Below are positions 1 to 64,000 of a stretch of 64,000 bases of DNA, piece after piece. The stretch lies in assembly GCF_003343245.1 (NCBI RefSeq), contig NZ_CP024901.1, positions 2,108,001 through 2,172,000 on the forward strand, written 5' to 3'. The notes under the pieces were generated by a model that made no database searches, was not told where the DNA came from, and saw nothing but the letters and a program-made list of their open reading frames with translations. The stretch is from Photorhabdus laumondii subsp. laumondii. Its GTDB lineage: Bacteria > Pseudomonadota > Gammaproteobacteria > Enterobacterales > Enterobacteriaceae. The translations under genes were made by a program, and so were the position numbers. Position 1 is the stretch's first letter. Each line of letters opens with the position of its first letter.

Positions 1-1
1 G

Positions 2-1324
2 AATTTCCTGAAAGATTTTCAGGGTAGCCTTGTTTTCATTTCTCATGACCGTTCATTTATTCACAATATGGCAACCCGTATTGTCGATTTGGATCGTGGT
101 AAGTTAGTATCGTGGCCGGGTAATTACGATAAGTTTCTTGAAAGCAAAGAAGACGCGTTGCGTGTGGAAGAGATGCAAAATGCTGAATTTGATCGTAAGT
201 TGGCTCAGGAAGAAGTGTGGATCCGTCAGGGGATTAAAGCGCGTCGTACTCGTAATGAAGGGCGTGTTAGGGCATTGAAGGCATTACGTATTGAGCGTTT
301 ACAACGCCGTGAAGTAATGGGAACCGCTAAAATGCAGATGGGAGAAGCGAGTCGTTCCGGAAAAATTGTCTTTGAGTTGGAAAATGTTAACTATCAAATT
401 GGTGAAAGGAAACTGGTCAATAATTTCAGTGCGCAAATTCAGCGTGGGGATAAGATTGCACTGGTAGGGCCAAATGGTTGTGGCAAAACCACTTTACTGA
501 AACTGATGTTAGGTGAGCTGCAATCTGATAGTGGCCGTGTTCATTGTGGTACTAAACTAGAAATTGCTTATTTTGATCAGCATCGGATAGCACTTGATCC
601 GGAAAGAACCGTAGTGGATAACCTGGCTGAAGGTAAACAGGAAGTGATGGTGAATGGTCGCCCTCGTCATGTTCTGGGTTATTTGCAGGATTTTCTGTTT
701 CATCCAAAGCGGGCAATGACACCGGTTAAAGCGCTTTCTGGTGGTGAAAGGAACCGGTTGTTGCTGGCGCGTCTGTTCCTGAAACCCAGTAATCTGTTGG
801 TACTTGATGAGCCAACCAACGATCTGGATGTGGAAACATTAGAGTTGCTGGAGGAGCTGGTAGAGAATTATACAGGTACTGTATTGCTGGTGAGTCATGA
901 TCGTCAATTTGTTGATAACTCCGTGACAGAATGTTGGATTTTTGAAGGTAATGGTGCGATCAATAATTATGTTGGTGGTTATTACGATGCTCAGCAACAG
1001 CGCGAACAGGTTGTATCGTTGCGCCAGAAAAATGCGAAAAAACTTCAAACGGAAGTTAAAGTAGAAAAGATTCAGGAACCGCCAAAAAACTCTCGTAACA
1101 AAATGAGTTACCATTTATTACGAGAGTTAGAGCAATTACCATCATTGCTGGAGAAACTGGAAGAAGAGCTTGATCAGTTACAATCTCAAGTGAGTGCTCC
1201 TGAATTTTTTAATCAGCCTCATGTAATAACCCAAAAAATATTGACTGAACTGTCTCAAAAAGAGCAAGTATTAGAAGCGGCTTTTGATCGCTGGCAGGAA
1301 TTGGAAACATTGAAAAACAGTTAA
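2..1324 (+). CDS. uup: Uup, ABC-F ATPase (5' end outside window)
   Basis: C-terminal ~440 residues of an ABC-F protein; the reading frame is open from base 2, so the N-terminal part is cut by the window edge. It opens with the H-loop end of the first ATPase domain (FISHDRS). After the linker comes a second complete ATPase domain with Walker A (GPNGCGKTT), signature (LSGGERNR), Walker B (LLVLDEPTNDLD) and H-loop (LVSHDRQF). The tail is a charged coiled coil of about 100 residues, the DNA-binding region of Uup. There are no membrane segments, so it is cytosolic. In E. coli, loss of Uup raises precise transposon excision, and ABC-F proteins act at the ribosome. The following pqiA matches the E. 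coli order and supports the name. Confidence 0.93.
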   Translation, partial: NFLKDFQGSLVFISHDRSFIHNMATRIVDLDRGKLVSWPGNYDKFLESKEDALRVEEMQNAEFDRKLAQEEVWIRQGIKARRTRNEGRVRALKALRIERLQRREVMGTAKMQMGEASRSGKIVFELENVNYQIGERKLVNNFSAQIQRGDKIALVGPNGCGKTTLLKLMLGELQSDSGRVHCGTKLEIAYFDQHRIALDPERTVVDNLAEGKQEVMVNGRPRHVLGYLQDFLFHPKRAMTPVKALSGGERNRLLLARLFLKPSNLLVLDEPTNDLDVETLELLEELVENYTGTVLLVSHDRQFVDNSVTECWIFEGNGAINNYVGGYYDAQQQREQVVSLRQKNAKKLQTEVKVEKIQEPPKNSRNKMSYHLLRELEQLPSLLEKLEEELDQLQSQVSAPEFFNQPHVITQKILTELSQKEQVLEAAFDRWQELETLKNS

Positions 1325-1340
1325 TAGTTAACATAATTAG

Positions 1341-1378
1341 CAGAATCATACTGCGAAATTCTTCTGAGTATGATTCTG
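1341..1378. repeat. 12-bp inverted repeat between uup and pqiA
   Basis: CAGAATCATACT (1341-1352) is repeated inverted at 1367-1378, a perfect 12-bp stem with a 14-nt loop. No T-run follows on either strand, so it is not a classical intrinsic terminator. It could be a transcript-end or stability hairpin for uup. Confidence 0.5.
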
Positions 1379-1413
1379 TGGATATTCCCGATTTCCTTAA
1401 CAGGAGAAAGATC

Positions 1414-2661
1414 TTGTGTTCCGCTAACCATCATCATGAAATGGTATTGTGCCCTCAATGTGATTTGCTGGTGACATTGCCAGAATGGGTTCAGGGAACG
1501 AAGGCAATTTGTCCTCGTTGTAAGACGACATTAGTCACATGGTGGAAAGAACCAAAACATCAGCCAACAGGTTATGCAGTCAGTGCATTATTTATGCTGT
1601 TAATGGCTTGCCTGTTTCCGTTTATCAGCATGAGTGTGGCGGGAATTAGCAGTGAAATTACCTTATCTCAAATCCCTCAGGTGATGTTTAATGAAAATTA
1701 CGTCAGTGTGGGAACATTCTTTTTGCTCTGTGTTCAACTGGTGCCTGCGTTTTGTATGGTAGCGATTATTCTCTTGTGCCAGAGTGTTGTTATTTCTCAG
1801 AAGATAAAAGTCTGGTTGGCCAGAATGTTATTTCAGATGAAAAGCTGGTGTATGGTTGAAATCTTTCTGGCAGGGGTGTTAGTCAGCTTTGTTAAGTTAA
1901 TGGCTTATGGTGATATTGGGTTAGGTTTAAGTTTTTTGCCATATTGTCTGTTCTGCCTTCTCCAGGTGAGAGCATTTCAATGTTTGGATCGCCACTGGTT
2001 ATGGAATCAGATAACACTCGCACCTAAGGTGAATATACCGTTACAGGCAGGAAGATCGGGGTTAGTGCAGGGTGTTCGATTATGCCAGTGTTGTACGGCT
2101 ATTTTACCGGCAGACCAATTGGTATGTTCACGTTGTTATACGCGTGGGCATGCCCGTCGTCGCAACAGTCTGCAATGGACAATGGCACTGATAGTGACAG
2201 CTTTAATGCTTTATATTCCTGCTAATATCATGCCAATGATGGTGACAGAATCGTTAGGTAACCAGAGTGATTCCACTATTATGGCTGGAGTGATATTACT
2301 GTGGAGTGTCGGTTCATACCCGGTCGCTTTAGTCATTTTTATCGCTAGTATTATGGTGCCATCCCTGAAAATGCTGGCAATTGGCTGGTTGTGTTGGGAT
2401 ACCAAAGGTCACGGTAAACGGGATTCTTCCCGCATGCATTTTATTTATGAAGTTGTCGAATTTGTTGGCCGTTGGTCAATGATTGATGTATTTGTTATCG
2501 CAATATTGTCATCACTGGTACGTATGGGGAAATTGATGAGTGTCTACCCTGCTATGGGGGCAGTTATTTTTGCTTTAGTTGTGATCCTGACTATGTTTGC
2601 GGCAATGACATTTGATCCGCGTTTAATTTGGGATAGAGCCAACGTTAAACATTCGTTATAA
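1414..2661 (+). CDS. pqiA: PqiA, membrane component of the Pqi MCE transport system
   Basis: Integral inner-membrane protein, about 415 residues. Near the N-terminus and mid-protein it has two CxxC-CxxC zinc-ribbon-like motifs (LCPQCD...CPRCK and CQCC...CSRC), each followed by a block of hydrophobic helices, the duplicated PqiA architecture. PqiABC links inner and outer membranes and moves lipid-like substrates; in E. coli it is paraquat-inducible. A TTG start at 1414 is preferred to the upstream GTG at 1378: an AGGAG lies 7-8 nt before it, and the resulting N-terminus (MCSANHHHEMVLCPQCD) resembles E. coli PqiA. It is followed at 21 nt by pqiB and should be cotranscribed. Confidence 0.93.
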   Translation: MCSANHHHEMVLCPQCDLLVTLPEWVQGTKAICPRCKTTLVTWWKEPKHQPTGYAVSALFMLLMACLFPFISMSVAGISSEITLSQIPQVMFNENYVSVGTFFLLCVQLVPAFCMVAIILLCQSVVISQKIKVWLARMLFQMKSWCMVEIFLAGVLVSFVKLMAYGDIGLGLSFLPYCLFCLLQVRAFQCLDRHWLWNQITLAPKVNIPLQAGRSGLVQGVRLCQCCTAILPADQLVCSRCYTRGHARRRNSLQWTMALIVTALMLYIPANIMPMMVTESLGNQSDSTIMAGVILLWSVGSYPVALVIFIASIMVPSLKMLAIGWLCWDTKGHGKRDSSRMHFIYEVVEFVGRWSMIDVFVIAILSSLVRMGKLMSVYPAMGAVIFALVVILTMFAAMTFDPRLIWDRANVKHSL

Positions 2662-2681
2662 GGCAATGAAGGGGTGTCAAG

Positions 2682-4331
2682 GTGACGGATAAAGTTGAAG
2701 ACCAGAGTCAGGCTAAAATCGATAAAATTAAAAGTTGGTCGCCAGTTTGGATTGTACCAATTGTGACAGTGCTTATTGGTGCTTGGATATTGTTTTACCA
2801 TTTCAACCACCAAGGGCCGGAAGTGATGTTGATTACCTCCAACGCGGAGGGTATTGAAGCTGGAAAAACTAAAATTAAAAGCCGTAGTGTGGATGTCGGC
2901 GTAGTTGAGAGGGTCATGCTGAGTGATAATCTTAGTCAAGTTATTATTAAAGCTCGGCTGAATGATGGCATGGAAAACCTATTGCGTAGTGACAGCGCTT
3001 TCTGGGTAGTGAAACCGCAGATTGGCCGTGATGGAGTATCTGGTCTTGGTACCCTTCTGTCTGGGGCTTTTATTGAGCTTCAACCGGGAACAAATGGTGA
3101 TGAAGAAGATAAATTTAATTTGTTGGACTCACCACCATTGGCTTCACCTGATGCAAAAGGTATCCGCGTCATCCTAATCAGTGATAAAGCGGGCCAGCTC
3201 AATCCGGGTGATCCGGTGTTGTTTCGTGGTTATCGGGTTGGTTCTGTTGAAACCAGCGAGTTTGAACCGAAATCTCATCTGATGAGATATCAGCTATTTA
3301 TTAATGCACCTTATGATGGTTTGTTGACAAGCAATGTCCGCTTTTGGAAAGAGAGTGGTATTACCTTTGATATGTCTTCTCAGGGGGTACGTGTTGAAAT
3401 GGCTTCGTTATCAACGCTGTTTGGTGGTGGTGTCAGTTTTGATGTGCCTAAGGGTTGGGAATTGGGAGAGCCAATTAAAGAAAAAGCTATTTATAAACTT
3501 TTTGACAACCAAAGAAGCATTCAGGATTCTTTATATACCGAACATAAAGATTATCTGTTGCTTTTCTCTGATTCCGTTCGAGGGCTACAGCCGGGTGCGC
3601 CAGTAGAGTTCCGTGGTATCCGTATGGGGACTGTGGCAAAAGTACCATTCTATTCAGAGGGAATGAGACAGCGGTTAGATAACGATTTTCGTATTCCAGT
3701 ACTTATCTCGATTGAACCGGAGCGCTTTGAGAAGGAGTTGGGAGAAGGGTTTGATGTTGAGAAAGAGCTGAATAGCATAACTAAACGCGGTCTGCGGGCG
3801 TCCCTCAAGTCAGGTAATTTGCTGACAGGGGCACTGTTTATTGATTTGGATTTCTATCCAAATGAAAAAGGGTGGGCCGGTCCGTATGAAATTGCAGGTT
3901 ATCCGCTATTACCGACAATCAGTGGTGGCCTTGCTCAAATTCAACATAAGGTTATTGCAGCGTTAGACAAAATTAATAATATGCCGGTTGAGCCAATGTT
4001 TAATCAGGCTATTCGCACTTTGGAAGAGAGCCAGAAAGCGATCAGAAAAGCACAACAGACCCTTGATGAATTGAATAAGGTGCTGGCGAATCCTGAAACC
4101 AAAGATCTGCCAAAAGATATACAGAAAACATTGCAGGAGTTTAGCCGCAGTATGCAAGGTTTTCAGCCTGGCTCACCGGCTTATAATAAGATGTTGGATA
4201 ATATGCAGCGATTAGATCAAGTATTGAGTGAACTGCGACCTGTTCTGAGGACGTTGAATAATAAGAGCAATGCGTTAGTTTTTGAGTCTAAGCCAATTGA
4301 AGATCCAGAACCGAAAAAGGCTAAAAAATGA
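2682..4331 (+). CDS. pqiB: PqiB, MCE-domain periplasmic tunnel protein
   Basis: 549 residues: a short cytoplasmic N-terminus, one transmembrane helix (about residues 18-38, VWIVPIVTVLIGAWILFYHF) and then three consecutive MCE domains. Typical motifs are visible in each (GIEAGKTKIKSRSVDVGVV; LNPGDPVLFRGYRVGSV; LQPGAPVEFRGIRMGTV). The C-terminal ~130 residues are helical and rich in K/Q, as in the PqiB needle. It forms the hexameric tunnel between the membranes together with PqiA and PqiC. The start is GTG, behind an AAGGGG ribosome site. The stop overlaps pqiC by four bases, indicating translational coupling. Confidence 0.95.
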   Translation: MTDKVEDQSQAKIDKIKSWSPVWIVPIVTVLIGAWILFYHFNHQGPEVMLITSNAEGIEAGKTKIKSRSVDVGVVERVMLSDNLSQVIIKARLNDGMENLLRSDSAFWVVKPQIGRDGVSGLGTLLSGAFIELQPGTNGDEEDKFNLLDSPPLASPDAKGIRVILISDKAGQLNPGDPVLFRGYRVGSVETSEFEPKSHLMRYQLFINAPYDGLLTSNVRFWKESGITFDMSSQGVRVEMASLSTLFGGGVSFDVPKGWELGEPIKEKAIYKLFDNQRSIQDSLYTEHKDYLLLFSDSVRGLQPGAPVEFRGIRMGTVAKVPFYSEGMRQRLDNDFRIPVLISIEPERFEKELGEGFDVEKELNSITKRGLRASLKSGNLLTGALFIDLDFYPNEKGWAGPYEIAGYPLLPTISGGLAQIQHKVIAALDKINNMPVEPMFNQAIRTLEESQKAIRKAQQTLDELNKVLANPETKDLPKDIQKTLQEFSRSMQGFQPGSPAYNKMLDNMQRLDQVLSELRPVLRTLNNKSNALVFESKPIEDPEPKKAKK

Positions 4332-4891
4332 TGAGAAGATTGGCATTAATTTTAGTGATTTTTATTTCTGCTTGTAGCCGTCAGCCAGAAAAAACTTACT
4401 ATCAATTGCCGGTAGTGGCAATAGCATCACAAAAGAGTGCTATTGTGCAGCATGATCGCCAATTATGGGTACAACGGGTTATGTTGTCCGATTATCTGTC
4501 CTCCTCCGGTGTGGTGTATCAAAGTAGTGATGTTAGTTATGTCAGTGCGGCGAATCACTTGTGGGCAAGTCCACTTGAACAACAATTACAGCAAGTGCTG
4601 GTAGCTGAGTTGACTATGGCATTGCCTCAGCGTTTAGTTTCTGCTCAACCATTGGTTAATAAGCCCGATACTCTAGACGTGACAGTCACCAGTTTTCATG
4701 GTCGTTATGATGGTAAGGTGATTTTGCAAGGTTACTGGACATTAACTCATCAAGGGAGTGTCGTTAAACAGCCCTTTAATCTAGAGCTAAAACAGGAAGA
4801 AGATGGTTACGATGATTTAGTCCGCACATTGGCAAAAGGATGGAGTCAGTTGGTGCAAGCTATTGCCAGTCAATTAATTTCCCAATCATAA
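4328..4891 (+). CDS. pqiC: PqiC, outer-membrane lipoprotein of the Pqi system
   Basis: 187 residues with a lipoprotein signal: positively charged MMRR, a hydrophobic stretch and lipobox FISAC, with the lipidated cysteine near residue 16. The mature part belongs to the ABC-type transport auxiliary / PqiC (YmbA) family (YYQLP near the start; VTSFHGRYDGKVILQGYW in the middle). It docks on PqiB at the outer membrane. Its ATGA overlap with pqiB makes it the last gene of the pqiABC operon. Confidence 0.93.
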   Translation: MMRRLALILVIFISACSRQPEKTYYQLPVVAIASQKSAIVQHDRQLWVQRVMLSDYLSSSGVVYQSSDVSYVSAANHLWASPLEQQLQQVLVAELTMALPQRLVSAQPLVNKPDTLDVTVTSFHGRYDGKVILQGYWTLTHQGSVVKQPFNLELKQEEDGYDDLVRTLAKGWSQLVQAIASQLISQS

Positions 4892-4901
4892 CCCTCTGTC
4901 A

Positions 4902-4934
4902 TTCTCCGAGTGTAAAACTTTTGCGCTCGGAGAA
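4902..4934 (+). terminator. hairpin after pqiC, probable transcript end
   Basis: TTCTCCGAG (4902-4910) pairs perfectly with CTCGGAGAA (4926-4934) across a 15-nt loop, 10 nt after the pqiC stop. The following bases (AATTGGTATT) have only a weak T content, so termination efficiency is uncertain. Confidence 0.5.
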
Positions 4935-5137
4935 AATTGGTATTATCAGTAGGATAAAAATTTTTCTTTATTATTAATACGTTATCGTTTTTTTTGTACT
5001 GATATAACAAATATTACATTAATATGAATTTCTTGACTTGATTTTCAAAATTTATAGGGGTATTTCTAAATTGTGGTTGGATAAATGATGACCACTGTTT
5101 TCTTTCTACTGATCTAGCTTATGAGGTAAATAAAAGC

Positions 5138-5305
5138 ATGAAGAGACAGAAACGAGATCGTTTAGCACGAGCATTATCGAGAGGGTACCATGCAGGTATT
5201 TTGGGGCGTCCAAGGGAGCATTGTCCCTATTATTCATTAGATGCCCGTTCTCATTGGTTAGGAGGATGGCGTCAGGCTATGGAAGACAGGGCGATGATGG
5301 CTTAG
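5138..5305 (+). CDS. rmf: Rmf, ribosome modulation factor (55 aa)
   Basis: A 55-residue basic protein, MKRQKRDRL...MEDRAMMA, nearly collinear with E. coli RMF (GY.AGI.GR, CPY, RS.WLGGWR.AM.DR). In stationary phase RMF pairs 70S ribosomes into inactive 100S dimers. AGGT lies 12-15 nt before the ATG, a weak Shine-Dalgarno sequence. Its place between pqiC and fabA is the E. coli order, except for one extra gene on the fabA side. In E. coli it is induced by ppGpp and slow growth; no operator was identified here. Confidence 0.96.
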   Translation: MKRQKRDRLARALSRGYHAGILGRPREHCPYYSLDARSHWLGGWRQAMEDRAMMA

Positions 5306-5886
5306 TCTGCCAAACTGATGGTATAGGTTAGGTGAGAAAAACCTCCATTCCTTATCAACGTGGTATATATCCCAAATTTAATCTGACAGTGACTGATTGT
5401 TTATACAGATATCTGTCAGATTGAATCCTGTAAGTTTTCTCTGTCCAGATTTTCTTTCAGTTGTGACTAAAGTAAAAATGCTCGTACCGTGTAAAATAAG
5501 TTTTTCCCGGCGTCAATGGCTTACCAGCTATTTATTAAATTATTAAATTATTAAATTATTAAAGCATCGTGTAATGAAAGCTTTAAATAAGATTCCAAAA
5601 TAGTGCCGCATTTTATACCACCAATAATTTCATAACAATGTGTTGAAGAAGGTTATGTGTAGCAGAATTATGAAACGTTATTTAATGCATTGTATGTAAT
5701 AAATCGATAAGTATTATCAATGTCAGGATTACAATTTTTTCATGTTGTTGTGCTGTTATTTGCGAATTAGGTAATATGTGAATGAGTGGCCGCTAGGTGA
5801 CATATCCTATTTAACCTATTCAACATGATGACTGAAATTGCGGCCATTAAATAATCCATTTGCTAAATACGAGAGATGATGGTAAT
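5306..5886. other. gene-free AT-rich stretch with a short tandem repeat
   Basis: No convincing gene. 5534-5563 holds an 8-bp unit ATTAAATT repeated about 3.8 times. The rest is AT-rich without a recognisable RNA or operator. Confidence 0.5.
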
Positions 5887-6225
5887 TCAATAATTGCAGT
5901 AAGATGGGTTTGATAAACATTTATGATGTAATTCAACCCAAAAGAGACGGCTATATTCTTCAATCCCATCGACTGATATGGTTATAGTTTCATGACTTGT
6001 ATAGGCTGTTTGAAGCAATGATAATAGCGTCGATCCGCCATTAATCGTACATACCCACCTAAATCCCTGGACACGGGTAGGCGTCGCTATTTTTCCATAG
6101 CAATCTCCATTTGTGTTAGGCGCTTTTAGCATTTCGACGGTACCGTCAATTCTATCGAGTTTTGCAATGGCAGTTGGTGTAAGAGTCAATGCGATGATTA
6201 TGAGCAGTATTTTTCTGATGTTCAT
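5887..6225 (-). CDS. small exported protein of unknown function (112 aa)
   Basis: Not recognised. A signal peptide is clear (MNIRKILLIIIALTLTPTAIA, cleavage after AIA). The mature part is ~91 residues with four cysteines (C42, C59, C103, C109), enough for two disulphides, and no membrane segment, so a periplasmic or secreted protein is expected. The ATG has a GAGGT ribosome site. It lies alone on the minus strand between rmf and fabA, a position without a gene in E. coli, so it is probably a lineage-specific acquisition. Size and cysteine spacing loosely recall small secreted OB-fold toxin subunits, but no motif proves that. Confidence 0.7.
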   Translation of the reverse strand: MNIRKILLIIIALTLTPTAIAKLDRIDGTVEMLKAPNTNGDCYGKIATPTRVQGFRWVCTINGGSTLLSLLQTAYTSHETITISVDGIEEYSRLFWVELHHKCLSNPSYCNY

Positions 6226-6650
6226 ATAATATTACCTCGGTGTGTTTGTTAATATTAATCATCAATCTTAATCATTATTAATGCTTTTACCTGTTATCAG
6301 TATGCTTTGGTGAGCTTGTTTGATATATCAGGTCAATTTGATCATAGCACAATTTGCCAATTGTATACTGATTGGTCAGCGACAATTGGGTGTTTGTAAT
6401 GCAGATATTCAGGTGCGGATTTGTGTTATTTCTAGTCGAGATAGGCCAAAGTTAGGACTTGATTTGATTTTTTTCTGTATGAATATTGAATCCTATACTC
6501 TGAGATATAACCGGAATTACCTTTGAGGGAGCAAAAATAGCACCAGGTATTTTTTTAAGATATTGATTACTTGGTAGTATGCTTTTAGTGAAAAAAGGTG
6601 AAAAGCAATTAGCCAGTCACCTTCCTTTTCGATATGTTACTGATTATTGA
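6226..6650. other. intergenic, no gene seen
   Basis: Contains an open frame of 68 codons (6320-6526) without a ribosome site or family-like sequence. It should hold the promoter of the gene at 5887-6225 and the 3' end of the fabA transcript. Nothing else was recognised. Confidence 0.4.
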
Positions 6651-7169
6651 TTAGAAAGCGCTGGTATCTTTAAACAAGCCTACTTTCAAATCCGTTGCCG
6701 TATAGATGATTTTACCATCTACTAACACTTCACCATCAGCCAGTCCCATAATCAATTTACGGTTAATGACACGTTTAAAGTTGATACGGTAAGTGACTTT
6801 TTTAGCCGTTGGTAATACTTGGCCGGTGAACTTAACTTCGCCAACGCCAAGGGCACGGCCTTTGCCTTCACCGCCTAACCAGCCAAGGAAGAACCCAACC
6901 AATTGCCACATGGCATCAAGACCGAGGCAGCCGGGCATTACCGGGTCATCAATAAAATGGCAGTCGAAAAACCATAAATCAGGGGTAATATCCAGCTCGG
7001 CTTCTATGTAACCTTTATCGTGGGTACCACCGTTTTCTGTCATTTCAATGATGCGATCCATCATTAGCATATTACCAGATGGTAATGGCGGCCCATTTTC
7101 TCCGAACAGCTCACTGCGTCCAGACGCGATAAGATCTTCTTTTGTGTAGGATTTAAGTTTATCAACCAT
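6651..7169 (-). CDS. fabA: FabA, 3-hydroxydecanoyl-ACP dehydratase/isomerase
   Basis: 172 residues starting [13 protein letters not shown], nearly collinear with E. coli FabA. It dehydrates 3-hydroxydecanoyl-ACP and isomerises trans-2 to cis-3-decenoyl-ACP, the branch point to unsaturated fatty acids. The active-site His lies in [14 protein letters not shown] and the Asp in CLGLDAMWQ. The frame runs 21 codons further upstream, but the family start is the ATG at 7169. FabR-like and FadR-like sites lie 40-75 nt upstream, so dual control as in E. coli is likely. Cytosolic homodimer. Confidence 0.97.
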
Positions 7170-7208
7170 ATTATCAGATAGCCTTATATTTAGTGTAGGG
7201 TAAATAAT

Positions 7209-7226
7209 AGAGTACACTTGTACGCT
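7209..7226 (-). promoter_or_regulatory. FabR-type operator of fabA
   Basis: AGCGTACAAGTGTACTCT on the minus strand, an imperfect 18-bp palindrome of the AGCGTAC...GTACGCT kind known from fabA/fabB promoters. It is immediately downstream of the FadR-like site and 40 nt upstream of the fabA start. Confidence 0.6.
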
Positions 7227-7244
7227 GAACAACTCCGATCAGAC
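7227..7244 (-). promoter_or_regulatory. FadR-type operator of fabA
   Basis: On the minus strand GTCTGATCGGAGTTGTTC, close to the FadR site of the E. coli fabA promoter as I remember it, and directly abutting the FabR-like palindrome as it does there. FadR activates fabA when long-chain acyl-CoA is low. Confidence 0.6.
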
Positions 7245-7252
7245 ATTCTAAA

Positions 7253-9049
7253 TTAACCCAACCAGCGAAGAAACCACGGGAATTTAGGTCGTTCCTGATT
7301 ATTCGCCTGTGTTATACGGTCTTGTATCATAGCTAACAAGTGTGTTTCTTGTTGATCATAATAAGGGATACCTGTCAATAAAGGCAGTGCTTCAGAAACA
7401 TGTTTTACTGACCATAAATGAAATTTTTGCGCTTTTACCGCATCTACAATGGGTTGATTAAGGCATAAATGATGGATATTCGCTGCTGGTAGGATGACAC
7501 CTTGTTGACCCGTTAGCCCTCTGCGGTGGCATACTTCAAAGAAACCTTCGATTTTTTCGTTAATACCACCGATGGGTTGAACATAACCAAATTGATCTAC
7601 TGCACCTGTGACGGCTAGTTGTTGATCAATGGGTTGCAGGGAAAGAGCACTTATCAATGCGCATAATTCGGCAAGAGAAGCGCTGTCGCCGTCAACTTCA
7701 CCATAGGACTGTTCAAATACAATAGATGCAGAGAAAGGTTGTGGTTGATCCAATTTTAGCTCGGAAATTAAAAATGCTTGCATAATCATCATGCCTTTCG
7801 CATGGATATTGCCACCTAACTCAACTTTGCGTTCAACATCAACAAATTCTCCATCTCCCATATGGGCCACGCAAGTGATACGGGATGGCTCTCCTACTGG
7901 ATCAGGATGGCCGGGATACTCTAGCACAGATAACCCATTAATTTGGCCAATGACCATGCCTTGGGTATGGATAAGAATCTGGCCTTTATGAATTTCTTCT
8001 AAACCACGTTCAGGCAGATAATTGTGACGCCAGCGGCGATTTTCCTCTGCTTGTTTAATTGATTGAGCTGTAATCTGATTTTCTTGCTGATAGAGTGCCG
8101 CAGTAGTCAGTTGCCGTTGTAGCCAGAGCATATCCAAAGGCAGGTGGTGTTGATCTTCTACATGGCGGGTTGCTTGTTGGACAAGCTCAGGCCAAGCATT
8201 ATGATGCAATGGAGGTAATTGCCATTGTTGAATGAGCCCATTGATATAATTGCACCACAGGCTTAAATCCTGCTCATTATGAAATGGCATATCTAGCTCA
8301 AATTCGCCATATAGAGCGCTTTTTGCTAATTCAGGTTCTGTAGCCTGAAACTCTTCAAGGCTTAGACGATCTCCAACCAGGATCAGACGTAGCTTTAATG
8401 GCATAGAAGGGATAGGTAATGGTAACGGTTTGTTGCTATCCGGAGACAACCATTCAAAGCGTTGCTGAATAATCATCTGTTTCAGGCGAACCCACATTAA
8501 GGGCTGAGACAGTAGGGTACGTAACGGTAGAATAAGTACACCGCCATTTACCTGATGAATCAGACCGGGTTGTAAGTGAATTTCTCCGTTGTGAGAATGG
8601 AAGCGGCCAAATAATTGCTCTGCTTCTATCCATTCACGATAGGCGACGCGTAACTCAGGTGTGAAATGGCCTGCTGTTGAGGGTTGCCAGCTAATTTTCT
8701 GTTGCTGTATGTGATAATTGCCACCAATTTGGGGAAGCTCTTTCGTGAGTAATGGACGGATAGACTCAGCTAATGCTGACAAATAAATATCACATTCTTC
8801 GGCTTTCAATAGCATAAAAGGCTGGCGGGAATCCATCCGGCAAAAAAGCTGTAAACCACTATGTAGCCGTGATTGAACGGCTTCCATGCTGGCAGACGCC
8901 TGTTGGGAAGCAGAATGAAAAAGCGCATCATAAGGAACGCAATTCGGCAGTAATGCCTGCCAGTCTAGTTTGTTAGTGGTCAAAGTGATCGCTGTATGTT
9001 GTAAAGTAGGAAAGCGTCGATTATACAAGATTAAGATATAAACCAACAT
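7253..9049 (-). CDS. lonH: LonH (YcbZ), Lon-type protease without canonical AAA+ start
   Basis: About 580-598 residues, homologous throughout to E. coli YcbZ. The C-terminal Lon proteolytic domain has the catalytic Ser in EVDGDSASLAELCALISAL and the Lys in GGINEKIEGFFEVC. The N-terminal two thirds form a degenerate AAA-like region. The longest frame starts at 9049, but the E. coli N-terminus (MTITKLAW) aligns with a TTG at 8983 (MTTNKLDW). Neither has a good ribosome site, so the start is open. Cytosolic. Its place between fabA and matP is conserved. Confidence 0.93.
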   Translation of the reverse strand: MLVYILILYNRRFPTLQHTAITLTTNKLDWQALLPNCVPYDALFHSASQQASASMEAVQSRLHSGLQLFCRMDSRQPFMLLKAEECDIYLSALAESIRPLLTKELPQIGGNYHIQQQKISWQPSTAGHFTPELRVAYREWIEAEQLFGRFHSHNGEIHLQPGLIHQVNGGVLILPLRTLLSQPLMWVRLKQMIIQQRFEWLSPDSNKPLPLPIPSMPLKLRLILVGDRLSLEEFQATEPELAKSALYGEFELDMPFHNEQDLSLWCNYINGLIQQWQLPPLHHNAWPELVQQATRHVEDQHHLPLDMLWLQRQLTTAALYQQENQITAQSIKQAEENRRWRHNYLPERGLEEIHKGQILIHTQGMVIGQINGLSVLEYPGHPDPVGEPSRITCVAHMGDGEFVDVERKVELGGNIHAKGMMIMQAFLISELKLDQPQPFSASIVFEQSYGEVDGDSASLAELCALISALSLQPIDQQLAVTGAVDQFGYVQPIGGINEKIEGFFEVCHRRGLTGQQGVILPAANIHHLCLNQPIVDAVKAQKFHLWSVKHVSEALPLLTGIPYYDQQETHLLAMIQDRITQANNQERPKFPWFLRWLG

Positions 9050-9189
9050 GCTTGAATGTTTGCTATTGCAGACACTTTATGTAAAAAATAATTTTTTCAA
9101 AAAACGGATATTAATCAGTTTGGCTATAAGCAATTTACTAAAATAGTTGTTATGCTTATTTTTAGTTACGCTGTCACTGAGAAAGTAAG

Positions 9190-9645
9190 ATGAAATATCA
9201 ACAACTGGAAAATTTGGAATGTGGCTGGAAGTGGACTTATCTGATGAAAAAACATCAAGAAGGCGAGCTAATTACTAAATATATTGAAAACAGTGCAGCT
9301 CATGCAGCCGTTGATAAACTCATTGAACTTGAGAGTGAACCGGTAAGGGTACTGAAATGGATTGAGCAGCATATGAATCCTGATTTATCCAACCGGATGA
9401 AACAAACTATCCGCGCTCGGCGTAAACGGCATTTTAATGCGGAACATCAGCATACTCGCAAGAAATCCATCGACTTAGATTTTCCTGTGTGGCATCGCTT
9501 ATCTGCACTTTCTCAGCGACGGGGTAATACACTGTCTGAAACTATTATCCAGTTAATTGAAGATGCTGAGCGGAAAGAAAAGTATGCCAATCAGATGTCC
9601 AGCTTGAAACACGACTTGGAAGCTATTCTGGGTAAGAAAGAGTAA
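9190..9645 (+). CDS. matP: MatP, Ter macrodomain organiser
   Basis: 151 residues starting [15 protein letters not shown], the conserved MatP N-terminus. A four-helix region comes first, then the basic [24 protein letters not shown] segment with the ribbon-helix-helix fold that binds matS sites, and a C-terminal coiled coil (residues ~125-150). It condenses the terminus region of the chromosome and keeps sisters together at the septum through ZapB. It is divergent from lonH and convergent with ompA, as in E. coli, which suggests that the window lies toward the terminus half of the chromosome. Confidence 0.96.
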
Positions 9646-9723
9646 TTTCAGTTGTGATAGGTTGTTATAGGCTGGTATCGCCACAAGCTTCTTAATAAGT
9701 TTGATATAAAATTTCACTATCGG

Positions 9724-9754
9724 TAAAAGAAAACCCCAGTCTGACGATGGGGCT
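9724..9754 (-). terminator. Rho-independent terminator of ompA
   Basis: On the minus strand CCCCA pairs with TGGGG (9734-9738 with 9748-9752), followed by TTTTCTTTTA. It lies about 40 nt after the ompA stop. Confidence 0.75.
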
Positions 9755-9794
9755 TTCTGAGCTTTTAATGATTAATGATAACCAAGAAAGGCTA

Positions 9795-10901
9795 TTATTG
9801 AGCAGATTGAGATTGTGCTTGAGTAACAACCTCTTTAGTACCTTGAATTTCGATCTCTACGCGACGATCTGGTGCCAGGCAGTTGATTAGGTTAGGTTTG
9901 TGAACCTTATCACAGGTAGAACCAGTGACTGGGTTTGCTTTACCGTGACCTTCCGCGCTGATGCTGCCGGAAGGGATACCTTTAGATACCAGATAGTCAA
10001 CTACACTTTGAGCGCGTTTCTGAGACAGTTTCTGATTGTAAACATCTTTACCGATACGGTCGGTGTAGCCTAAAACCAGTACTTTGCCCTGATTTGGGTC
10101 GATATTTGCTAACTCAGTATAGAGTTGATCCAGATTGTGCTTACCTTCGGCTTTCAGCTCAGAACTTGCAAATTCGAACAGCACATCAGAACGCAGGGTA
10201 AAACGTTTATTTTCAACAACGGGTGCTGGAGCTGGTGTTGGAGCAACAACCGGAGCTGGAGCAACAATTGGGGCTGCTGCTTCATCTTGGCCGAAGCGGT
10301 AAGAAACACCTACGCTCAACAGACCGTTATCAGGACGTGCACCTACTGAACCTGCATCCCCGATATTGTTAACCCACTGGTAATCCAGACGAGTAGCCCA
10401 GTCTTTAGTTATCGCATACTCAACACCGATAGCTGCCAGTGGAGAAACACCGGTATCATGATTTTTCAGATGAGTATTGGTTGCGCTATAAGTTGCTTTG
10501 GAATCTGCCCGCCAAACCATACCACCCAGGCGAGTATAGATATCCAAGTCATCCATAATTGGATAGCTCAGTTTGGTTGCCATTTGGAAACCGTGGGCTT
10601 TGAAGGCACCATTATTGACGCTGCCTTTGTAAGGCATACGGCCTAACCAGTCGTAACCTATTTCAAAACCTAGGTACGGATTGGCTTGATAACCTAAGAA
10701 AGCACCCGCACCCAATTGGTTTTTGTGAGTAGGGCCATTACCGATTGCACTGGTATAACCGTTACCGTAGAAATTCACGTCATGGTATTGGGACCAACCC
10801 AACTTACCACCGGTATACCAAGTGTTGTCTTTTGGAGCTGCTTGCGTTGCAGTTGTGAAAGCGGCCACTGCCACTGCTACCGCGATAGCTATCTTTTTCA
10901 T
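9795..10901 (-). CDS. ompA: OmpA, outer-membrane porin/anchor
   Basis: 368 residues. Signal peptide [21 protein letters not shown], then [20 protein letters not shown], the eight-stranded beta barrel (to about residue 203), a proline/alanine/valine hinge ([20 protein letters not shown]) and the OmpA-like peptidoglycan-binding domain. The last contains [30 protein letters not shown] and a Cys pair near [12 protein letters not shown]. It anchors the outer membrane to peptidoglycan. Ribosome site GAGGCG. The long upstream gap and strong terminator fit a highly expressed monocistronic gene. Confidence 0.97.
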
Positions 10902-11585
10902 TTTAACGCCTCGTTATTATCATCACCCAATAGGCAATTGGCTTTGGGAGCCTTTTTACTTACTGCCTACCCCATTAGGCTATTTCATTTGCCATTCTTT
11001 GTAATAAAAGCGAACACTGAGTTGTGTTCAAATTCTTCGGTACCGTTATTGTGTGTACGCTTTGAATTTTACGCATTTCCGTGTTCACTGTTTACCCATA
11101 AGAATGGCCCGCACTAATTTATACCCGTCATCTTTCAAGTTGCCTCTTTGTTGGCTGCACTCGCTCACCCCAGTCACATAGTTATCTATGCTCCCGGGGA
11201 TTCACTCCCTTGCCGTCGCGATGCATCTTGAAATCTATAGGGTATCGTATCTTTTAATATCTACTAAGATAGGCTGTTGAGCCATATTGATTAAAGAACT
11301 CAGTTAGGAATACTGCACTTCCATAAAACCGATGGACTAAACAATACAAAGGTAGTAAGTGCAGTAACCTTTAATGGTGTAAAGTCTACAACGAAGTTAA
11401 AAAGTTACAAGTGCCCCTTGATTAATAGAGTAAAAAATTTAAAAGATAATGTATGATTTCAAAAAAACTTTACTATTCTTTACAACTGATCTTACCTTAA
11501 TTAATTGATTTTAATTGTGATCAGTGGTTCTTGGTCTGAATTGGCTATTTTGTGTTATGAATATTGCGATAATGCTTGGTTTTAG
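10902..11585. other. ompA/sulA intergenic region
   Basis: 684 bases without a gene. It should hold the ompA promoter and leader, then an ERIC at 11120-11246, then about 340 AT-rich bases in which nothing was recognised. Confidence 0.45.
11120..11246 (-). repeat. ERIC element, copy 1
   Basis: 127-bp ERIC-type palindromic repeat with ends ATACCCGTCATCTTTCAAG and the complement of ATACCCTATAGATTTCAAGA. The internal CACCCCAGTCACAT core and the CAAGTTGCCTCTTTGTTGGC arm are intact. It sits in the ompA-sulA gap. Confidence 0.92.
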
Positions 11586-12119
11586 TCAATGGTAGTGAAT
11601 GGAGTGGATTTTTAGTAAATCCGATCGCGATTCAGCACGGCTAGTTTCTTTACTTACATCTTGTGGGCGCATAATAAAGCCTAGTGCATTACCTTTTTGT
11701 GCCGCAGCCTGTAATCTCACGGTATCTTTTCCCGATAACGTTGGTAACCAGCCAAGCACCACGCTGTAATTACCACTCGCCAATGCTCTTTCCATTGCTT
11801 CTACCGTTGTAATGGAGCTCATGCGATTTAATTGGATAATCTTATCTAAAGGTAATCCAGAGTTAATTAACCATTGGCGGCTCAGTTTTTTATGTGGACT
11901 AACCCATAGCAACCAGCGGGCTTCATTTCCAGATTGGCGTAACAAAGGTAGCAATATACGATTAATGACCGCTTGGTTATCGCTATATTGGTTATCACTA
12001 TATTGGTTATTACTATAAATCAATTCACTCACTATACCTCCTTTACCCTCTTTCACCATACCCTCTCTTTTGGCTGACTGATGTTTAGAAGAGTAAAACC
12101 AGGATGATTGAATGCCCAT
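11586..12119 (-). CDS. sulA: SulA, SOS cell-division inhibitor
   Basis: 177 residues. The C-terminal ~110 match SulA (LLPLLRQSGNEARWLLWVSPHKKLSRQWLINSGLPLDK; VEAMERALASGNYSVVLGW; LQAAAQKGNALGFIMRP). SulA binds FtsZ and blocks septation after DNA damage until Lon removes it. A LexA box lies 23 nt upstream of the ATG. Near residues 36-48 the protein carries NNQYSDNQYSDNQ, encoded by three 15-bp tandem repeats, an insertion in the variable N-terminal part. Ribosome site CGAGGTT. Confidence 0.92.
   Translation of the reverse strand: MGIQSSWFYSSKHQSAKREGMVKEGKGGIVSELIYSNNQYSDNQYSDNQAVINRILLPLLRQSGNEARWLLWVSPHKKLSRQWLINSGLPLDKIIQLNRMSSITTVEAMERALASGNYSVVLGWLPTLSGKDTVRLQAAAQKGNALGFIMRPQDVSKETSRAESRSDLLKIHSIHYH
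11973..12017. repeat. 15-bp minisatellite inside sulA, three units
   Basis: TTGGTTATCGCTATA, TTGGTTATCACTATA and TTGGTTATTACTATA lie head to tail, differing by one or two bases, and keep the sulA frame (five residues per unit). Confidence 0.9.
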
Positions 12120-12141
12120 AAATGAACCTCGCCATAATTAA

Positions 12142-12157
12142 CTGTATTAATATACAG
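12142..12157 (-). promoter_or_regulatory. LexA box of sulA
   Basis: CTGTATTAATATACAG fits CTGT-N8-ACAG exactly and is almost fully palindromic, as expected for the tight sulA operator. Confidence 0.92.
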
Positions 12158-12367
12158 TATCTTCATGCCAAGCTAAGATCAAGTCTATTTTTTCAAAGAG
12201 CTTCGCAAATATTGACTGTAAATGGCTGTAAACTCATTTAACCATTGGCAGATAAAATTGGATTGCGTATGTTTTTAATTGCTTGTTCCTGTTATTTATT
12301 TTACTAATAACTGGAACAAATCTATGGATAAGAGATTTATTTGCACAAAACTCATGGAGTGATCTGT

Positions 12368-12970
12368 ATGTTTTTGTCTGAGGTACGTTTTACTCAACTC
12401 AAAAATGGTTTTTCTTCGTTTGGGGCACTGACAAGGAAGCCACAGTTCGGCGGTTACAGCCTGTTAGCTGATGGGATTATGTTCGCTATTATTGCTGATG
12501 GAGAATTATATTTAAGAGGAAATGGCCATGCTGAAGTATTATTTAAAGCCAGAGGAATGAAAAACTATATTTACTCGAAAAAAGGGGTGCCTGTAACTTT
12601 GCGTTATTATCAAGTTGTTGAGTCACTTTGGCAAGATCAAGAGTTGTTATCTCAATATGCGTATTTGGCTTATCATTACTCATTTATTGAAATGGCGGGT
12701 AAAAAGAAGATACCAGAGCGTTTGAAGGATTTGCCTAATCTTGGAATGTCTTTGGAACGTCAGTTATGGAAAGTCGGAATATGTAAAGTTGAAGATTTGC
12801 GGTTGTTAGGTGCGAAAGCCAGTTATTTAAAACTGCATCAATATAAAAGAAATTCTAATGTTAGTTTGTTACTTGCTTTGGCTGGTGCAATTGAAGGATG
12901 CCATTCAGCCGTTTTACCGGTACAGATCCGTAATGATTTATTACGCTGGCACAAAGAATTGGCTTGTTAG
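12368..12970 (+). CDS. sxy: Sxy/TfoX competence regulator
   Basis: About 200 residues with the TfoX N-terminal domain (FGGYSLLADGIMFAIIADGELYLRG) and the C-terminal helix-hairpin-like domain (LKDLPNLGMSLERQLWKVGICKVEDLRLLGAKASYLKL). Sxy works with CRP at CRP-S sites to switch on DNA-uptake genes. The frame extends to a TTG at 12341, but the ATG at 12368 has GGAG 8 nt upstream and gives the family-like length. Divergent from sulA, as in E. coli. Confidence 0.9.
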   Translation: MFLSEVRFTQLKNGFSSFGALTRKPQFGGYSLLADGIMFAIIADGELYLRGNGHAEVLFKARGMKNYIYSKKGVPVTLRYYQVVESLWQDQELLSQYAYLAYHYSFIEMAGKKKIPERLKDLPNLGMSLERQLWKVGICKVEDLRLLGAKASYLKLHQYKRNSNVSLLLALAGAIEGCHSAVLPVQIRNDLLRWHKELAC

Positions 12971-12986
12971 ATCTTTATCGTGAACA

Positions 12987-13014
12987 GCTAAAAGAAGGGG
13001 CAGTCAACTGCCCC
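12987..13014 (-). terminator. Rho-independent terminator of yccS
   Basis: GGGGCAGT pairs with ACTGCCCC (12997-13014). On the minus strand the stem is followed by TTCTTTTAG. It lies between the convergent sxy and yccS and probably also stops sxy. Confidence 0.72.
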
Positions 13015-13029
13015 AGTATGTCAATCTGG

Positions 13030-15171
13030 TTATAATTGATTAATTTGTTTAATGATATTGGTGATTTTAGGTAGCAATTCTATTAATAAACTGATTTGTT
13101 GCAATACCAGTTGCTCTTTACTATTTCTTTCTGCCGGCGCTTGCTCAATTCTTTTCACTATGTTGACAGGTATTTGCTTAATTCTATCATCGTCTATTAA
13201 TATCGATTTTAATGCTGTATCGACATAACAAACGGCATCATTAAGAATATCCAGAATAGCTTTATTATCCAATTTATCTCGATGTGCTCCCAGCGCAGAG
13301 ATGTAACTTAGCATGGTGTGATTTAGGCACAATAGCTGGAATGCTTTTTCTTGAGAAGTTTGGTCACTTTTCGGCTCGGCAGACATGTTTGAAATAGCGG
13401 ATACCAGTTCTGCATCACTATTATGGGCATCACGGCGGGCAATTCGATAGGTCAATCCATTATCTTTTCCCTGATAATATTGAACTAAAATGGCATCAAG
13501 GTAGCGACAGTTGGTATTCATCGTCCGGTTTATCACTTGTGATAACTGGCGGAATTTCCAGTCTGGCCAAATGAAATTTACGGCTAACCAGGCGCTACCA
13601 CAACCAATTAATGTATCAATAATTCTTGGTAATGCGACGTCAAAGCCTTCACCTAACAAATTGAAGCATAATAATACCAGTAATGTGATAAACAGGGTTG
13701 CATGTGCATATTGGGTGTTACGGAAGACGAAGAACAATACACCAGAAATGACAATTAACACCAGTTGCCCCTCAATGGATGGCACAAAGTAAAGGATTGG
13801 TAAGCCGATCAATACGCCGGCAACGGTTCCTATTATTCTCAGTGTTAAACGGCGGCGAGTAGCGCTGTAGTTGGGTTGGCAAACAAATAAACTGGTTAGT
13901 AAAATCCAATACCCATGTTGTAAATCTAACCACTGGATCATGGTGTAGCCACTACATAGCAGAACAGACATACGGATTGCATGGCGGAACAGGGCTGATT
14001 GTGGGGTTAGATGATGGTTGAGCCTTAGACAGATATCACGCCAGCCAGTCAACGTTTCGTCAGATAGTTGAGTCTCATCTTCTCTGTCTTTGGAAAGATT
14101 GTATCGTCCAGAACTCATACTTGCTAATTGTGCATCAATCGCGCGTAGGTTTTTCAGCAAATTATATAAGGCGGTAATCTTGAGGTTATGTTTCTGTTGT
14201 TGACTGAGTTGTTGCAGGGAACTTTCCAAATAGTTAAATGCACGTTCGATACGCGGATTGTGCTGGTATGGTTTGTGCCAAAGTATCGATTGAGCAATCT
14301 GTTCGCATACACGGGCTTGCACAGAGAGAAGACGTTGAAAGCGGAACAGAATATCGCTGTAACGGAAAGTATGTAATAGGCTCTGATATTGCACATGAGA
14401 TGAACTTGCCCGTTCGTGAATATCTTGTGCAACAAAGTAATAATGCAGAGTGTGGTGAGTTCCGCGTTGGCGGTTATCGCCTTTCAGACGGGTCAGTAGG
14501 GAGGTTTTGGCTTGATTTAGCGTGTTAACTAAGACACTGTTTGCCATTGCTACATTAACGACAGATTGCTGGTATCCTTCTTCTATTATATCGGGATCAA
14601 ACAGATTAGCTTTAGCATCAAGGTAAACTGCAAGTTGTTGGTAACAACGTGCTAGATTGTCTTGTAATGGGCGAATAGGGAACAGTAAATGGCCCGTTAG
14701 AGTTAACAGGTTATACCAGATTGCACCTGTCAGCAGTAATAGGGGTTGTTGATACCATAGTGGGAAAATAGATGAGCCAAGCATGGTATAAATTGCGATC
14801 AGCAACGCACCAAATGCAATAGTGGCATAACGTTGTCCGAGAGCTCCCAGTAAGATAAAACTGCAAGTGGATAACGCCAGTCCAATGGTAAAAAGCCAGG
14901 GATAAGGGAACAGTAATTCAATAGAGACTGAAGCGATAAAGAAAGAGATTAGCGTAATCACTAGATTACGTAAACGACCAGTCAGACGATCATCAAGATC
15001 AGCGAGTGCTGCGGCAACAACGCCCAAGGTCAATGAGATAGTTATTTTAGGTTCTTTATCCAGAAACCAAGGCACTAGTGTTGTTCCAGCCAAGGCGATT
15101 AGGATACGGTTATAGTAGAGAAAATGACTGTTATAAAGAAAACGGCGTAGACCAGAGAAAGCAGTTAGCAC
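13030..15171 (-). CDS. yccS: YccS, FUSC-family inner-membrane protein
   Basis: 713 residues with two blocks of about five transmembrane helices (residues ~20-160 and ~390-530), each followed by a cytoplasmic helical region, the FUSC/YccS arrangement. Motifs include RLTGRLRNLVITLISFF, LFVCQPNYSATRRRLTLRIIGTVAGVLIG and LPRIIDTLIGCGSAWLAVNFIWPDW. Related proteins (AaeB, FusC) are aromatic-acid or siderophore exporters, but the YccS substrate is unknown. The start is GTG with AGAGGT upstream. In E. coli yccF lies next to it; it is absent here. Confidence 0.9.
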   Translation of the reverse strand: MLTAFSGLRRFLYNSHFLYYNRILIALAGTTLVPWFLDKEPKITISLTLGVVAAALADLDDRLTGRLRNLVITLISFFIASVSIELLFPYPWLFTIGLALSTCSFILLGALGQRYATIAFGALLIAIYTMLGSSIFPLWYQQPLLLLTGAIWYNLLTLTGHLLFPIRPLQDNLARCYQQLAVYLDAKANLFDPDIIEEGYQQSVVNVAMANSVLVNTLNQAKTSLLTRLKGDNRQRGTHHTLHYYFVAQDIHERASSSHVQYQSLLHTFRYSDILFRFQRLLSVQARVCEQIAQSILWHKPYQHNPRIERAFNYLESSLQQLSQQQKHNLKITALYNLLKNLRAIDAQLASMSSGRYNLSKDREDETQLSDETLTGWRDICLRLNHHLTPQSALFRHAIRMSVLLCSGYTMIQWLDLQHGYWILLTSLFVCQPNYSATRRRLTLRIIGTVAGVLIGLPILYFVPSIEGQLVLIVISGVLFFVFRNTQYAHATLFITLLVLLCFNLLGEGFDVALPRIIDTLIGCGSAWLAVNFIWPDWKFRQLSQVINRTMNTNCRYLDAILVQYYQGKDNGLTYRIARRDAHNSDAELVSAISNMSAEPKSDQTSQEKAFQLLCLNHTMLSYISALGAHRDKLDNKAILDILNDAVCYVDTALKSILIDDDRIKQIPVNIVKRIEQAPAERNSKEQLVLQQISLLIELLPKITNIIKQINQL

Positions 15172-15210
15172 AAAATACCTCTGAGGTAATAATAATGGTC
15201 ATAAATAACG

Positions 15211-15303
15211 ATACCCTACGGATTTCAAGATGCATAGCGAACTCTGTGACCGGGGTGAGCGAGTGCAGCCAACAAAGAGGTAACTTGAAAGATAACGGGT
15301 ATA
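15211..15303 (+). repeat. ERIC element, copy 2, internally deleted
   Basis: Both ERIC ends are present (ATACCCTACGGATTTCAAGA and GAAAGATAACGGGTAT), but about 34 bp of the left inner arm (the CGCGACGGCAAGGGAGCGAA...ATAAC part) are missing, leaving 93 bp. It lies between the divergent yccS and helD. Confidence 0.9.
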
Positions 15304-15381
15304 TTATGATAAAAGGTTTATTAGTGATAAAAAACTCTTATAAGACATAATTTAACTATTTTTTAGGTACGGCGCTCGATA

Positions 15382-17436
15382 ATGGAACTTAAAGCAACAC
15401 AAATTGGCCAATGCCTTGCTCAGCATCCTTATAATCGGGTGCGCTTGCTGAATGCGGGTATTGAAGTCAGTGGTGAAAAGCATCAATACCTGATCCCATT
15501 TAACCAGTTAATTAATATTCAGTGTAAACGGGGTATCATCTGGGGTGAGTTAGAGTTTGAACTATCCGATGGACAAGCGGTTCGCCTTCATGGTACTGAA
15601 TGGCAGCAAACTCAGCGTTTTTACCATTATCTGCTTGGTGAATGGCAGAAATGGAGCCAGGAAATGAGTGATATTAGTGCGAATGTACTGACAGCTCAGG
15701 TTAGTGAAATCAACAGAATTGGACAACAGAATCGTTGGTTGAAAAAAGCTGATTTACTCCAATTACAACAACAAATTCAAGCAACATTTCAGGCTTTACC
15801 GTTGCCATTACAGCGTCTGGAACAATTTGATCATTGCCGGGATGGGTATCAAATTTGTTTGCGTTGGCTTGAGAATGGCGAAAAGTGTGTTGAAAAAATC
15901 AATCTGCAATGGACAGAACGTATGTTGGAGCAACACTGTGACTTTTTTCAGCGGATAGAAGCATCTCCTTTAAACCGTTCTCAGAGTCTGGCTGTTATTA
16001 ATGGTGAAAATTCAGTTCTGGTTCTTGCTGGCGCGGGTAGTGGAAAAACATCGGTGTTAGTAGCGAGAGCGGGTTGGTTATTACTTCTCCAACAGGCGAT
16101 TCCTGAACAGATATTATTGTTAGCCTTTAGTCATCAAGCCGTCAATGAGATGAATGAGAGGATTCAGAGTCGTCTTGGTGTGAATGATATTAAAGTAAAA
16201 ACGTTTCATACTTTGGCGTTGCATATCATTCAGCAAGGGAGTAATAAAGCGCCAAAAATCAGCGTATTGGAAACAGATGGACAAAAAAGAAAAGACTTTC
16301 TGATTAAACACTGGCAACAACAATGTAGCGAGAAGAAAGCACAGGCCAAAGGTTGGCGGGAATGGCTGACAGATGAGTTGAAATGGGAAGTGCCGGAAGG
16401 TGAATTTTGGCACGATGAACAGCTTGCTAACCGCCTGTCAAATCGGCTTGAGTGCTGGCTGGGGTTGATGCGTATGCATGGTGGTAGTCAGAAAGCAATG
16501 ATAGAGCAAGTTCAGGAAGAGTATCTGGATCGGTTTCAAAAATGTATTCGCTTGATGGAGCCTTTATTAAAGGCGTGGAAATCTGAATTGAAAACAGAAG
16601 GTGCTGTTGATTACTCAGGGTTAATCCATCAGGCAGTGAATATTCTGGATAAAGGGCGGTTTATCAGCCCGTGGAAGCATATTTTGGTCGATGAGTTTCA
16701 GGATATTTCACCATTATGGGCCAAATTGCTCACTGCAATGCGAACCCAAAATAGCCAAAGCTGTCTATTTGCCGTAGGGGATGACTGGCAGGCAATTTAT
16801 CGTTTTAGTGGCGCGGAACGGATGTTGACTAGCGCATTTGCTAATTACTTTGGCAAAGGTGCTGAATGTGTACTGGATATCTCTTATCGGCTTAATGATA
16901 GGATTAGTAAGATTACTAACGCGTTTGTGCAACAAAATCCAAATCAGTTAAGGAAATCACTAAATGGTTTGACTAAAGGTAATAAAAAATCAATTGTTAT
17001 CCTGCCAGAAGACCAGCTTGAACCTTTGTTAAATAAAATGAGTGGCTATGTCACTGAGCAAGAAACGATTTTATTGCTGGCGCGTTATCACTATTTGAAA
17101 CCTGAATTACTGAAAAAAGCAGCAACTCGCTGGCCTAAATTGAAAATAGAATTTATGACTATCCATGCTTCTAAAGGACAGCAAGCGGATTATGTGATTA
17201 TTCTTGGTCTGCATCAGGGGCAAGATGGTTTTCCTGCACCAGCAAGGGAATCTGTGATGGAGTGGGTTTTATTGCCACAGCCGGAAGATTTTTCGGATGC
17301 GGAGGAGCGTCGTCTTTTGTATGTTGCATTAACACGGGCGAAGAAGCAGGTGTGGTTGATGCAAGACAAGAATAATCCATCGGTGTTTGTACGTCAGTTA
17401 GAGCAGTTAAGTGTGCCTGTTCAACGTAAACCTTAA
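15382..17436 (+). CDS. helD: HelD, DNA helicase IV
   Basis: 684 residues, the length of E. coli helicase IV. It is an SF1 UvrD/Rep-type 3'-5' helicase with an N-terminal extension of ~190 residues. Walker A is VLVLAGAGSGKTSVLVARAG (from residue ~211). Motif Ia/Ib lies in LLLAFSHQAVNEMNERI, Walker B in HILVDEFQDISPLW, motif III/IV in FAVGDDWQAIYRFSGA, motif V in FMTIHASKGQQADYV and motif VI in RRLLYVALTRAKKQVWL. It acts in recombination and repair. All motifs are intact. Confidence 0.95.
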   Translation: MELKATQIGQCLAQHPYNRVRLLNAGIEVSGEKHQYLIPFNQLINIQCKRGIIWGELEFELSDGQAVRLHGTEWQQTQRFYHYLLGEWQKWSQEMSDISANVLTAQVSEINRIGQQNRWLKKADLLQLQQQIQATFQALPLPLQRLEQFDHCRDGYQICLRWLENGEKCVEKINLQWTERMLEQHCDFFQRIEASPLNRSQSLAVINGENSVLVLAGAGSGKTSVLVARAGWLLLLQQAIPEQILLLAFSHQAVNEMNERIQSRLGVNDIKVKTFHTLALHIIQQGSNKAPKISVLETDGQKRKDFLIKHWQQQCSEKKAQAKGWREWLTDELKWEVPEGEFWHDEQLANRLSNRLECWLGLMRMHGGSQKAMIEQVQEEYLDRFQKCIRLMEPLLKAWKSELKTEGAVDYSGLIHQAVNILDKGRFISPWKHILVDEFQDISPLWAKLLTAMRTQNSQSCLFAVGDDWQAIYRFSGAERMLTSAFANYFGKGAECVLDISYRLNDRISKITNAFVQQNPNQLRKSLNGLTKGNKKSIVILPEDQLEPLLNKMSGYVTEQETILLLARYHYLKPELLKKAATRWPKLKIEFMTIHASKGQQADYVIILGLHQGQDGFPAPARESVMEWVLLPQPEDFSDAEERRLLYVALTRAKKQVWLMQDKNNPSVFVRQLEQLSVPVQRKP

Positions 17437-17558
17437 GGTTTTGCGTTGGCTGAAATATTCAGGGCTATCATGGGATACCTTTCTTGGAAATCCCACTCTG
17501 TTTTTTCCTGGTATTTGACGTGGAGAAACGTGTAGTTGTAGGTATATGTTGTAAAGAC

Positions 17559-18017
17559 TTATTTCAGACGTCCATTCAGATAATGTTGATAATCAGGTAC
17601 TTGAATATCTACTGATTCAGAAAATAGAGGAGAACTAACAATAAAATCCGCAGACGCTAGATTAGTTGCAACAGGGATATTCCATACTGTAGCAAGGCGT
17701 AGAAGTGCTTTTACATCAGGATCATGAGGCACGGAATTAAGTGGGTCCCAGAAAAATATCAACACATCAATTTTCCCTTCTGAGATTAGAGAACCAATTT
17801 GTTGATCTCCACCCATTGGACCACTAAGCATATTGGTAACAGATAATCCGGTTTCGTTCTGAATCAGATTACCGGTTGTGCCGGTAGCGTATAAATGATG
17901 TTTCTTGAGTAAACTTTTATGTTTTTTGGACCAAGCTAGCAGCGAAGTTTTACAGTGGTCATGTGCAATAAGCGCTATATTTTTAGCGGTTGCCATTGTG
18001 CGGGTTGTCAATTCCAT
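17559..18017 (-). CDS. mgsA: MgsA, methylglyoxal synthase
   Basis: 152 residues starting [20 protein letters not shown], collinear with E. coli MgsA. It converts dihydroxyacetone phosphate to methylglyoxal and phosphate, a bypass that relieves sugar-phosphate stress. Active-site blocks are visible: ATGTTGN (phosphate binding), [11 protein letters not shown], and [20 protein letters not shown] with the catalytic Asp. The frame extends 20 codons upstream, but the ATG at 18017 is the family start. Convergent with helD; yccT, between mgsA and yccU in E. coli, is missing. Confidence 0.95.
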
Positions 18018-18139
18018 GAGGATGCCTTTGGTAATCGTTATTGTGTTTTCGAATGCAGTGAACTCAATTGATAACAATGTTTATCATATACATTGTAATA
18101 AATAAACAAAGTAAAAATATCGAATTTAAGGAGGAGCGA

Positions 18140-18553
18140 ATGAGTGACCAGAAAATTGCAGACATACTAAAACGAGTAAAAACTATCGCATTGGTAGGTG
18201 CGAGTGAAAAAACTGCTCGTCCAAGTTATAAAGTTATGGCTTATTTACTGGAACAAGGCTATCAGGTGATTCCTGTCAGCCCGAAGCTTGCCGGACAAAC
18301 ACTGCTTGGGCAACGGGTGTATGCACAACTGGCAGATATTCCACAGGCTGTTGATATGGTTGATGTATTCCGTAATGCTGACGCTGCATATGACATTGCG
18401 CGAGAAGCTATAGATATCAAAGCAAAAGTGCTCTGGTTGCAACTTGGTGTTATTAATGAGCAAGCAAAAATATTGGCAGAGGAAGCAGGTCTGGATGTTG
18501 TGATGGATCGCTGCCCAAAAATTGAAATTCCAAGATTGGGACTCGAAAAATAA
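18140..18553 (+). CDS. yccU: YccU, CoA-binding Rossmann protein
   Basis: 137 residues of the CoA-binding domain family: TIALVGASEKTARPSYKVMAYLLEQGYQVIPVSP, VDVFRNADAA, WLQLGVINEQA, VMDRCPKIEIPRL. The fold resembles the N-terminal domain of succinyl-CoA synthetase alpha; the cellular role is not known. A strong AAGGAGG 5-6 nt upstream fixes the ATG at 18140. In E. coli it is next to hspQ; here 1.9 kb with CRISPR array 1 lies between them. Confidence 0.9.
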   Translation: MSDQKIADILKRVKTIALVGASEKTARPSYKVMAYLLEQGYQVIPVSPKLAGQTLLGQRVYAQLADIPQAVDMVDVFRNADAAYDIAREAIDIKAKVLWLQLGVINEQAKILAEEAGLDVVMDRCPKIEIPRLGLEK

Positions 18554-18839
18554 TATTTTTCAGCTTGTAGTTATTTGGTTTCTAATTAGTGGATGAAGGG
18601 ACCCTGGCACCAATATCTAATGTAAACTTAAGGCGTTGGATGAGAAGCGGTGTCCGGGTTCCAAGTGTTCAAAATAATGTTTGAGTTGGATATTGAGTTT
18701 ACTTTTCTAGACATCTTATAAAATCTATTTTTACAGTTATTACAATATCTTAAGGAAAATTTAGTTGCTCTTATTGCTGCTAAATTTTGCCAGAATCTAC
18801 ACTTTTATTGCTATAAGATATGGTGCTTTTGTTGTGCCC

Positions 18840-18977
18840 TAGTTTTGACCCTTTTTTATCATCAAAAAACAACCTATTAATTTAAAAGAAAAATAAAACA
18901 TCTCCTGAAAAAAGGGTTTTTTAATTTTTTATCACTATATTCTTTAACAGTCAGCAACTTAAGGTTAATATGTAACA
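18840..18977 (+). promoter_or_regulatory. leader of CRISPR array 1
   Basis: AT-rich leader with the inverted repeat ACCCTTTTTT (18848-18857) / AAAAAAGGGT (18908-18917), ending TTAATATGTAACA just before the first repeat. The leaders of arrays 2 and 3 have the same arms at the same distances. 18554-18839, between yccU and the leader, shows no gene. Confidence 0.8.
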
Positions 18978-20443
18978 GTGCACTGCCGTACAGGCAGCTT
19001 AGAAAACAAGTAACTATTTTCGTTACCGTAACCTTCTGTGCACTGCCGTACAGGCAGCTTAGAAAATCAAGTAGTGCTTACAAAGGAGAAGAATGTAGTG
19101 CACTGCCGTACAGGCAGCTTAGAAACGCATACCAAGCATCGAATCCCCGTTTAGATAGTGCACTGCCGTACAGGCAGCTTAGAAATAAACGATAACCCCA
19201 TGCTTCTAATGATTGAGGTGCACTGCCGTACAGGCAGCTTAGAAATTTCCGCTGTACGTTGTACTGCACTATTTAATGTGCACTGCCGTACAGGCAGCTT
19301 AGAAAATCAAAGCACAGCAACGAACAGGCAAGGAAAGCCGCACTGCCGTACAGGCAGCTTAGAAATGATACGTCCACAGGTAGCTATTTTCGTTACCGTG
19401 CACTGCCGTACAGGCAGCTTAGAAAAAGGGAGTGGACCAAAGGGTAAACCTCAGTTAGTGCACTGCCGTACAGGCAGCTTAGAAAAATCAAACTCCAGTC
19501 AGTATCGCTATCCGTACGTGCACTGCCGTACAGGCAGCTTAGAAAGTAAACAAACGAAGTATCGGTCTGCCGCTCTTGTGCACTGCCGTACAGGCAGCTT
19601 AGAAAAGACGTGCTCCTTGGGTCCTCTCATTAAGTGTGTGCACTGCCGTACAGGCAGCTTAGAAATGCATCCATCAACATTAAGCCCGTTGACGATTGTG
19701 CACTGCCGTACAGGCAGCTTAGAAAGGTAGCGCCCGATCCCTGATTCAGCTTTAAGTGCACTGCCGTACAGGCAGCTTAGAAATTACATAGGCGGCGAGT
19801 TCTGCACTGATAGAAGTGCACTGCCGTACAGGCAGCTTAGAAAGAGATGAATGACATTGCGCTTCAATGGCAAACGTGCACTGCCGTACAGGCAGCTTAG
19901 AAATAACACATCAGCAAGCTGTTGCTGTGGCAAGTGTGCACTGCCGTACAGGCAGCTTAGAAAACACGTCAGTTCGATAATAAAATCCAGGTCATGTGCA
20001 CTGCCGTACAGGCAGCTTAGAAAAAAATGAGAGTAAGACGATTAGATAGCGATCAGTGCACTGCCGTACAGGCAGCTTAGAAATTTCTCTGTATCAATAA
20101 CCGCTGTTGTGCCGCGTGCACTGCCGTACAGGCAGCTTAGAAAAATGAAATTAATCGTTTCTCTTACAATATTTCGTGCACTGCCGTACAGGCAGCTTAG
20201 AAATACTATGTTGGGATATGCTGCATTATCTAGAAGTGCACTGCCGTACAGGCAGCTTAGAAATCTTGGCCCACATGCGCCACAACGTGGGATGGGTGCA
20301 CTGCCGTACAGGCAGCTTAGAAAAGTATGCACCTTGCGGAAAGCGACAAAGTGGTGTGCACTGCCGTACAGGCAGCTTAGAAAAAATCCCCGGTCGCTAT
20401 CAGTAATTGCATCAGGTGCACTGCCGTACAGGCAGCTTAGAAG
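18978..20443 (+). CRISPR. CRISPR array 1, type I-F, 25 repeats / 24 spacers
   Basis: 28-bp repeats, starting GTGCACTGCCGTACAGGCAG and ending CTTAGAAA, alternate with 32-nt spacers (period 60). The CTGCC-GTACA-GGCAG stem is the Csy4 substrate. Irregularities: the repeat at 19338 starts CCG instead of GTG; the spacer at 19726-19755 is 30 nt; the last repeat (20416-20443) ends AAG, marking the leader-distal end. Position 3 of the repeat is G, as in array 2 but unlike array 3 (T). Spacers 1 and 7 overlap on one target. The array is remote from the cas genes (about 5 kb). Confidence 0.98.
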
Positions 20444-20483
20444 CGCGATAACTGCCTTAGGTTGTTAGGTATAATATTGGAGG

Positions 20484-20804
20484 TTAATTGCGCAGTCTTG
20501 GGGCCAGTAGTTGATGGCGGATGGATTCTGCTAGCTCATCGAGAGAAGGTTGCTCTGGATGTTCATCGGATGTTTCATAGGCTAATTGTGCTTCGGCCAG
20601 ATAAGTATGTACAGGTTGACCATTGTCATCTTCCATCACAACGTGATACCAGGGGGCGGAACGCAGGGTAGCATTGGATGCAATGTCATCCTCTTGGGGT
20701 TGTTCCAGCGAGTATTCCACATCAATATCCACGATGACTCCCAAATAACCCAGAAGTTTGTGACGTACTTGTTGGCCGATACCGAATTTGCTGGCGATAA
20801 TCAT
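20484..20804 (-). CDS. hspQ: HspQ, heat-shock protein / DnaA-degradation factor
   Basis: 106 residues: [33 protein letters not shown]... [25 protein letters not shown]... [26 protein letters not shown], nearly identical in layout to E. coli HspQ. It is a small hemimethylated-DNA-binding-type domain protein that acts as a specificity factor for Lon and promotes turnover of mutant DnaA. The ATG at 20804 is chosen because GGAGGTGA lies just upstream; an in-frame ATG four codons earlier would put that site inside the gene. Confidence 0.95.
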
Positions 20805-21027
20805 AGTCACCTCCAAAGAAGTCTTGTATTGACATTGATATAAGGGCAGTAAGGTGAATTACAAGAGCTGTACCCGGTAGTTGAAGCCATTTTTTGTTTT
20901 AAATTGCAAATGTGGCTTCATCTATTTTCAGGTTAGCTGTAGTAAATATAAAACACAACCAAGAGTCGTGTGCTTAACTATATATGTGAGCGATACCGCA
21001 AGGTGACTGGTTGATTAGGGGGTAATT

Positions 21028-21306
21028 ATGATTAAATATGGGGTAACAATTTATGTTTATGGCCGGGTTCAGGGAGTTGGATTTCGCTATCAAACTTTTC
21101 GTTGGGCGAAACTTAATAGGCTGACAGGTTATGTCTGTAATTTGCATGACGGTAGTGTCAAAATCGTAGCTTATGGTGATAGTGAACAACTAAATACATT
21201 AACCCATTGGTTGGAGCAGGGTGGTCCTCCAGGAGCACGAATAGATAACTTTTCATCTCAATCCTGCGCAGTGGAGGATATTGCAGATTTTATTGTCCGC
21301 CACTGA
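21028..21306 (+). CDS. acyP: AcyP, acylphosphatase
   Basis: 92 residues. The acylphosphatase signature GRVQGVGFRYQTFRWA contains the phosphate loop and catalytic Arg, and GYVCNLHDGSVKIVAYG contains the catalytic Asn. It hydrolyses acyl phosphates such as carbamoyl phosphate or 1,3-bisphosphoglycerate; cytosolic. Ribosome site AGGGGG. Divergent from hspQ; in E. coli the methyltransferase gene rlmI stands between them, and it is absent here. Confidence 0.95.
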   Translation: MIKYGVTIYVYGRVQGVGFRYQTFRWAKLNRLTGYVCNLHDGSVKIVAYGDSEQLNTLTHWLEQGGPPGARIDNFSSQSCAVEDIADFIVRH

Positions 21307-21319
21307 GCTAGTTTATTGA

Positions 21320-21649
21320 TTAGATACACTTTACCGGTTTCGGTAGCCCGGCGATCTTAGTTGCCTGTTTTGCTGGCCCTTTGGGAAACAGACGGTAAAG
21401 ATAGCGGCTGTTGCCTTTTTCTTCGCCATACTTTTGTGCGATCGCTTTTACTAACATACGGATAGCTGGGGATGTATTAAATTCCTTATAAAATTCCCGG
21501 ATAAAACGAATGACTTCCCAATGCGGTTCAGTCAAAGTGATTTCTTCCTGTTTGGCGAGAAGTAAAGCTATTGCTTCCTCCCAGTCACTACTGTTTTTCA
21601 GATAACCTTGCGCATCGGTTTCGATTTCTTGACCTTCGAATACCAGCAT
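21320..21649 (-). CDS. tusE: TusE, sulfur carrier for tRNA 2-thiouridine
   Basis: 109 residues of the DsrC/TusE family ending KPVKCI, with the penultimate Cys as persulfide carrier. Conserved [32 protein letters not shown] and [28 protein letters not shown]. It accepts sulfur from TusBCD and passes it to MnmA for s2U34 of tRNA. The frame has two more upstream codons (MI), but the ATG at 21649 ([17 protein letters not shown]) matches the family start. Convergent with acyP with a gap of only 13 nt. Confidence 0.95.
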
Positions 21650-21833
21650 AATCATTAATAACCATTAAAGAAAAGTAGCCGTAATTTAGCAAAAATCACT
21701 TCCATACCCAAGAATGGTATGCACATGTGACGATAAAGTAAGCCAACAACCATAAAAAAGGGTAAATTTACGGCAATCGAACAGAAGGATACTTTACATC
21801 TGTCTCGGTGCTGTTTATAGTGCACGCCATTGC

Positions 21834-21921
21834 GGAGGGGTGGCCGAGCGGCTTAAGGCAGCGGTCTTGAAAACCGCCGATGGGAAACCATCCGAGAGTT
21901 CGAATCTCTCCTCCTCCGCCA
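21834..21921 (+). tRNA. serT: tRNA-Ser (anticodon UGA)
   Basis: 88-nt class II tRNA: acceptor GGAGGGG pairs with CTCCTCC, D-arm GGCCGAGCGGCTTAAGGC, anticodon arm GCGGT-CTTGAAA-ACCGC with TGA, a long variable arm (GATGGGAAACCATC) and T-arm GAGAG-TTCGAAT-CTCTC, with CCA encoded. It matches E. coli serT, which also follows the tusE region. An integrase remnant follows at once, so its 3' end has served as an attachment site. Confidence 0.97.
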
Positions 21922-22026
21922 ATTCTTTCTAACTTTATGTTTATAAACAATTTTCCTAAGATTCACACCTTACTGTTGCACATGAGTGTACCACATCGTT
22001 CCAACGGTGCTGGAGAATTCATTCGT

Positions 22027-22221
22027 ATGTGTACTCATCTTTATCGTCGTGGGCTAATGTATTATTTCCGCCGGAGAATACCTGCTGATTTGGTACAAGT
22101 TTGTAGCAAATCTGAAATAGTTCAATCTCTTAAAACAACCAATAGGGTTGAAGCGCTGATACGTCTTCGTCAACTTGATGTAAATTTAGACCTAAAGTTT
22201 GCAGAAATGCGTCTTGGGTAA
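22027..22221 (+). pseudogene. N-terminal stub of a tyrosine-recombinase integrase
   Basis: About 64 codons: MCTHLYRRGLMYYFRRRIPADLV...EIVQSLKTTNRVEALIRLRQLDVNLDLKFAEMR, the N-terminal arm-binding motif found in many phage/island integrases (LYRRG..YYFRRRIP). The catalytic domain is missing. It lies 105 nt behind tRNA-Ser in the orientation typical of island integrases, so it marks an element that once used this tRNA. Confidence 0.75.
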
Positions 22222-22958
22222 GGTAGGGATACCAAATTCACTATCATTGTAAGTTTCAAAAGTTTTACCGGAGTTTTTATATATAATCTTTATTCTATTA
22301 TTTCTTTATCATTATAGTTATTTGGCTGAATGTATTACAAGCGGTTTTATCTGTAAAATCAATATTTATTATGAGTGGTTAAATGCTTATGTTTATTAGT
22401 GATGTGAAAATGGTTTAGTAAAGTAATTGGATGTGAAATATATTCAGTAGTTTGCAAATATAATATTTGGTGGCTTAATTGATTAGCTTTTAATTAAATA
22501 ATTTAATAGTGGAATATGAACATTGTATCCAAAGGTATTGAATTACCTCATAATGAACAATAATGACAAATTGATGCTTGATAACCGTTAATTCTATTAA
22601 TCCTTATGTTAGGTAAATTTCAAATAATATTGAAAAGAGTACCGTGATTATTTTTTAATTGGAATGTATGTGGTTTTTTAGAATTAAAAATAAGGTCTTG
22701 TGATTTTTTAAATATAAATTATTAATTTGATTTTTACATAAAAATGGATTTATTTAAATGGTTTTCACCTGCAATAATATAGATTATTTAAAATCACATT
22801 TTTAAAATATCAGACTTTAATAAAGTTTTTGATTGATAGGTGAATTTAGTTATAAATAGATTGAATAATTGACCGTGAAGAATATTGGATGGCAAAATAT
22901 CCAATGGATTATTTAAAGAAATATGAAATTATTTATAGAATAATAATATTGCATATGT
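22222..22958. other. AT-rich gene-free stretch
   Basis: About 740 bases between the integrase stub and the IS630 element. Very AT-rich, with no open frame or RNA that I can support; probably decayed island DNA. Confidence 0.45.
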
Positions 22959-22960
22959 TA

Positions 22961-24057
22961 TACCCGTAATCATTGAAGATGCTTGATTTTATCCGAAATG
23001 GAGATCATTATCCTCGCTATGAAAATATTTATTACATCAGAACAAAAAATCAAACTTGAACGTCTTCACGACACCACTCGTGATGGTCAGGTACGAGACA
23101 GAATAAAAGCGATCCTTCTGGCTTCTGAAGGGTGGAGTTCTGTGATGATAGCCCAGGCATTGCGACTCCATCAGACCACCGTTGACCGCCATATCAGTGA
23201 TTACCTTAATCAAGGTAAACTTAAATCTGATAATGGAGGGTCTGATAGTTTGCTTTCCCGAGAACAAACTGATTTTTTAATCAATCACTTATCTCAACAT
23301 CTTTTCCATCACACCCATGAAATCGTGGCCTATGTTGCTCAGCTCTGGAATATTACCTTTAGCATTCCCGGCATGAATAAATGGCTACACCGTCAGGGTT
23401 TTTCTTATAAAAAACCTTGTGGCGTCCCTCATAAATTCGACGCAGAAAAACAGCGACAATTTATTGAATATTATGAGAATCTTAAAGTCACAGCGAAAGA
23501 CGAACCCATCCTTTTTCTTGATGCTGTTCACCCGACTCAAGGCACCAAACTCAGTTATGGCTGGATGCGAAAAGGCGAGAAAAAAACCGTCAAAACAACA
23601 GGAAGCCGGACTCGCCTGAATATATTGGGTGCCCTCAACCTGAATGCCATTGGTCGTACGGTGTTCCAGGAATATCAGACCATCAACGACTACAACATTT
23701 GCTGTTTTTTCAATGAAATAAGAAAGTCTTATCCTGACTATCATCAAAAAATTCACCTTATTGTGGATGGAGCGGGTTACAACAAAGCTCATCTTGTGAA
23801 GGAGTGGGCTTATGTTAGCAATATTGAGTTACATTACCTTCCTCCCTATAGTCCAAATTTAAACCCGATAGAACGATTATGGAAGGTCATGAATGAACAG
23901 GTTCGAAATAACCGTTATTTCGCGGATAAACATGAATTTCGAGACAACGTCTTCAAATTTTTCACCACAACGCTACCGGATATAGCGGACTCGCTGATGT
24001 CTAGAATTAACGACCATTTTCAGGTGCTAAAAACTGCATCTTGAAGTTTCTTGGGTA
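22961..24057 (+). mobile_element. IS630-family insertion sequence with ERIC-like ends
   Basis: 1097 bp. It begins TACCCGTAATCATTGAAGA and ends TCTTGAAGTTTCTTGGGTA, flanked on both sides by TA (22959-22960 and 24058-24059), the IS630/Tc1-mariner target duplication. It contains one full transposase. The left end matches the right end of the ERICs at about 20 of 25 positions, and the right end matches the left end of the ERICs at 20 of 25. An ERIC copy starts 44 bp downstream. Confidence 0.88.
23019..24044 (+). CDS. IS630-family transposase
   Basis: 341 residues from the ATG at 23019 (a TTG at 22983 would add 12). The N-terminal helix-turn-helix (EGWSSVMIAQALRLHQTTVDRHISDYL) is followed by a winged part and the DDE domain: first Asp in PILFLDAVHP, second Asp in HLIVDGAGYNKAH, Glu in PPYSPNLNPIERLWKVMNE. 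All three catalytic residues are present and there is no frameshift, so the protein may be active. It should act on the TATACCC...CAAGATGC ends of its own element and possibly on ERICs. Confidence 0.93.
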   Translation: MKIFITSEQKIKLERLHDTTRDGQVRDRIKAILLASEGWSSVMIAQALRLHQTTVDRHISDYLNQGKLKSDNGGSDSLLSREQTDFLINHLSQHLFHHTHEIVAYVAQLWNITFSIPGMNKWLHRQGFSYKKPCGVPHKFDAEKQRQFIEYYENLKVTAKDEPILFLDAVHPTQGTKLSYGWMRKGEKKTVKTTGSRTRLNILGALNLNAIGRTVFQEYQTINDYNICCFFNEIRKSYPDYHQKIHLIVDGAGYNKAHLVKEWAYVSNIELHYLPPYSPNLNPIERLWKVMNEQVRNNRYFADKHEFRDNVFKFFTTTLPDIADSLMSRINDHFQVLKTAS

Positions 24058-24101
24058 TAGTTAAATCCAGAGTGGTTAAATTCTATTTTTATACAGTAGC
24101 T

Positions 24102-24226
24102 ATACCCTACGGATTTCAAGATGCATCGCGACGGCAAGGGAGCGAATCCCCGGGAGCATAGATAACTATGTGACTGGGGCGAGTGAGTGCAGCCAACAAA
24201 GAGGTAACTTGAAAGATAACGGGTAT
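24102..24226 (+). repeat. ERIC element, copy 3
   Basis: Complete ERIC: ATACCCTACGGATTTCAAGA at the left, GTGACTGGGGCGAG core, GATAACGGGTAT at the right. It lies 44 bp from the right end of the IS630-family element and just upstream of the orphan gene at 24248. Confidence 0.93.
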
Positions 24227-24247
24227 ATAACGAAAGGAGATTGAAAC

Positions 24248-24787
24248 ATGATGTATTCAGTTAAAGGTGTTCAATATCAAACGTTAGTGAATATCCCTAA
24301 AAATATTGGGTTAGGATATTCTGGGAGTAACGGTAAAGTTCACCTTGTTGATGGTGACTTCTTATTTTATGGTTCTGTTGATATTCAAGGTGAGAACGGG
24401 ACTATCAATAAAAAAACGGAAGTTGATGCTAACTGGACGGTGAAATTTAATGAAATGCCTTGTGATAGTCAGGGTAATATCTTGCTCAAATCTCACTGGT
24501 TTAGTCCTGCGAGCAATGATCGCTGGCTTATAAAAGATAAAATGCGGCTCATGATTCTTTGCTCAAAAGAACCAACTCATCGATTGATTCTTGAGACCGG
24601 TGAAATCATTGATAATAAAGTTGACAACGATTATCTTCGTAACATGATATTTTCTTACACCATAACTACGGCGCTAATAGTAAGCAATGCGTTTAACTTA
24701 AAAAATGCTCTGATATTTTCAGGGCATTTCCTTAATTATAGAGATAATCCACCATTGTTCAGATGGAATGGAATATTAGATATATGA
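24248..24787 (+). CDS. orphan protein of unknown function (179 aa)
   Basis: Not recognised. Double ATG start (24248 and 24251) behind GGAG. The first ~120 residues look beta-rich (YSVKGVQYQTLVNIP, GKVHLVDGDFLFYGSVDIQGENG, EVDANWTVKFNEMPCDSQGNILLKSHWF). A more hydrophobic stretch follows (MIFSYTITTALIVSNAFNLKNALIFSG, residues ~137-163), possibly one membrane segment. No signal peptide. It stands alone between an ERIC and the leader of CRISPR array 2, in DNA that varies between strains in most genomes, so it may be cargo of the former tRNA-Ser island. Defence or anti-defence is possible but unsupported. Confidence 0.65.
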   Translation: MMYSVKGVQYQTLVNIPKNIGLGYSGSNGKVHLVDGDFLFYGSVDIQGENGTINKKTEVDANWTVKFNEMPCDSQGNILLKSHWFSPASNDRWLIKDKMRLMILCSKEPTHRLILETGEIIDNKVDNDYLRNMIFSYTITTALIVSNAFNLKNALIFSGHFLNYRDNPPLFRWNGILDI

Positions 24788-25260
24788 GAAAACAACCTGA
24801 TGTTTTTATTTAATGATGGGAGTGGTTGCTGAAATGGTTTATGTAAATGATTGATATAATAGATGTATATTCTGGAGGTGAGTCATTATAGGATTATTAG
24901 CTAATAATAAAGAATCATTTTTTATCTGTAATGTTTATATTTGCTCTCATAATAACATGTAATATAGATTATATCTTTAATTAAGCTAATTATATTTCTG
25001 AAAATATGAATTGGATACTTGTTAAATTGGGTAATACTGAATTTTTCAATATTTAAGTACATGGTGAAATTAATGAAACTGTTGGAATATTGGATGATGT
25101 CACTATTGAAAGGGGCTGTGAGATTAAGAGGTACTGATTTTTGTCGATGACCGAATTCAGTGAATGGTTCCAGTATCATTGAACATTTTACAGGCAACAA
25201 TTCTCACTTACTGCATAGATCTTAGGCTTAGAACAGATGACTTAAGTATGTGATGGTATT
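24788..25260. other. gene-free stretch before CRISPR array 2
   Basis: About 470 AT-rich bases. A 92-codon open frame on the minus strand (24922-25200) has a low-complexity, AT-driven composition and no family resemblance. No trace of the missing cas1 5' part was seen. Confidence 0.4.
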
Positions 25261-25269
25261 TTTGCTGCT

Positions 25270-25410
25270 ACCTTATTTTTACCCTTTTTTTGAAGGGAGT
25301 TGTAATTTATTGATTTTATGGATAAATTAATTATCTCTTATAAAAAGGGTTTTTCACTTTTTAGTAGTTATGCTATTTAAAAATCAGCAGGTTAAAGTTA
25401 ATATGTAACA
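25270..25410 (+). promoter_or_regulatory. leader of CRISPR array 2
   Basis: Inverted repeat ACCCTTTTTT (25281-25290) / AAAAAGGGT (25342-25350), then TTAATATGTAACA directly before the first repeat. Its spacing to the array is identical to that in the other two leaders. Confidence 0.8.
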
Positions 25411-25558
25411 GTGCACTGCCGTACAGGCAGCTTAGAAAAACAACAAAACCAACATGTCCTCCACCAATATGTGCACTGCCGTACAGGCAGCTTAGAAAAA
25501 GCATCCCGATCACTTCGGTAATATGAATGAGTGCACTGCCGTACAGGCAGCTTAGAAG
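25411..25558 (+). CRISPR. CRISPR array 2, type I-F, 3 repeats / 2 spacers
   Basis: Three 28-bp repeats at 25411, 25471 and 25531 with two 32-nt spacers. Repeats carry GTG at positions 1-3 and the last repeat ends AAG, both features shared with array 1. The final repeat abuts the remnant of cas1 with no gap. Confidence 0.97.
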
Positions 25559-25692
25559 CGGCAATGGCTGGAGAAGATGAACAGGAGTTTCGCCAACGCT
25601 GTATTAGTGGATTTCAAAAAGCTGATGCTTTAGACACCATGATTGAGGCACTACAAACAACTGCGCAACAATTGAGTCAGGTGGCACGATGA
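25559..25692 (+). pseudogene. cas1: 3' remnant of cas1 (last ~43 codons)
   Basis: From the end of array 2 to the TGA at 25690-25692, one frame reads AAMAGEDEQEFRQRCISGFQ and continues KADALDTMIEALQTTAQQLS, ending QVAR. It fits the helical C-terminus of type I-F Cas1 in character, and the gene order cas1-cas2/3 with an ATGA overlap (stop of this frame, start of cas3) is the normal I-F arrangement. No start codon with a ribosome site and no catalytic residues remain. Identity as cas1 is inferred from position and the tail sequence. Confidence 0.7.
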
Positions 25693-28600
25693 ATATTCTC
25701 TTAGTTTCCCAGTGTAATAAACGAGCGCTAACAGAAACCCGCCGAATTTTGGATCAATTTGCTGAACGTAAAGGTGATAGAACTTGGCAAACGGCTATCA
25801 CCCAGGAAGGTTTAAATACTTTGCGTAAGTTATTGCGTAAAACGGCACGTCGTAATACGGCGGTGGCTTGCCATTGGATAAAAAGTGGTGGTCAAACTGA
25901 GCTGTTATGGATAGTCGGGAATTTGCGGCGCTTTAACTCACGAGGAGTTGTACCTACAAATACAACACAACGTGATGTGCTGAAAAGTCAGGATGAAAAT
26001 CATTGGCATAGTGTAGAGGCTATCAGCTTATTGGCAGCGATTGCCGGGTTATTTCATGATTTTGGTAAAGCTAATACATTATTCCAGCAAGGTTTACAGG
26101 GTAATGGGCGGTTTCAACCGTACCGACATGAATGGGTGTCTTTGCGGCTGTTTCAGGCATTTGTTGCGGAACAAGATGATAGGGAGTGGATGACTTCGTT
26201 GAGTCAGATTGAGCCTAGTGATGAGGATAAGATTCTTTCCCGTTTGGTTAAGGATGATATCGATAAAAAATATGCAAACCCTTTTGTTAACTTACCGCCA
26301 TTGGCAACCACTGTCGCTTGGCTAATCCTCTCTCATCATCGTCTTCCTGTTTATCCTAGTTATGACGATCGATATGTACGCAGACCACAATTAAAAGATA
26401 TTGATAGTTGGCTGATTAACCACTTAGAACCGTCATGGAACTCAATCAACATGGATAATAAGGTCTGGAGTGATCAGGATAAACGTGATGTCTGGACATT
26501 CCCAAATGGTACACCTATCCGTAGTCAGACTTGGCGTCAGAAAGCACAAAAATTTGCGCAAAGAGCGCTGCAATCAACGTCATTAGTGCAATATGGCAAT
26601 CTGAACCAGCGTTTCACCAGTCATATGTCTCGACTGGTTTTAATGCTGGCCGATCATCATTATTCATCGTTACCTGCAACTTTGGGTTGGCAGGATGTTA
26701 ACTATGGGGTATTTGCCAATACTGATAGAACCACCGGTAAGTGCAAGCAGCGATTAGATGAGCACAATATTGGTGTTGGACAGAATGCTTTACTACTGGG
26801 GAGAAGTTTGCCACATATTCGTAAAACGCTGCCTGCGATTACCCGGCATAAAGGATTTAAACAACGCAGTAAAGATGAAAAATACCGTTGGCAGGATCAG
26901 GCGTTCTATGTCGCATGTGCTTTACGCGAACGTTCAGTAGAACAGGGCTTTTTTGGCATTAATATGGCTTCTACTGGTTGTGGTAAAACTTTTGCTAATG
27001 CACGCATCATGTATGGATTAGCTGATGAAAAACAAGGATGCCGTTTCTCTATCGCTTTGGGGTTAAGAACGTTAACGTTACAAACCGGTGATGCGTTACG
27101 TAAAAGATTGCATTTAGAAGAAGATGATTTAGCGGTACTGATTGGCTCGCAGGCAGTGAAAGAATTACATCAACTCCGCCAAAAGGCGCTTGAGCCTGAT
27201 GTGGGCAGCATATCCGCGGAAGCGTTATTTGCTGAACACCAGTATGTTAGTTATGACGGTAGCTTAGATGATGGGCGTCTGAGTCATTGGTTACGTAAAG
27301 ATAATAAACTTAATAAGCTGCTTAGCGCACCTGTACTGGTGGCGACCATCGACCATTTAATTCCAGCTACAGAAGGTATTCGTGGTGGAAAGCAAATTGC
27401 ACCTATGTTGAGGTTACTCACTTCTGATCTCGTGTTAGATGAGCCTGATGATTTTGATATTAACGATTTGTCGGCTTTATGCCGATTAGTGAACTGGGCA
27501 GGATTATTAGGTTCGCGGGTATTGCTTTCATCTGCCACATTACCACCTGCGTTGATTCAGGCATTGTTCAATGCTTATCGTGCCGGACGCCAAGATTATC
27601 AATTAGCATGTGGTCAACCTGGTGCTCCGGTGAATATCTGTTGTGCTTGGTTTGATGAATATGAAACAACGCAACAGGATGTGGTCAATGCATATCAGTT
27701 TCAGGAACAGCATAATATTTTCGTTAATAAGCGTATTGGCAGGCTTAAAAAAATAGTGCCATTGCGTAAAGCTGAACTTGTGCCGATTATTTCTGAAAGT
27801 CGTAAGATTAATGATGTTATTAATACTATCGCCGAAGTGATGCATCACTCTATATTGAAGTTGCGTGAGGAGCATCATCAAACTCATTCATCGGGTAAAA
27901 CCGTCTCTATTGGTTTAATCCGTATGGCAAATATTGATCCATTGGTTGCTGTTGCACAGCGGTTATTACAAATGCCATCTCCTGAAAATGTGCGCATCCA
28001 TTATTGCGTTTATCACAGTCAACATCCTATGGCGATACGTTCTCATCTTGAACATCGGCTGGATTCCACATTAACACGATACGATGAAGAAGAGTTGTGG
28101 CAGGTGGCGGAAATTCGCAAAGTATTAGAAGAGACATCGGAAAGGGATCATATTTTTGTAGTAGCGGCAACTTCTGTAGCTGAAGTTGGCCGAGATCATG
28201 ATTACGATTGGAGTATAGCTGAACCCAGCTCAATGCGTTCATTGATACAACTTGCCGGACGTATTCAACGTCATCGACGAAAAGAACCACGGGAGCCTAA
28301 TCTGCATATTCTGGCGAAAAACTATAAGGCACTTAAAGCGACTGATTTAAAACATCCGGTTTATTGTCGCCCAGGGTTTGAGTCGAAAGATTATCTTTTT
28401 GCTAATCATGATTTACATGAATTACTGGAACCTTATCAATATGAACTAATCAGTGCATTGCCGAGAATAAAGGAACGCGATAATGCTGGAGATAGTTCAC
28501 CTTTTGAAAATTTGGTCGATCTTGAACATCAACGTTTATGGGAAGAACTTCAAGGTGGCTCTGATAATAAACACGGTTACTGCTCAGCTCTTTGGTGGCG

Positions 28601-28970
28601 AGAACAGGCTTCATGGTGTGCAGAATTACAACGCCATAAACCATTTCGTCAATCAGAACCTGATGAACTACATTATTTGTGGCTTGGAGAAGAGGGTGAA
28701 GAAGCGAAGTTTGTGGCTCTGGACAGCGGTCAGGCAGGGATAAAAGAAAGCGACACGTTTGACTATGTGCCAGAATTAGAGTTTGCACTTGGTGTGAGTG
28801 CTTGGATTGAACTTGATACTGAGACGATTTACCAGAATTTGGCTGATACAAATGAAATGGAGTTAAAAAATGTAAGCCAACATTTTGGTGAGATTCGTCT
28901 TAGGAAGAAAGATGACGGAGAAGCATGGCGTTACCATCCATTTTTAGGGGTGTTTGGAGAAATTGGTTGA
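25689..28970 (+). CDS. cas3: Cas2-Cas3 fusion, type I-F nuclease-helicase
   Basis: 1093 residues. Residues 1-~95 form the Cas2-like domain typical of I-F (MNILLVSQCNKRALTETRRI; TELLWIVGNLRRFNSRGVVP). Next comes the HD nuclease domain with LAAIAGLFHDFGKANTLFQ and HEWVSLRLF, then the SF2 helicase with Walker A in NMASTGCGKTFANARIMY, a DEAD-like box in LVLDEPDDFD, motif III in LSSATLPPAL and motif VI in LIQLAGRIQRHRR. It degrades DNA bound by the Csy complex; in complete systems it also joins Cas1 for spacer uptake. All domains look intact. The next cas gene, csy1, is 1033 nt away because of an insert. Confidence 0.95.
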   Translation: MNILLVSQCNKRALTETRRILDQFAERKGDRTWQTAITQEGLNTLRKLLRKTARRNTAVACHWIKSGGQTELLWIVGNLRRFNSRGVVPTNTTQRDVLKSQDENHWHSVEAISLLAAIAGLFHDFGKANTLFQQGLQGNGRFQPYRHEWVSLRLFQAFVAEQDDREWMTSLSQIEPSDEDKILSRLVKDDIDKKYANPFVNLPPLATTVAWLILSHHRLPVYPSYDDRYVRRPQLKDIDSWLINHLEPSWNSINMDNKVWSDQDKRDVWTFPNGTPIRSQTWRQKAQKFAQRALQSTSLVQYGNLNQRFTSHMSRLVLMLADHHYSSLPATLGWQDVNYGVFANTDRTTGKCKQRLDEHNIGVGQNALLLGRSLPHIRKTLPAITRHKGFKQRSKDEKYRWQDQAFYVACALRERSVEQGFFGINMASTGCGKTFANARIMYGLADEKQGCRFSIALGLRTLTLQTGDALRKRLHLEEDDLAVLIGSQAVKELHQLRQKALEPDVGSISAEALFAEHQYVSYDGSLDDGRLSHWLRKDNKLNKLLSAPVLVATIDHLIPATEGIRGGKQIAPMLRLLTSDLVLDEPDDFDINDLSALCRLVNWAGLLGSRVLLSSATLPPALIQALFNAYRAGRQDYQLACGQPGAPVNICCAWFDEYETTQQDVVNAYQFQEQHNIFVNKRIGRLKKIVPLRKAELVPIISESRKINDVINTIAEVMHHSILKLREEHHQTHSSGKTVSIGLIRMANIDPLVAVAQRLLQMPSPENVRIHYCVYHSQHPMAIRSHLEHRLDSTLTRYDEEELWQVAEIRKVLEETSERDHIFVVAATSVAEVGRDHDYDWSIAEPSSMRSLIQLAGRIQRHRRKEPREPNLHILAKNYKALKATDLKHPVYCRPGFESKDYLFANHDLHELLEPYQYELISALPRIKERDNAGDSSPFENLVDLEHQRLWEELQGGSDNKHGYCSALWWREQASWCAELQRHKPFRQSEPDELHYLWLGEEGEEAKFVALDSGQAGIKESDTFDYVPELEFALGVSAWIELDTETIYQNLADTNEMELKNVSQHFGEIRLRKKDDGEAWRYHPFLGVFGEIG

Positions 28971-29009
28971 ATGACATGCAGTGTTTTTAGGTAATGATCG
29001 TGGTGATTG

Positions 29010-29044
29010 TCGTTCGATTCAATCAAACTAAGCGAATCGAACGA
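29010..29044 (+). promoter_or_regulatory. 11-bp perfect palindrome, probable antitoxin operator
   Basis: TCGTTCGATTC (29010-29020) and GAATCGAACGA (29034-29044) form a perfect inverted repeat 19 nt before the antitoxin ATG. Phd/YefM antitoxins repress their own operon through such palindromes. Confidence 0.7.
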
Positions 29045-29063
29045 TATTTGTGAGACTACAAAT

Positions 29064-29324
29064 ATGTATGAACTTTCTGCCAATGAAGTTAAAACTCACT
29101 TTGGTGATATGCTGCTAAGAGCGCAGCGTGCTCCAATCCAGATTAATAAGAACGGCAAGCTTGTTGCTGTTGTCCTATCAATAGATGAATATGAAAACAT
29201 TGAAGCGCTTAAGATTCAGCTTTTGAAATCCAGAGCAATCCAAACCAAAGCTGATATTGAAGAAGGTAACCTAGTTGATGGTGAATCGTTTTTTGATGAA
29301 CTAGAGACAGGTAAATACGACTAA
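29064..29324 (+). CDS. Phd/YefM-family antitoxin
   Basis: 86 residues: MYELSANEVKTHFGDMLLRAQRAPIQINKNGKLVAVVLSIDEYENIE, the DNA-binding Phd/YefM fold, followed by an acidic toxin-neutralising tail (DIEEGNLVDGESFFDELETG). The frame extends to a TTG at 29007, inside the operator palindrome, so the ATG at 29064 is preferred. Its stop (TAA) overlaps the ATG of a broken toxin. It lies inside the cas operon between cas3 and csy1, which is unusual. Confidence 0.85.
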   Translation: MYELSANEVKTHFGDMLLRAQRAPIQINKNGKLVAVVLSIDEYENIEALKIQLLKSRAIQTKADIEEGNLVDGESFFDELETGKYD

Positions 29325-29383
29325 TGTCGATTCTCTATCGTTTAACACCGGATGTCCAAAGAGATCTGATCGAAATCCACTGA
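29324..29383 (+). pseudogene. truncated ParE/RelE-type toxin (19 codons)
   Basis: ATG at 29324 overlaps the antitoxin stop. It reads MSILYRLTPDVQRDLIEIH and then a TGA; the start matches ParE/RelE toxins (YRLTP.AQRDL.EI). No frame continues as a toxin beyond the stop, so the catalytic part is gone and the antitoxin is an orphan. Confidence 0.75.
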
Positions 29384-29405
29384 TTCGAGCGAGAAGTGAT
29401 TTAAT

Positions 29406-29540
29406 GTGATTGATTGTTTTGAATCGAGACTAGAGGTGGAAAATACTAAATGTATTTGCCTGTTATCACGTACGGAAATCGAAGAATTTTATGTTCGTCT
29501 GAGTTTAATGCCTATGGATAACGCCTGTATTTTGTATTGA
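29406..29540 (+). pseudogene. short gene fragment (44 codons) between cas3 and csy1
   Basis: GTG-started frame with a protein-like composition (LSRTEIEEFYVRLSLMPMDN), ending at 29540. No ribosome site and no recognised family. It may be decayed cargo that came with the toxin-antitoxin pair. Confidence 0.3.
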
Positions 29541-29563
29541 GCCTATTTATAACGAGCTGTACT

Positions 29564-29747
29564 ATGAAAATTCTATATAAAATTGCGGATTACCCTTCAA
29601 AAGCACTTAAAGGAGGGAGATTATTTTTTTAAAGATACATTGAACATTTAAAGAAATAAACTGTCTAATGAATATGTCATTGGTGATGAGATGTTTCATG
29701 GATATATTCATCTTGAATTGGCAGAAGAAACAAGCTTAATACCGTGA
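29564..29747 (+). pseudogene. frameshifted small gene between cas3 and csy1
   Basis: ATG at 29564 gives MKILYKIADYPSKALKGG and stops after a T-run. A second frame resumes with DYFFKDTLNI, has one TAA, and continues NKLSNEYVIGDEMFHGYIHL to 29747. This looks like one small protein with a frameshift near the T-run at 29625 and one nonsense codon. Family unknown. 29748-30003 holds nothing recognisable apart from the region before csy1. Confidence 0.4.
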
Positions 29748-30003
29748 CTTGATTGATACCCTATTTCTCATTACCACTGTAATAATTTTGGGTGAAAATA
29801 GGATGATTTTTAGGTATTTTGTTGTGAAATACACAGAGGCAAAATTTTGGTAAAGCGAATGAACGGAATAAATTAAAATACACTGGTTAGGGTGATGAAT
29901 TCAAAGCTGGAGTATTTATTAGTTTATGATGTACAAGATCATGTTTTCGAGCTAAATTTAGCAGACAACCAGATAATCATTTTGATAAGGTAGGTAAGAG
30001 CCT

Positions 30004-31362
30004 ATGAATGAAAATGGATTGAGTCGATTTATTGTCGATTATATTGAAAGCCGTAAACAGTCAAAGTTGGAGGTTTTTGATAAAGAGGCTGAAAAAAAAT
30101 TGGCAAAACTAACCTCTATGGAGGATATTACGCCAGTTAAACAAAAGTTAGCTGAACAACGCAAGGAATTGGAAGAGCACTATGAAGTTAGAAATTGGCT
30201 GGATGATGCAGTTAGCCGAGTAGATCAAATCCGCTTAGTGACACATGTTCTGAAATTTGCCCATACTGATGCAAGAGGTAGCAGTATTTTCGCGGTACAA
30301 TCAAAAGCAAATGTAAAAGAAGATATTAAATATCTTTCCATGGCAGCTTTAGATAGACCTGCTATAGATGCGGCAGGAAATGCGGCTGCTCTTGATATTG
30401 CGAAATTATTATTGACAGAATATCGGGAAGGTGATTCATTGCTTGCAAATATAAATCGGGCAGACTATTCAGCACTAGCTGAACTGGCGAAAAATGAGCA
30501 GCAGCTTGAATTATGGATCAATGGGTTTAGGCAAGTTTTATCAGATAAACGACTTTCTTCACATAGACTAGCAAAACAGCTTTATTTTCCTGTCGGCTAT
30601 GATAAATACCACTTATTAGGCCCACTATTTTCTTCATCTCTAGCGCATACCATGCATCAGCGTATTACTGAAGCACGCTTTGGTGAATTATCTAAAGAAA
30701 TTAACAAAGCGAGAAAAGAAGAATCTTGGCGTCCTGAAACTATCGTGGTTTATCCCAATACTGCTGTGCAGTATTTTGGCAGCACTAAGCCACAAATTAC
30801 CTCTTATCTTAACAATATGCGGGGTGGACGAGTTTATCTTCTACCATGTTCAGCCCCTGAATGGAAAAATATAACTAAACCACCTATGAAGCACAGATCT
30901 ATTTTTGATCTGGGCTGTGAATTTGTATCATTAGTCCGTAGCACTGTTTGGCAGATGCAACGGTATTTGTTGAGTGTACAAAAATATGAAAACACGTTAG
31001 AGATTCAGCAATGTCGTCAGGAATATGTTGATGAAATTATTGATGTTTTGTTTAACTATGTCGTCGGTATACAAAATTTGATTGAGCTTAAAGGCTGGAG
31101 TGCCAATGAAGATTGTGCGTTAAAACGTGCTCAACAACTCTGGCTTGATCCTTATCGTTGTCAGCAAGATGAAACGTTTAAATTTGAACGCGAAGGTGGT
31201 GACTGGAAAAAAGAGATAGCCGCAGATTTTAGTTACTGGCTGAATCAGAGTTTAAAGCATGAGCGGTTAGAAATGGGATTATCTGAACGTCGTGAGTGGG
31301 CTTCTGTGTTTAAAGAGCGGTTACGTGAATTTGAAGATGAATTACCGGAGGTTATGCCATGA
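30004..31362 (+). CDS. csy1: Csy1 (Cas8f), large subunit of the I-F surveillance complex
   Basis: 452 residues with typical Csy1 blocks: [88 protein letters not shown], and a C-terminal helical bundle. It binds the 5' handle of the crRNA and, with Csy2, reads the PAM. It is followed by csy2 with a four-base overlap. The 1 kb insert upstream means it may need its own promoter or long read-through from cas3. Confidence 0.93.
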
Positions 31363-32327
31363 GCCATCTGATTATTTTGCGTAAAATTAAAGTAGAAAAT
31401 GCGAATGCGATTACGGGTATAACTTATGGTTTTCCGGCAATTACCCACTTTCTTGGATTTACTCATTCTATCTCACGTAAGCTACAAAAAAGCTATAATC
31501 TAAAACTGGAAAATTGTGGTGTAATTTGTCATAACCATCAACTTCATGCATATCGGTCCGATCCAATTAAAGATAAAGTTTTTGCATTAACTCGCAATCC
31601 GTTAACCAAAGAAGCAAAAACGGCAACGATTAATGAAGAAGGTCGAATGCATATGACAGTTTCTTTATTAATAGAATGTTCTGGTGAAATTGCTGGTGAT
31701 ACAGAAGCTAACGAATTGGAACAATATTTACTAGAAATATGTCCAACTCAGAGACTAGCAGGCGGTACTATCACTGAAATTGCTAAAGTGGATGTTATTG
31801 CTTTTCCGCAAGAAGGACAGGATACCCGTAAGTTAATGCGGCGTTTATTACCGGGTTTTGCCTTGCTAGATCGCTCTGAATTGTTAGCTAAACACTACGA
31901 AGAATTAAAACAGGATAACCCTCAAGCAGAGATGATTGACGCCTGGCTTGATTTTTCCGCTATTAAAATGCGGGCTATTCCTAAGCAGGATGATAAGCAA
32001 CCTGAAATTGGTGACCCGGCATATTGGGAGTATGTTCCCAAACCTGCTTCGGGATATTTAGTCCCCTTGATGACAGGTTATCAGGCAATATCGCCGCTAT
32101 ATCCCGCCGGGAAAGTAGATAAAACCCGTGATCCTAATGCTCCATTTTGTTTTGTTGAAGCAATCTACGGAGTAGGTGAATGGAAAAGCCCGCACCGTAT
32201 TGACGATATTCGCCAGTTACTCTGGTGTTATGACTATCAAGAAGGAGAGGGTGTCTACAGGTGTTGTAATCAACAGACTGTTTCCCGTCAATCCAAACCC
32301 AATAAGAAAGTAAGAATAATCGACTGA
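31359..32327 (+). CDS. csy2: Csy2 (Cas5f), I-F complex subunit
   Basis: 322 residues of the Cas5-like RAMP family. The N-terminus [40 protein letters not shown] is characteristic of Csy2. Other blocks are [23 protein letters not shown] and [17 protein letters not shown]. It forms the tail heterodimer with Csy1 at the crRNA 5' handle. Start ATG with GGAGG upstream, overlapping the csy1 stop. Confidence 0.93.
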
Positions 32328-32350
32328 TTAATTTAAAGAAGGATATCTAC

Positions 32351-33364
32351 ATGTCTAAATCAACTATTAAAACGGCTTCTGTACTGGCATTTGAGCGTAA
32401 ACTTTCTAATTCTGATGCTTTAATGTTTGCTGGAAACTGGAAACAAATCGACGGTGAATGGAAACCTATTGCTATTCAGGAAAAAGCTGTCCGGGGGACG
32501 ATTTCCAACCGCTTGAAAAACGCTTTAACTAGCGATCCAGCTAAGTTGGATGCAGAGATTCAAAAAGCAAACCTGCAACGTGTCGATGTTGCCGCATTGC
32601 CTTTTGATGCTGATACTCTAAAAGTCAGTTTTACATTACGGGTCTTAGGTAATCTTTCAACACCATCAGTATGTAATGATCAGGATTATCAAGCTGAACT
32701 GGCAAACGTGATCAACGGTTATATTGCTGAACATGGTTTCAAAACGCTTGCAGCACGTTATGCAGAAAACTTGGCTAATGGACGGTTTTTGTGGCGTAAC
32801 CGGGTTGGAGCAGAAGAAATTAAAGTTCGCGTAAGTGGTAAGAGTGGCAAATGGTGGGAGTTTGATTGTGAAGATTTCAGCTTACGTGAATTTGGTAAGG
32901 TAGAAGGTAAGTTAGCGGAACTTGCCGCCGAAATTGAGGAAGGATTGGCAGGCGATAGATCAACATTATTCAATGTTGAGGCTTTTGTTCGTTTGGGGCA
33001 TGGGCAGGAAATTTTCCCTTCTCAGGAGTTGGTTCTCGACAGTAACAGTAAAAAAAGCAAAGTGTTGTATCAGGTCAATGAGATCGCTGCATTGCATTCG
33101 CAGAAAGTGGGTAATGCGCTCCGCACTATTGATACGTGGTATCCAGACGCTACGGAATTGGGTCTTGGCCCAATAGCGGTTGAGCCCTATGGTTCTGTAA
33201 CTAGTCGTGGTAAGGCATATCGTCAACCTAAAGCAAAAATGGATTTTTATACTTTGTTAGATAACTGGGTCGTTAAAGGAAAAGCGCCAGAAGAAGTAGA
33301 GCAGCAACACTATGTTATAGCGACGTTAATTCGTGGCGGTGTTTTTGGTGAAAAAGGTGAATAA
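32351..33364 (+). CDS. csy3: Csy3 (Cas7f), backbone of the I-F complex
   Basis: 337 residues: [20 protein letters not shown] at the start, [65 protein letters not shown] and [17 protein letters not shown]. Six copies form the helical backbone around the spacer. Ribosome site AAGGA 8 nt before the ATG. The 23-nt gap to csy2 indicates one operon. Confidence 0.94.
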
Positions 33365-33373
33365 GGGGATCAG

Positions 33374-33928
33374 ATGGATTATTACCTTGAAATTCGCGTT
33401 CTTCCTGATCTTGAATTCAGTCAGCAAAGCCTGTTCGAAGCGTTATTTGCTAAACTGCATCGGGCTTTGGGGCAGTTAAGTAATGGGCAGGTTGGTGTCA
33501 GTTTTCCGTGTGCGAGAAAAACACTGGGGGATACGCTGAGAATTCACGGTTCAAGCGAAGCGCTGAATGACTTACAAGCATTACCGTGGTTAAAAGGGCT
33601 CAGGGATTATACTGAGGTGATTGATATCCAGCCAATTCCCCAAGAAACTAAGTACCGCTGTGTCAGCCGAGTGCAGGTTAAAAGCAGTGCGGAACGACTT
33701 CGTCGTCGTGCTATTAAAAAGGGATGGTTAACGGGGGAACAAGCTCGGCAGCGTATTCCTATCAGCAAAGAACAACGTACTCATTTACCGTTCTTGTTTC
33801 TCAAAAGTTTGTCATCAGGTCAAAGTTTTCTGTTGTTTGTCAAACAAGGGCCAATACAAGACAAACCGACGTCAGGAATTTTTAGCTCGTATGGATTAAG
33901 TTCATCAGCTACCATCCCTTGGTTTTGA
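33374..33928 (+). CDS. csy4: Csy4 (Cas6f), pre-crRNA endonuclease
   Basis: 184 residues. Catalytic His29 is present in ALFAKLHRAL, at the same position as in the Pseudomonas enzyme. The Arg-rich helix that reads the repeat hairpin is SAERLRRRAIKKG, and the C-terminus FSSYGLSSSATIPWF is family-like. It cuts at the base of the CTGCC/GGCAG hairpin and stays bound. All three arrays keep this hairpin, so it can serve them all. The stop codon lies inside the leader of array 3 (the final A of TGA is the first base of the leader's inverted repeat). Confidence 0.95.
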   Translation: MDYYLEIRVLPDLEFSQQSLFEALFAKLHRALGQLSNGQVGVSFPCARKTLGDTLRIHGSSEALNDLQALPWLKGLRDYTEVIDIQPIPQETKYRCVSRVQVKSSAERLRRRAIKKGWLTGEQARQRIPISKEQRTHLPFLFLKSLSSGQSFLLFVKQGPIQDKPTSGIFSSYGLSSSATIPWF

Positions 33929-34057
33929 CCCTTTTTTAGCGGCTAATTATAACTTATTGATTTATTTAAGGGATTAGCCGCTGCTAATAAAAAGGGTTTT
34001 TCTGCTTTTTATCATTATGTTCTTTAATAATCAGTAAATTAAAGGTAGTATCTAACA
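33920..34057 (+). promoter_or_regulatory. leader of CRISPR array 3
   Basis: Inverted repeat ACCCTTTTTT (33928-33937) / AAAAAGGGT (33989-33997) and a TATCTAACA end before the first repeat. It overlaps the csy4 stop codon. Confidence 0.8.
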
Positions 34058-35458
34058 GTTCACTGCCGTACAGGCAGCTTAGAAACAAGGGCACGATTTC
34101 CCTTTGGTTTTATATGCGTTCACTGCCGTACAGGCAGCTTAGAAAGATGTGCGGAACAATTCAGTCTGCAAATACGTGTTCACTGCCGTACAGGCAGCTT
34201 AGAAAAATCGAAGAGCTTCATCCTTGTGAGTTTCTTCGTTCACTGCCGTACAGGCAGCTTAGAAATGTCCAAAGAGTGAAGCCGGTTCCTCCTCCCGGTT
34301 CACTGCCGTACAGGCAGCTTAGAAAGGCTGATGAGACAGTCCGATAATAGAACCCACGTTCACTGCCGTACAGGCAGCTTAGAAATGGAATGCGACTTCA
34401 TCACCATTTTCAATCATGTTCACTGCCGTACAGGCAGCTTAGAAATTTACCGAAATCTTTTAGAGCGCTAGTTGTTTGTTCACTGCCGTACAGGCAGCTT
34501 AGAAAAACATTTAAAACATTATTTATTGTTACTGTTCGTTCACTGCCGTACAGGCAGCTTAGAAAATTTACGTAATGACCAATGACGATGGACATGAGTT
34601 CACTGCCGTACAGGCAGCTTAGAAATCGTCGATTTGAACGCGACTCAAGCTGCAATTGTTCACTGCCGTACAGGCAGCTTAGAAAATACCGGATTGTTAG
34701 TAAAACCTATCCACTTTGTTCACTGCCGTACAGGCAGCTTAGAAACATAAGCGGGACTAACCCGCCATTAATCAAGAGTTCACTGCCGTACAGGCAGCTT
34801 AGAAATGTTGAGCAGATGCCAACTCGGGTAGTGTCCAGTTCACTGCCGTACAGGCAGCTTAGAAAGGTCTCGATGTGCTGGTGGGTATCCCGGCTGAGTT
34901 CACTGCCGTACAGGCAGCTTAGAAATCACGTCATTTGTACCAATTTACTGACAACAGGTTCACTGCCGTACAGGCAGCTTAGAAAATTAGCGCAGATAAC
35001 CCCAACTCGGAAGCTCTGTTCACTGCCGTACAGGCAGCTTAGAAATCCTATTTTTAAATAAATCATACACCTATGCAGTTCACTGCCGTACAGGCAGCTT
35101 AGAAAGTTGATAGCTGGCGAGATAGCAGCGGTAAGCTGTTCACTGCCGTACAGGCAGCTTAGAAATGTCGTGTTTCATGTAGTAATCTATTGCAACTGTT
35201 CACTGCCGTACAGGCAGCTTAGAAAATCAGGAGTACGCAAGAGCCGGACACAGATAAGTTCACTGCCGTACAGGCAGCTTAGAAAACCTATGTGTTCTGC
35301 CGACTCTTTAACGTCCAGTTCACTGCCGTACAGGCAGCTTAGAAAAATTAGCGAACAACGTAACATTGTTGATTCTGGTTCACTGCCGCACAGGCAGCTT
35401 AGAAAATTACGCAAGCTGTCACTAATGTTGCGTGCCCGTTCACTGCCGTACAGGCAGC
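34058..35458 (+). CRISPR. CRISPR array 3, type I-F, 24 repeats / 23 spacers
   Basis: 28-bp repeats, starting GTTCACTGCCGTACAGGCAG and ending CTTAGAAA, with 32-nt spacers and a perfect 60-bp period. The repeat at 35378 has GCA for GTA in the loop. The last repeat (35438-35458) keeps only its first 21 bases, ending right after the hairpin, and continues into an unrelated palindrome. It starts 129 nt after csy4 and is the array adjacent to the cas genes. Confidence 0.98.
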
Positions 35459-35480
35459 AGCGCACTCGATTGAGTGCGCT
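35459..35480. repeat. 9-bp palindrome abutting the last repeat of array 3
   Basis: AGCGCACTC-GATT-GAGTGCGCT, a perfect stem with a 4-nt loop, followed on the + strand by AAAAAAG. On the minus strand the T-run precedes the stem, so it is not a standard terminator for iolB. Confidence 0.6.
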
Positions 35481-35512
35481 AAAAAAGCAACCTATTTTCT
35501 TCTCGATATGCA

Positions 35513-36340
35513 TCAATTGTTATGCTTTTGTGCATATTCTCCACTATTAACCCATTGATGGTCTTTTTCCCAGGTAAATAGCCACTTGCGGGTTGGTCCG
35601 GCCATTACGTTGAGATAATAGTTGTCGTAACCGGCAAGGGTTGCTACTGGGTGGTAGCCTTTGGGGACCATGACCACATCCTTGTTGTAAATAGCCATTG
35701 ATTCATCCAGTGAACGGTCATCGGTATAGACCCGTTGCATGCAGAATCCTTGAGAAGGGTTCAGGCGATGGTAATAGGTTTCTTCCAAATAGGTTTCCTG
35801 TGGCGCATTGTCGGTATCGTGTTTATGGCTAGGGTAGGAACTGGTACAGCCTTCGTCGGTAAAGACTTCAACCACCAACAAGCTATCAGCAGGTTTGTTA
35901 TCCGGTAGAATGTTGTGAACATAGCGTCGGTTGTAGCCATTGCCACGTTGTTCTGCATCAATATCCTGTGGCGTAATCAGTCGAGTCGGGTAGCTTCCTT
36001 TACCCGGTGCTTGGCATACCGCGAGTTCAAGAGCGGTATCGGCAATAATTTCAACAGATTCCCCCGCAGTGATGTAAACAGCATAAGGTTTTTTGCGTTC
36101 AAATGGCTGCATGCGATCGCCAATATGCTCAAACCGTTGATGTGGCGTAGTCACTGTGGCTTTGCCTGCCACTAAAACCAGACAGGTTTCATTTTCTGAT
36201 GCGGGCAAGGTGATTTTTTCACCCGAAGCCAACTCATAAACATCGAAGTGGACATACTTCCAGTTTGCTGATTCCGGCGTGATATGTTGAGTTCGTTTGT
36301 TTTGATCCGGTGCATGATATTTTGATAATAATTTGGACAT
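35513..36340 (-). CDS. iolB: IolB, 5-deoxy-glucuronate isomerase
   Basis: 275 residues of the KduI/IolB cupin family: LVLVAGKATVTTPHQRF, PYAVYITAGESVEI, VEVFTDEGCTSSYPSHKHDT (metal-binding His), EETYYHRLNPSQGFCMQRVYTDD, VPKGYHPVATLAGYDNYYLNVMAGP. It isomerises 5-deoxy-D-glucuronate to 2-deoxy-5-keto-D-gluconate in myo-inositol catabolism. Last gene of the leftward unit iolG-like, iolC, iolE, iolB. Confidence 0.95.
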   Translation of the reverse strand: MSKLLSKYHAPDQNKRTQHITPESANWKYVHFDVYELASGEKITLPASENETCLVLVAGKATVTTPHQRFEHIGDRMQPFERKKPYAVYITAGESVEIIADTALELAVCQAPGKGSYPTRLITPQDIDAEQRGNGYNRRYVHNILPDNKPADSLLVVEVFTDEGCTSSYPSHKHDTDNAPQETYLEETYYHRLNPSQGFCMQRVYTDDRSLDESMAIYNKDVVMVPKGYHPVATLAGYDNYYLNVMAGPTRKWLFTWEKDHQWVNSGEYAQKHNN

Positions 36341-36387
36341 ATTATCTACCCTCAGTACTATTTTTGCATGAATCAGATTGTGATTAA

Positions 36388-37278
36388 TTAAAACAATCCG
36401 GTATCTCTGGCAAATTTGCGTAAATTGTTATAACCCATCGTGGCGTAGGTCAGTGGGTGAGCAACAGCAGGATCTTGTTCTGCTTCAACTACCAGCCAGC
36501 CTTTATAATTTTGTTTTTTCAACACTTGAAAAATTGCCGGATAATCCACACAACCATCTCCCGGTACTGTGAATACACCATTCAGCACAGCATCAAGGAA
36601 ACTGGTTTTACGGTTTTTTATATCGTTGAGTACGTCAGGACGGATGTCTTTACAGTGAACATGATTAATGCGTTTTGCCCAGCGTTCTGCAACAGCCAAT
36701 GGATCAGCGCCGGCAAAGGTTAAATGACCGGTATCCAGCAACAATCCAACTTCATCTCCGGTATTTTCCATCAGATGATCAACATCTTTCTCAGTTTCAA
36801 TAACCGTTCCCATATGGTGGTGATAAGCAATCTGAACACCTTGTTCTTGGGTGTAACGGGCAAATTCAGTCAATTTTTCACCGTATTCTTGCCAGCGGTT
36901 AGCTGGAAATTGAGGACGAAGATGGACTGGTTTATTTTGATCGCCGTGAATGCAGTTTGTCACTTCCGCAAATACCATGACATTAGCTCCCAATTCGCGT
37001 AGCAGGGTCAGGTGAGATTGTACCGCTTTAATCTCTTCTGCTACTGAACGGGTGAGTAATTCGCCAGAGTACCAGCCAGATACCAGTACGAGATTGTGGG
37101 CGGCAAGTATGGGACCCAATACGTTAGCCTGACGAGGGAATTTGTTGCCCAATTCAAAACCGGTAAAACCTGCCTGGCGGCCCTCGGTTAAGCAGGTTTC
37201 CAGAGGTGTATCTGCGCCGAGAGTGGGTAAATCATCATTAGTCCAGGTCAGAGGGTTGATACCAAGTTGAACAGCCAT
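36388..37278 (-). CDS. iolE: IolE, myo-inosose-2 dehydratase
   Basis: 296 residues with the xylose-isomerase-like TIM barrel: MAVQLGINPLTWTNDDLPTLG, GFTGFELGNKFPR, VQIAYHHHMGTVIETEKDVDHLM, VGLLLDTGHLTFAGADP, HVHCKDIRPDVL, EAEQDPAVAHP. It removes water from 2-keto-myo-inositol. The ATG at 37278 follows AGGAG; the frame's 16 extra upstream codons overlap the end of iolC and are ignored. Confidence 0.94.
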   Translation of the reverse strand: MAVQLGINPLTWTNDDLPTLGADTPLETCLTEGRQAGFTGFELGNKFPRQANVLGPILAAHNLVLVSGWYSGELLTRSVAEEIKAVQSHLTLLRELGANVMVFAEVTNCIHGDQNKPVHLRPQFPANRWQEYGEKLTEFARYTQEQGVQIAYHHHMGTVIETEKDVDHLMENTGDEVGLLLDTGHLTFAGADPLAVAERWAKRINHVHCKDIRPDVLNDIKNRKTSFLDAVLNGVFTVPGDGCVDYPAIFQVLKKQNYKGWLVVEAEQDPAVAHPLTYATMGYNNLRKFARDTGLF

Positions 37279-37307
37279 GATGGTGCTCCTAGTTGAATAA
37301 AATAATG

Positions 37308-39212
37308 CTATCCGCGCTGACGCCACAGGCTAATCAGGTTGTGATAGTTGGTTTTTATTTTCTGGATCAAACGGTTATCATCAATCTCATTTTTTAGCCA
37401 TTTTAGGGATGGTTGACCAAATAGGGTTCTTCCGACAGCAAAACCTTTGACGATAGACTTGCCGGCTGCGGCATTAAAGCCCATTTCCAGCTCTTCTTGT
37501 GGAGCATCAAGGCCAAGAATAACGACGCCACGGCAATAGGGGTCTCGCTGCTCGATGAGATAGTTAATGTTGTCCCAACTTTCAGAACTGAGAGGTGGGA
37601 GTTTCCACCAATCCGGTTTAACGCCAAGGTTATAAAATCGTCTAAGTGCGCGAATATAGAATTCATCTGAGTGTTTCATTTCCGCAGGTAGAATCACTTC
37701 CAGTAAAAGTTCGTGACCAGATTTACAGCATGCGGCATAAATTTCCCGAATTTTTTTCTCTTGCTCCAGGCGGAGTGGGTGAGCATCTTCTGGATGGAAA
37801 AACACCAGGCATTTGACGATGTGTTCCAGTGGCCAGTCAATAAGTTGGGAACCTATGTTGCCATGTTCCAGACAAAGTGGGCGAGAGCCGGGTAGCTCAA
37901 TTGGGCGGCCTATCCACCAACCTTGACCGGTAATTTCGTTTAAAACATCCTGACCAAACGTGCTGTCACATAACAGGCCTATTTTTCCTTGTAACCCTGC
38001 TTCTGTGGCAACTTCCCGGCTGGCGCGTAATAGAAGTTGTTTTAATGATGAAATACGTTTGATACTGGCATTTGCTTGTCGGGCTAATTCGATAAATTGA
38101 ATACGATGATCAAATGCCATGACGCACAGTTCGTCCCATTGATTTTTACGGGCGCTGATACGGTGAAGGTGATTAAGTGTTTCATCCAAATCAGGGCGTA
38201 GTATTTGATTGGCGCGTGATAGATAGTTATCAAGCTCTGTTTTATCTGGCATTGCCGGTGCGCAGCCATGACGAGAAACAACTAATGCGCCACAGGCATT
38301 AGCGTAAGTACAGGCTTTTTCCCAACCTTCGTTATTTAGATAGCCGCGTAGCAGGCCGGACATAAAAGCATCCCCGGCGCCGAGAACGTTAAGCACATCG
38401 ACAGAAACGCCCTGTATAGTGATGCTGTCATTCAGATCATTAGGGATTTCAGCGGTAAAAATAGAGCATCCCAGTGATCCCCGTTTGCAAACCAATGCAG
38501 CAGATGTGAGTTTACGAATGTTGCGTAGTGCTTCGATAGTATCTGTGGAACCACCAGCAATATGGAACTCTTCTTCTGTGCCAACAATGAGGTCAAATAG
38601 CGATAATACTTCCTGTAGCTGAGCTGTTACCTGTTCCGATGTGATATAACGTGTTTCACCATCTCCCAAAGAAGTTAACCCCCAAAGTACCGGGCGATAA
38701 TCAATATCCATGACCGTTTTCACACGGTTACGGCGGGCGTAGTTGAGGGCCGTCAGCACCGCATCGCGAGTGTTAGGATGAGAAAGATGTGTTCCGGTGA
38801 TAGCCAGACAACGAGCGGATGCAATGTATTCTTCACTGAAATCATCACCGGTAATTGCCATATCGGCGCAGTTATCACGATAGAAGATCAGGGGAAAAGT
38901 GGTTTTATCTTTGATTCCTAGCAGCACCAGTGCCGTAAGGCGTTCTTTATCCGTGGTTAGATGGCTGGTATCACAGCCAACACTTTGCAACTCTTCCCTA
39001 AGGAAACGTCCCATATGCTCATCACCGACTCTGGCTAGCATGGAGGATTTAAGCCCCTGACGAGCGGTACCATAGGCGACATTACCGGAAGAACCCCCAA
39101 GATATTTTGCAAAACTTCCCATGTCTTCCAGACGTGCTCCGATTTGTTGGCCGTAAAGGTCAACGGCGATTCGTCCCATGCAGATGACATCAAATTTTTT
39201 TTGCTGCTCCAT
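37308..39212 (-). CDS. iolC: IolC, 5-dehydro-2-deoxygluconokinase with C-terminal DUF2090/aldolase-like domain
   Basis: 634 residues. N-terminal PfkB sugar kinase (residues ~5-325): KYLGGSSGNVAYGTARQG and the ATP/anion motif VLNVLGAGDAFMSGLLRGYL. C-terminal ~300 residues form the DUF2090 domain (ELCVMAFDHRIQFIELA, GLLCDSTFGQDVL, FHPEDAHPLR, GVVILGLDAPQEELEMGF), a class I aldolase-like barrel. The kinase makes 2-deoxy-5-keto-gluconate 6-phosphate. No separate iolJ aldolase lies in the locus, so the second domain probably cleaves the product. Start ATG with AAGGA. Confidence 0.94.
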   Translation of the reverse strand: MEQQKKFDVICMGRIAVDLYGQQIGARLEDMGSFAKYLGGSSGNVAYGTARQGLKSSMLARVGDEHMGRFLREELQSVGCDTSHLTTDKERLTALVLLGIKDKTTFPLIFYRDNCADMAITGDDFSEEYIASARCLAITGTHLSHPNTRDAVLTALNYARRNRVKTVMDIDYRPVLWGLTSLGDGETRYITSEQVTAQLQEVLSLFDLIVGTEEEFHIAGGSTDTIEALRNIRKLTSAALVCKRGSLGCSIFTAEIPNDLNDSITIQGVSVDVLNVLGAGDAFMSGLLRGYLNNEGWEKACTYANACGALVVSRHGCAPAMPDKTELDNYLSRANQILRPDLDETLNHLHRISARKNQWDELCVMAFDHRIQFIELARQANASIKRISSLKQLLLRASREVATEAGLQGKIGLLCDSTFGQDVLNEITGQGWWIGRPIELPGSRPLCLEHGNIGSQLIDWPLEHIVKCLVFFHPEDAHPLRLEQEKKIREIYAACCKSGHELLLEVILPAEMKHSDEFYIRALRRFYNLGVKPDWWKLPPLSSESWDNINYLIEQRDPYCRGVVILGLDAPQEELEMGFNAAAGKSIVKGFAVGRTLFGQPSLKWLKNEIDDNRLIQKIKTNYHNLISLWRQRG

Positions 39213-39287
39213 TGAACAATTCCTTATTAAGTACAACATCAAGCGTTGCTATGATGAGCTCCGACAGTGGAAGATTGATAAAAATAA

Positions 39288-40421
39288 TTAATTAATTTCA
39301 GTGACATTCACCCAACGTTGCTCTTGATAAGAATGAGCAATGGCATCCAGAATACGTGAGACTTTCCAACCTTCGGTGAAATCTGGCCATATCGCTTTAT
39401 TGCTGGCGATGCCATTGATCAAGTCTCTGATTTCCACTGTTTTTTGATCATTGAAGCCGATGCCGTGACCTGCACCGAGACAGAATGGCGCATAGTCAGG
39501 ATGTTCTGGTCCAATAAGAATAGTTTTAAAGCCTTGGCGGTTTGCTGGTTCATCGTGACGGTAAAGTTTTAGTTCGGCCATTCTTTCTTGTGTAAAGCTC
39601 AAAGCACCTTTTGTTCCTGTAATGGTGTAGCTCAAACCCATTTTGCGACCGCAAGCAATACGGGAGGTTTCAATAATACCCCTTGCTCCGCTGTTGAAAC
39701 GTACCATAGCATGTGCTTGATCTTCGTTTTCTACCGCAACCATAATGCTAGAGCCGGTTTTTTCCGGGCGTTGTTTGATAACAGTGGTCATGTCTGCGCA
39801 AACAGTTTGGATATCCCCAACCAGGTACTGCGCCATATTGATGATATGAGCAGCAAGATCGCCTAATGCACCTAATCCAGCTTTATCTTTGAAACAGTGC
39901 CAGTGGATAGGAGTGAATGGATCGGCCATATAATCTTCGTTATGAGTGCCGTAGAAGTGAATAACCTCACCTATTTCACCATTCGAAATGATCTCTTTAG
40001 CCAGTTGTGCGGTAGGGTTTTTCATATAGTTAAAACCGACTAATGTTTTCACTCTGGCTTTTTTGGCGGCTTCGACCATTAATTTTGCATCATGTGAGTT
40101 TAGTGCCAGTGGTTTTTCACAATAAACATGCTTGCCATGTTTGATCGCTTCGAGAGCCATCTCTTTATGAAGGAAATTTGGTGAGCAGATATCAACAACA
40201 TGAATATCGGGATCTGATACTAATTTGCGCCAATTATCAGTAAAACGCCGGAAACCTAATTGCTCAGACCGTTTTGCGGCGAGTTCAGCAGAAACTTCCG
40301 CTACCATTTCACAAACTAGTTTGCCTGCCAGAGGGAAAACAGTCGGCGCTTGTGCGTAAGCAATGGCATGCGTCCGTCCGATGTAACCAGTACCGATTAG
40401 GCCGATACGAATCTCTTCCAT
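39288..40421 (-). CDS. Gfo/Idh/MocA dehydrogenase, inositol-related
   Basis: 377 residues. Rossmann start IRIGLIGTGYIGRTHAIAY, the EKP motif in HVYCEKPLALNSHDAKLMV, and the GFO_IDH_MocA C-domain (GALGDLAAHIINMAQYLVG). First gene of the unit leading to iolC-iolE-iolB, so it probably oxidises an inositol isomer (scyllo- or D-chiro-inositol) or interconverts inososes. It is a second dehydrogenase besides IolG (42775-43761). The exact substrate cannot be read from sequence. Confidence 0.88.
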   Translation of the reverse strand: MEEIRIGLIGTGYIGRTHAIAYAQAPTVFPLAGKLVCEMVAEVSAELAAKRSEQLGFRRFTDNWRKLVSDPDIHVVDICSPNFLHKEMALEAIKHGKHVYCEKPLALNSHDAKLMVEAAKKARVKTLVGFNYMKNPTAQLAKEIISNGEIGEVIHFYGTHNEDYMADPFTPIHWHCFKDKAGLGALGDLAAHIINMAQYLVGDIQTVCADMTTVIKQRPEKTGSSIMVAVENEDQAHAMVRFNSGARGIIETSRIACGRKMGLSYTITGTKGALSFTQERMAELKLYRHDEPANRQGFKTILIGPEHPDYAPFCLGAGHGIGFNDQKTVEIRDLINGIASNKAIWPDFTEGWKVSRILDAIAHSYQEQRWVNVTEIN

Positions 40422-40462
40422 ATAGTTGTTTCTCCGAATAGAAGGAAGCGGATAGGTCGTTT

Positions 40463-40587
40463 ATACCCGTTATCCTTCAAGTTGCCTCTTTGTTGGCTGC
40501 ACTCACTCACCCCGGTCACATCGTTATCTGTGCTCCCGGGGATTCGCTCCCTTGCCGTCGCGATGCATCTTGAAATCCATAGGGTAT
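40463..40587 (-). repeat. ERIC element, copy 4
   Basis: Complete ERIC in inverted orientation: ATACCCGTTATCCTTCAAG at the left, CACCCCGGTCACAT core and the complement of ATACCCTATGGATTTCAAGA at the right. It stands about 40 bp upstream of the iolG-like gene, within its 5' untranslated region if the promoter is at the palindrome. Confidence 0.93.
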
Positions 40588-40662
40588 ATTGTTGCAGTCA
40601 ATTCTTTAGTGTTTGCCAGTTAGCCTTGGTTATTGTCGTATACCTGTTATAGGAAATATTTG

Positions 40663-40685
40663 TTTCATTTTCAACTTAAATGAAA
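40663..40685 (-). promoter_or_regulatory. candidate IolR operator upstream of the iolG-like/iolCEB unit
   Basis: TTTCATTT-N7-AAATGAAA, a perfect 8-bp inverted repeat. The same arms form part of the palindrome in front of iolR. Assignment to IolR is inference from sharing. Confidence 0.5.
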
Positions 40686-40861
40686 ACATTAGTTCCAAGT
40701 TGTGATCTGATAAGGGTTTTTAGGTAACATCTCGTTATATAAGGTTAATTTTATAATGAGTTAGGTACCATTCAGAGGTAAGAACAGAAAAAATAGAATA
40801 TTAGAATTTTTGTTTCATTTATGGCTTGGTATATATGGAGTGTGTGTTGGTTAGCAAATCT

Positions 40862-40904
40862 CCAGGATTTCCTCTTTCAAATATGGGATGCAGGGAAATC
40901 CTGG
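40862..40904. repeat. 11-bp inverted repeat after the SSS transporter
   Basis: CCAGGATTTCC (40862-40872) and GGAAATCCTGG (40894-40904) pair perfectly across 21 nt, 52 nt after the transporter stop. No T-run, so a stability hairpin or an attenuator-like element rather than a strong terminator. Confidence 0.5.
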
Positions 40905-40955
40905 CAGTGAGTTATTCTGATAATAATATTGGAGTAATAAAGTCAGTTATTTATT

Positions 40956-42659
40956 TTATCTACCTGTTCTTTTTGGTGTACTATTTATTGCAAGCTTGCT
41001 GAATAGCGTTTTACCTATCTGGTATAGCGCATAAGATAGTATTAATGCAGCAGAAAGGTAATAAATAATCATGATTACTTTGGGAACGTTATGTGCAAGA
41101 AATACGTATATAGAGATTGAACATAGTGTAATTAACCATGCAACGGGTTTCACCATAGACCAAGGTGTAATATTTACCTGTTCGGTATAAACATCTGCAA
41201 ATGGTTTAGCTGGAAAAAAGTAGCCAATAGCCAACATGAAAATAACATTGAGAACAAATAAAATGCCAACCAGATGAAAAAAGTGCAGGTCAATTTTTAA
41301 AATAAAATTACAGATAATATAGGCAGACATCCCGAATAATAGGCCAAGTTTAGCGGCAATAGGCGGCACTCGTTTGGTCATCAGACCAACTAATACCACG
41401 CTGAGAATTGGCGCGTTAAAAATTCCTTGTAATTGTTGAATGAGATAGAACAGACCATCCGGTGCATTAGCGACTAATGGTGCGACGATCATAGTGATTA
41501 ACGCTAGCCCGATCCCTAGATATTTACTCATAGCGACTGTTTGAGTTTCGGTGGCATTTTGGTTGATTCGCGGTTTGTAAATATTGACGATAAACAGTGT
41601 TACAGATGAATTAAGTCCGCCGCTGAATGTGGAAAATACCGCACCGACCACCACCGCGGCGAAGAAACCAACCAATATTTCCGGTAGAATTAAATGGACT
41701 AATTCTGGATAAGCGTTATCTGGATTATCTATTTGTCCTTTGAAAATATGGAAAGCAATAATGCCTGGCAAAATAATAATAGACGGCATGATGAGTTTAA
41801 GTAAAGCACACAACATGACGCCTTTTTGTCCTTCGGCGAGATTTTTTGCACCAAGAGCCTTCTGAACAATGGATTGATTGGTACACCAAAAAAACATATT
41901 GGAAACAATTAAGCCGGTAAATAATGTAGAGAAAGGAACCAGAGAATCTTCACTACCGATGGAGTTAAATTTATCAGGATTAGATTGATAAACTTCAACT
42001 AATCCTTGCCAGGCATTGCCATTGCCGACATAGAGCAGAGCAAAAATGGTTACCATTAACCCACCAACGATTAAGCCAATGCCGTTAATGGTATCCGCGG
42101 CGGCAATGGCTTTAATACCGCCAAAGATGGCATAGACCGCACCTAATCCACCAACGCCCCAAACCATAATCCATAATGCCGTAGTTTTATCAATCCTGAA
42201 TACATTGGAAACCTGAAATAGACTTTCCAATGCAATCGCGCCGGTATACAGCACAATGGGGAGTAGTGAAATGATATACATAGCCAGGAAAAGAATTGAG
42301 GTAATAAGCAGCGTATTTTTATCAAATCGGCGTTCAAGATATTCCGGGATGGTTGAAATACCGAGTTTCAGATATTTAGGCAGGAAATAGATAGCGAATA
42401 GAACGATTGTCACCGCGGCTATCACTTCCCAAGCCATAACGATAAAGCCAGTTCGGAATGCTAATCCATTTAAACCGATTAAATGCTCTGTGGACAGGTT
42501 CATCAATAACATAGAGCTACCAATATAAACACCTGTGAGAGATCGTCCGCCAAGAAAATAGCCTTCAGTGGATTCTGTCAGACGAGCATTATGGGTTTTG
42601 TAATAAGCGAAGCCAGCCACTAATAAGGTAAAACCAATAAATGAGAGAAAAGCTAACAT
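40956..42659 (-). CDS. sodium:solute symporter, probable inositol uptake
   Basis: 567 residues, about 14 transmembrane helices, SSS/SGLT family: FLGGRSLTGVYIGSSMLLMNLSTEHLIGLNG near the start, STIPEYLERRFDKNT, and VGAVFSTFSGGLNSSVTLF in helix 8. Placed after iolG in the iol locus, so myo-inositol is the likely substrate, taken up with sodium. The frame opens at 42698, but the ATG at 42659 has GGAGG 5 nt upstream. Inner membrane. Confidence 0.9.
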   Translation of the reverse strand: MLAFLSFIGFTLLVAGFAYYKTHNARLTESTEGYFLGGRSLTGVYIGSSMLLMNLSTEHLIGLNGLAFRTGFIVMAWEVIAAVTIVLFAIYFLPKYLKLGISTIPEYLERRFDKNTLLITSILFLAMYIISLLPIVLYTGAIALESLFQVSNVFRIDKTTALWIMVWGVGGLGAVYAIFGGIKAIAAADTINGIGLIVGGLMVTIFALLYVGNGNAWQGLVEVYQSNPDKFNSIGSEDSLVPFSTLFTGLIVSNMFFWCTNQSIVQKALGAKNLAEGQKGVMLCALLKLIMPSIIILPGIIAFHIFKGQIDNPDNAYPELVHLILPEILVGFFAAVVVGAVFSTFSGGLNSSVTLFIVNIYKPRINQNATETQTVAMSKYLGIGLALITMIVAPLVANAPDGLFYLIQQLQGIFNAPILSVVLVGLMTKRVPPIAAKLGLLFGMSAYIICNFILKIDLHFFHLVGILFVLNVIFMLAIGYFFPAKPFADVYTEQVNITPWSMVKPVAWLITLCSISIYVFLAHNVPKVIMIIYYLSAALILSYALYQIGKTLFSKLAINSTPKRTGR

Positions 42660-42774
42660 ACTATCCTCCAAGCCTGATTGACTATTTTCAGGCAGCAATA
42701 TGCTGACGGGAAAGCGGCCTTTCCCGTTTTTAGGGTGAAAATAAATGTGAGTCAGTTAGAAATGTAGGGCTGTT

Positions 42775-43761
42775 TTATAATCTGATTTCTTTACCTGAAT
42801 GTAAGGATTCGAGAGCTTTATCAGCCAGATAAAGTGCCTGTTCGCCATCAGTGCCATTACATTCTGGTGTGGCACGACCCGCCATGACATCGACAAAATG
42901 GTCCCATTCAGCAATGTAGGCTTCCCGGTAACGTTGCAGGAAGAAATGCTCTGGCTTGGCTGTTAAACAACCGCTGTTTTCCCAGAGTTCAACGCTGTTT
43001 TCTTTGATGTTGCCGGCGCTAAGCAGCCCTTTTTCACCATGCAATTCAATCCGTTGGTCATAGCCGTACCCGGAGCGACGGCTATTGGTAATGGTTGCCA
43101 TTGCCCCTGATGGGAATTTCATAACGATAAAGGCGGTGTCAATATCACCCGCTTGCCCAATTGCTGGATCAACCAGATTACTGCCTTGGGCGTAGATCGA
43201 GCAGGGTTCCTCACCAATAATGAAACGTGCCATATCGAAGTCATGTATTGTCATATCCCGGAACATACCACCAGAACCTTTGACATATTCAGCAGAAGGA
43301 GGAGAGGGATCACGGGAAATAATCAGCAGAGATTCGGCTTTTCCTATCGCGCCGGCGTCAAACAGGGTTTTTACTCGGCGGAATTGCGGATCATAACGGC
43401 GGTTAAAGCCAACAAATAAGGGAACCTGATACTGTTTAATCGTTGCAAGGCACTGACGAACACGTTCAATATCAAGATGAACCGGTTTTTCACAGAAGAT
43501 TTTTTTATGATGTTTTGCTGCGAGTTCGATCAGGTCTGCATGAGTATCTGTTGCTGAGGCAATAAGAACACCATCTATTTGAGGGTCAGACATTGCCTGT
43601 TCAATAGTTTGTCTTTTTGTTTGGTATTGCTGTACTAAAAGTTCAGCACTTTTCTGATGGGGATCGACAACCGAATAAAGAGAAGTTTCTTTATGATGAG
43701 AGATATTTGCTGCGTGTACTTGCCCAATTCGTCCAGCGCCAAATAATGCAATGTTGAACAT
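42775..43761 (-). CDS. iolG: IolG, myo-inositol 2-dehydrogenase
   Basis: 328 residues: NAD-binding MFNIALFGAGRIGQVHAANI, EKP motif in KKIFCEKPVHLDIERV, and the catalytic region GGMFRDMTIHDFDMARFIIGEEP with the Asp/His pair of inositol dehydrogenases. It oxidises myo-inositol to scyllo-inosose, the first step. The ATG at 43761 follows AAGGAG; 21 upstream in-frame codons are not used. First gene of a two-gene unit with the transporter. Confidence 0.94.
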   Translation of the reverse strand: MFNIALFGAGRIGQVHAANISHHKETSLYSVVDPHQKSAELLVQQYQTKRQTIEQAMSDPQIDGVLIASATDTHADLIELAAKHHKKIFCEKPVHLDIERVRQCLATIKQYQVPLFVGFNRRYDPQFRRVKTLFDAGAIGKAESLLIISRDPSPPSAEYVKGSGGMFRDMTIHDFDMARFIIGEEPCSIYAQGSNLVDPAIGQAGDIDTAFIVMKFPSGAMATITNSRRSGYGYDQRIELHGEKGLLSAGNIKENSVELWENSGCLTAKPEHFFLQRYREAYIAEWDHFVDVMAGRATPECNGTDGEQALYLADKALESLHSGKEIRL

Positions 43762-44126
43762 GGATGCTCCTTGATACCTAAGTATCTGCTTATGAGATAC
43801 TTTAAAATATATCAAATAAAACATTTATTTCAATTTATCAATATTTGGAAATTATATTTTTGAGTGTGGCGTAGCATTTTGTTAATAACAATATTGAATT
43901 TGTGTTAATTAGATCACGTAAAGTAAGATTGATACTGGATGGAGTGGAGAATTTGTCCTTTAAAAACAAATTATAATATGCATTCGACTCACTATATGGT
44001 TACGCTTGGTTATAGAGATTAATGAAAGGAAAAGAGTCACTTATTTCCAGAATAAAAATTTCAAAAATGGTATTGAAAGCGGTGAGGAAAGGGAAAATGG
44101 CCTGCAAGATAGCAGGCCACTAACAT
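43762..44126. other. promoter region of iolG
   Basis: 365 bases between iolD and iolG. Upstream of iolG the minus strand reads TTGAAATAAATGTTTTATTT (43814-43833), similar to a sequence upstream of iolA (TGAAATATATGTTTTATTTT, 47651-47670), so it may be a regulator site. The iolD terminator is at its right end. Confidence 0.4.
44089..44119 (-). terminator. Rho-independent terminator of iolAD
   Basis: TGGCCTGC pairs with GCAGGCCA (44098-44105 with 44112-44119), followed on the minus strand by TTTTCCCTTTCC. It lies 8 nt after the iolD stop. Confidence 0.75.
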
Positions 44127-46061
44127 CTAGTACTGACGCACTTTGGTTGCAACCATCTCCTTTATTTTTTTTGCGGCAGATTCTATCGCTGGGTTTTCTG
44201 CTACTTGTGCTGTGCCTACTCGCCAGCATGATTCATAATCATGCGTCATTGTTTTAGGTAACACTTTGATATCTATGAGTACTGGTACCGTCTGTTTTTG
44301 GGCTTCCTGTAACGCACAAAGCAGTTGTTGCTCATCGTGGACTCGGTAACTTTTGCAGCCGTAGCTTTCTGCATTTTTGGCGAAGTCGACTTTAATCAGT
44401 TTGCCATCCATGTTGCCGCTTTCTGGGTTACGATAACGATTTTCTGTTCCGAAACTGCCCATCCCTTGGCTCATTTGCAGATTATTGATGCAGCCAAATC
44501 CCGCGTTATCAAATAGCAACACGGTGATTTTGATATTTTCCTGTACTGCGGTTTGCAGCTCTGAATGAAGCATCATATAAGCGCCATCACCGACTATGGC
44601 ATAAACCGGTTGGTTGGGGCAGGCTAGTTTAGCGCCAATAGCAGCGGCTATTTCATAGCCCATACAGGAATAGCCATACTCAAGATGATAGGTATCCGGT
44701 TGTTTGGGTTGCCATAATCGCTGTAAATCGCCAGGGAGGGAACCTGATGCGCCAACAATAATCGCTTCGGGCTCAAGATATTTGTCTAATAATCCCAATA
44801 CGCTAGTTTGTGTCAGGCGGGTTTGTAATGTTTGGCTGTACTCTTCCAATTTATCATCGAGATGACCGGGAATTTCTGGTGTGAAATCTGCCTGATACTC
44901 AATGTTGAACAGACGATTTAACTCTTTTCTCCATGTTTCCCGTGCCTGATGAATCTCATCTTGATAACCACTGCGATAATTCAATTTAATAAGTTGTTCT
45001 GCAATAGCGTTTAACCCTGCTTGGGCGTCTGATACAACGGGTATTGCATCCAGTTTGCAGGCGTCGAATTCCGCTACATTGATAGTGAGAAATTCAACTT
45101 CTGGGTGCTGAAATAGCGATTTGGATGCAGTGGTGAAATCAGTAAACCGGGTGCCAACGCCAATAATCAAATCGGCCTCTTTGGCGATCAGGTTGGCCGC
45201 AAGACAGCCTGTTGTGCCTAAGCCACCACAATTAAGGGGATGGTCGGCAATTACGGTGCTTTTACCTGCTTGTGTTTCAGCAAAAGGAATATTGAAGTGT
45301 TCTGCGAACTGACGAAAAGCGTTATGAGCTTCTGAATAGCGCACTCCACCACCACAGATAAGTAAAGGTTTTTTCTTGCGGTTTATGAGTGCCACCGCAT
45401 CGTTAATCATGGCGACAGAAGCAGGACGGCGTTCAATGCGGTGAATTCGTTTTTGGAAGAAATAGTCAGGAAAATCCCAAATCTCGCCTTGAACGTCTTG
45501 TGGTAGGCAAATTGTGACGGCACCAGTATCGGCTGGATCGGTCAGAACTCGCATCGCATTAATCATAGCGCTCATTAGCTGTTCTGGTCTGGAGATACGA
45601 TCCCAATAACGAGAAACAGGGCGGAAACAGTCATTGGTGCTGATAGTATGGTCGTGGAACTGTTCAACCTGTTGTAAGACTGGATCAGGTTGACGGCAGG
45701 CGAAGAGATCACCGGGTAATAACAGCAGAGGAATGCGATTAGCTGTGGCAGTTGCCGCAGCGGTTACCATATTGGCGGAGCCAGGGCCAACAGAGGAGGT
45801 TACGGCAAAAATCTGTTTGCGCTTTTTCTGTTTAGCAAAACCTGTGGCGATATGGGCCATACCTTGCTCATTGCATCCTTGGTAAACGGTCAAGTGACCA
45901 GGATCTTGCTCCAGTGCTTGCCCCAATCCAACAACATTACCGTGACCAAAAATGGTAAAGATTCCTCTGATGAATGGGTATTGCTCTCCGTCTGCTTCCA
46001 CATATTGCTGGTTCAGGAATTTCACCAATGCTTGAGCTGCTGTCATTGTTGATTTGTTCAT
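44127..46061 (-). CDS. iolD: IolD, trihydroxycyclohexane-1,2-dione hydrolase
   Basis: 644 residues, thiamine-diphosphate enzyme. PYR domain ([33 protein letters not shown], with the catalytic Glu region near [18 protein letters not shown]), central domain, and PP domain with the TPP motif [31 protein letters not shown]. It opens the ring of the diketo-inositol to 5-deoxy-glucuronate. An ATG at 46076 gives five more residues; the ATG at 46061 has GGAG 9 nt upstream and is preferred. It follows iolA almost without a gap. Confidence 0.93.
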
Positions 46062-46077
46062 GTTACAGGACTCCATT

Positions 46078-47589
46078 TTATTCCATTGTTGGCATCACAA
46101 AATTGCTGGAATGATGTTCTAGCCTGATACTTGCTGGCCAGCGGCTGGTAACAGTTTTCATGCGGGTGTAGAAGCGAACGCCATCATTACCGTGAACGTT
46201 AAGTGGGCCAAAAATTGAGCGTTTCCAGCCCCCGAAGCTGTGGAAGGCCATTGGTACCGGAATGGGAATATTGATGCCTACCATACCCGCTTGTACATCT
46301 TCGCTAAACTGGCGAGCTGTTTCTCCGTCGCGGGTGAATATCGCGGTACCATTACCATATTGATGGCAGTTAATTAATGTTAGCGCGGTGGCATAATCGG
46401 GTACACGGACAATTGACAGAACAGGACCGAAGATCTCTTCTTGATAGATTTTCATCTCCGGCGTGACATTATCGAACAGCGTCGGGCCAATAAAATAGCC
46501 ATTTTCATAACCGGGAACCTTGAGTTGACGGCCATCAATTAACAAGCTGGCCCCCTGTTTTTCGCCACTATCGATGTAATCACAGATTTTAGCTTGGTGT
46601 TGGGCGGAGATAACGGGACCCATATCGTTTTCTGTAGTTGCGACAATACCGGGACCGACAGATATTTTGTTGATCTGTTGACGTAATTTTTCAATTAATG
46701 CATCTGCCGTTTCATCCCCAATCGCTAATACAACAGACAGTGCCATGCAACGTTCACCTGCTGCACCAAATGCTGCACCTGCAATAGCACTGCTAGCCAT
46801 ATCGAGATCGGCATCTGGCATCAGAATACAGTGATTTTTTGCGCCTCCCAACGCCTGACAGCGTTTCCCGTGAGCTGAGGCGGTAGTGTAGATATATTCA
46901 GCGACAGGCGTTGAACCCACAAAGCTGACAGCTTGCACGTGTGGATCTGTTAGTAGTATATCGACGGCTTCTTTATCGCCGTTGATAACATTAAATACGC
47001 CATTGGGTAAACCGGATTGTTTAAGTAGTGATGCTAATTCAAGCGCGAGAGAGGGATCTTTTTCTGAAGGTTTCAATACGAAAGTATTCCCTGTCGCTAA
47101 TGCGATAGGAAACATCCACATAGGAACCATTGCCGGGAAGTTGAAAGGGGTAATGCCAACACAAACGCCTAAAGGCTGCATTAATGAATGGCTGTCCACT
47201 CCTGTCCCGGTATTCGCGGAATGTTCACCTTTTTGTAGATGAGGGATGCCACAGGCAAACTCAACGACTTCCAGACCACGAGTTAATTCACCGATAGCAT
47301 CTGAATAGATTTTTCCGTGTTCTTCTGAAATCAATCGTGCCAGTTTGTCTATATTAGCTTCCAGTAATGTTTTGAACTGGAACATGACACGAGCACGTTT
47401 CAGTGGTGATATTTTAGACCATTCTCTGTAAGCTTGATGAGCGATTTCAATTGCCTGTTCAACTTCATGGGCTGTGCTTAGTGCTACCTGACGTATCTGT
47501 TTTCCTGTTGCTGGATTGAAAACCGGCGAAAAACGGGTGCTATAACTGGGAATAAGTTGCCCATTAACATAATTCTGTACCTGTTCCAT
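46078..47589 (-). CDS. iolA: IolA/MmsA, methylmalonate-semialdehyde dehydrogenase
   Basis: 503 residues, CoA-acylating aldehyde dehydrogenase: [52 protein letters not shown], catalytic Cys in [35 protein letters not shown]. It converts malonic semialdehyde from the pathway to acetyl-CoA and CO2. The frame extends 33 codons upstream, but the ATG at 47589 follows AGAGG and matches the family start ([13 protein letters not shown]). Operon iolA-iolD, divergent from iolR. Confidence 0.94.
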
Positions 47590-47802
47590 TCTGAGCCTCT
47601 TTTGCGGATTTGATGTTAGTACTGAATCGGAAACTTTGATAATAGATATATGAAATATATGTTTTATTTTCAATATGATTTGGAACAAAAGGCAATTAAT
47701 GTGATCGGCGTAAAGTTTCTATGAATTACCGATAATTAGGTGACTAATTAGATGTTAATCAATATAGTGGTAATAATAAATCATTACAATGAATGGATTA
47801 TG

Positions 47803-47832
47803 TATTTCATTTTTAACTATAAAAATGAAATA
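47803..47832. promoter_or_regulatory. candidate IolR operator in the iolA-iolR intergenic region
   Basis: TATTTCATTTTT-AACTAT-AAAAATGAAATA, a perfect 12-bp inverted repeat 60 nt before iolR. It shares TTTCATTT/AAATGAAA with the palindrome at 40663. RpiR-type repressors bind such inverted repeats. The whole gap 47590-47892 is otherwise AT-rich and non-coding. Confidence 0.6.
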
Positions 47833-47892
47833 TGATTCAGCTTATACGGTAAAACGATTACAATTGCTGGCGATAAATTTTATGGGGGATTT

Positions 47893-48726
47893 ATGTCTGT
47901 CGCATCGAATCTAAATGAATTTCAAGAACAAGTCCGTTCACGTTATAGTGGGTTGAGTAAACGCCTGCAACAAGTAGCTCGATATGTGCTGGATAATACC
48001 AATAGTGTCGCTTTTGATACTGTTGCGGTGATTGCCAGAGAAGCTGATGTTCCTCCATCAACATTAATTCGTTTTGCTAATGCGTTTGATTTCAGTGGTT
48101 TTAATGAAATGAAACAGCTATTTCGTATGCATATGGTGGAAGAAACCGCCAGTTATGCAGACCGGGCCAGATTATTTAGAGAACTGGATGGCGAACAGGA
48201 ACCGCCTGAAGACCCTCAGCATATTTTGCAGGAATTTGCTCGTTCAAATGTGCAGGCTATGCAACAGTTAGCTGCCAGAACAGCCCCTGAAGATTTAAGG
48301 AACGCGGTAGACTTATTGGCTCAAGCTAAGAATATTTACATTATTGGGCTGCGTCGTTCTTTTAGTGTGGCGGCTTATCTTTCTTATGCATTGAATCATC
48401 TGGAATGTCGTCCTTTACTCGTGGATGGTTTGGGGGGAATGTTCAGGGAACAGATTAATTTAATTGGGGAAGAAGATGTTGTTGTTTCAATCAGTTTTAC
48501 CCCTTATGCAGAAGAGACGCTGATGGTCAGTGAACGGGCGGCAAAAGCCGGGGCAAAACAGATTGTGATTACAGATAGCCAGATTAGCCCGCTTGCCAGC
48601 TTTAGTGATGTTTGTTTTGTGGTTAAAGAAGCACAGGTGGAGGCATTCCGTTCTCAGTCTGCTACTTTGTGTTTAGTGCAATCTTTGGCTGTTTCTCTGG
48701 CTTATCGGCAAGGAAACACGATTTAA
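47893..48726 (+). CDS. iolR: IolR, RpiR-family repressor of inositol catabolism
   Basis: 277 residues. N-terminal RpiR helix-turn-helix (RLQQVARYVLDNTNSVAFDTVAVIAREADVPPSTLIRFANAFDFSGFNEMKQLF), then a SIS sugar-binding domain (residues ~125-260: AKNIYIIGLRRSFSVAAYLSYALN; DVVVSISFTPYAEETLMVSERAAKAGAKQIVITDS). Its divergent position next to iolA and the shared palindromes make it the likely iol repressor, released by an inositol breakdown intermediate as in Salmonella. Ribosome site GGGGG. Confidence 0.88.
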   Translation: MSVASNLNEFQEQVRSRYSGLSKRLQQVARYVLDNTNSVAFDTVAVIAREADVPPSTLIRFANAFDFSGFNEMKQLFRMHMVEETASYADRARLFRELDGEQEPPEDPQHILQEFARSNVQAMQQLAARTAPEDLRNAVDLLAQAKNIYIIGLRRSFSVAAYLSYALNHLECRPLLVDGLGGMFREQINLIGEEDVVVSISFTPYAEETLMVSERAAKAGAKQIVITDSQISPLASFSDVCFVVKEAQVEAFRSQSATLCLVQSLAVSLAYRQGNTI

Positions 48727-48762
48727 TTGTGTATATTCCCGATGAACCTCTAATGACTATTG

Positions 48763-48782
48763 ACCCGCGAATCCCGGCGGGT
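48763..48782 (+). terminator. hairpin after iolR
   Basis: ACCCGC (48763-48768) pairs with GCGGGT (48777-48782), 37 nt after the iolR stop; only a weak T-rich tail (TAATGCTTT). Confidence 0.45.
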
Positions 48783-48934
48783 TAATGCTTTATCAGGTCA
48801 GTAGAAAGCACATAATTTAAATAGAGTGTAAACCTGATATTGAAACTGGTTTGTTAGACATAAATGTTGTTGATTCTTATTGGTGATAATTATTTAATAA
48901 TTATTCTGAGTTATGGTTTTGAAAAGGGATCAAT

Positions 48935-49294
48935 ATGATGAGTAAAGGATCGCGTTACATTTTTGTCATTTTATCTGCAATTTCTTTCCAGGCATTTGCC
49001 TCAAATTTTGACTACAAAAGTGATATTCCTGCTGATAATAAGCCATCTGCGGACTATTTGAAGAAACGGGAAAATCTTCAACCTAAGCATTGGGATGTGG
49101 ATAAACTCATTACGGATAATAATGCGGTGGAGAAGCGGGAACTGGCAAGACAGGTGAAAGAAGATGAACTTAATCGGAAGAGCCGAGAGTTTAATGATCG
49201 TGTCAATGAGAAAATCCGTCAGGATCTTGAGCGTACTGCGCGTATTAAAGAGAATAACGGTATGACCAGAAGTAACTTTTTTGATCGGGAATAA
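48935..49294 (+). CDS. small exported charged protein of unknown function (119 aa)
   Basis: Signal peptide MMSKGSRYIFVILSAISFQAFA, cleaved before SNFDYKSD. The mature ~97 residues are hydrophilic and strongly charged (EKRELARQVKEDELNRKSREFNDRVNEKIRQDLERTARIKE), predicted largely alpha-helical or coiled coil. No cysteines, so no disulphides. Family not recognised. ATG behind AAGGG. Monocistronic between iolR and csaA, followed by an ERIC. Confidence 0.7.
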   Translation: MMSKGSRYIFVILSAISFQAFASNFDYKSDIPADNKPSADYLKKRENLQPKHWDVDKLITDNNAVEKRELARQVKEDELNRKSREFNDRVNEKIRQDLERTARIKENNGMTRSNFFDRE

Positions 49295-49408
49295 CCGTGA
49301 CTTAAAGCAGTTCGACAGTGAAGTGAATGACTGGTCGGGAAAAATAGGCAGTTTGTCGATAATCATTGACACTCTTTCGAAAGAATTTCCTCCATTAGCA
49401 TGTGATTA

Positions 49409-49534
49409 TATACCCTATGGATTTCAAGATGGATCGCGATGGCAAGGGAGCGAATCCCCGGGAACACAGATAACGATGTGACCGGGGTGAGTAAGTGCAG
49501 CCAACAAAGAGGCAACTTGAAAGATGACGGGTAT
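49409..49534 (+). repeat. ERIC element, copy 5
   Basis: Complete ERIC (ATACCCTATGGATTTCAAGA ... GATGACGGGTATA) ending 29 nt before the csaA start, so it lies in the csaA promoter or leader. Confidence 0.93.
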
Positions 49535-49563
49535 AATGACTTCGCACTAAAGGAGAAGAATAT

Positions 49564-49899
49564 ATGGAAAAGATCGAATGGACTGACTTTGAGAAAGTCG
49601 ACATGCGGGTTGGCACAATTATTTCAGTAGAATTGAATCCTCAAGCCAGCAAACCTGCCTATAAATTACAAATTGATCTTGGCGAATTGGGCGTTAAAAG
49701 CTCAAGTGCCCAGATAACGGTGCATTATACACCTGAACAATTAATTGGCCGTCAGGTTCTTTGTGTGTGCAATTTTCCACCAAAGCGGATTGCTGGTGTC
49801 AAATCGGAAGTATTGCTGACCGGCAGTGTGGATGAAAATGGTGCGGTGGTGATCGCAGAATTTACTCTTCCTGTCCCAAATGGTCATAAGTTATTGTAA
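49564..49899 (+). CDS. csaA: CsaA-type tRNA-binding / chaperone-like protein
   Basis: 111 residues of the EMAP/tRNA-binding OB fold: [70 protein letters not shown], close in layout to Bacillus CsaA. Dimeric cytosolic protein that binds tRNA and has been linked to protein export. Ribosome site AAAGGAG 8 nt upstream. Confidence 0.88.
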
Positions 49900-49949
49900 A
49901 TCACACTATTTTGTTGTCGAATGAATGGAGTTTATTTTAATCAGCGACA

Positions 49950-50663
49950 ATGAATATGGCTGTTCAATTACCTTCATTACATTTACGCCGGTATTCTGCC
50001 GAAACTATTAGCCATAGCCACCAAGGGTTATGGCAGTTCGTTTTTGGCTATAACGGGCAACTTGAGTTAAACGTAGAAGGACAACAACGTACCGTTAGTT
50101 TTGGAAATGTTGTGATGATCCCACCGGATGCGAAACACAGCTTTTTCGCTAGTGGTGAAAATCAGCAATTGGTGCTGGAGTTGCCTTCGGCACTGTTTAA
50201 TCCATTACATAGTGATGCTTTCTGGCAACCATTACCTGATTCTGTGCTTGCTCTTATTAAGTGGTTACATGATTACCCGCAACCACCGGCTAATCACGCT
50301 GATGCTGCCCGTTTGCTGCTCGCTCAGCTACCACAAGTAGGTTCATCTTCAGCGTTGATAGTTAAACTACATCGGGGGCTTGTTGGGCGTCTGCATGAGA
50401 AAGTGACGGTGATGGATATGGCTAATATTTGCGCAGTATCTGCCAGTACCTTGCATCGTAAACTTTTTAATGCAACAGGGATGAGTCCAATGGCTTATTT
50501 AAAAACGTGCCGGATGGAATTTGCCTATAATTTGTTGGCTTACAGTGATAGGACTTTGGCTGACATTGCTTTTCTGTCTGGTTATGCCTCCCAGTCAGCT
50601 TTTACTTTTGCATTTAGTCAACATTATGGTTGTACTCCAGCCAGGTTGCGTAAAGGCAAATGA
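49950..50663 (+). CDS. AraC-family transcriptional regulator
   Basis: 237 residues: an N-terminal cupin (FVFGYNGQLELNVEGQQRTVSFGNVVMIPPDAKHSF) and a C-terminal AraC domain with two helix-turn-helix motifs (VTVMDMANICAVSASTLHRKLFNATGMSPMAYLKTCRMEFAYNLL; TLADIAFLSGYASQSAFTFAFSQHYGCTPARLRKG). It starts 50 nt after csaA. Ligand and targets unknown. Confidence 0.9.
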   Translation: MNMAVQLPSLHLRRYSAETISHSHQGLWQFVFGYNGQLELNVEGQQRTVSFGNVVMIPPDAKHSFFASGENQQLVLELPSALFNPLHSDAFWQPLPDSVLALIKWLHDYPQPPANHADAARLLLAQLPQVGSSSALIVKLHRGLVGRLHEKVTVMDMANICAVSASTLHRKLFNATGMSPMAYLKTCRMEFAYNLLAYSDRTLADIAFLSGYASQSAFTFAFSQHYGCTPARLRKGK

Positions 50664-50730
50664 TATTTTCAGCATTTTATGACTTGATGCACAATGTGAT
50701 TGTGCGTAATATACAAACAACGAGGATGTT

Positions 50731-51018
50731 ATGGCTGTTGAATTCAGGGATGGATGGCTAGAAAGATTTTATGAACAAGATTTACCGCACAAATGCATAC
50801 CTGCATCTTTACAGCGTGCGTTATACAGAAAACTACAAATTTTGGATGCTTCGGTTAAAGAGGCTGATTTAAGAATCCCTCCGGGAAACCATTTTGAATA
50901 CTTGAATGGCTATTTGAGGGGATGGTGCTCAATAAGAGTAAATAAGCAATATAGGCTTATTTTTCAATGGATTGATGGTATTGCGGTTGATACATATCTG
51001 GATCCTCATAACTATTAA
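50731..51018 (+). CDS. higB: HigB/RelE-type toxin
   Basis: 95 residues: FRDGWLERFYEQDLPHKCIPASLQRALYRKLQILDAS, RIPPGNHFEYLNGYLRGWCSIRVNKQYRLIFQW, the HigB family (ribosome-dependent mRNA interferase). Gene order is toxin first, then a HigA-type antitoxin 15 nt downstream, the inverted order typical of higBA. Ribosome site GAGG. The conserved RVN..YRLIF core is intact. Confidence 0.9.
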   Translation: MAVEFRDGWLERFYEQDLPHKCIPASLQRALYRKLQILDASVKEADLRIPPGNHFEYLNGYLRGWCSIRVNKQYRLIFQWIDGIAVDTYLDPHNY

Positions 51019-51032
51019 ACTGAGGGAAATAA

Positions 51033-51359
51033 ATGATGAGGAATACAAAACGTCGCCCTGCAACAGTGGGTGAAATATTGGTGAGTGAGTTTCTGGTGCC
51101 TTTGAATATCGAAATTAATGTGCTTGCGGAAGCTATGGGTGTTCACCGCAATACATTAAGTAGAATTGTGCATGATAAAGGTTCGCTAACCGTTCCTATG
51201 GCGATCAAATTGGCAGCGGCTTTGGGCAATACAGCGGAGTTTTGGCTTAATATTCAACATTCAGTTGAACTGTGGGATGTGCGTAATCATGCCTATCAAG
51301 CGGAATCACTGAATGTAAAACAGATAGTTAAGCTATCAGTTACAGCGGCAATGCACTAA
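51033..51359 (+). CDS. higA: HigA antitoxin, XRE-type repressor
   Basis: 108 residues: RRPATVGEILVSEFLVPLNIEINVLAEAMGVHRNTLSRIVHDKGSLTVPMAIKLAAALGNTAEFWLNIQ, the HigA helix-turn-helix family. It neutralises HigB and represses the pair. Second ATG at 51036 possible. Ribosome site GAGGG. Confidence 0.92.
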   Translation: MMRNTKRRPATVGEILVSEFLVPLNIEINVLAEAMGVHRNTLSRIVHDKGSLTVPMAIKLAAALGNTAEFWLNIQHSVELWDVRNHAYQAESLNVKQIVKLSVTAAMH

Positions 51360-51435
51360 TGTGTTTGTTTTTAAGAATACGAATGCGTTGAAATACGTAA
51401 AGCCATCTTATGATGAGATAGCTTTACGTGAGTGA

Positions 51436-51563
51436 TATACCCTATGGATTTCAAGATGGATCGCGACGGCAAGGGAGCGAATCCCCGGGAGCATAGAGAA
51501 CTATGTGACCGGGGTGAGTGAGTGCAGCCAACAAAGAGGCAACTTGAAAGATAACGGGTATAA
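51436..51563 (+). repeat. ERIC element, copy 6
   Basis: Complete ERIC (ATACCCTATGGATTTCAAGA ... GATAACGGGTATA) between convergent higA and the POT transporter, ending next to the transporter stop. Confidence 0.93.
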
Positions 51564-51566
51564 ATA

Positions 51567-53105
51567 TTATTGAGCTTTCGCTTCTGATTTATCAGCACTG
51601 TTAAGCAGGCGGCGAATAGGGACAATTAATACCATTAATACGGCTGCACAAATAACCAGTGCCAAAGATACACGGGAGAACAGATCAGGTAGGTTGTCCA
51701 GTTGGTCAGCGCGCACATGTCCACCAATTAAGCCAGCAGCTAGATTGCCCAAAGCACTTGCACAAAACCACAAGCCCATGACCTGACCGCGCATTCGAGA
51801 TGGGGCCAGTATTGTCATCGTTGCGAGCCCAATGGGGCTAAGGCACAGCTCACCGAGTGTCAGAAACAGAGAACTTGATATCAGCCAGAAAGGAGAAACG
51901 GTTTCACCGGTTGCCAGCACATTTTGCGCAGCCAGAATCATCACGCCAAAACCACCGGCAGCGAACAGAATACCAATAATGAATTTACTAATGCTGCTCG
52001 GGTTGATGTTGTTTTTTGCTAATCTGGGCCAGAACCAACTGAATACGGGGGCCAGCAGGATAATAAACAGTGCATTAATTGACTGGAACCATACTGTCGG
52101 GATCTCAAACCCCATCACTATACGGTTAGTATAATCATTGGCGAACAGGTTGAATGACGTTGGTGTTTGCTCGTATGCAGACCAGAAGAATGCAGCAGAT
52201 ACCAGCAGGATAAAACAGACCAGCAGGCGCGAACGGTCACTACTGCTTAAGCCGGCAAACAGGAACAAATAGGCAAAGTAAAGTGTTACACAGGATGAGA
52301 TCACATAGACCATTGCGCTGGCTACGGCTACCGGATTGAATGGAATTACACCAAGGATTAGCAGAGCAATAATAGCAATGATAGCGATAACAGTGGTAAA
52401 GACCCATTTGCCGACGTTTTCACGCTTCACTGTAGGGTGGTCCCAGCTTGAATCCAAACCACCTTCTTTATCATACTGACGCATCAAAGGGATCGTGTAG
52501 AAACGGAATATCAATAGGGCAACTAGCATCCCCAACCCTCCGATACCAAAACCCCAGTGCCAGCCATAGTCACGAACCAGCAAGCCTGTAGTCAGAGGAG
52601 CAATGAAGGAACCGATATTAATTCCCATATAAAATAGGGAAAAACCACCATCACGACGTGGATCATCTTTTTTATACAGAGTTCCGACCATCACGGTGAC
52701 ACAGGTTTTAAACAGTCCTGTACCTAATACGATCAGTAATAAGCCAATAAAGAACAAATAATGACTGAAGAAAGCGGAAAGAGCGATAGACAAGTGCCCT
52801 AGTGCAATAATGATTGAGCCATACCAGACTGCTTGACGTTGGCCTAACCAGTTATCCGCCAGCCAACCACCGGGTAGTGCGGTCAGATACACACTACCTG
52901 CAAAGATACCGACAATGGCAGCGGCCTGTTCACGAGGAATACCCATACCACCATCATAGATGGTTGCAGCCATGAATAAGATCAGCAGTGGACGAATGCC
53001 GTAGTAAGAGAAACGTTCCCACATTTCTGTGAAGAACAAAGAACTTAATGGATAAGGATGTCCAAAGAAAGTTCTGGTTTTCGTATTGTTAATGGAGGAT
53101 TGCAT
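51567..53105 (-). CDS. POT-family proton-dependent peptide transporter
   Basis: 512 residues, 12-14 transmembrane helices. It has the PTR2 hallmark ExxER (FFTEMWERFSYYGIRPLLILFM), GGWLADNWLGQRQAVWYGSIIIALGH, and the FYMGINIGSFIAPLTTGLL signature. It imports di/tripeptides with protons at the inner membrane. It is not closest in sequence to E. coli DtpA as I remember it, so no symbol is given. Ribosome site AGGAAAA. The 3' end touches an ERIC. Confidence 0.9.
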   Translation of the reverse strand: MQSSINNTKTRTFFGHPYPLSSLFFTEMWERFSYYGIRPLLILFMAATIYDGGMGIPREQAAAIVGIFAGSVYLTALPGGWLADNWLGQRQAVWYGSIIIALGHLSIALSAFFSHYLFFIGLLLIVLGTGLFKTCVTVMVGTLYKKDDPRRDGGFSLFYMGINIGSFIAPLTTGLLVRDYGWHWGFGIGGLGMLVALLIFRFYTIPLMRQYDKEGGLDSSWDHPTVKRENVGKWVFTTVIAIIAIIALLILGVIPFNPVAVASAMVYVISSCVTLYFAYLFLFAGLSSSDRSRLLVCFILLVSAAFFWSAYEQTPTSFNLFANDYTNRIVMGFEIPTVWFQSINALFIILLAPVFSWFWPRLAKNNINPSSISKFIIGILFAAGGFGVMILAAQNVLATGETVSPFWLISSSLFLTLGELCLSPIGLATMTILAPSRMRGQVMGLWFCASALGNLAAGLIGGHVRADQLDNLPDLFSRVSLALVICAAVLMVLIVPIRRLLNSADKSEAKAQ

Positions 53106-53789
53106 CTAAGTTTTCCTATAAGACTACACTCTAAGAGTGCAGTGTGTGTGACAAATAAAGCTTTTAAAAAGCTCTTTTAAATTTAGGTTTAGAGCAAACA
53201 AAAAAGCCACGTTTTTATTAAATAATGTCCTATCTTGTTAATATATTTTTAACATATTTTTCGATCAATTTTATTAACAAGTAGGATATCTCTTACTTTA
53301 TATTCCATATTTCAGAGCAAAATCCGACATAAATCTCATTTCTCATAATTAATAGGCTAAAATGAGGATAAAACCTATTGACTTATTTCTATTTATATTC
53401 GATGTTTTTTTATGGAAAAAATATTTTAAAATAATAAATTAAATAATAACGGTAATATATACCCAATGGATTTCAAGATGCATCGCGACGGCAAGGGAGT
53501 GAATCCCCGGGAGCATAGATAACTATGTGACCGGGGTGAGCGAGCGCAGCCAACAAAGAGGCAACTTGAAGGATAACGGGTATATAAGGTATCTTTTCAA
53601 AGGCTAGATATTAACGGTAATAATGAAGGGTAAGAAAAGTAACGTGATTTGATTGTCAATTTAGTATTTATTTTGAAATTTTAAATGAATCCTTATTTCT
53701 TATATAAAAATTGGAAAAAAATTAAATTAAAAAATATGGCATCAGCATTGAAATGAGATAGTCAATTATTGAGGGATACCAAAGTGATT
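53106..53789. other. gene-free AT-rich region with ERIC copy 7
   Basis: About 680 bases between the POT gene and lpxL. It holds the POT promoter, AT-rich DNA and ERIC copy 7. No coding frame seen. Confidence 0.45.
53458..53584 (+). repeat. ERIC element, copy 7
   Basis: Complete ERIC (ATACCCAATGGATTTCAAGA ... GGATAACGGGTATA). Confidence 0.93.
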
Positions 53790-53820
53790 ATGGCTGTTTC
53801 CTGGATAAAGAAACAGCCAT
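53790..53820 (-). terminator. probable terminator of lpxL
   Basis: ATGGCTGTTTC and GAAACAGCCAT pair perfectly over 11 bp with a 9-nt loop, just after the lpxL stop. The trailing T content on the minus strand is modest. Confidence 0.55.
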
Positions 53821-53828
53821 GAATAGAT

Positions 53829-54770
53829 TTAATGGATTTTATCAGCTTGCCCGTAGAGAGAAGGCATCCCCTTAGGCCGGGTTTTAAAGCGACGATGCAA
53901 CCACATATATTGATCAGGTGCCTGTAAAATTTCCTGTTCGACAACTCTATTCATGAAAGCAGCCGCTTTCACTTCATCATCTTTTGGAAATCCTGCCACT
54001 GTTGGTTGAATAATCAGTTCATAACCCTTTCCATCAGGCAGACGACGGGGAGTAAAGGGGATCATTGCCGGATCAGCGAGGCGCACAAGTATCGACGTGC
54101 CGGTGGTGGTTGCAGCGTGTTCTACAGCAAATAGTGGTGCAAATACACTTTTTCGTGGGCCGTAATCATGATCGGGGGCGTACCAGACAATTTCGCCATT
54201 TTTCAGACAGCGGATCATGCCTTTGACATCTTTTCTATCCAGCATATATTTGTTGGAGCGCAGTCGTCCCCATGTTTGTAGCCAATCCATAACTGGATTA
54301 TCATTTGGTCGGTAGACGCCAATGCCAGGATTGAGCAAACCGAGAATGCGGGCACCGAGTTCCAGTGTCAGGAAATGGATACCAATAACAATAATTCCTT
54401 GCCCAGTAGTTTGAATTTTCTGAATGTTTTCTTGCCCAGTCACTTTAAACCAGCGTTCTATCCGCCAGTCAGGCCAAAACCAAGCCATGCCCGTTTCAAA
54501 TATTCCCATTCCGACGGATTCAAAGTTTTTTATTAATAGCGCGTTGCGCTCCTCTTGTGGCATATCAGGAAAACATAGCTCAAGATTTCTTTCGGCAACT
54601 TTGGCACGTTTTTTCAGAAAGTGCATAGAAAATCGGCCCAGACGAGTGCCTATCCGGTAAATAATGGGATAGGGGAGCAGCACCAGTAAGTAAAGCAGAC
54701 TGATACCAAACCAAGTAGGCCAATAACGGGGATGCAGTAGTGAACGTTGAAAAGAAGGCGCTTGTATCAT
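53829..54770 (-). CDS. lpxL: LpxL, lipid A lauroyl acyltransferase
   Basis: 313 residues of the LpxL/LpxM/LpxP family: one N-terminal membrane helix ([19 protein letters not shown]), catalytic HX4E in [93 protein letters not shown]. It adds a secondary acyl chain to Kdo2-lipid IVA at the inner membrane. trhO nearby, as around E. coli lpxL, argues for LpxL over LpxP. Confidence 0.88.
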
Positions 54771-54993
54771 GGATTCTCAGGTTTTTATAGTTCCAACAAG
54801 ATGGACAAAACAATTTCCTTATTGTGACATTTTTTGACGGGATATCGAAGTTTTCAAGTATGAAATGTTTATGATCTTGATTTTGGTGCACTTAGCTTTT
54901 GTCATTGGTAAAGAGTGATAGCTCGTAATTTACTGATAAATAAAAATTAAAATAGTTTTACAGAGCTATTTACAATTTATGTAGATAATATTA

Positions 54994-55009
54994 CTGTTTA
55001 TATGAACAG
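54994..55009 (+). promoter_or_regulatory. LexA box of the dinI homologue
   Basis: CTGTTTATATGAACAG fits CTGT-N8-ACAG and lies 24 nt upstream of the first usable ATG. Confidence 0.88.
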
Positions 55010-55032
55010 TATTGTTTGTGGAGGGAAAAATT

Positions 55033-55068
55033 ATGCATGTAATTATGCATGTAATTATGCATGTAGAA
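55033..55068. repeat. 12-bp tandem repeat duplicating the dinI start codon
   Basis: Three head-to-tail copies of ATGCATGTANNN at 55033, 55045 and 55057, each containing an in-frame ATG. Confidence 0.9.
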
Positions 55069-55293
55069 GTTACGATCGATAAATCTAAAAAACTGCCAAA
55101 AGGTGCTGTCCCTGCGCTTGCTGTAGAACTAGATAACCGTCTTAAACGTCGCTGGCCTGATATTAAAACCAATGTGAAGTTGGCAAGTCATGATGGGCTG
55201 TCTGTTCGTGGTGGCACTCCTGATGACAGGAAAGCTGTTGAAGAGATTCTACAAGAGACATGGGAAAGCGCTGATGATTGGTTCCAGCCTTGA
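55033..55293 (+). CDS. dinI: DinI-family SOS modulator
   Basis: 86 residues from the ATG at 55033, or 78 from the ATG at 55057. The core (MHVEVTIDKSKKLPKGAVPALAVELDNRLKRRWPD ... LSVRGGTPDDRKAVEEILQETWESADDWF) matches DinI, which stabilises or limits RecA filaments. GGAGGG lies 7 nt before 55033. The start region is a 12-bp unit ATGCATGTAATT, twice, then ATGCATGTAGAA, giving three in-frame start codons (55033, 55045, 55057). The family-like start is the third, but the ribosome site suits the first. Confidence 0.88.
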   Translation: MHVIMHVIMHVEVTIDKSKKLPKGAVPALAVELDNRLKRRWPDIKTNVKLASHDGLSVRGGTPDDRKAVEEILQETWESADDWFQP

Positions 55294-55339
55294 TAGAGAG
55301 TTACAAATGACTACTCGTTGAAAATCATTTTCGTTATCA

Positions 55340-55466
55340 TATACCCTATAGATTTCAAGATGCATCGCGACGGCAAGGGAGCGAATCCCTGGAAGCATAG
55401 GTAACTATGTGACCGGGGTGAGCGAGTGCAGCCAACAAAGAGGCAACTTGAAAGATAACAGGTATA
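55340..55466 (+). repeat. ERIC element, copy 8
   Basis: Complete ERIC (ATACCCTATAGATTTCAAGA ... GATAACAGGTATA) between dinI and trhO, 70 nt before the trhO start. Confidence 0.93.
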
Positions 55467-55536
55467 TTACGCTTGATAGCGGAGGCTATCACTTATACAT
55501 CCCTATTTTATGACTTGAAATTCAGGAAAGTACACC

Positions 55537-56595
55537 ATGCCAGTGTTACACAACCGCATTTCTAATAAAGAGCTGAAAGCACGTATGTTGGCGGAGACCC
55601 AACCTCGTACGACCATCTCTTTTTACAAATATTTTAACATCTTAAATCCTCTGGATTTTCGTAACAGCTTGTATCAACAATTTACCGACCTCTCAGTATT
55701 TGGCCGGGTTTATATTGCTAAAGAGGGGATTAATGCTCAGATAAGTTTACCAACTCATAATTTGGAAGCATTCAAGGCGTTATTGTATAGCGTTGATCCT
55801 GCATTGGATAATTTGAGGCTGAATATTGCGCTTGATGATGATGGGAAATCTTTCTGGGTTTTGCGTATGAAAGTACGTGATCGTGTAGTGGCTGATGGGA
55901 TTGATGATGAAACTTTTGATCCATCAAAAACCGGCGAGTACCTTAAAGCAGAGCAGGTCAACCAGATGCTGGATAATCCTGATACGCTATTTGTCGATAT
56001 GCGCAATCACTATGAATATGAAGTTGGGCATTTTGAAAATGCAATTGAAGTTCCTTCTGATACATTCCGTGAACAGTTGCCAATGGTTGCGGAAATGTTG
56101 CAGGATAATAAGGATAAAAATATTGTAATGTACTGCACTGGTGGTATTCGCTGTGAAAAAGCCAGTGCTTATATGCTGCACAATGGCTTTAAAAACGTCT
56201 ATCACGTAGAGGGCGGTATTATCGAATATGCTCGTAAAGCGAGAGAACAGGGATTACCGGTACGTTTTGTTGGTAAAAACTTTGTCTTTGATGAGCGGAT
56301 GGGAGAGCGTATTTCAGACGATGTGATTGCTCATTGCCATCAATGTGGCGTGTCTTGCGACAGTCATACTAATTGTAAAAATGAAGGTTGCCACTTGCTA
56401 TTTATTCAGTGTCCAGAGTGTGCAACTAAATTTGAAGGCTGTTGTAGTGAAATGTGCAGAGAAGAAGTCAGGTTACCGGAAACCGAGCAGCGTGCTCGCC
56501 GTGCTGGTCGTGAAAATGGAGCAAAAATATTTAATAAATCCCGGCACCGTCTACAGGATGGGTTGAACAGTACTTCACTACAGTCTGTTGAATAA
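55537..56595 (+). CDS. trhO: TrhO (YceA), tRNA uridine(34) hydroxylase, rhodanese fold
   Basis: 352 residues. N-terminal acylphosphatase-like domain ([20 protein letters not shown]), central rhodanese domain ([29 protein letters not shown]) with the active-site loop [16 protein letters not shown], and a C-terminal Cys-rich segment ([26 protein letters not shown]). It makes ho5U34 in tRNA using prephenate-independent oxygen chemistry. Ribosome site AGGAAAG. Confidence 0.94.
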
Positions 56596-56640
56596 CGTGA
56601 TTAATCGCTGGCACAGAGATCAATGTGCCAGTTGATTTGA

Positions 56641-57243
56641 TTAATAGAGATATTTAAATACATTGTAAATAAAGCAGAGTTCAATTCTATTACGCACATT
56701 GATTTTTTCAGTAATGTGTCTTTTATGAGAATAGACTGTGCTATTACTGATTTTTAACTTTTGGGATATCTGGTAATTAGGGATTTCTTTCATCCAGTAA
56801 TCGATAACTTTATGCTCTTGAGGGCTGAAAATAGAGCAATACTGGTCGATTGTTGCTCTGTGTCTCTGAATTTCTTGCAATGTGGTTTTGCTAATTTTAT
56901 TAAGCAGATAGGTAAGATTTCTCTTTGCCAGAATAACAGCATTATCTTTCAATGTAATATAATTGTCACAATAAGGATAGGCGCTATTAAGGTATATATA
57001 AATACGAGTGTTATCTGTAAGAGTTATAAATTTCTGTAAATCGGAACAGTAACTGGCATGATGACAATAATGTGTCAAGTTAGCTAAAACGATATCAGGA
57101 GCAAAATGAGTTACAATATTTATCGCCTCATTAATTGAAGGTGAGTCAACAATTTCAAGATCTTCGACATTATCATTTTTCTTTAAAAACTCTCTGATAC
57201 CTGAACGGGTATAATAGCACTCTTCAACAATTAAGATTTTCAT
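56641..57243 (-). CDS. LuxR-type regulator with degenerate receiver domain
   Basis: 200 residues. The N-terminal CheY-like part (MKILIVEECYYTRSGIREFLKK ... PDIVLANLTHYCHH) lacks the usual phospho-acceptor: the Asp expected in the V-L-x-D-L context is Asn (LANL), and the acidic pair is EE rather than DD. The C-terminal LuxR/GerE helix-turn-helix is intact (FSPQEHKVIDYWMKEIPNYQISQKLKISNSTVYSHKRHITEKINVRNRIEL). The arrangement recalls RcsA/RcsB auxiliary regulators. Phosphorylation-independent control is likely. Frame extends to 57279; the ATG at 57243 is the family-like start. Confidence 0.87.
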   Translation of the reverse strand: MKILIVEECYYTRSGIREFLKKNDNVEDLEIVDSPSINEAINIVTHFAPDIVLANLTHYCHHASYCSDLQKFITLTDNTRIYIYLNSAYPYCDNYITLKDNAVILAKRNLTYLLNKISKTTLQEIQRHRATIDQYCSIFSPQEHKVIDYWMKEIPNYQISQKLKISNSTVYSHKRHITEKINVRNRIELCFIYNVFKYLY

Positions 57244-57407
57244 TATTGCACATCCCTGTTCCTGTTTGGCCAAACTCACAATAAACGCCCCATCTATCAG
57301 TAGTCAACTCGGCAAATTTGATGGTTAAGTTAGCTTAATCCGAAATTATTATATAGTGATATGGTATTCCAGACAAAATCTTTGAGATGAATCGATGCGT
57401 CTCCTAA

Positions 57408-57435
57408 CCGGACACCCATTTATACGGGTGTCCGG
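57408..57435 (-). terminator. strong hairpin after bssS, probable terminator
   Basis: CCGGACACCC and GGGTGTCCGG, a perfect 10-bp stem with an 8-nt loop, 12 nt after the bssS stop. The T-tail is short (TTAGG). Confidence 0.6.
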
Positions 57436-57446
57436 GTTTAAGATTA

Positions 57447-57701
57447 TTAATGTTTTGTATGGTTTAGATCGCTGTATTCTGAAGATTCGATCTTTTCAAT
57501 TCCTGCCTGGAGGATGTATATCAATTGCTTTGCAATGTCAGTTGTCAACCATAAGGTTCGATCTACCATGACATGTTCTGGTGTTTGATCTTGGGAGGAC
57601 AAATAGTGAAGGCGTAGCATCACTGCATCATATGTATCGACGGTACTGACATCCCAGCCTACAACAGGATGCGTTTGAATAACTTCATCTTTACTGCCCA
57701 T
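57447..57701 (-). CDS. bssS: BssS (YceP), biofilm/signalling regulator
   Basis: 84 residues: EVIQTHPVVGWDVSTVDTYDAVMLRLHYLSS and DRTLWLTTDIAKQLIYILQAGIEKIES, clearly collinear with E. coli BssS. It affects biofilm formation through indole/AI-2-linked signalling in E. coli; biochemical role unknown. Ribosome site AGGAGG. Next to pyrC as in E. coli. Confidence 0.92.
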   Translation of the reverse strand: MGSKDEVIQTHPVVGWDVSTVDTYDAVMLRLHYLSSQDQTPEHVMVDRTLWLTTDIAKQLIYILQAGIEKIESSEYSDLNHTKH

Positions 57702-57864
57702 AAAACCTCCTAATCAGATCACTGCATTATTTATTAATATCATTGACTAAGAGCAAACTACCTCATTCCTGAATGAGTCATTAGTTAGTATATGCTTTTT
57801 AATGAAAGTAAGAAGGTTTTTTGTTAGGAATTATGAGTTGGTGTGTTGGTAACTATGTAAATTA

Positions 57865-57887
57865 ATGGGGATGATGACCATCCCCAT
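57865..57887 (-). terminator. probable terminator of pyrC
   Basis: ATGGGGATG and CATCCCCAT pair over 9 bp with a 5-nt loop, immediately after the pyrC stop; the minus-strand tail is TAATTTAC. Confidence 0.55.
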
Positions 57888-57893
57888 GTTATA

Positions 57894-58946
57894 TCAGTCT
57901 GTTACTTTCACATCCCAGCGGGCATCTTCGCCAGCCAAAAATGGAATAAGTTTTTCATTATTGCAATCAATGTGTTCAATGACGGTAGAAGGTTTGCGAG
58001 TTAGTTCAATAAAGCCTTCATTGACAGGTAGCCCGTAAAATTTAGGGCCATTAAGTGAACAGAAAGCTTCAAAATGCGGTAATGCATTCATCTCCTCAAA
58101 CACTGTTGCATAAGCAGGTAGCGCTGATGGTGCGTTAAAGACGCCGGCACAACCACAAGAGGATTCTTTCTTTTGTTGTGCATGTGGTGCTGAGTCTGTA
58201 CCTAGAAAGAAGCGATCACAGCCACTGGCGACGGCTGCCCGTAAAGCCTCTTGATGCACATTGCGTTTTAGCACAGGCAGACAGTATAGGTGTGGCCGAA
58301 TCCCACCAACTAGCATATGGTTGCGATTGAACATGAGATGCTGTGGAGTTAATGTTGCTGCCAGATTGTTATTGCCTTCCAGCACATATTGTGCGGCTTC
58401 TTTGGTAGTTATGTGTTCAAACACAACTTTCAGTGCTGGGAATTGATTACGTAGTGGTTCCATGACTTGTTCAATAAAACGGGCTTCTCGATCGAAAATA
58501 TCAATATGAGAAGCAGTAACCTCACCGTGGACGAGCAGAGGCATCCCCAGTTTTTCCATCACGGCTAATAGTGGATAAATATTCTTTATATCAGAGACGC
58601 CGTGACTTGAATTGGTTGTGGCATTGGCAGGGTAGAGCTTGCAAGCGGTAAAAATGCCTTCTTTATAACCAATTTCTATCTGAGAGCTTTCAGTCGTGTC
58701 AGTAAGATAACAAGTCATAAGAGGCTGGAAATTATCTCCTTCGGGAATAGCTGCCAGTATTCTGCCTCTATAAGCCTTGGCACTGACCACTTCTGTAATC
58801 GGCGTAAGCAGATTAGGCATGACGATAGCTCGGCCAAAGTAATGACTGGTGTAGGGAACGACAGTTCTTAGCATTTCACCATCACGAAAATGGATGTGCC
58901 AGTCATCAGGGCGGCGGATTTTTATTGTGTATGATTCAGTGGTCAT
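57894..58946 (-). CDS. pyrC: PyrC, dihydroorotase
   Basis: 350 residues. Metal-binding HxH in [13 protein letters not shown], carboxylated Lys in [66 protein letters not shown]. It closes carbamoyl-aspartate to dihydroorotate in pyrimidine synthesis; zinc enzyme, cytosolic. GGAG lies 10 nt before the ATG. Confidence 0.96.
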
Positions 58947-59162
58947 GAGAAACCGGCTCCAGTATATATGATAGGAATGAAGATGCTGAGTTCAGCATAT
59001 CCAGGCCGGGAATGGATGATAAAGCTAAAATGGTTGAATAGCTATTAATGAATATAAGTTTTAGAAAAAAATTCAGCCAAATCAACTAGGTTAGGGTAGT
59101 CAGAGGTGGATTTTCTTATAACAAAGGAAAAATGAAATATGAGGGTAAAAAATAAATGAAGT

Positions 59163-59186
59163 TGGCTCCTCTGACTGGACTCGAAC
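59163..59186 (-). other. attachment-site remnant: 3' end of tRNA-Asn
   Basis: On the minus strand the 24 nt read GTTCGAGTCCAGTCAGAGGA followed by GCCA, identical to the T-arm, acceptor strand and CCA of enterobacterial tRNA-Asn. The rest of the tRNA is absent. Such 3' fragments are left at one end of elements that integrate into a tRNA gene. The element should extend to higher coordinates, with an intact tRNA-Asn at its far end. Confidence 0.75.
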
Positions 59187-59317
59187 TTCATCTGTATCTC
59201 CTATTATTACTGCCATTGTGAAAATAACATGATTATTTACCAACATATTTACCATCATTATTGTTTTCTTATGATAAAAATGTCAATTAAAAACAACTGG
59301 TTGTTGTCATAACTATC

Positions 59318-60319
59318 TAACTAACCCGAATTCTGCTTAATCCGTCATTGAAAAATCGTCTTCTGAGTAGAAAACTTTCAGTGATGGCTTCTTCAATTTA
59401 AGGCAGTAAGCAATCAATCCACCTAAAACGCACAACAGAAAGCCTTTTATACTTCGGTGGCGGGAATGCTCTATTTGAGAAAGAGTTTTTAATTGCCCAT
59501 TAATCGTTTCAATGATAAAACGCTTTTTTAACATTATCTTATCCCACTCAGCTTGCATACTCGCTTTCATGTTACGCCGTTTTTTCGTGATGAAAGTGAC
59601 ATCGGTTTTAGCTAAATCGTCCGCCAATTCCTGGCTGAGGTAACCTTTGTCACCGTAAAGAGAACCCGTTAATTCTTTTGATAATTCACGAACAGGTTCC
59701 CGATCATCCACATTACCCGGAGTCACTTTAAGCGCGAGAATTTCACCCTGATGATTGACAACCAGGTGTAATTTGAAACCGTAAAACCAGCCCATTGAAT
59801 TTTTTCCGCGCTTTGCTATCCCCGCAAAGACCTTATGTCGAGGGATGCGAATGTTATGGCAGACACTCAAACGGGTGGAATCAATAAAAGCAATGCCTGT
59901 GGGTTTCCCTTTTAATTGAGTCAGATAGCTGCATAATGGCACCAAAACGGAAGGAGCCACACTGACAAAACGAGGATAGCTAAGCAAGGTTGGAAAATCC
60001 TTATGGTGATATTTCCAAATATGTTCTAGATAAAAATGTTTAAAATCACGGTAATGCGACATATGAAAAAGGATCAAAATGGTCATGATTTCACTGGGAT
60101 ACATATGACCTTGTCGGCGGCGTAAACGATGCCCGCTATCGAGACAAAATTGTTCCCATTGAGGGATGAAAAAACGGCAAAAATCATCGACATCACAGAA
60201 AATTTCAACTAAGTTGTCCATAGCCTGTTCCCCCCTCGGAGCTGTTTTTGGTGCACACCAAAACTTTGCTCCTGGAACAGGCTTCTCGTCAATTTCTTAT
60301 CCAGAATTCGGGTTAACTA
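59318..60319 (-). mobile_element. IS982-family insertion sequence with 6-bp target duplication
   Basis: A 990-bp element (59324-60313) with terminal inverted repeats ACCCGAATTCTG / CAGAATTCGGGT, flanked by the direct repeat TAACTA (59318-59323 and 60314-60319). It carries one full transposase. The intact duplication suggests a fairly recent insertion. Confidence 0.9.
59337..60221 (-). CDS. IS982-family transposase
   Basis: 294 residues starting MDNLVEIFCDVDDFCRFFIP, the IS982 family N-terminus. DDE blocks: GIAFIDSTRLSVCHN, LYGDKGYLSQELADDL, KKRFIIETINGQLKTLSQIEHSRHRS. No frameshift; probably functional. Confidence 0.93.
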   Translation of the reverse strand: MDNLVEIFCDVDDFCRFFIPQWEQFCLDSGHRLRRRQGHMYPSEIMTILILFHMSHYRDFKHFYLEHIWKYHHKDFPTLLSYPRFVSVAPSVLVPLCSYLTQLKGKPTGIAFIDSTRLSVCHNIRIPRHKVFAGIAKRGKNSMGWFYGFKLHLVVNHQGEILALKVTPGNVDDREPVRELSKELTGSLYGDKGYLSQELADDLAKTDVTFITKKRRNMKASMQAEWDKIMLKKRFIIETINGQLKTLSQIEHSRHRSIKGFLLCVLGGLIAYCLKLKKPSLKVFYSEDDFSMTD

Positions 60320-60567
60320 TGAACGCCATTTCTTACTTTCTCTGTCAATACGATATTGCTGTTATTTTTCTGAAAGTAATTGATATAAAACAATTAGTTA
60401 TTGTTTAGTAAATAAAAGATGTTTAGTCAAGATGAGATTGCTCATCTTCAAGGTTACTTGTCTGTCATCACACCATTTTGAAAACCTTCCCCTCATTTTC
60501 ACTTTCTCTATCATGTTGAATGGGCTAACTTTTATGAAACATGAATGTAATCGGCAGGACAAGAACA

Positions 60568-61416
60568 ATGACTACTCAAAAGGAAATGGACGATATCAGG
60601 ACAGCCTTATCTTGGTTTGATGTACGCCGATATGATGCCCTGAAAGATCTTACTTTAGAGCAAATCTATGCTGAACTTGAAAGACGGATGTTTGCTTACA
60701 AAACAAGGCAGCAATGGGATACAGCAGGCAAAAATAATCAAATGCAAGCTATATACCATGAGGCAACAATCCGATGCGGTGATGTGATACTTGAATCGAA
60801 ATGGATTTCAGATAATCAGAGACTCTCACATAGCTATGCTGTCAGACCAATGACCAGAGGTGCATTGTTTAACTATGGACGGGCGATGTATCGACTGGAG
60901 ACTTCTGAGCAAACAGATCCTGTTGCAGTGAGTTCTGACTACATCTCTGAGTATCTGAAACAAGGAGGCATGAACCCTACTAACAAGATGCTGATCGAAA
61001 TTGACTTGGAACAAGCCAGCAGTGACGATCTCGCAGAACACCTGAAAGTGCTGATTGCTCTATGGCAAAAGCACCTTAAAACGGCAAAACCACCTAAACG
61101 ATCTTTTCGTTTTGGTCATAAGACCTTTCAAAGAATACTTGATTACAAAGTCATCCCTTTAATGGATTTGATCTCATGGGAACAGACCTACAACGAAGGT
61201 AAGAACATACCGTTCAACATTTTAGCTGACATCCTGCATGGTACTGGCGGGGTTCGGAGCCGTGATCACATCAAAGATACTGATTATGATTACGCGAAAA
61301 GCTATCTCGATAAGGATGAGTATTTCAAGGTTTTGAATGATTTCTATATAAAAAACATCCTGTTAAAGGACTGGAAGATCACTGAAGTCATAAAAATCAA
61401 CGATAAAGCCCCCTGA
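60568..61416 (+). CDS. island protein, possibly DUF6387 family
   Basis: 282 residues, no signal or membrane segment. The beginning (MDDIRTALSWFDVRRYDALKDLTLEQIYAELERR) resembles proteins annotated DUF6387, which I recall only loosely as island genes; function unknown. The ATG at 60568 has AGGA upstream; nine further in-frame codons start at 60541. It opens the cargo of the tRNA-Asn element behind IS982 and precedes alpA. Confidence 0.7.
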   Translation: MTTQKEMDDIRTALSWFDVRRYDALKDLTLEQIYAELERRMFAYKTRQQWDTAGKNNQMQAIYHEATIRCGDVILESKWISDNQRLSHSYAVRPMTRGALFNYGRAMYRLETSEQTDPVAVSSDYISEYLKQGGMNPTNKMLIEIDLEQASSDDLAEHLKVLIALWQKHLKTAKPPKRSFRFGHKTFQRILDYKVIPLMDLISWEQTYNEGKNIPFNILADILHGTGGVRSRDHIKDTDYDYAKSYLDKDEYFKVLNDFYIKNILLKDWKITEVIKINDKAP

Positions 61417-61579
61417 TAAAGACAAAAAGTAAACACAAGGGATGTTCACTATCTGTGAGTATCCCTATAACTACTTCCCCTCTACCAGTTTCCGCGAAGT
61501 TCGGGATTTGCGAACGTCCCTAGTTTAGAACCAGCCAAAATCCTAGAATTATCTCCATCGAACAACACAGGAGATAAAC

Positions 61580-61798
61580 ATGGTCCAAATCAAAACAGAC
61601 AAACATCAGAAACTTATTCGTTTGCCCGAAGTAATCAGAAGAACGGGGTTTGGTAAAACGTGGATATATACCCTTATAAGAGCGGGTAAATTTCCTAAAC
61701 AAGTTAAAACCGGATTGCGTTCTATAGCATTTATTGAAAGTGAGATTGATGCATGGATCGAAAAGGTTATTCAGGCATCACGTACTCAAGCAGTTTAA
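61580..61798 (+). CDS. alpA: AlpA-family excisionase-like regulator
   Basis: 72 residues: KLIRLPEVIRRTGFGKTWIYTLIRAGKFPKQVKTGLRSIAFIESEIDAWIEKVI, the AlpA / MerR-like winged helix-turn-helix of P4-type islands. AlpA proteins switch on the integrase and aid excision. Ribosome site GGAG. Confidence 0.92.
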   Translation: MVQIKTDKHQKLIRLPEVIRRTGFGKTWIYTLIRAGKFPKQVKTGLRSIAFIESEIDAWIEKVIQASRTQAV

Positions 61799-61943
61799 TA
61801 GATACTGTTAATATAATAATATAAGGAGGTTTTATGTAAAATCTGAAAAAAGAAGTTTGCTATTAACGACATTCCTTACCGAAATAAAATAATACAGGTT
61901 TTCTGTAGGGATATTTTCACTCAAATTATAGAAGGAAATGAAT

Positions 61944-62273
61944 ATGAATATGAATATGAATAATACAATAACTGAAACTCATGTGATAACAGTCACCAAT
62001 GAATCAACCAGACTGTTTATTGTTAAAGCATTTGAAGGTTATGAGCTTTATATCAATAATATGCAGGAATACATGGGGAGCCGATTCTTTAAAAATATTG
62101 CGGACATGAAATATATGGATGATGTTTTTGATAAAGTAATAGAAAACAGTAAGGAGGGATTTAGTCAGTTCCTGAAAAAAAACAAAAGCGCAGGATCTCT
62201 AAAAGAGGTGTTTTTCGATGAGGTCAAAGTCAATCTGAGGTTTATGCATAATGTGATGTTAAACTCAGACTAA
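61944..62273 (+). CDS. small island protein of unknown function, family member 1
   Basis: 109 residues from 61944. The first codons are ATGAAT repeated four times, so ATGs at 61938, 61944, 61950 and 61956 are all in frame; AAGGA at 61932-61936 fits 61944 best. The sequence TNESTRLFIVKAF ... IADMKYMDDVFDKVIENSK shares a pattern with the next two small genes (62361 and 63837). No signal peptide, no membrane helix. Function unknown. Confidence 0.68.
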   Translation: MNMNMNNTITETHVITVTNESTRLFIVKAFEGYELYINNMQEYMGSRFFKNIADMKYMDDVFDKVIENSKEGFSQFLKKNKSAGSLKEVFFDEVKVNLRFMHNVMLNSD

Positions 62274-62294
62274 TAGTTCTGTTATCTCTATTTG

Positions 62295-62308
62295 GCCCCG
62301 CAAGGGGC
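62295..62308. repeat. GC-rich hairpin between small island genes
   Basis: GCCCC-GCAA-GGGGC, a stable 5-bp stem with a GCAA tetraloop, 22 nt after the stop of the first small gene. A second hairpin (GGCCC / GGGCC, 62686-62702) follows the next gene. Neither has a T-run. Confidence 0.45.
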
Positions 62309-62360
62309 TAATAGCAACGAAAGAGAATATAAATCTGTATCTAACCATGAGGATATAAAT

Positions 62361-62672
62361 ATGAATAAAGAACTTAAGACCGAATCGAATAGATGTTTTT
62401 TCCATTTGATGACGATATTTTATGATCTAAGAATGCGCACTGCCATGAACGAGCGTCCTGATGAGATTGAAGCACTATGTAATGATGAAGCTTTCATGGG
62501 AGTTGTTTTTAAAGAATGTATCAAAAAAGCTAAATCACATTTACCATTGGTCGAGCGGCATCACCCCGGCGCTGAAGGTGTATCAGTAAAACTGGTTGAT
62601 CTTGCTTATGTGATGGAAAGGCTGAAAGCATATCATCAGGATAAAGGTTTTATGAAAGAGTCTCAAAAGTAG
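62361..62672 (+). CDS. small island protein of unknown function, family member 2
   Basis: 103 residues: MNKELKTESNRCFFHLMTIFYDLRMRTAMNERPDEIEALCNDEAFMGVVFKECIKKAK. Its ESNRCFF and ALCNDEAFMGVVF segments line up with NESTRLF and IADMKYMDDVF of member 1 and with NTSTELF and LVDDADFMSAF of member 3. ATG 62361 has GAGGA upstream. Mostly helical, soluble; function unknown. Confidence 0.7.
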   Translation: MNKELKTESNRCFFHLMTIFYDLRMRTAMNERPDEIEALCNDEAFMGVVFKECIKKAKSHLPLVERHHPGAEGVSVKLVDLAYVMERLKAYHQDKGFMKESQK

Positions 62673-62729
62673 TCTGGTTTATTTAGGCCCTGTCATTGGG
62701 CCGAATAAAAATAAAGTCTTGGATTCACA

Positions 62730-63788
62730 TAATAAGTGCAACATCGTTAATCTGGAAGTAAACATGTTCGTATTCCTTTAAATAATTCATTCGGTGTTTT
62801 CCCACCCCGTGTTTTTCGAGGACGATTATTTAATCGGTTTACCACAAAATTTATTTCCTGATCAGAGATTTCATTAAAATTGGTTCCCTTTGGAAAGTAT
62901 TGTCTGATTAACCCATTGATATTCTCATTGATCCCTCTTTCCCAAGGCGAATAAGGGTGAGCAAAGTAAATTTGGGTTTCTAATTCTTCACCGATGATTT
63001 CATGATCTGCGAACTCCAAACCGTTATCGAACGTGATGGTCTTAACCTTTTGTTTTAACGGGTATAATACTTTCACTGCTGCTTTCGCGACTTCTGATGC
63101 CTGCTTGCTATCAAGTTTAACGATAATTGTATACAGCGTCTTGCGGTCAACCAATGTTAATAAGACACTTTTTTTATCTTTCCCTATTATCGTATCTCCT
63201 TCCCAGTCCCCAATACGTTCTTTTTTATCAACAATTTCCGGGCGTTCATCAATACTGACCCGATTTTTAATTTTACCTCTTCTTTCATAGCGACCATAGC
63301 GTTTGCGATAGGGTTTTCTGGCTATTCGCAGATGTTGCCATAAATCACCCCCCTCTCTTTTATCTTGATAAATCAGTCTATAAATCGTCTCATGATGCAA
63401 AGATATCCCTTTATGTTGCTTCAAATAATCAGCCACCTGTTCAGGGCTTAAATCTTTCCAAATTAACCGTTTTATCCATCTTTTTACTTCCGGCGTTATT
63501 TTCACGGCCTTTTTAGCAAAATGACGACGCGCCAATACCTTCAAATGAGCCTGTTCAGGGCAGTATGTCTGGACTTCTTGATTTCTCTTCAATTCTCTGC
63601 TGATGGTCGATGGGCTTCGCTTAAGTGACTTCGCAATAAAAAGCTGTGAAAAACCCGCTTCTCTTAAACTGGAAATCTGGTATCTTTCTGTTTCGGTCAG
63701 TTGTGTATAGGCCATAGTGCATTTTCCTTTGGCGAGAAAGATGCCTACTATAGCAACTGACCGCCCTTCTGAAAAATTGCACTTATTA
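62730..63788 (-). mobile_element. IS30-family insertion sequence
   Basis: About 1.06 kb with terminal repeats TAATAAGTGCAA (62730-62741) / TTGCACTTATTA (63777-63788) and one full transposase. No clear direct repeat; the flanks GGATTC and GAATCC, each 3 nt from the ends, are inverted copies of each other. It separates small island genes 2 and 3. Confidence 0.85.
62747..63715 (-). CDS. IS30-family transposase
   Basis: 322 residues. N-terminal helix-turn-helix (ETERYQISSLREAGFSQLFIAKSLKRSPSTISRELKRN), a second DNA-binding region (LSPEQVADYLKQHKGISLHHETIYRLIY), and the DDE core: GDWEGDTIIGKDKKSVLLTLVDR, TITFDNGLEFADH, YFAHPYSPWERGINENINGLIRQYFPKG. All catalytic residues present, no frameshift. 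Confidence 0.95.
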   Translation of the reverse strand: MAYTQLTETERYQISSLREAGFSQLFIAKSLKRSPSTISRELKRNQEVQTYCPEQAHLKVLARRHFAKKAVKITPEVKRWIKRLIWKDLSPEQVADYLKQHKGISLHHETIYRLIYQDKREGGDLWQHLRIARKPYRKRYGRYERRGKIKNRVSIDERPEIVDKKERIGDWEGDTIIGKDKKSVLLTLVDRKTLYTIIVKLDSKQASEVAKAAVKVLYPLKQKVKTITFDNGLEFADHEIIGEELETQIYFAHPYSPWERGINENINGLIRQYFPKGTNFNEISDQEINFVVNRLNNRPRKTRGGKTPNELFKGIRTCLLPD

Positions 63789-63836
63789 GTCGAATCCGCC
63801 AGTTAAATATATATCATTTTAATATGAGGAGTTGTC

Positions 63837-64000
63837 ATGTCAAAAAACATTGAAATTGAAAATACATCTACAGAGTTATTTTATGATCTTGCTAAACGTT
63901 CATTTGAAGCAAGCTGGGAAGTTATGCAGGATATGTGTAGTGATAGCATTTCGCATCTTGTCGATGATGCTGATTTTATGAGTGCATTTATACGGCTCAT
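63837..64000 (+). CDS. small island protein, family member 3 (cut by window end)
   Basis: Open to the window edge, 54 codons seen: MSKNIEIENTSTELFYDLAK ... MCSDSISHLVDDADFMSAFIRL. GAGGAG lies 6 nt before the ATG. The STELF and DDADFMSAF segments match the pattern of the two small proteins at 61944 and 62361. Function unknown. Confidence 0.7.
   Translation, partial: MSKNIEIENTSTELFYDLAKRSFEASWEVMQDMCSDSISHLVDDADFMSAFIRL

Follow-up and report, generated by a model that had tools for sequence, protein, structure and literature searches.

ERICs are, with high probability, MITEs whose ends are recognised by a CCC-type IS630 transposase. What we observed is that the two kinds of element have shared ends, that the TA is duplicated at an ERIC site, that their target preferences are similar and that the IS carries an intact DD34E frame. 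For Photorhabdus, our analysis confirms that ERIC and IS630 share their ends, which has been known since 2018 (PMC6267812, in the accessible part of that paper).

The window, by which we mean the whole stretch of 64,000 nucleotides that was analysed, corresponds to positions 2108001-2172000 of a genome consisting of a single contig of 5,687,677 bases. It holds an IS630 element at 22959-24059 with a single intact transposase frame and five full ERIC copies with TATACCC inverted ends:

22959 to 24059, plus strand: CCC-type IS630 element with ends TATACCC...GGGTATA, 1101 bases counting both flanking TA
22983 to 24044, plus strand: frame of the IS630 transposase, starting at TTG and 353 aa long (NF033545, DDE_3)
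22959 to 22983, plus strand: IS630 left end, 20/25 identity with the ERIC end A consensus
24035 to 24059, minus strand: IS630 right end, 20/25 identity with the ERIC end B consensus
24101 to 24227, plus strand: ERIC of MITEPlu5 type, 127 bases, running from end B (24101) to end A (24227)
40462 to 40588, minus strand: ERIC, full length
49409 to 49535, plus strand: ERIC, full length
51436 to 51562, plus strand: ERIC, full length, used as the search query
53458 to 53584, plus strand: ERIC with an empty, single-TA site in four other Photorhabdus genomes

The transposase matched NCBIfam NF033545 with 250 bits (3.4e-74; cut-off 100) and Pfam DDE_3 with 131 bits (3.2e-38; cut-off 28.6). IS630 family transposases have a catalytic triad with DD34E spacing, and here the triad is D180, D262 and E297 (353-aa numbering), with 34 residues between D262 and E297; the ATG at 23019 is the counterpart of the annotated start of ISEc40. 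The IS and the nearest ERIC do not abut, with 41 bases between them. Near the IS, a tRNA-Ser (21834-21921) is overlapped by a 113-aa frame (21880-22221) that had no NCBIfam match, and this overlap is a possible integration site. On the other side, three CRISPR-type repeats spaced 60 bases apart (25399-25557) lie next to a cas3 of type I-F, whose frame at 25689-28970 is intact (TIGR02562, 1465 bits).

ERICs are abundant in this genome, with 631 first-look candidates, 40 of which were scored. In an 864-kb sample, 82 of 94 near-complete matches were 127 bases long, and the RNAalifold consensus of 26 sequences was a long stem-loop of 30 base pairs. We dropped an assignment of ERIC to the Rfam family V_AS5, as the score was 16 bits against a family cut-off of 96. 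At least 29 copies in the Photorhabdus genome were 98% identical to the query, and the accessible part of PMC6267812 reports 552 complete MITEPlu5 copies in TT01, with 47 copies being indels between TT01m and DJC; these near-identical copies and indels indicate that movement in Photorhabdus has been recent.

We derived a consensus for the ERIC ends from 93 end pairs of the 864-kb sample, calling the GTTATC side A and the TATGGAT side B. The left end of the IS agreed with end A at 20 of 25 positions and with end B at 16, and the right end agreed with end B at 20 and with end A at 17; a direct reading against the neighbouring single ERIC gave 19/25 and 20/25. This bears out the sequence-only reading, which had put the likeness at about 20 of 25 at both ends. 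The match also persisted against shuffled ends, a check which that reading had proposed: with TATACCC fixed and positions 8-25 permuted, the window IS scored 26 out of 36, a value reached by 0 of 200,000 shuffles (mean 10.5, largest 22). A relative of the IS with a 64%-identical protein scored 23/36 (reached by 1 of 200,000 shuffles). The same reading had called for a comparison with unrelated IS630 elements, and the AATAA-type IS630 of this genome scored 11/36, which is chance (137,960 of 200,000 shuffles), whereas the window IS stood far above it. Among 354 non-ERIC-like TATACC sites in the sample, two reached 14/19, and both were right ends of this IS. The left end also scores 14/19 and is absent from this list because its likeness to end A places it at the ERIC-like cut-off. 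The sequence-only reading had further claimed that each IS end matches its ERIC end in the same polarity; the match of both ends stands, but the polarity part is weak. Ends A and B differ at 7 of 25 positions, where 9 agreements were found in the matched and 2 in the swapped arrangement (two-sided P = 0.065), so that a match "in order" between the ends is at most weakly suggested by the sequences.

The genome contains 28 IS copies of the same length (1101 bases), with TA on both sides in 28/28, in agreement with the common TA flank that had been noticed in the window; intact frames of the window-type IS likewise number 28. At the left end, 27 copies had identical outer 60 bases and the remaining copy was one position off, and the 25 bases of the right end were the same in all 28. 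Copies of this IS lacking ERIC-like ends, which would have spoken against the proposed relationship, were thus not found among the 28, the ends of which are near-uniform. Inside the element, 20 of the 28 copies (L009-L028) have 44-46 differences from the window IS within element bases 61-250, a block that encodes the N-terminal helix-turn-helix region and follows the identical first 60 bases. In 50-base windows, the block of L009 is 84-96% identical to the ISPlu3-like relative, and from these sequences it looks like a domain swap in L009-L028. As the swapped form makes up most copies, this suggests that end recognition is tolerant. A second copy at L021 (about 746 bases) is an internally shortened IS that keeps both ends, abuts an ERIC at end A and is of a size between IS and MITE.

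In named genomes, relatives of the IS were found at 438 loci, the best 80 of which lie in Photorhabdus, Klebsiella, Pectobacterium, Kluyvera, Vibrio, Grimontia, Colwellia and Fukatsuia. Ends were examined in 57 of these 80; the other 23 are all from Candidatus Fukatsuia except one from P. khanii (L200). Among the 57 examined loci, most of those with two ends had a left end near TATACCCGTGATCATTGAAGATGC and a right end that was TATACCCnnnnAACTTCAAGATGCAG-like or had TTGAAG replacing TTCAAG, and some lacked one end or were more divergent, with Kluyvera and V. mytili diverging at the left. We then compared 15 IS end pairs with 74 distinct ERIC end pairs. The IS pairs were chosen by hand, excluding loci without an end, the P. 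thracensis variant of the ISPlu3-like ends, and the Kluyvera and V. mytili loci (L159 and L161), the best left-end candidates of which were unlike the rest. The ERIC pairs came from 140 near-complete ERICs of other genomes, with 99 kept (length 123-131 and no more than about one mismatch to TATACCC at either end) and 41 dropped. The average score was 22.0/36, and 0 of 5000 shuffles, which took every fourth ERIC pair, were as high (mean 9.6, largest 17.7). The polarity difference across taxa was 1.76, equalled in size by 1328 of 5000 shuffles and hence not significant. Judged by their sequences, ERIC-like ends are a mark of an IS630 subfamily of Gammaproteobacteria, to which ISEc40 of E. coli belongs. 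By eye, some Vibrio ERIC B ends resemble the right ends of Vibrio IS. We do not claim a lineage-by-lineage co-evolution of ERIC and IS ends, as per-lineage averages gave no clean separation. In P. asymbiotica, one ISPlu3-like copy (L136; protein identity 65%) is directly bordered by an ERIC on both sides.

ISEc40, a RefSeq name found among the matches listed, has about 73% DNA identity over the whole window IS. Of 5426 complete E. coli genomes, 554 contain a near-full relative, with coverage of at least 80%, and 5376 contain ERICs. Against the published E. coli ERIC consensus, the ends of one ISEc40 copy agreed at 19 and 18 of 25 positions (swapped 17 and 17), those of a second copy at 19 and 17 (swapped 17 and 16), and those of a Salmonella plasmid copy at 19 and 19 (swapped 17 and 18). 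Among plasmids, a relative of the IS at E 1e-60 was encoded in 242 of 72,556 records, 145 of them from Salmonella. In 5432 E. coli records, no best ERIC match reached 95% identity to the published consensus, so recent amplification was not seen there, distance from one consensus being a rough sign of ERIC age. We found no link between ISEc40 and ERIC in the open-access literature searched. Four papers there name ISEc40, and in the one that also mentions ERIC, the latter appears as ERIC-PCR and ISEc40 in an unrelated table row.

We also determined how the two elements are distributed. In a sample of 246 genomes of the family, 150 had ERIC (model R1) and 11 had the IS at E 1e-60. ERIC was present in 11/11 IS-bearing and 139/235 IS-lacking genomes (P = 0.008), and the IS went undetected at this threshold in 139 of the 150 ERIC-bearing genomes. 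This co-distribution is possibly confounded by reduced genomes, and we therefore do not take it as evidence. Among 229 genomes of the order outside the family, 12 had the IS, 40 had ERIC and 3 had both, with no association between them (3/12 versus 37/217, P = 0.44). Of 20 genome entries picked for carrying the IS, two of which (G374 and G479) look like one genome, 19 had ERIC matches. All seven Vibrio genomes examined had them, numbering 1, 2, 3, 4, 24, 28 and 89, and one genome with four intact IS copies (G034) had no ERIC match. The 12 Photorhabdus genomes compared had between 16 and 631 ERIC candidates and between 0 and 32 IS matches, and the correlation between the two numbers that the sequence-only reading had proposed to look for was not found (Spearman 0.37, P = 0.23). 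A weak correlation could have escaped notice, since these genomes are species representatives and often drafts, the ERICs are first-look candidates and fragments are counted among the IS matches. One draft (G496) had about 235 ERIC candidates and a single IS match with four stops, and another (G494) had about 174 candidates and no IS match at E 1e-60; some IS copies may be absent from such draft assemblies. Even so, the presence of well over 100 ERIC candidates in each of these two genomes, where no intact IS was detected, argues against tight present-day coupling.

For the ERIC at 53458-53584, we found a clean empty site in four of 11 Photorhabdus relatives (G465, G495, G496 and G497). The empty site has one TA, and the window has TA, 123 bases and TA. 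This is the duplication for which a comparison of empty and filled sites had been suggested. G494 carries the ERIC at the same site, and the remaining six of the 11 relatives had no joint match of both flanks. Elsewhere in the genome (L080; G000 5114118-5114613), an ERIC is nested in another ERIC at an inner TA, which is duplicated; nearby, a full ERIC precedes the right half of a further ERIC, which is interrupted at that same TA and of which no left half was seen. A further nested ERIC occurs at L003.

The 28 IS copies strongly favoured the target TATATA, and 70 ERICs (those of the 93 with TATACC and GGTATA ends and 30 bases of flank) favoured it more weakly. The AATAA-type IS630, with 13 copies and also TA on both sides, had a preference about equal to that of ERICs, so the preference does not single out the CCC-type transposase. 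It has a bearing on why IS copies sit close to ERICs. Specific targeting of ERICs by the IS might be read from the 7 of 28 copies that are either at an ERIC terminus or 2 bases away from one, as against an expectation of 0.4 when every intergenic TA of the sample is weighted equally. Given the TA-TA context, however, 4.0 are expected (P = 0.075), and in the window itself the two elements are apart. We consider such targeting very unlikely and do not claim it; TATATA targeting largely explains the placement. Among other IS, one of three ISPlu3-like and one of 13 AATAA-type copies abut an ERIC.

As the ends of ERIC are nearly the same as those of IS630, ERIC very probably borrows the IS630 enzyme for its movement. 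The CCC-type transposase would recognise both ERIC ends and cut the element at TATACCC...GGGTATA, and the cut element would be pasted into a TA, preferably within TATATA, with duplication of the TA. From sequence we infer that this transposase acts in trans on ERICs, binding and moving them, and in the accessible parts of the cited papers mobilisation is deduced in the same way. The ends may instead have converged on a general IS630 rule of TA and a short motif, with nothing specific to ERIC. The TA flanks and TATATA preference of the AATAA type would fit such a rule, but its ends match ERIC at chance level and the window IS is far above chance at positions 8-25. This control refutes convergence as a full explanation, and we regard such convergence as extremely improbable. 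ERICs and the IS could also have a common ancestry, the present transposase no longer moving ERICs and their spread being past or due to another IS630-type enzyme. This would accord with the lack of a significant correlation in number, with the many ERIC-bearing genomes in which no IS was detected, and with E. coli ERICs that look old by the rough measure of distance from the consensus (0/5432 records at 95% or above). Against it stands the recent movement of ERICs in a Photorhabdus genome with 28 intact IS frames, and we consider it unlikely. The reading of ERICs as MITE-like passengers of this transposase, as first proposed from the window, is supported by the ends and the TA duplication and remains probable on that ground.

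A concrete partner element for ERIC had been thought new in the sequence-only reading, but a 2018 paper had already described this likeness in the same genome. PMC6267812, in its accessible part, describes MITEPlu5 as related to ERIC in P. luminescens TT01m (accession CP024901) and as similar in its ends and TA duplication to the CCC-type IS630 elements ISPlu3, ISPlu8 and ISPlu19 (Figure 5). Genome, repeat, IS type, end similarity and TA duplication are thus the same in that system (TT01m and DJC) as here. The typical length given there for MITEPlu5 is 123 bases, against 127 here including both TA, and otherwise nothing essential differs. The same paper gives MITEEc1 as the ISfinder name of an ERIC-type element, and the accessible parts of PMC10903355 and PMC11434687 file MITEEc1 under the IS630 family. 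This is the same repeat family and the same IS family as for ERIC here; those parts name no partner element, whereas ISEc40 is a candidate found in our analysis. A system alike by its description is RUP with IS630-Spn1 in Streptococcus pneumoniae, a small repeat flanked by TA, with ends matching those of an IS630 element and with movement in trans proposed from sequence (PMC2229807, accessible part); the host differs.

How such repeats move was named as a question for future work in the 2007 review (PMC2229807, accessible part), and the 2018 paper (PMC6267812, accessible part) answered it by sequence likeness. Our analysis adds ISEc40 as a candidate, and it limits the claims by its negative results for copy-number coupling, for polarity and for targeting specific to ERICs. 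We offer it tentatively, as a possibility that we hold to be less likely than not, that a single old subfamily of CCC-type IS630 elements, tolerant in its recognition of ends, carries ERICs as passengers throughout Enterobacterales and Vibrio, and that living members such as ISEc40 could still move the inactive-looking ERICs of E. coli. As a named E. coli candidate with a similar end pair, ISEc40 would bring the question within reach of tests in laboratory strains.
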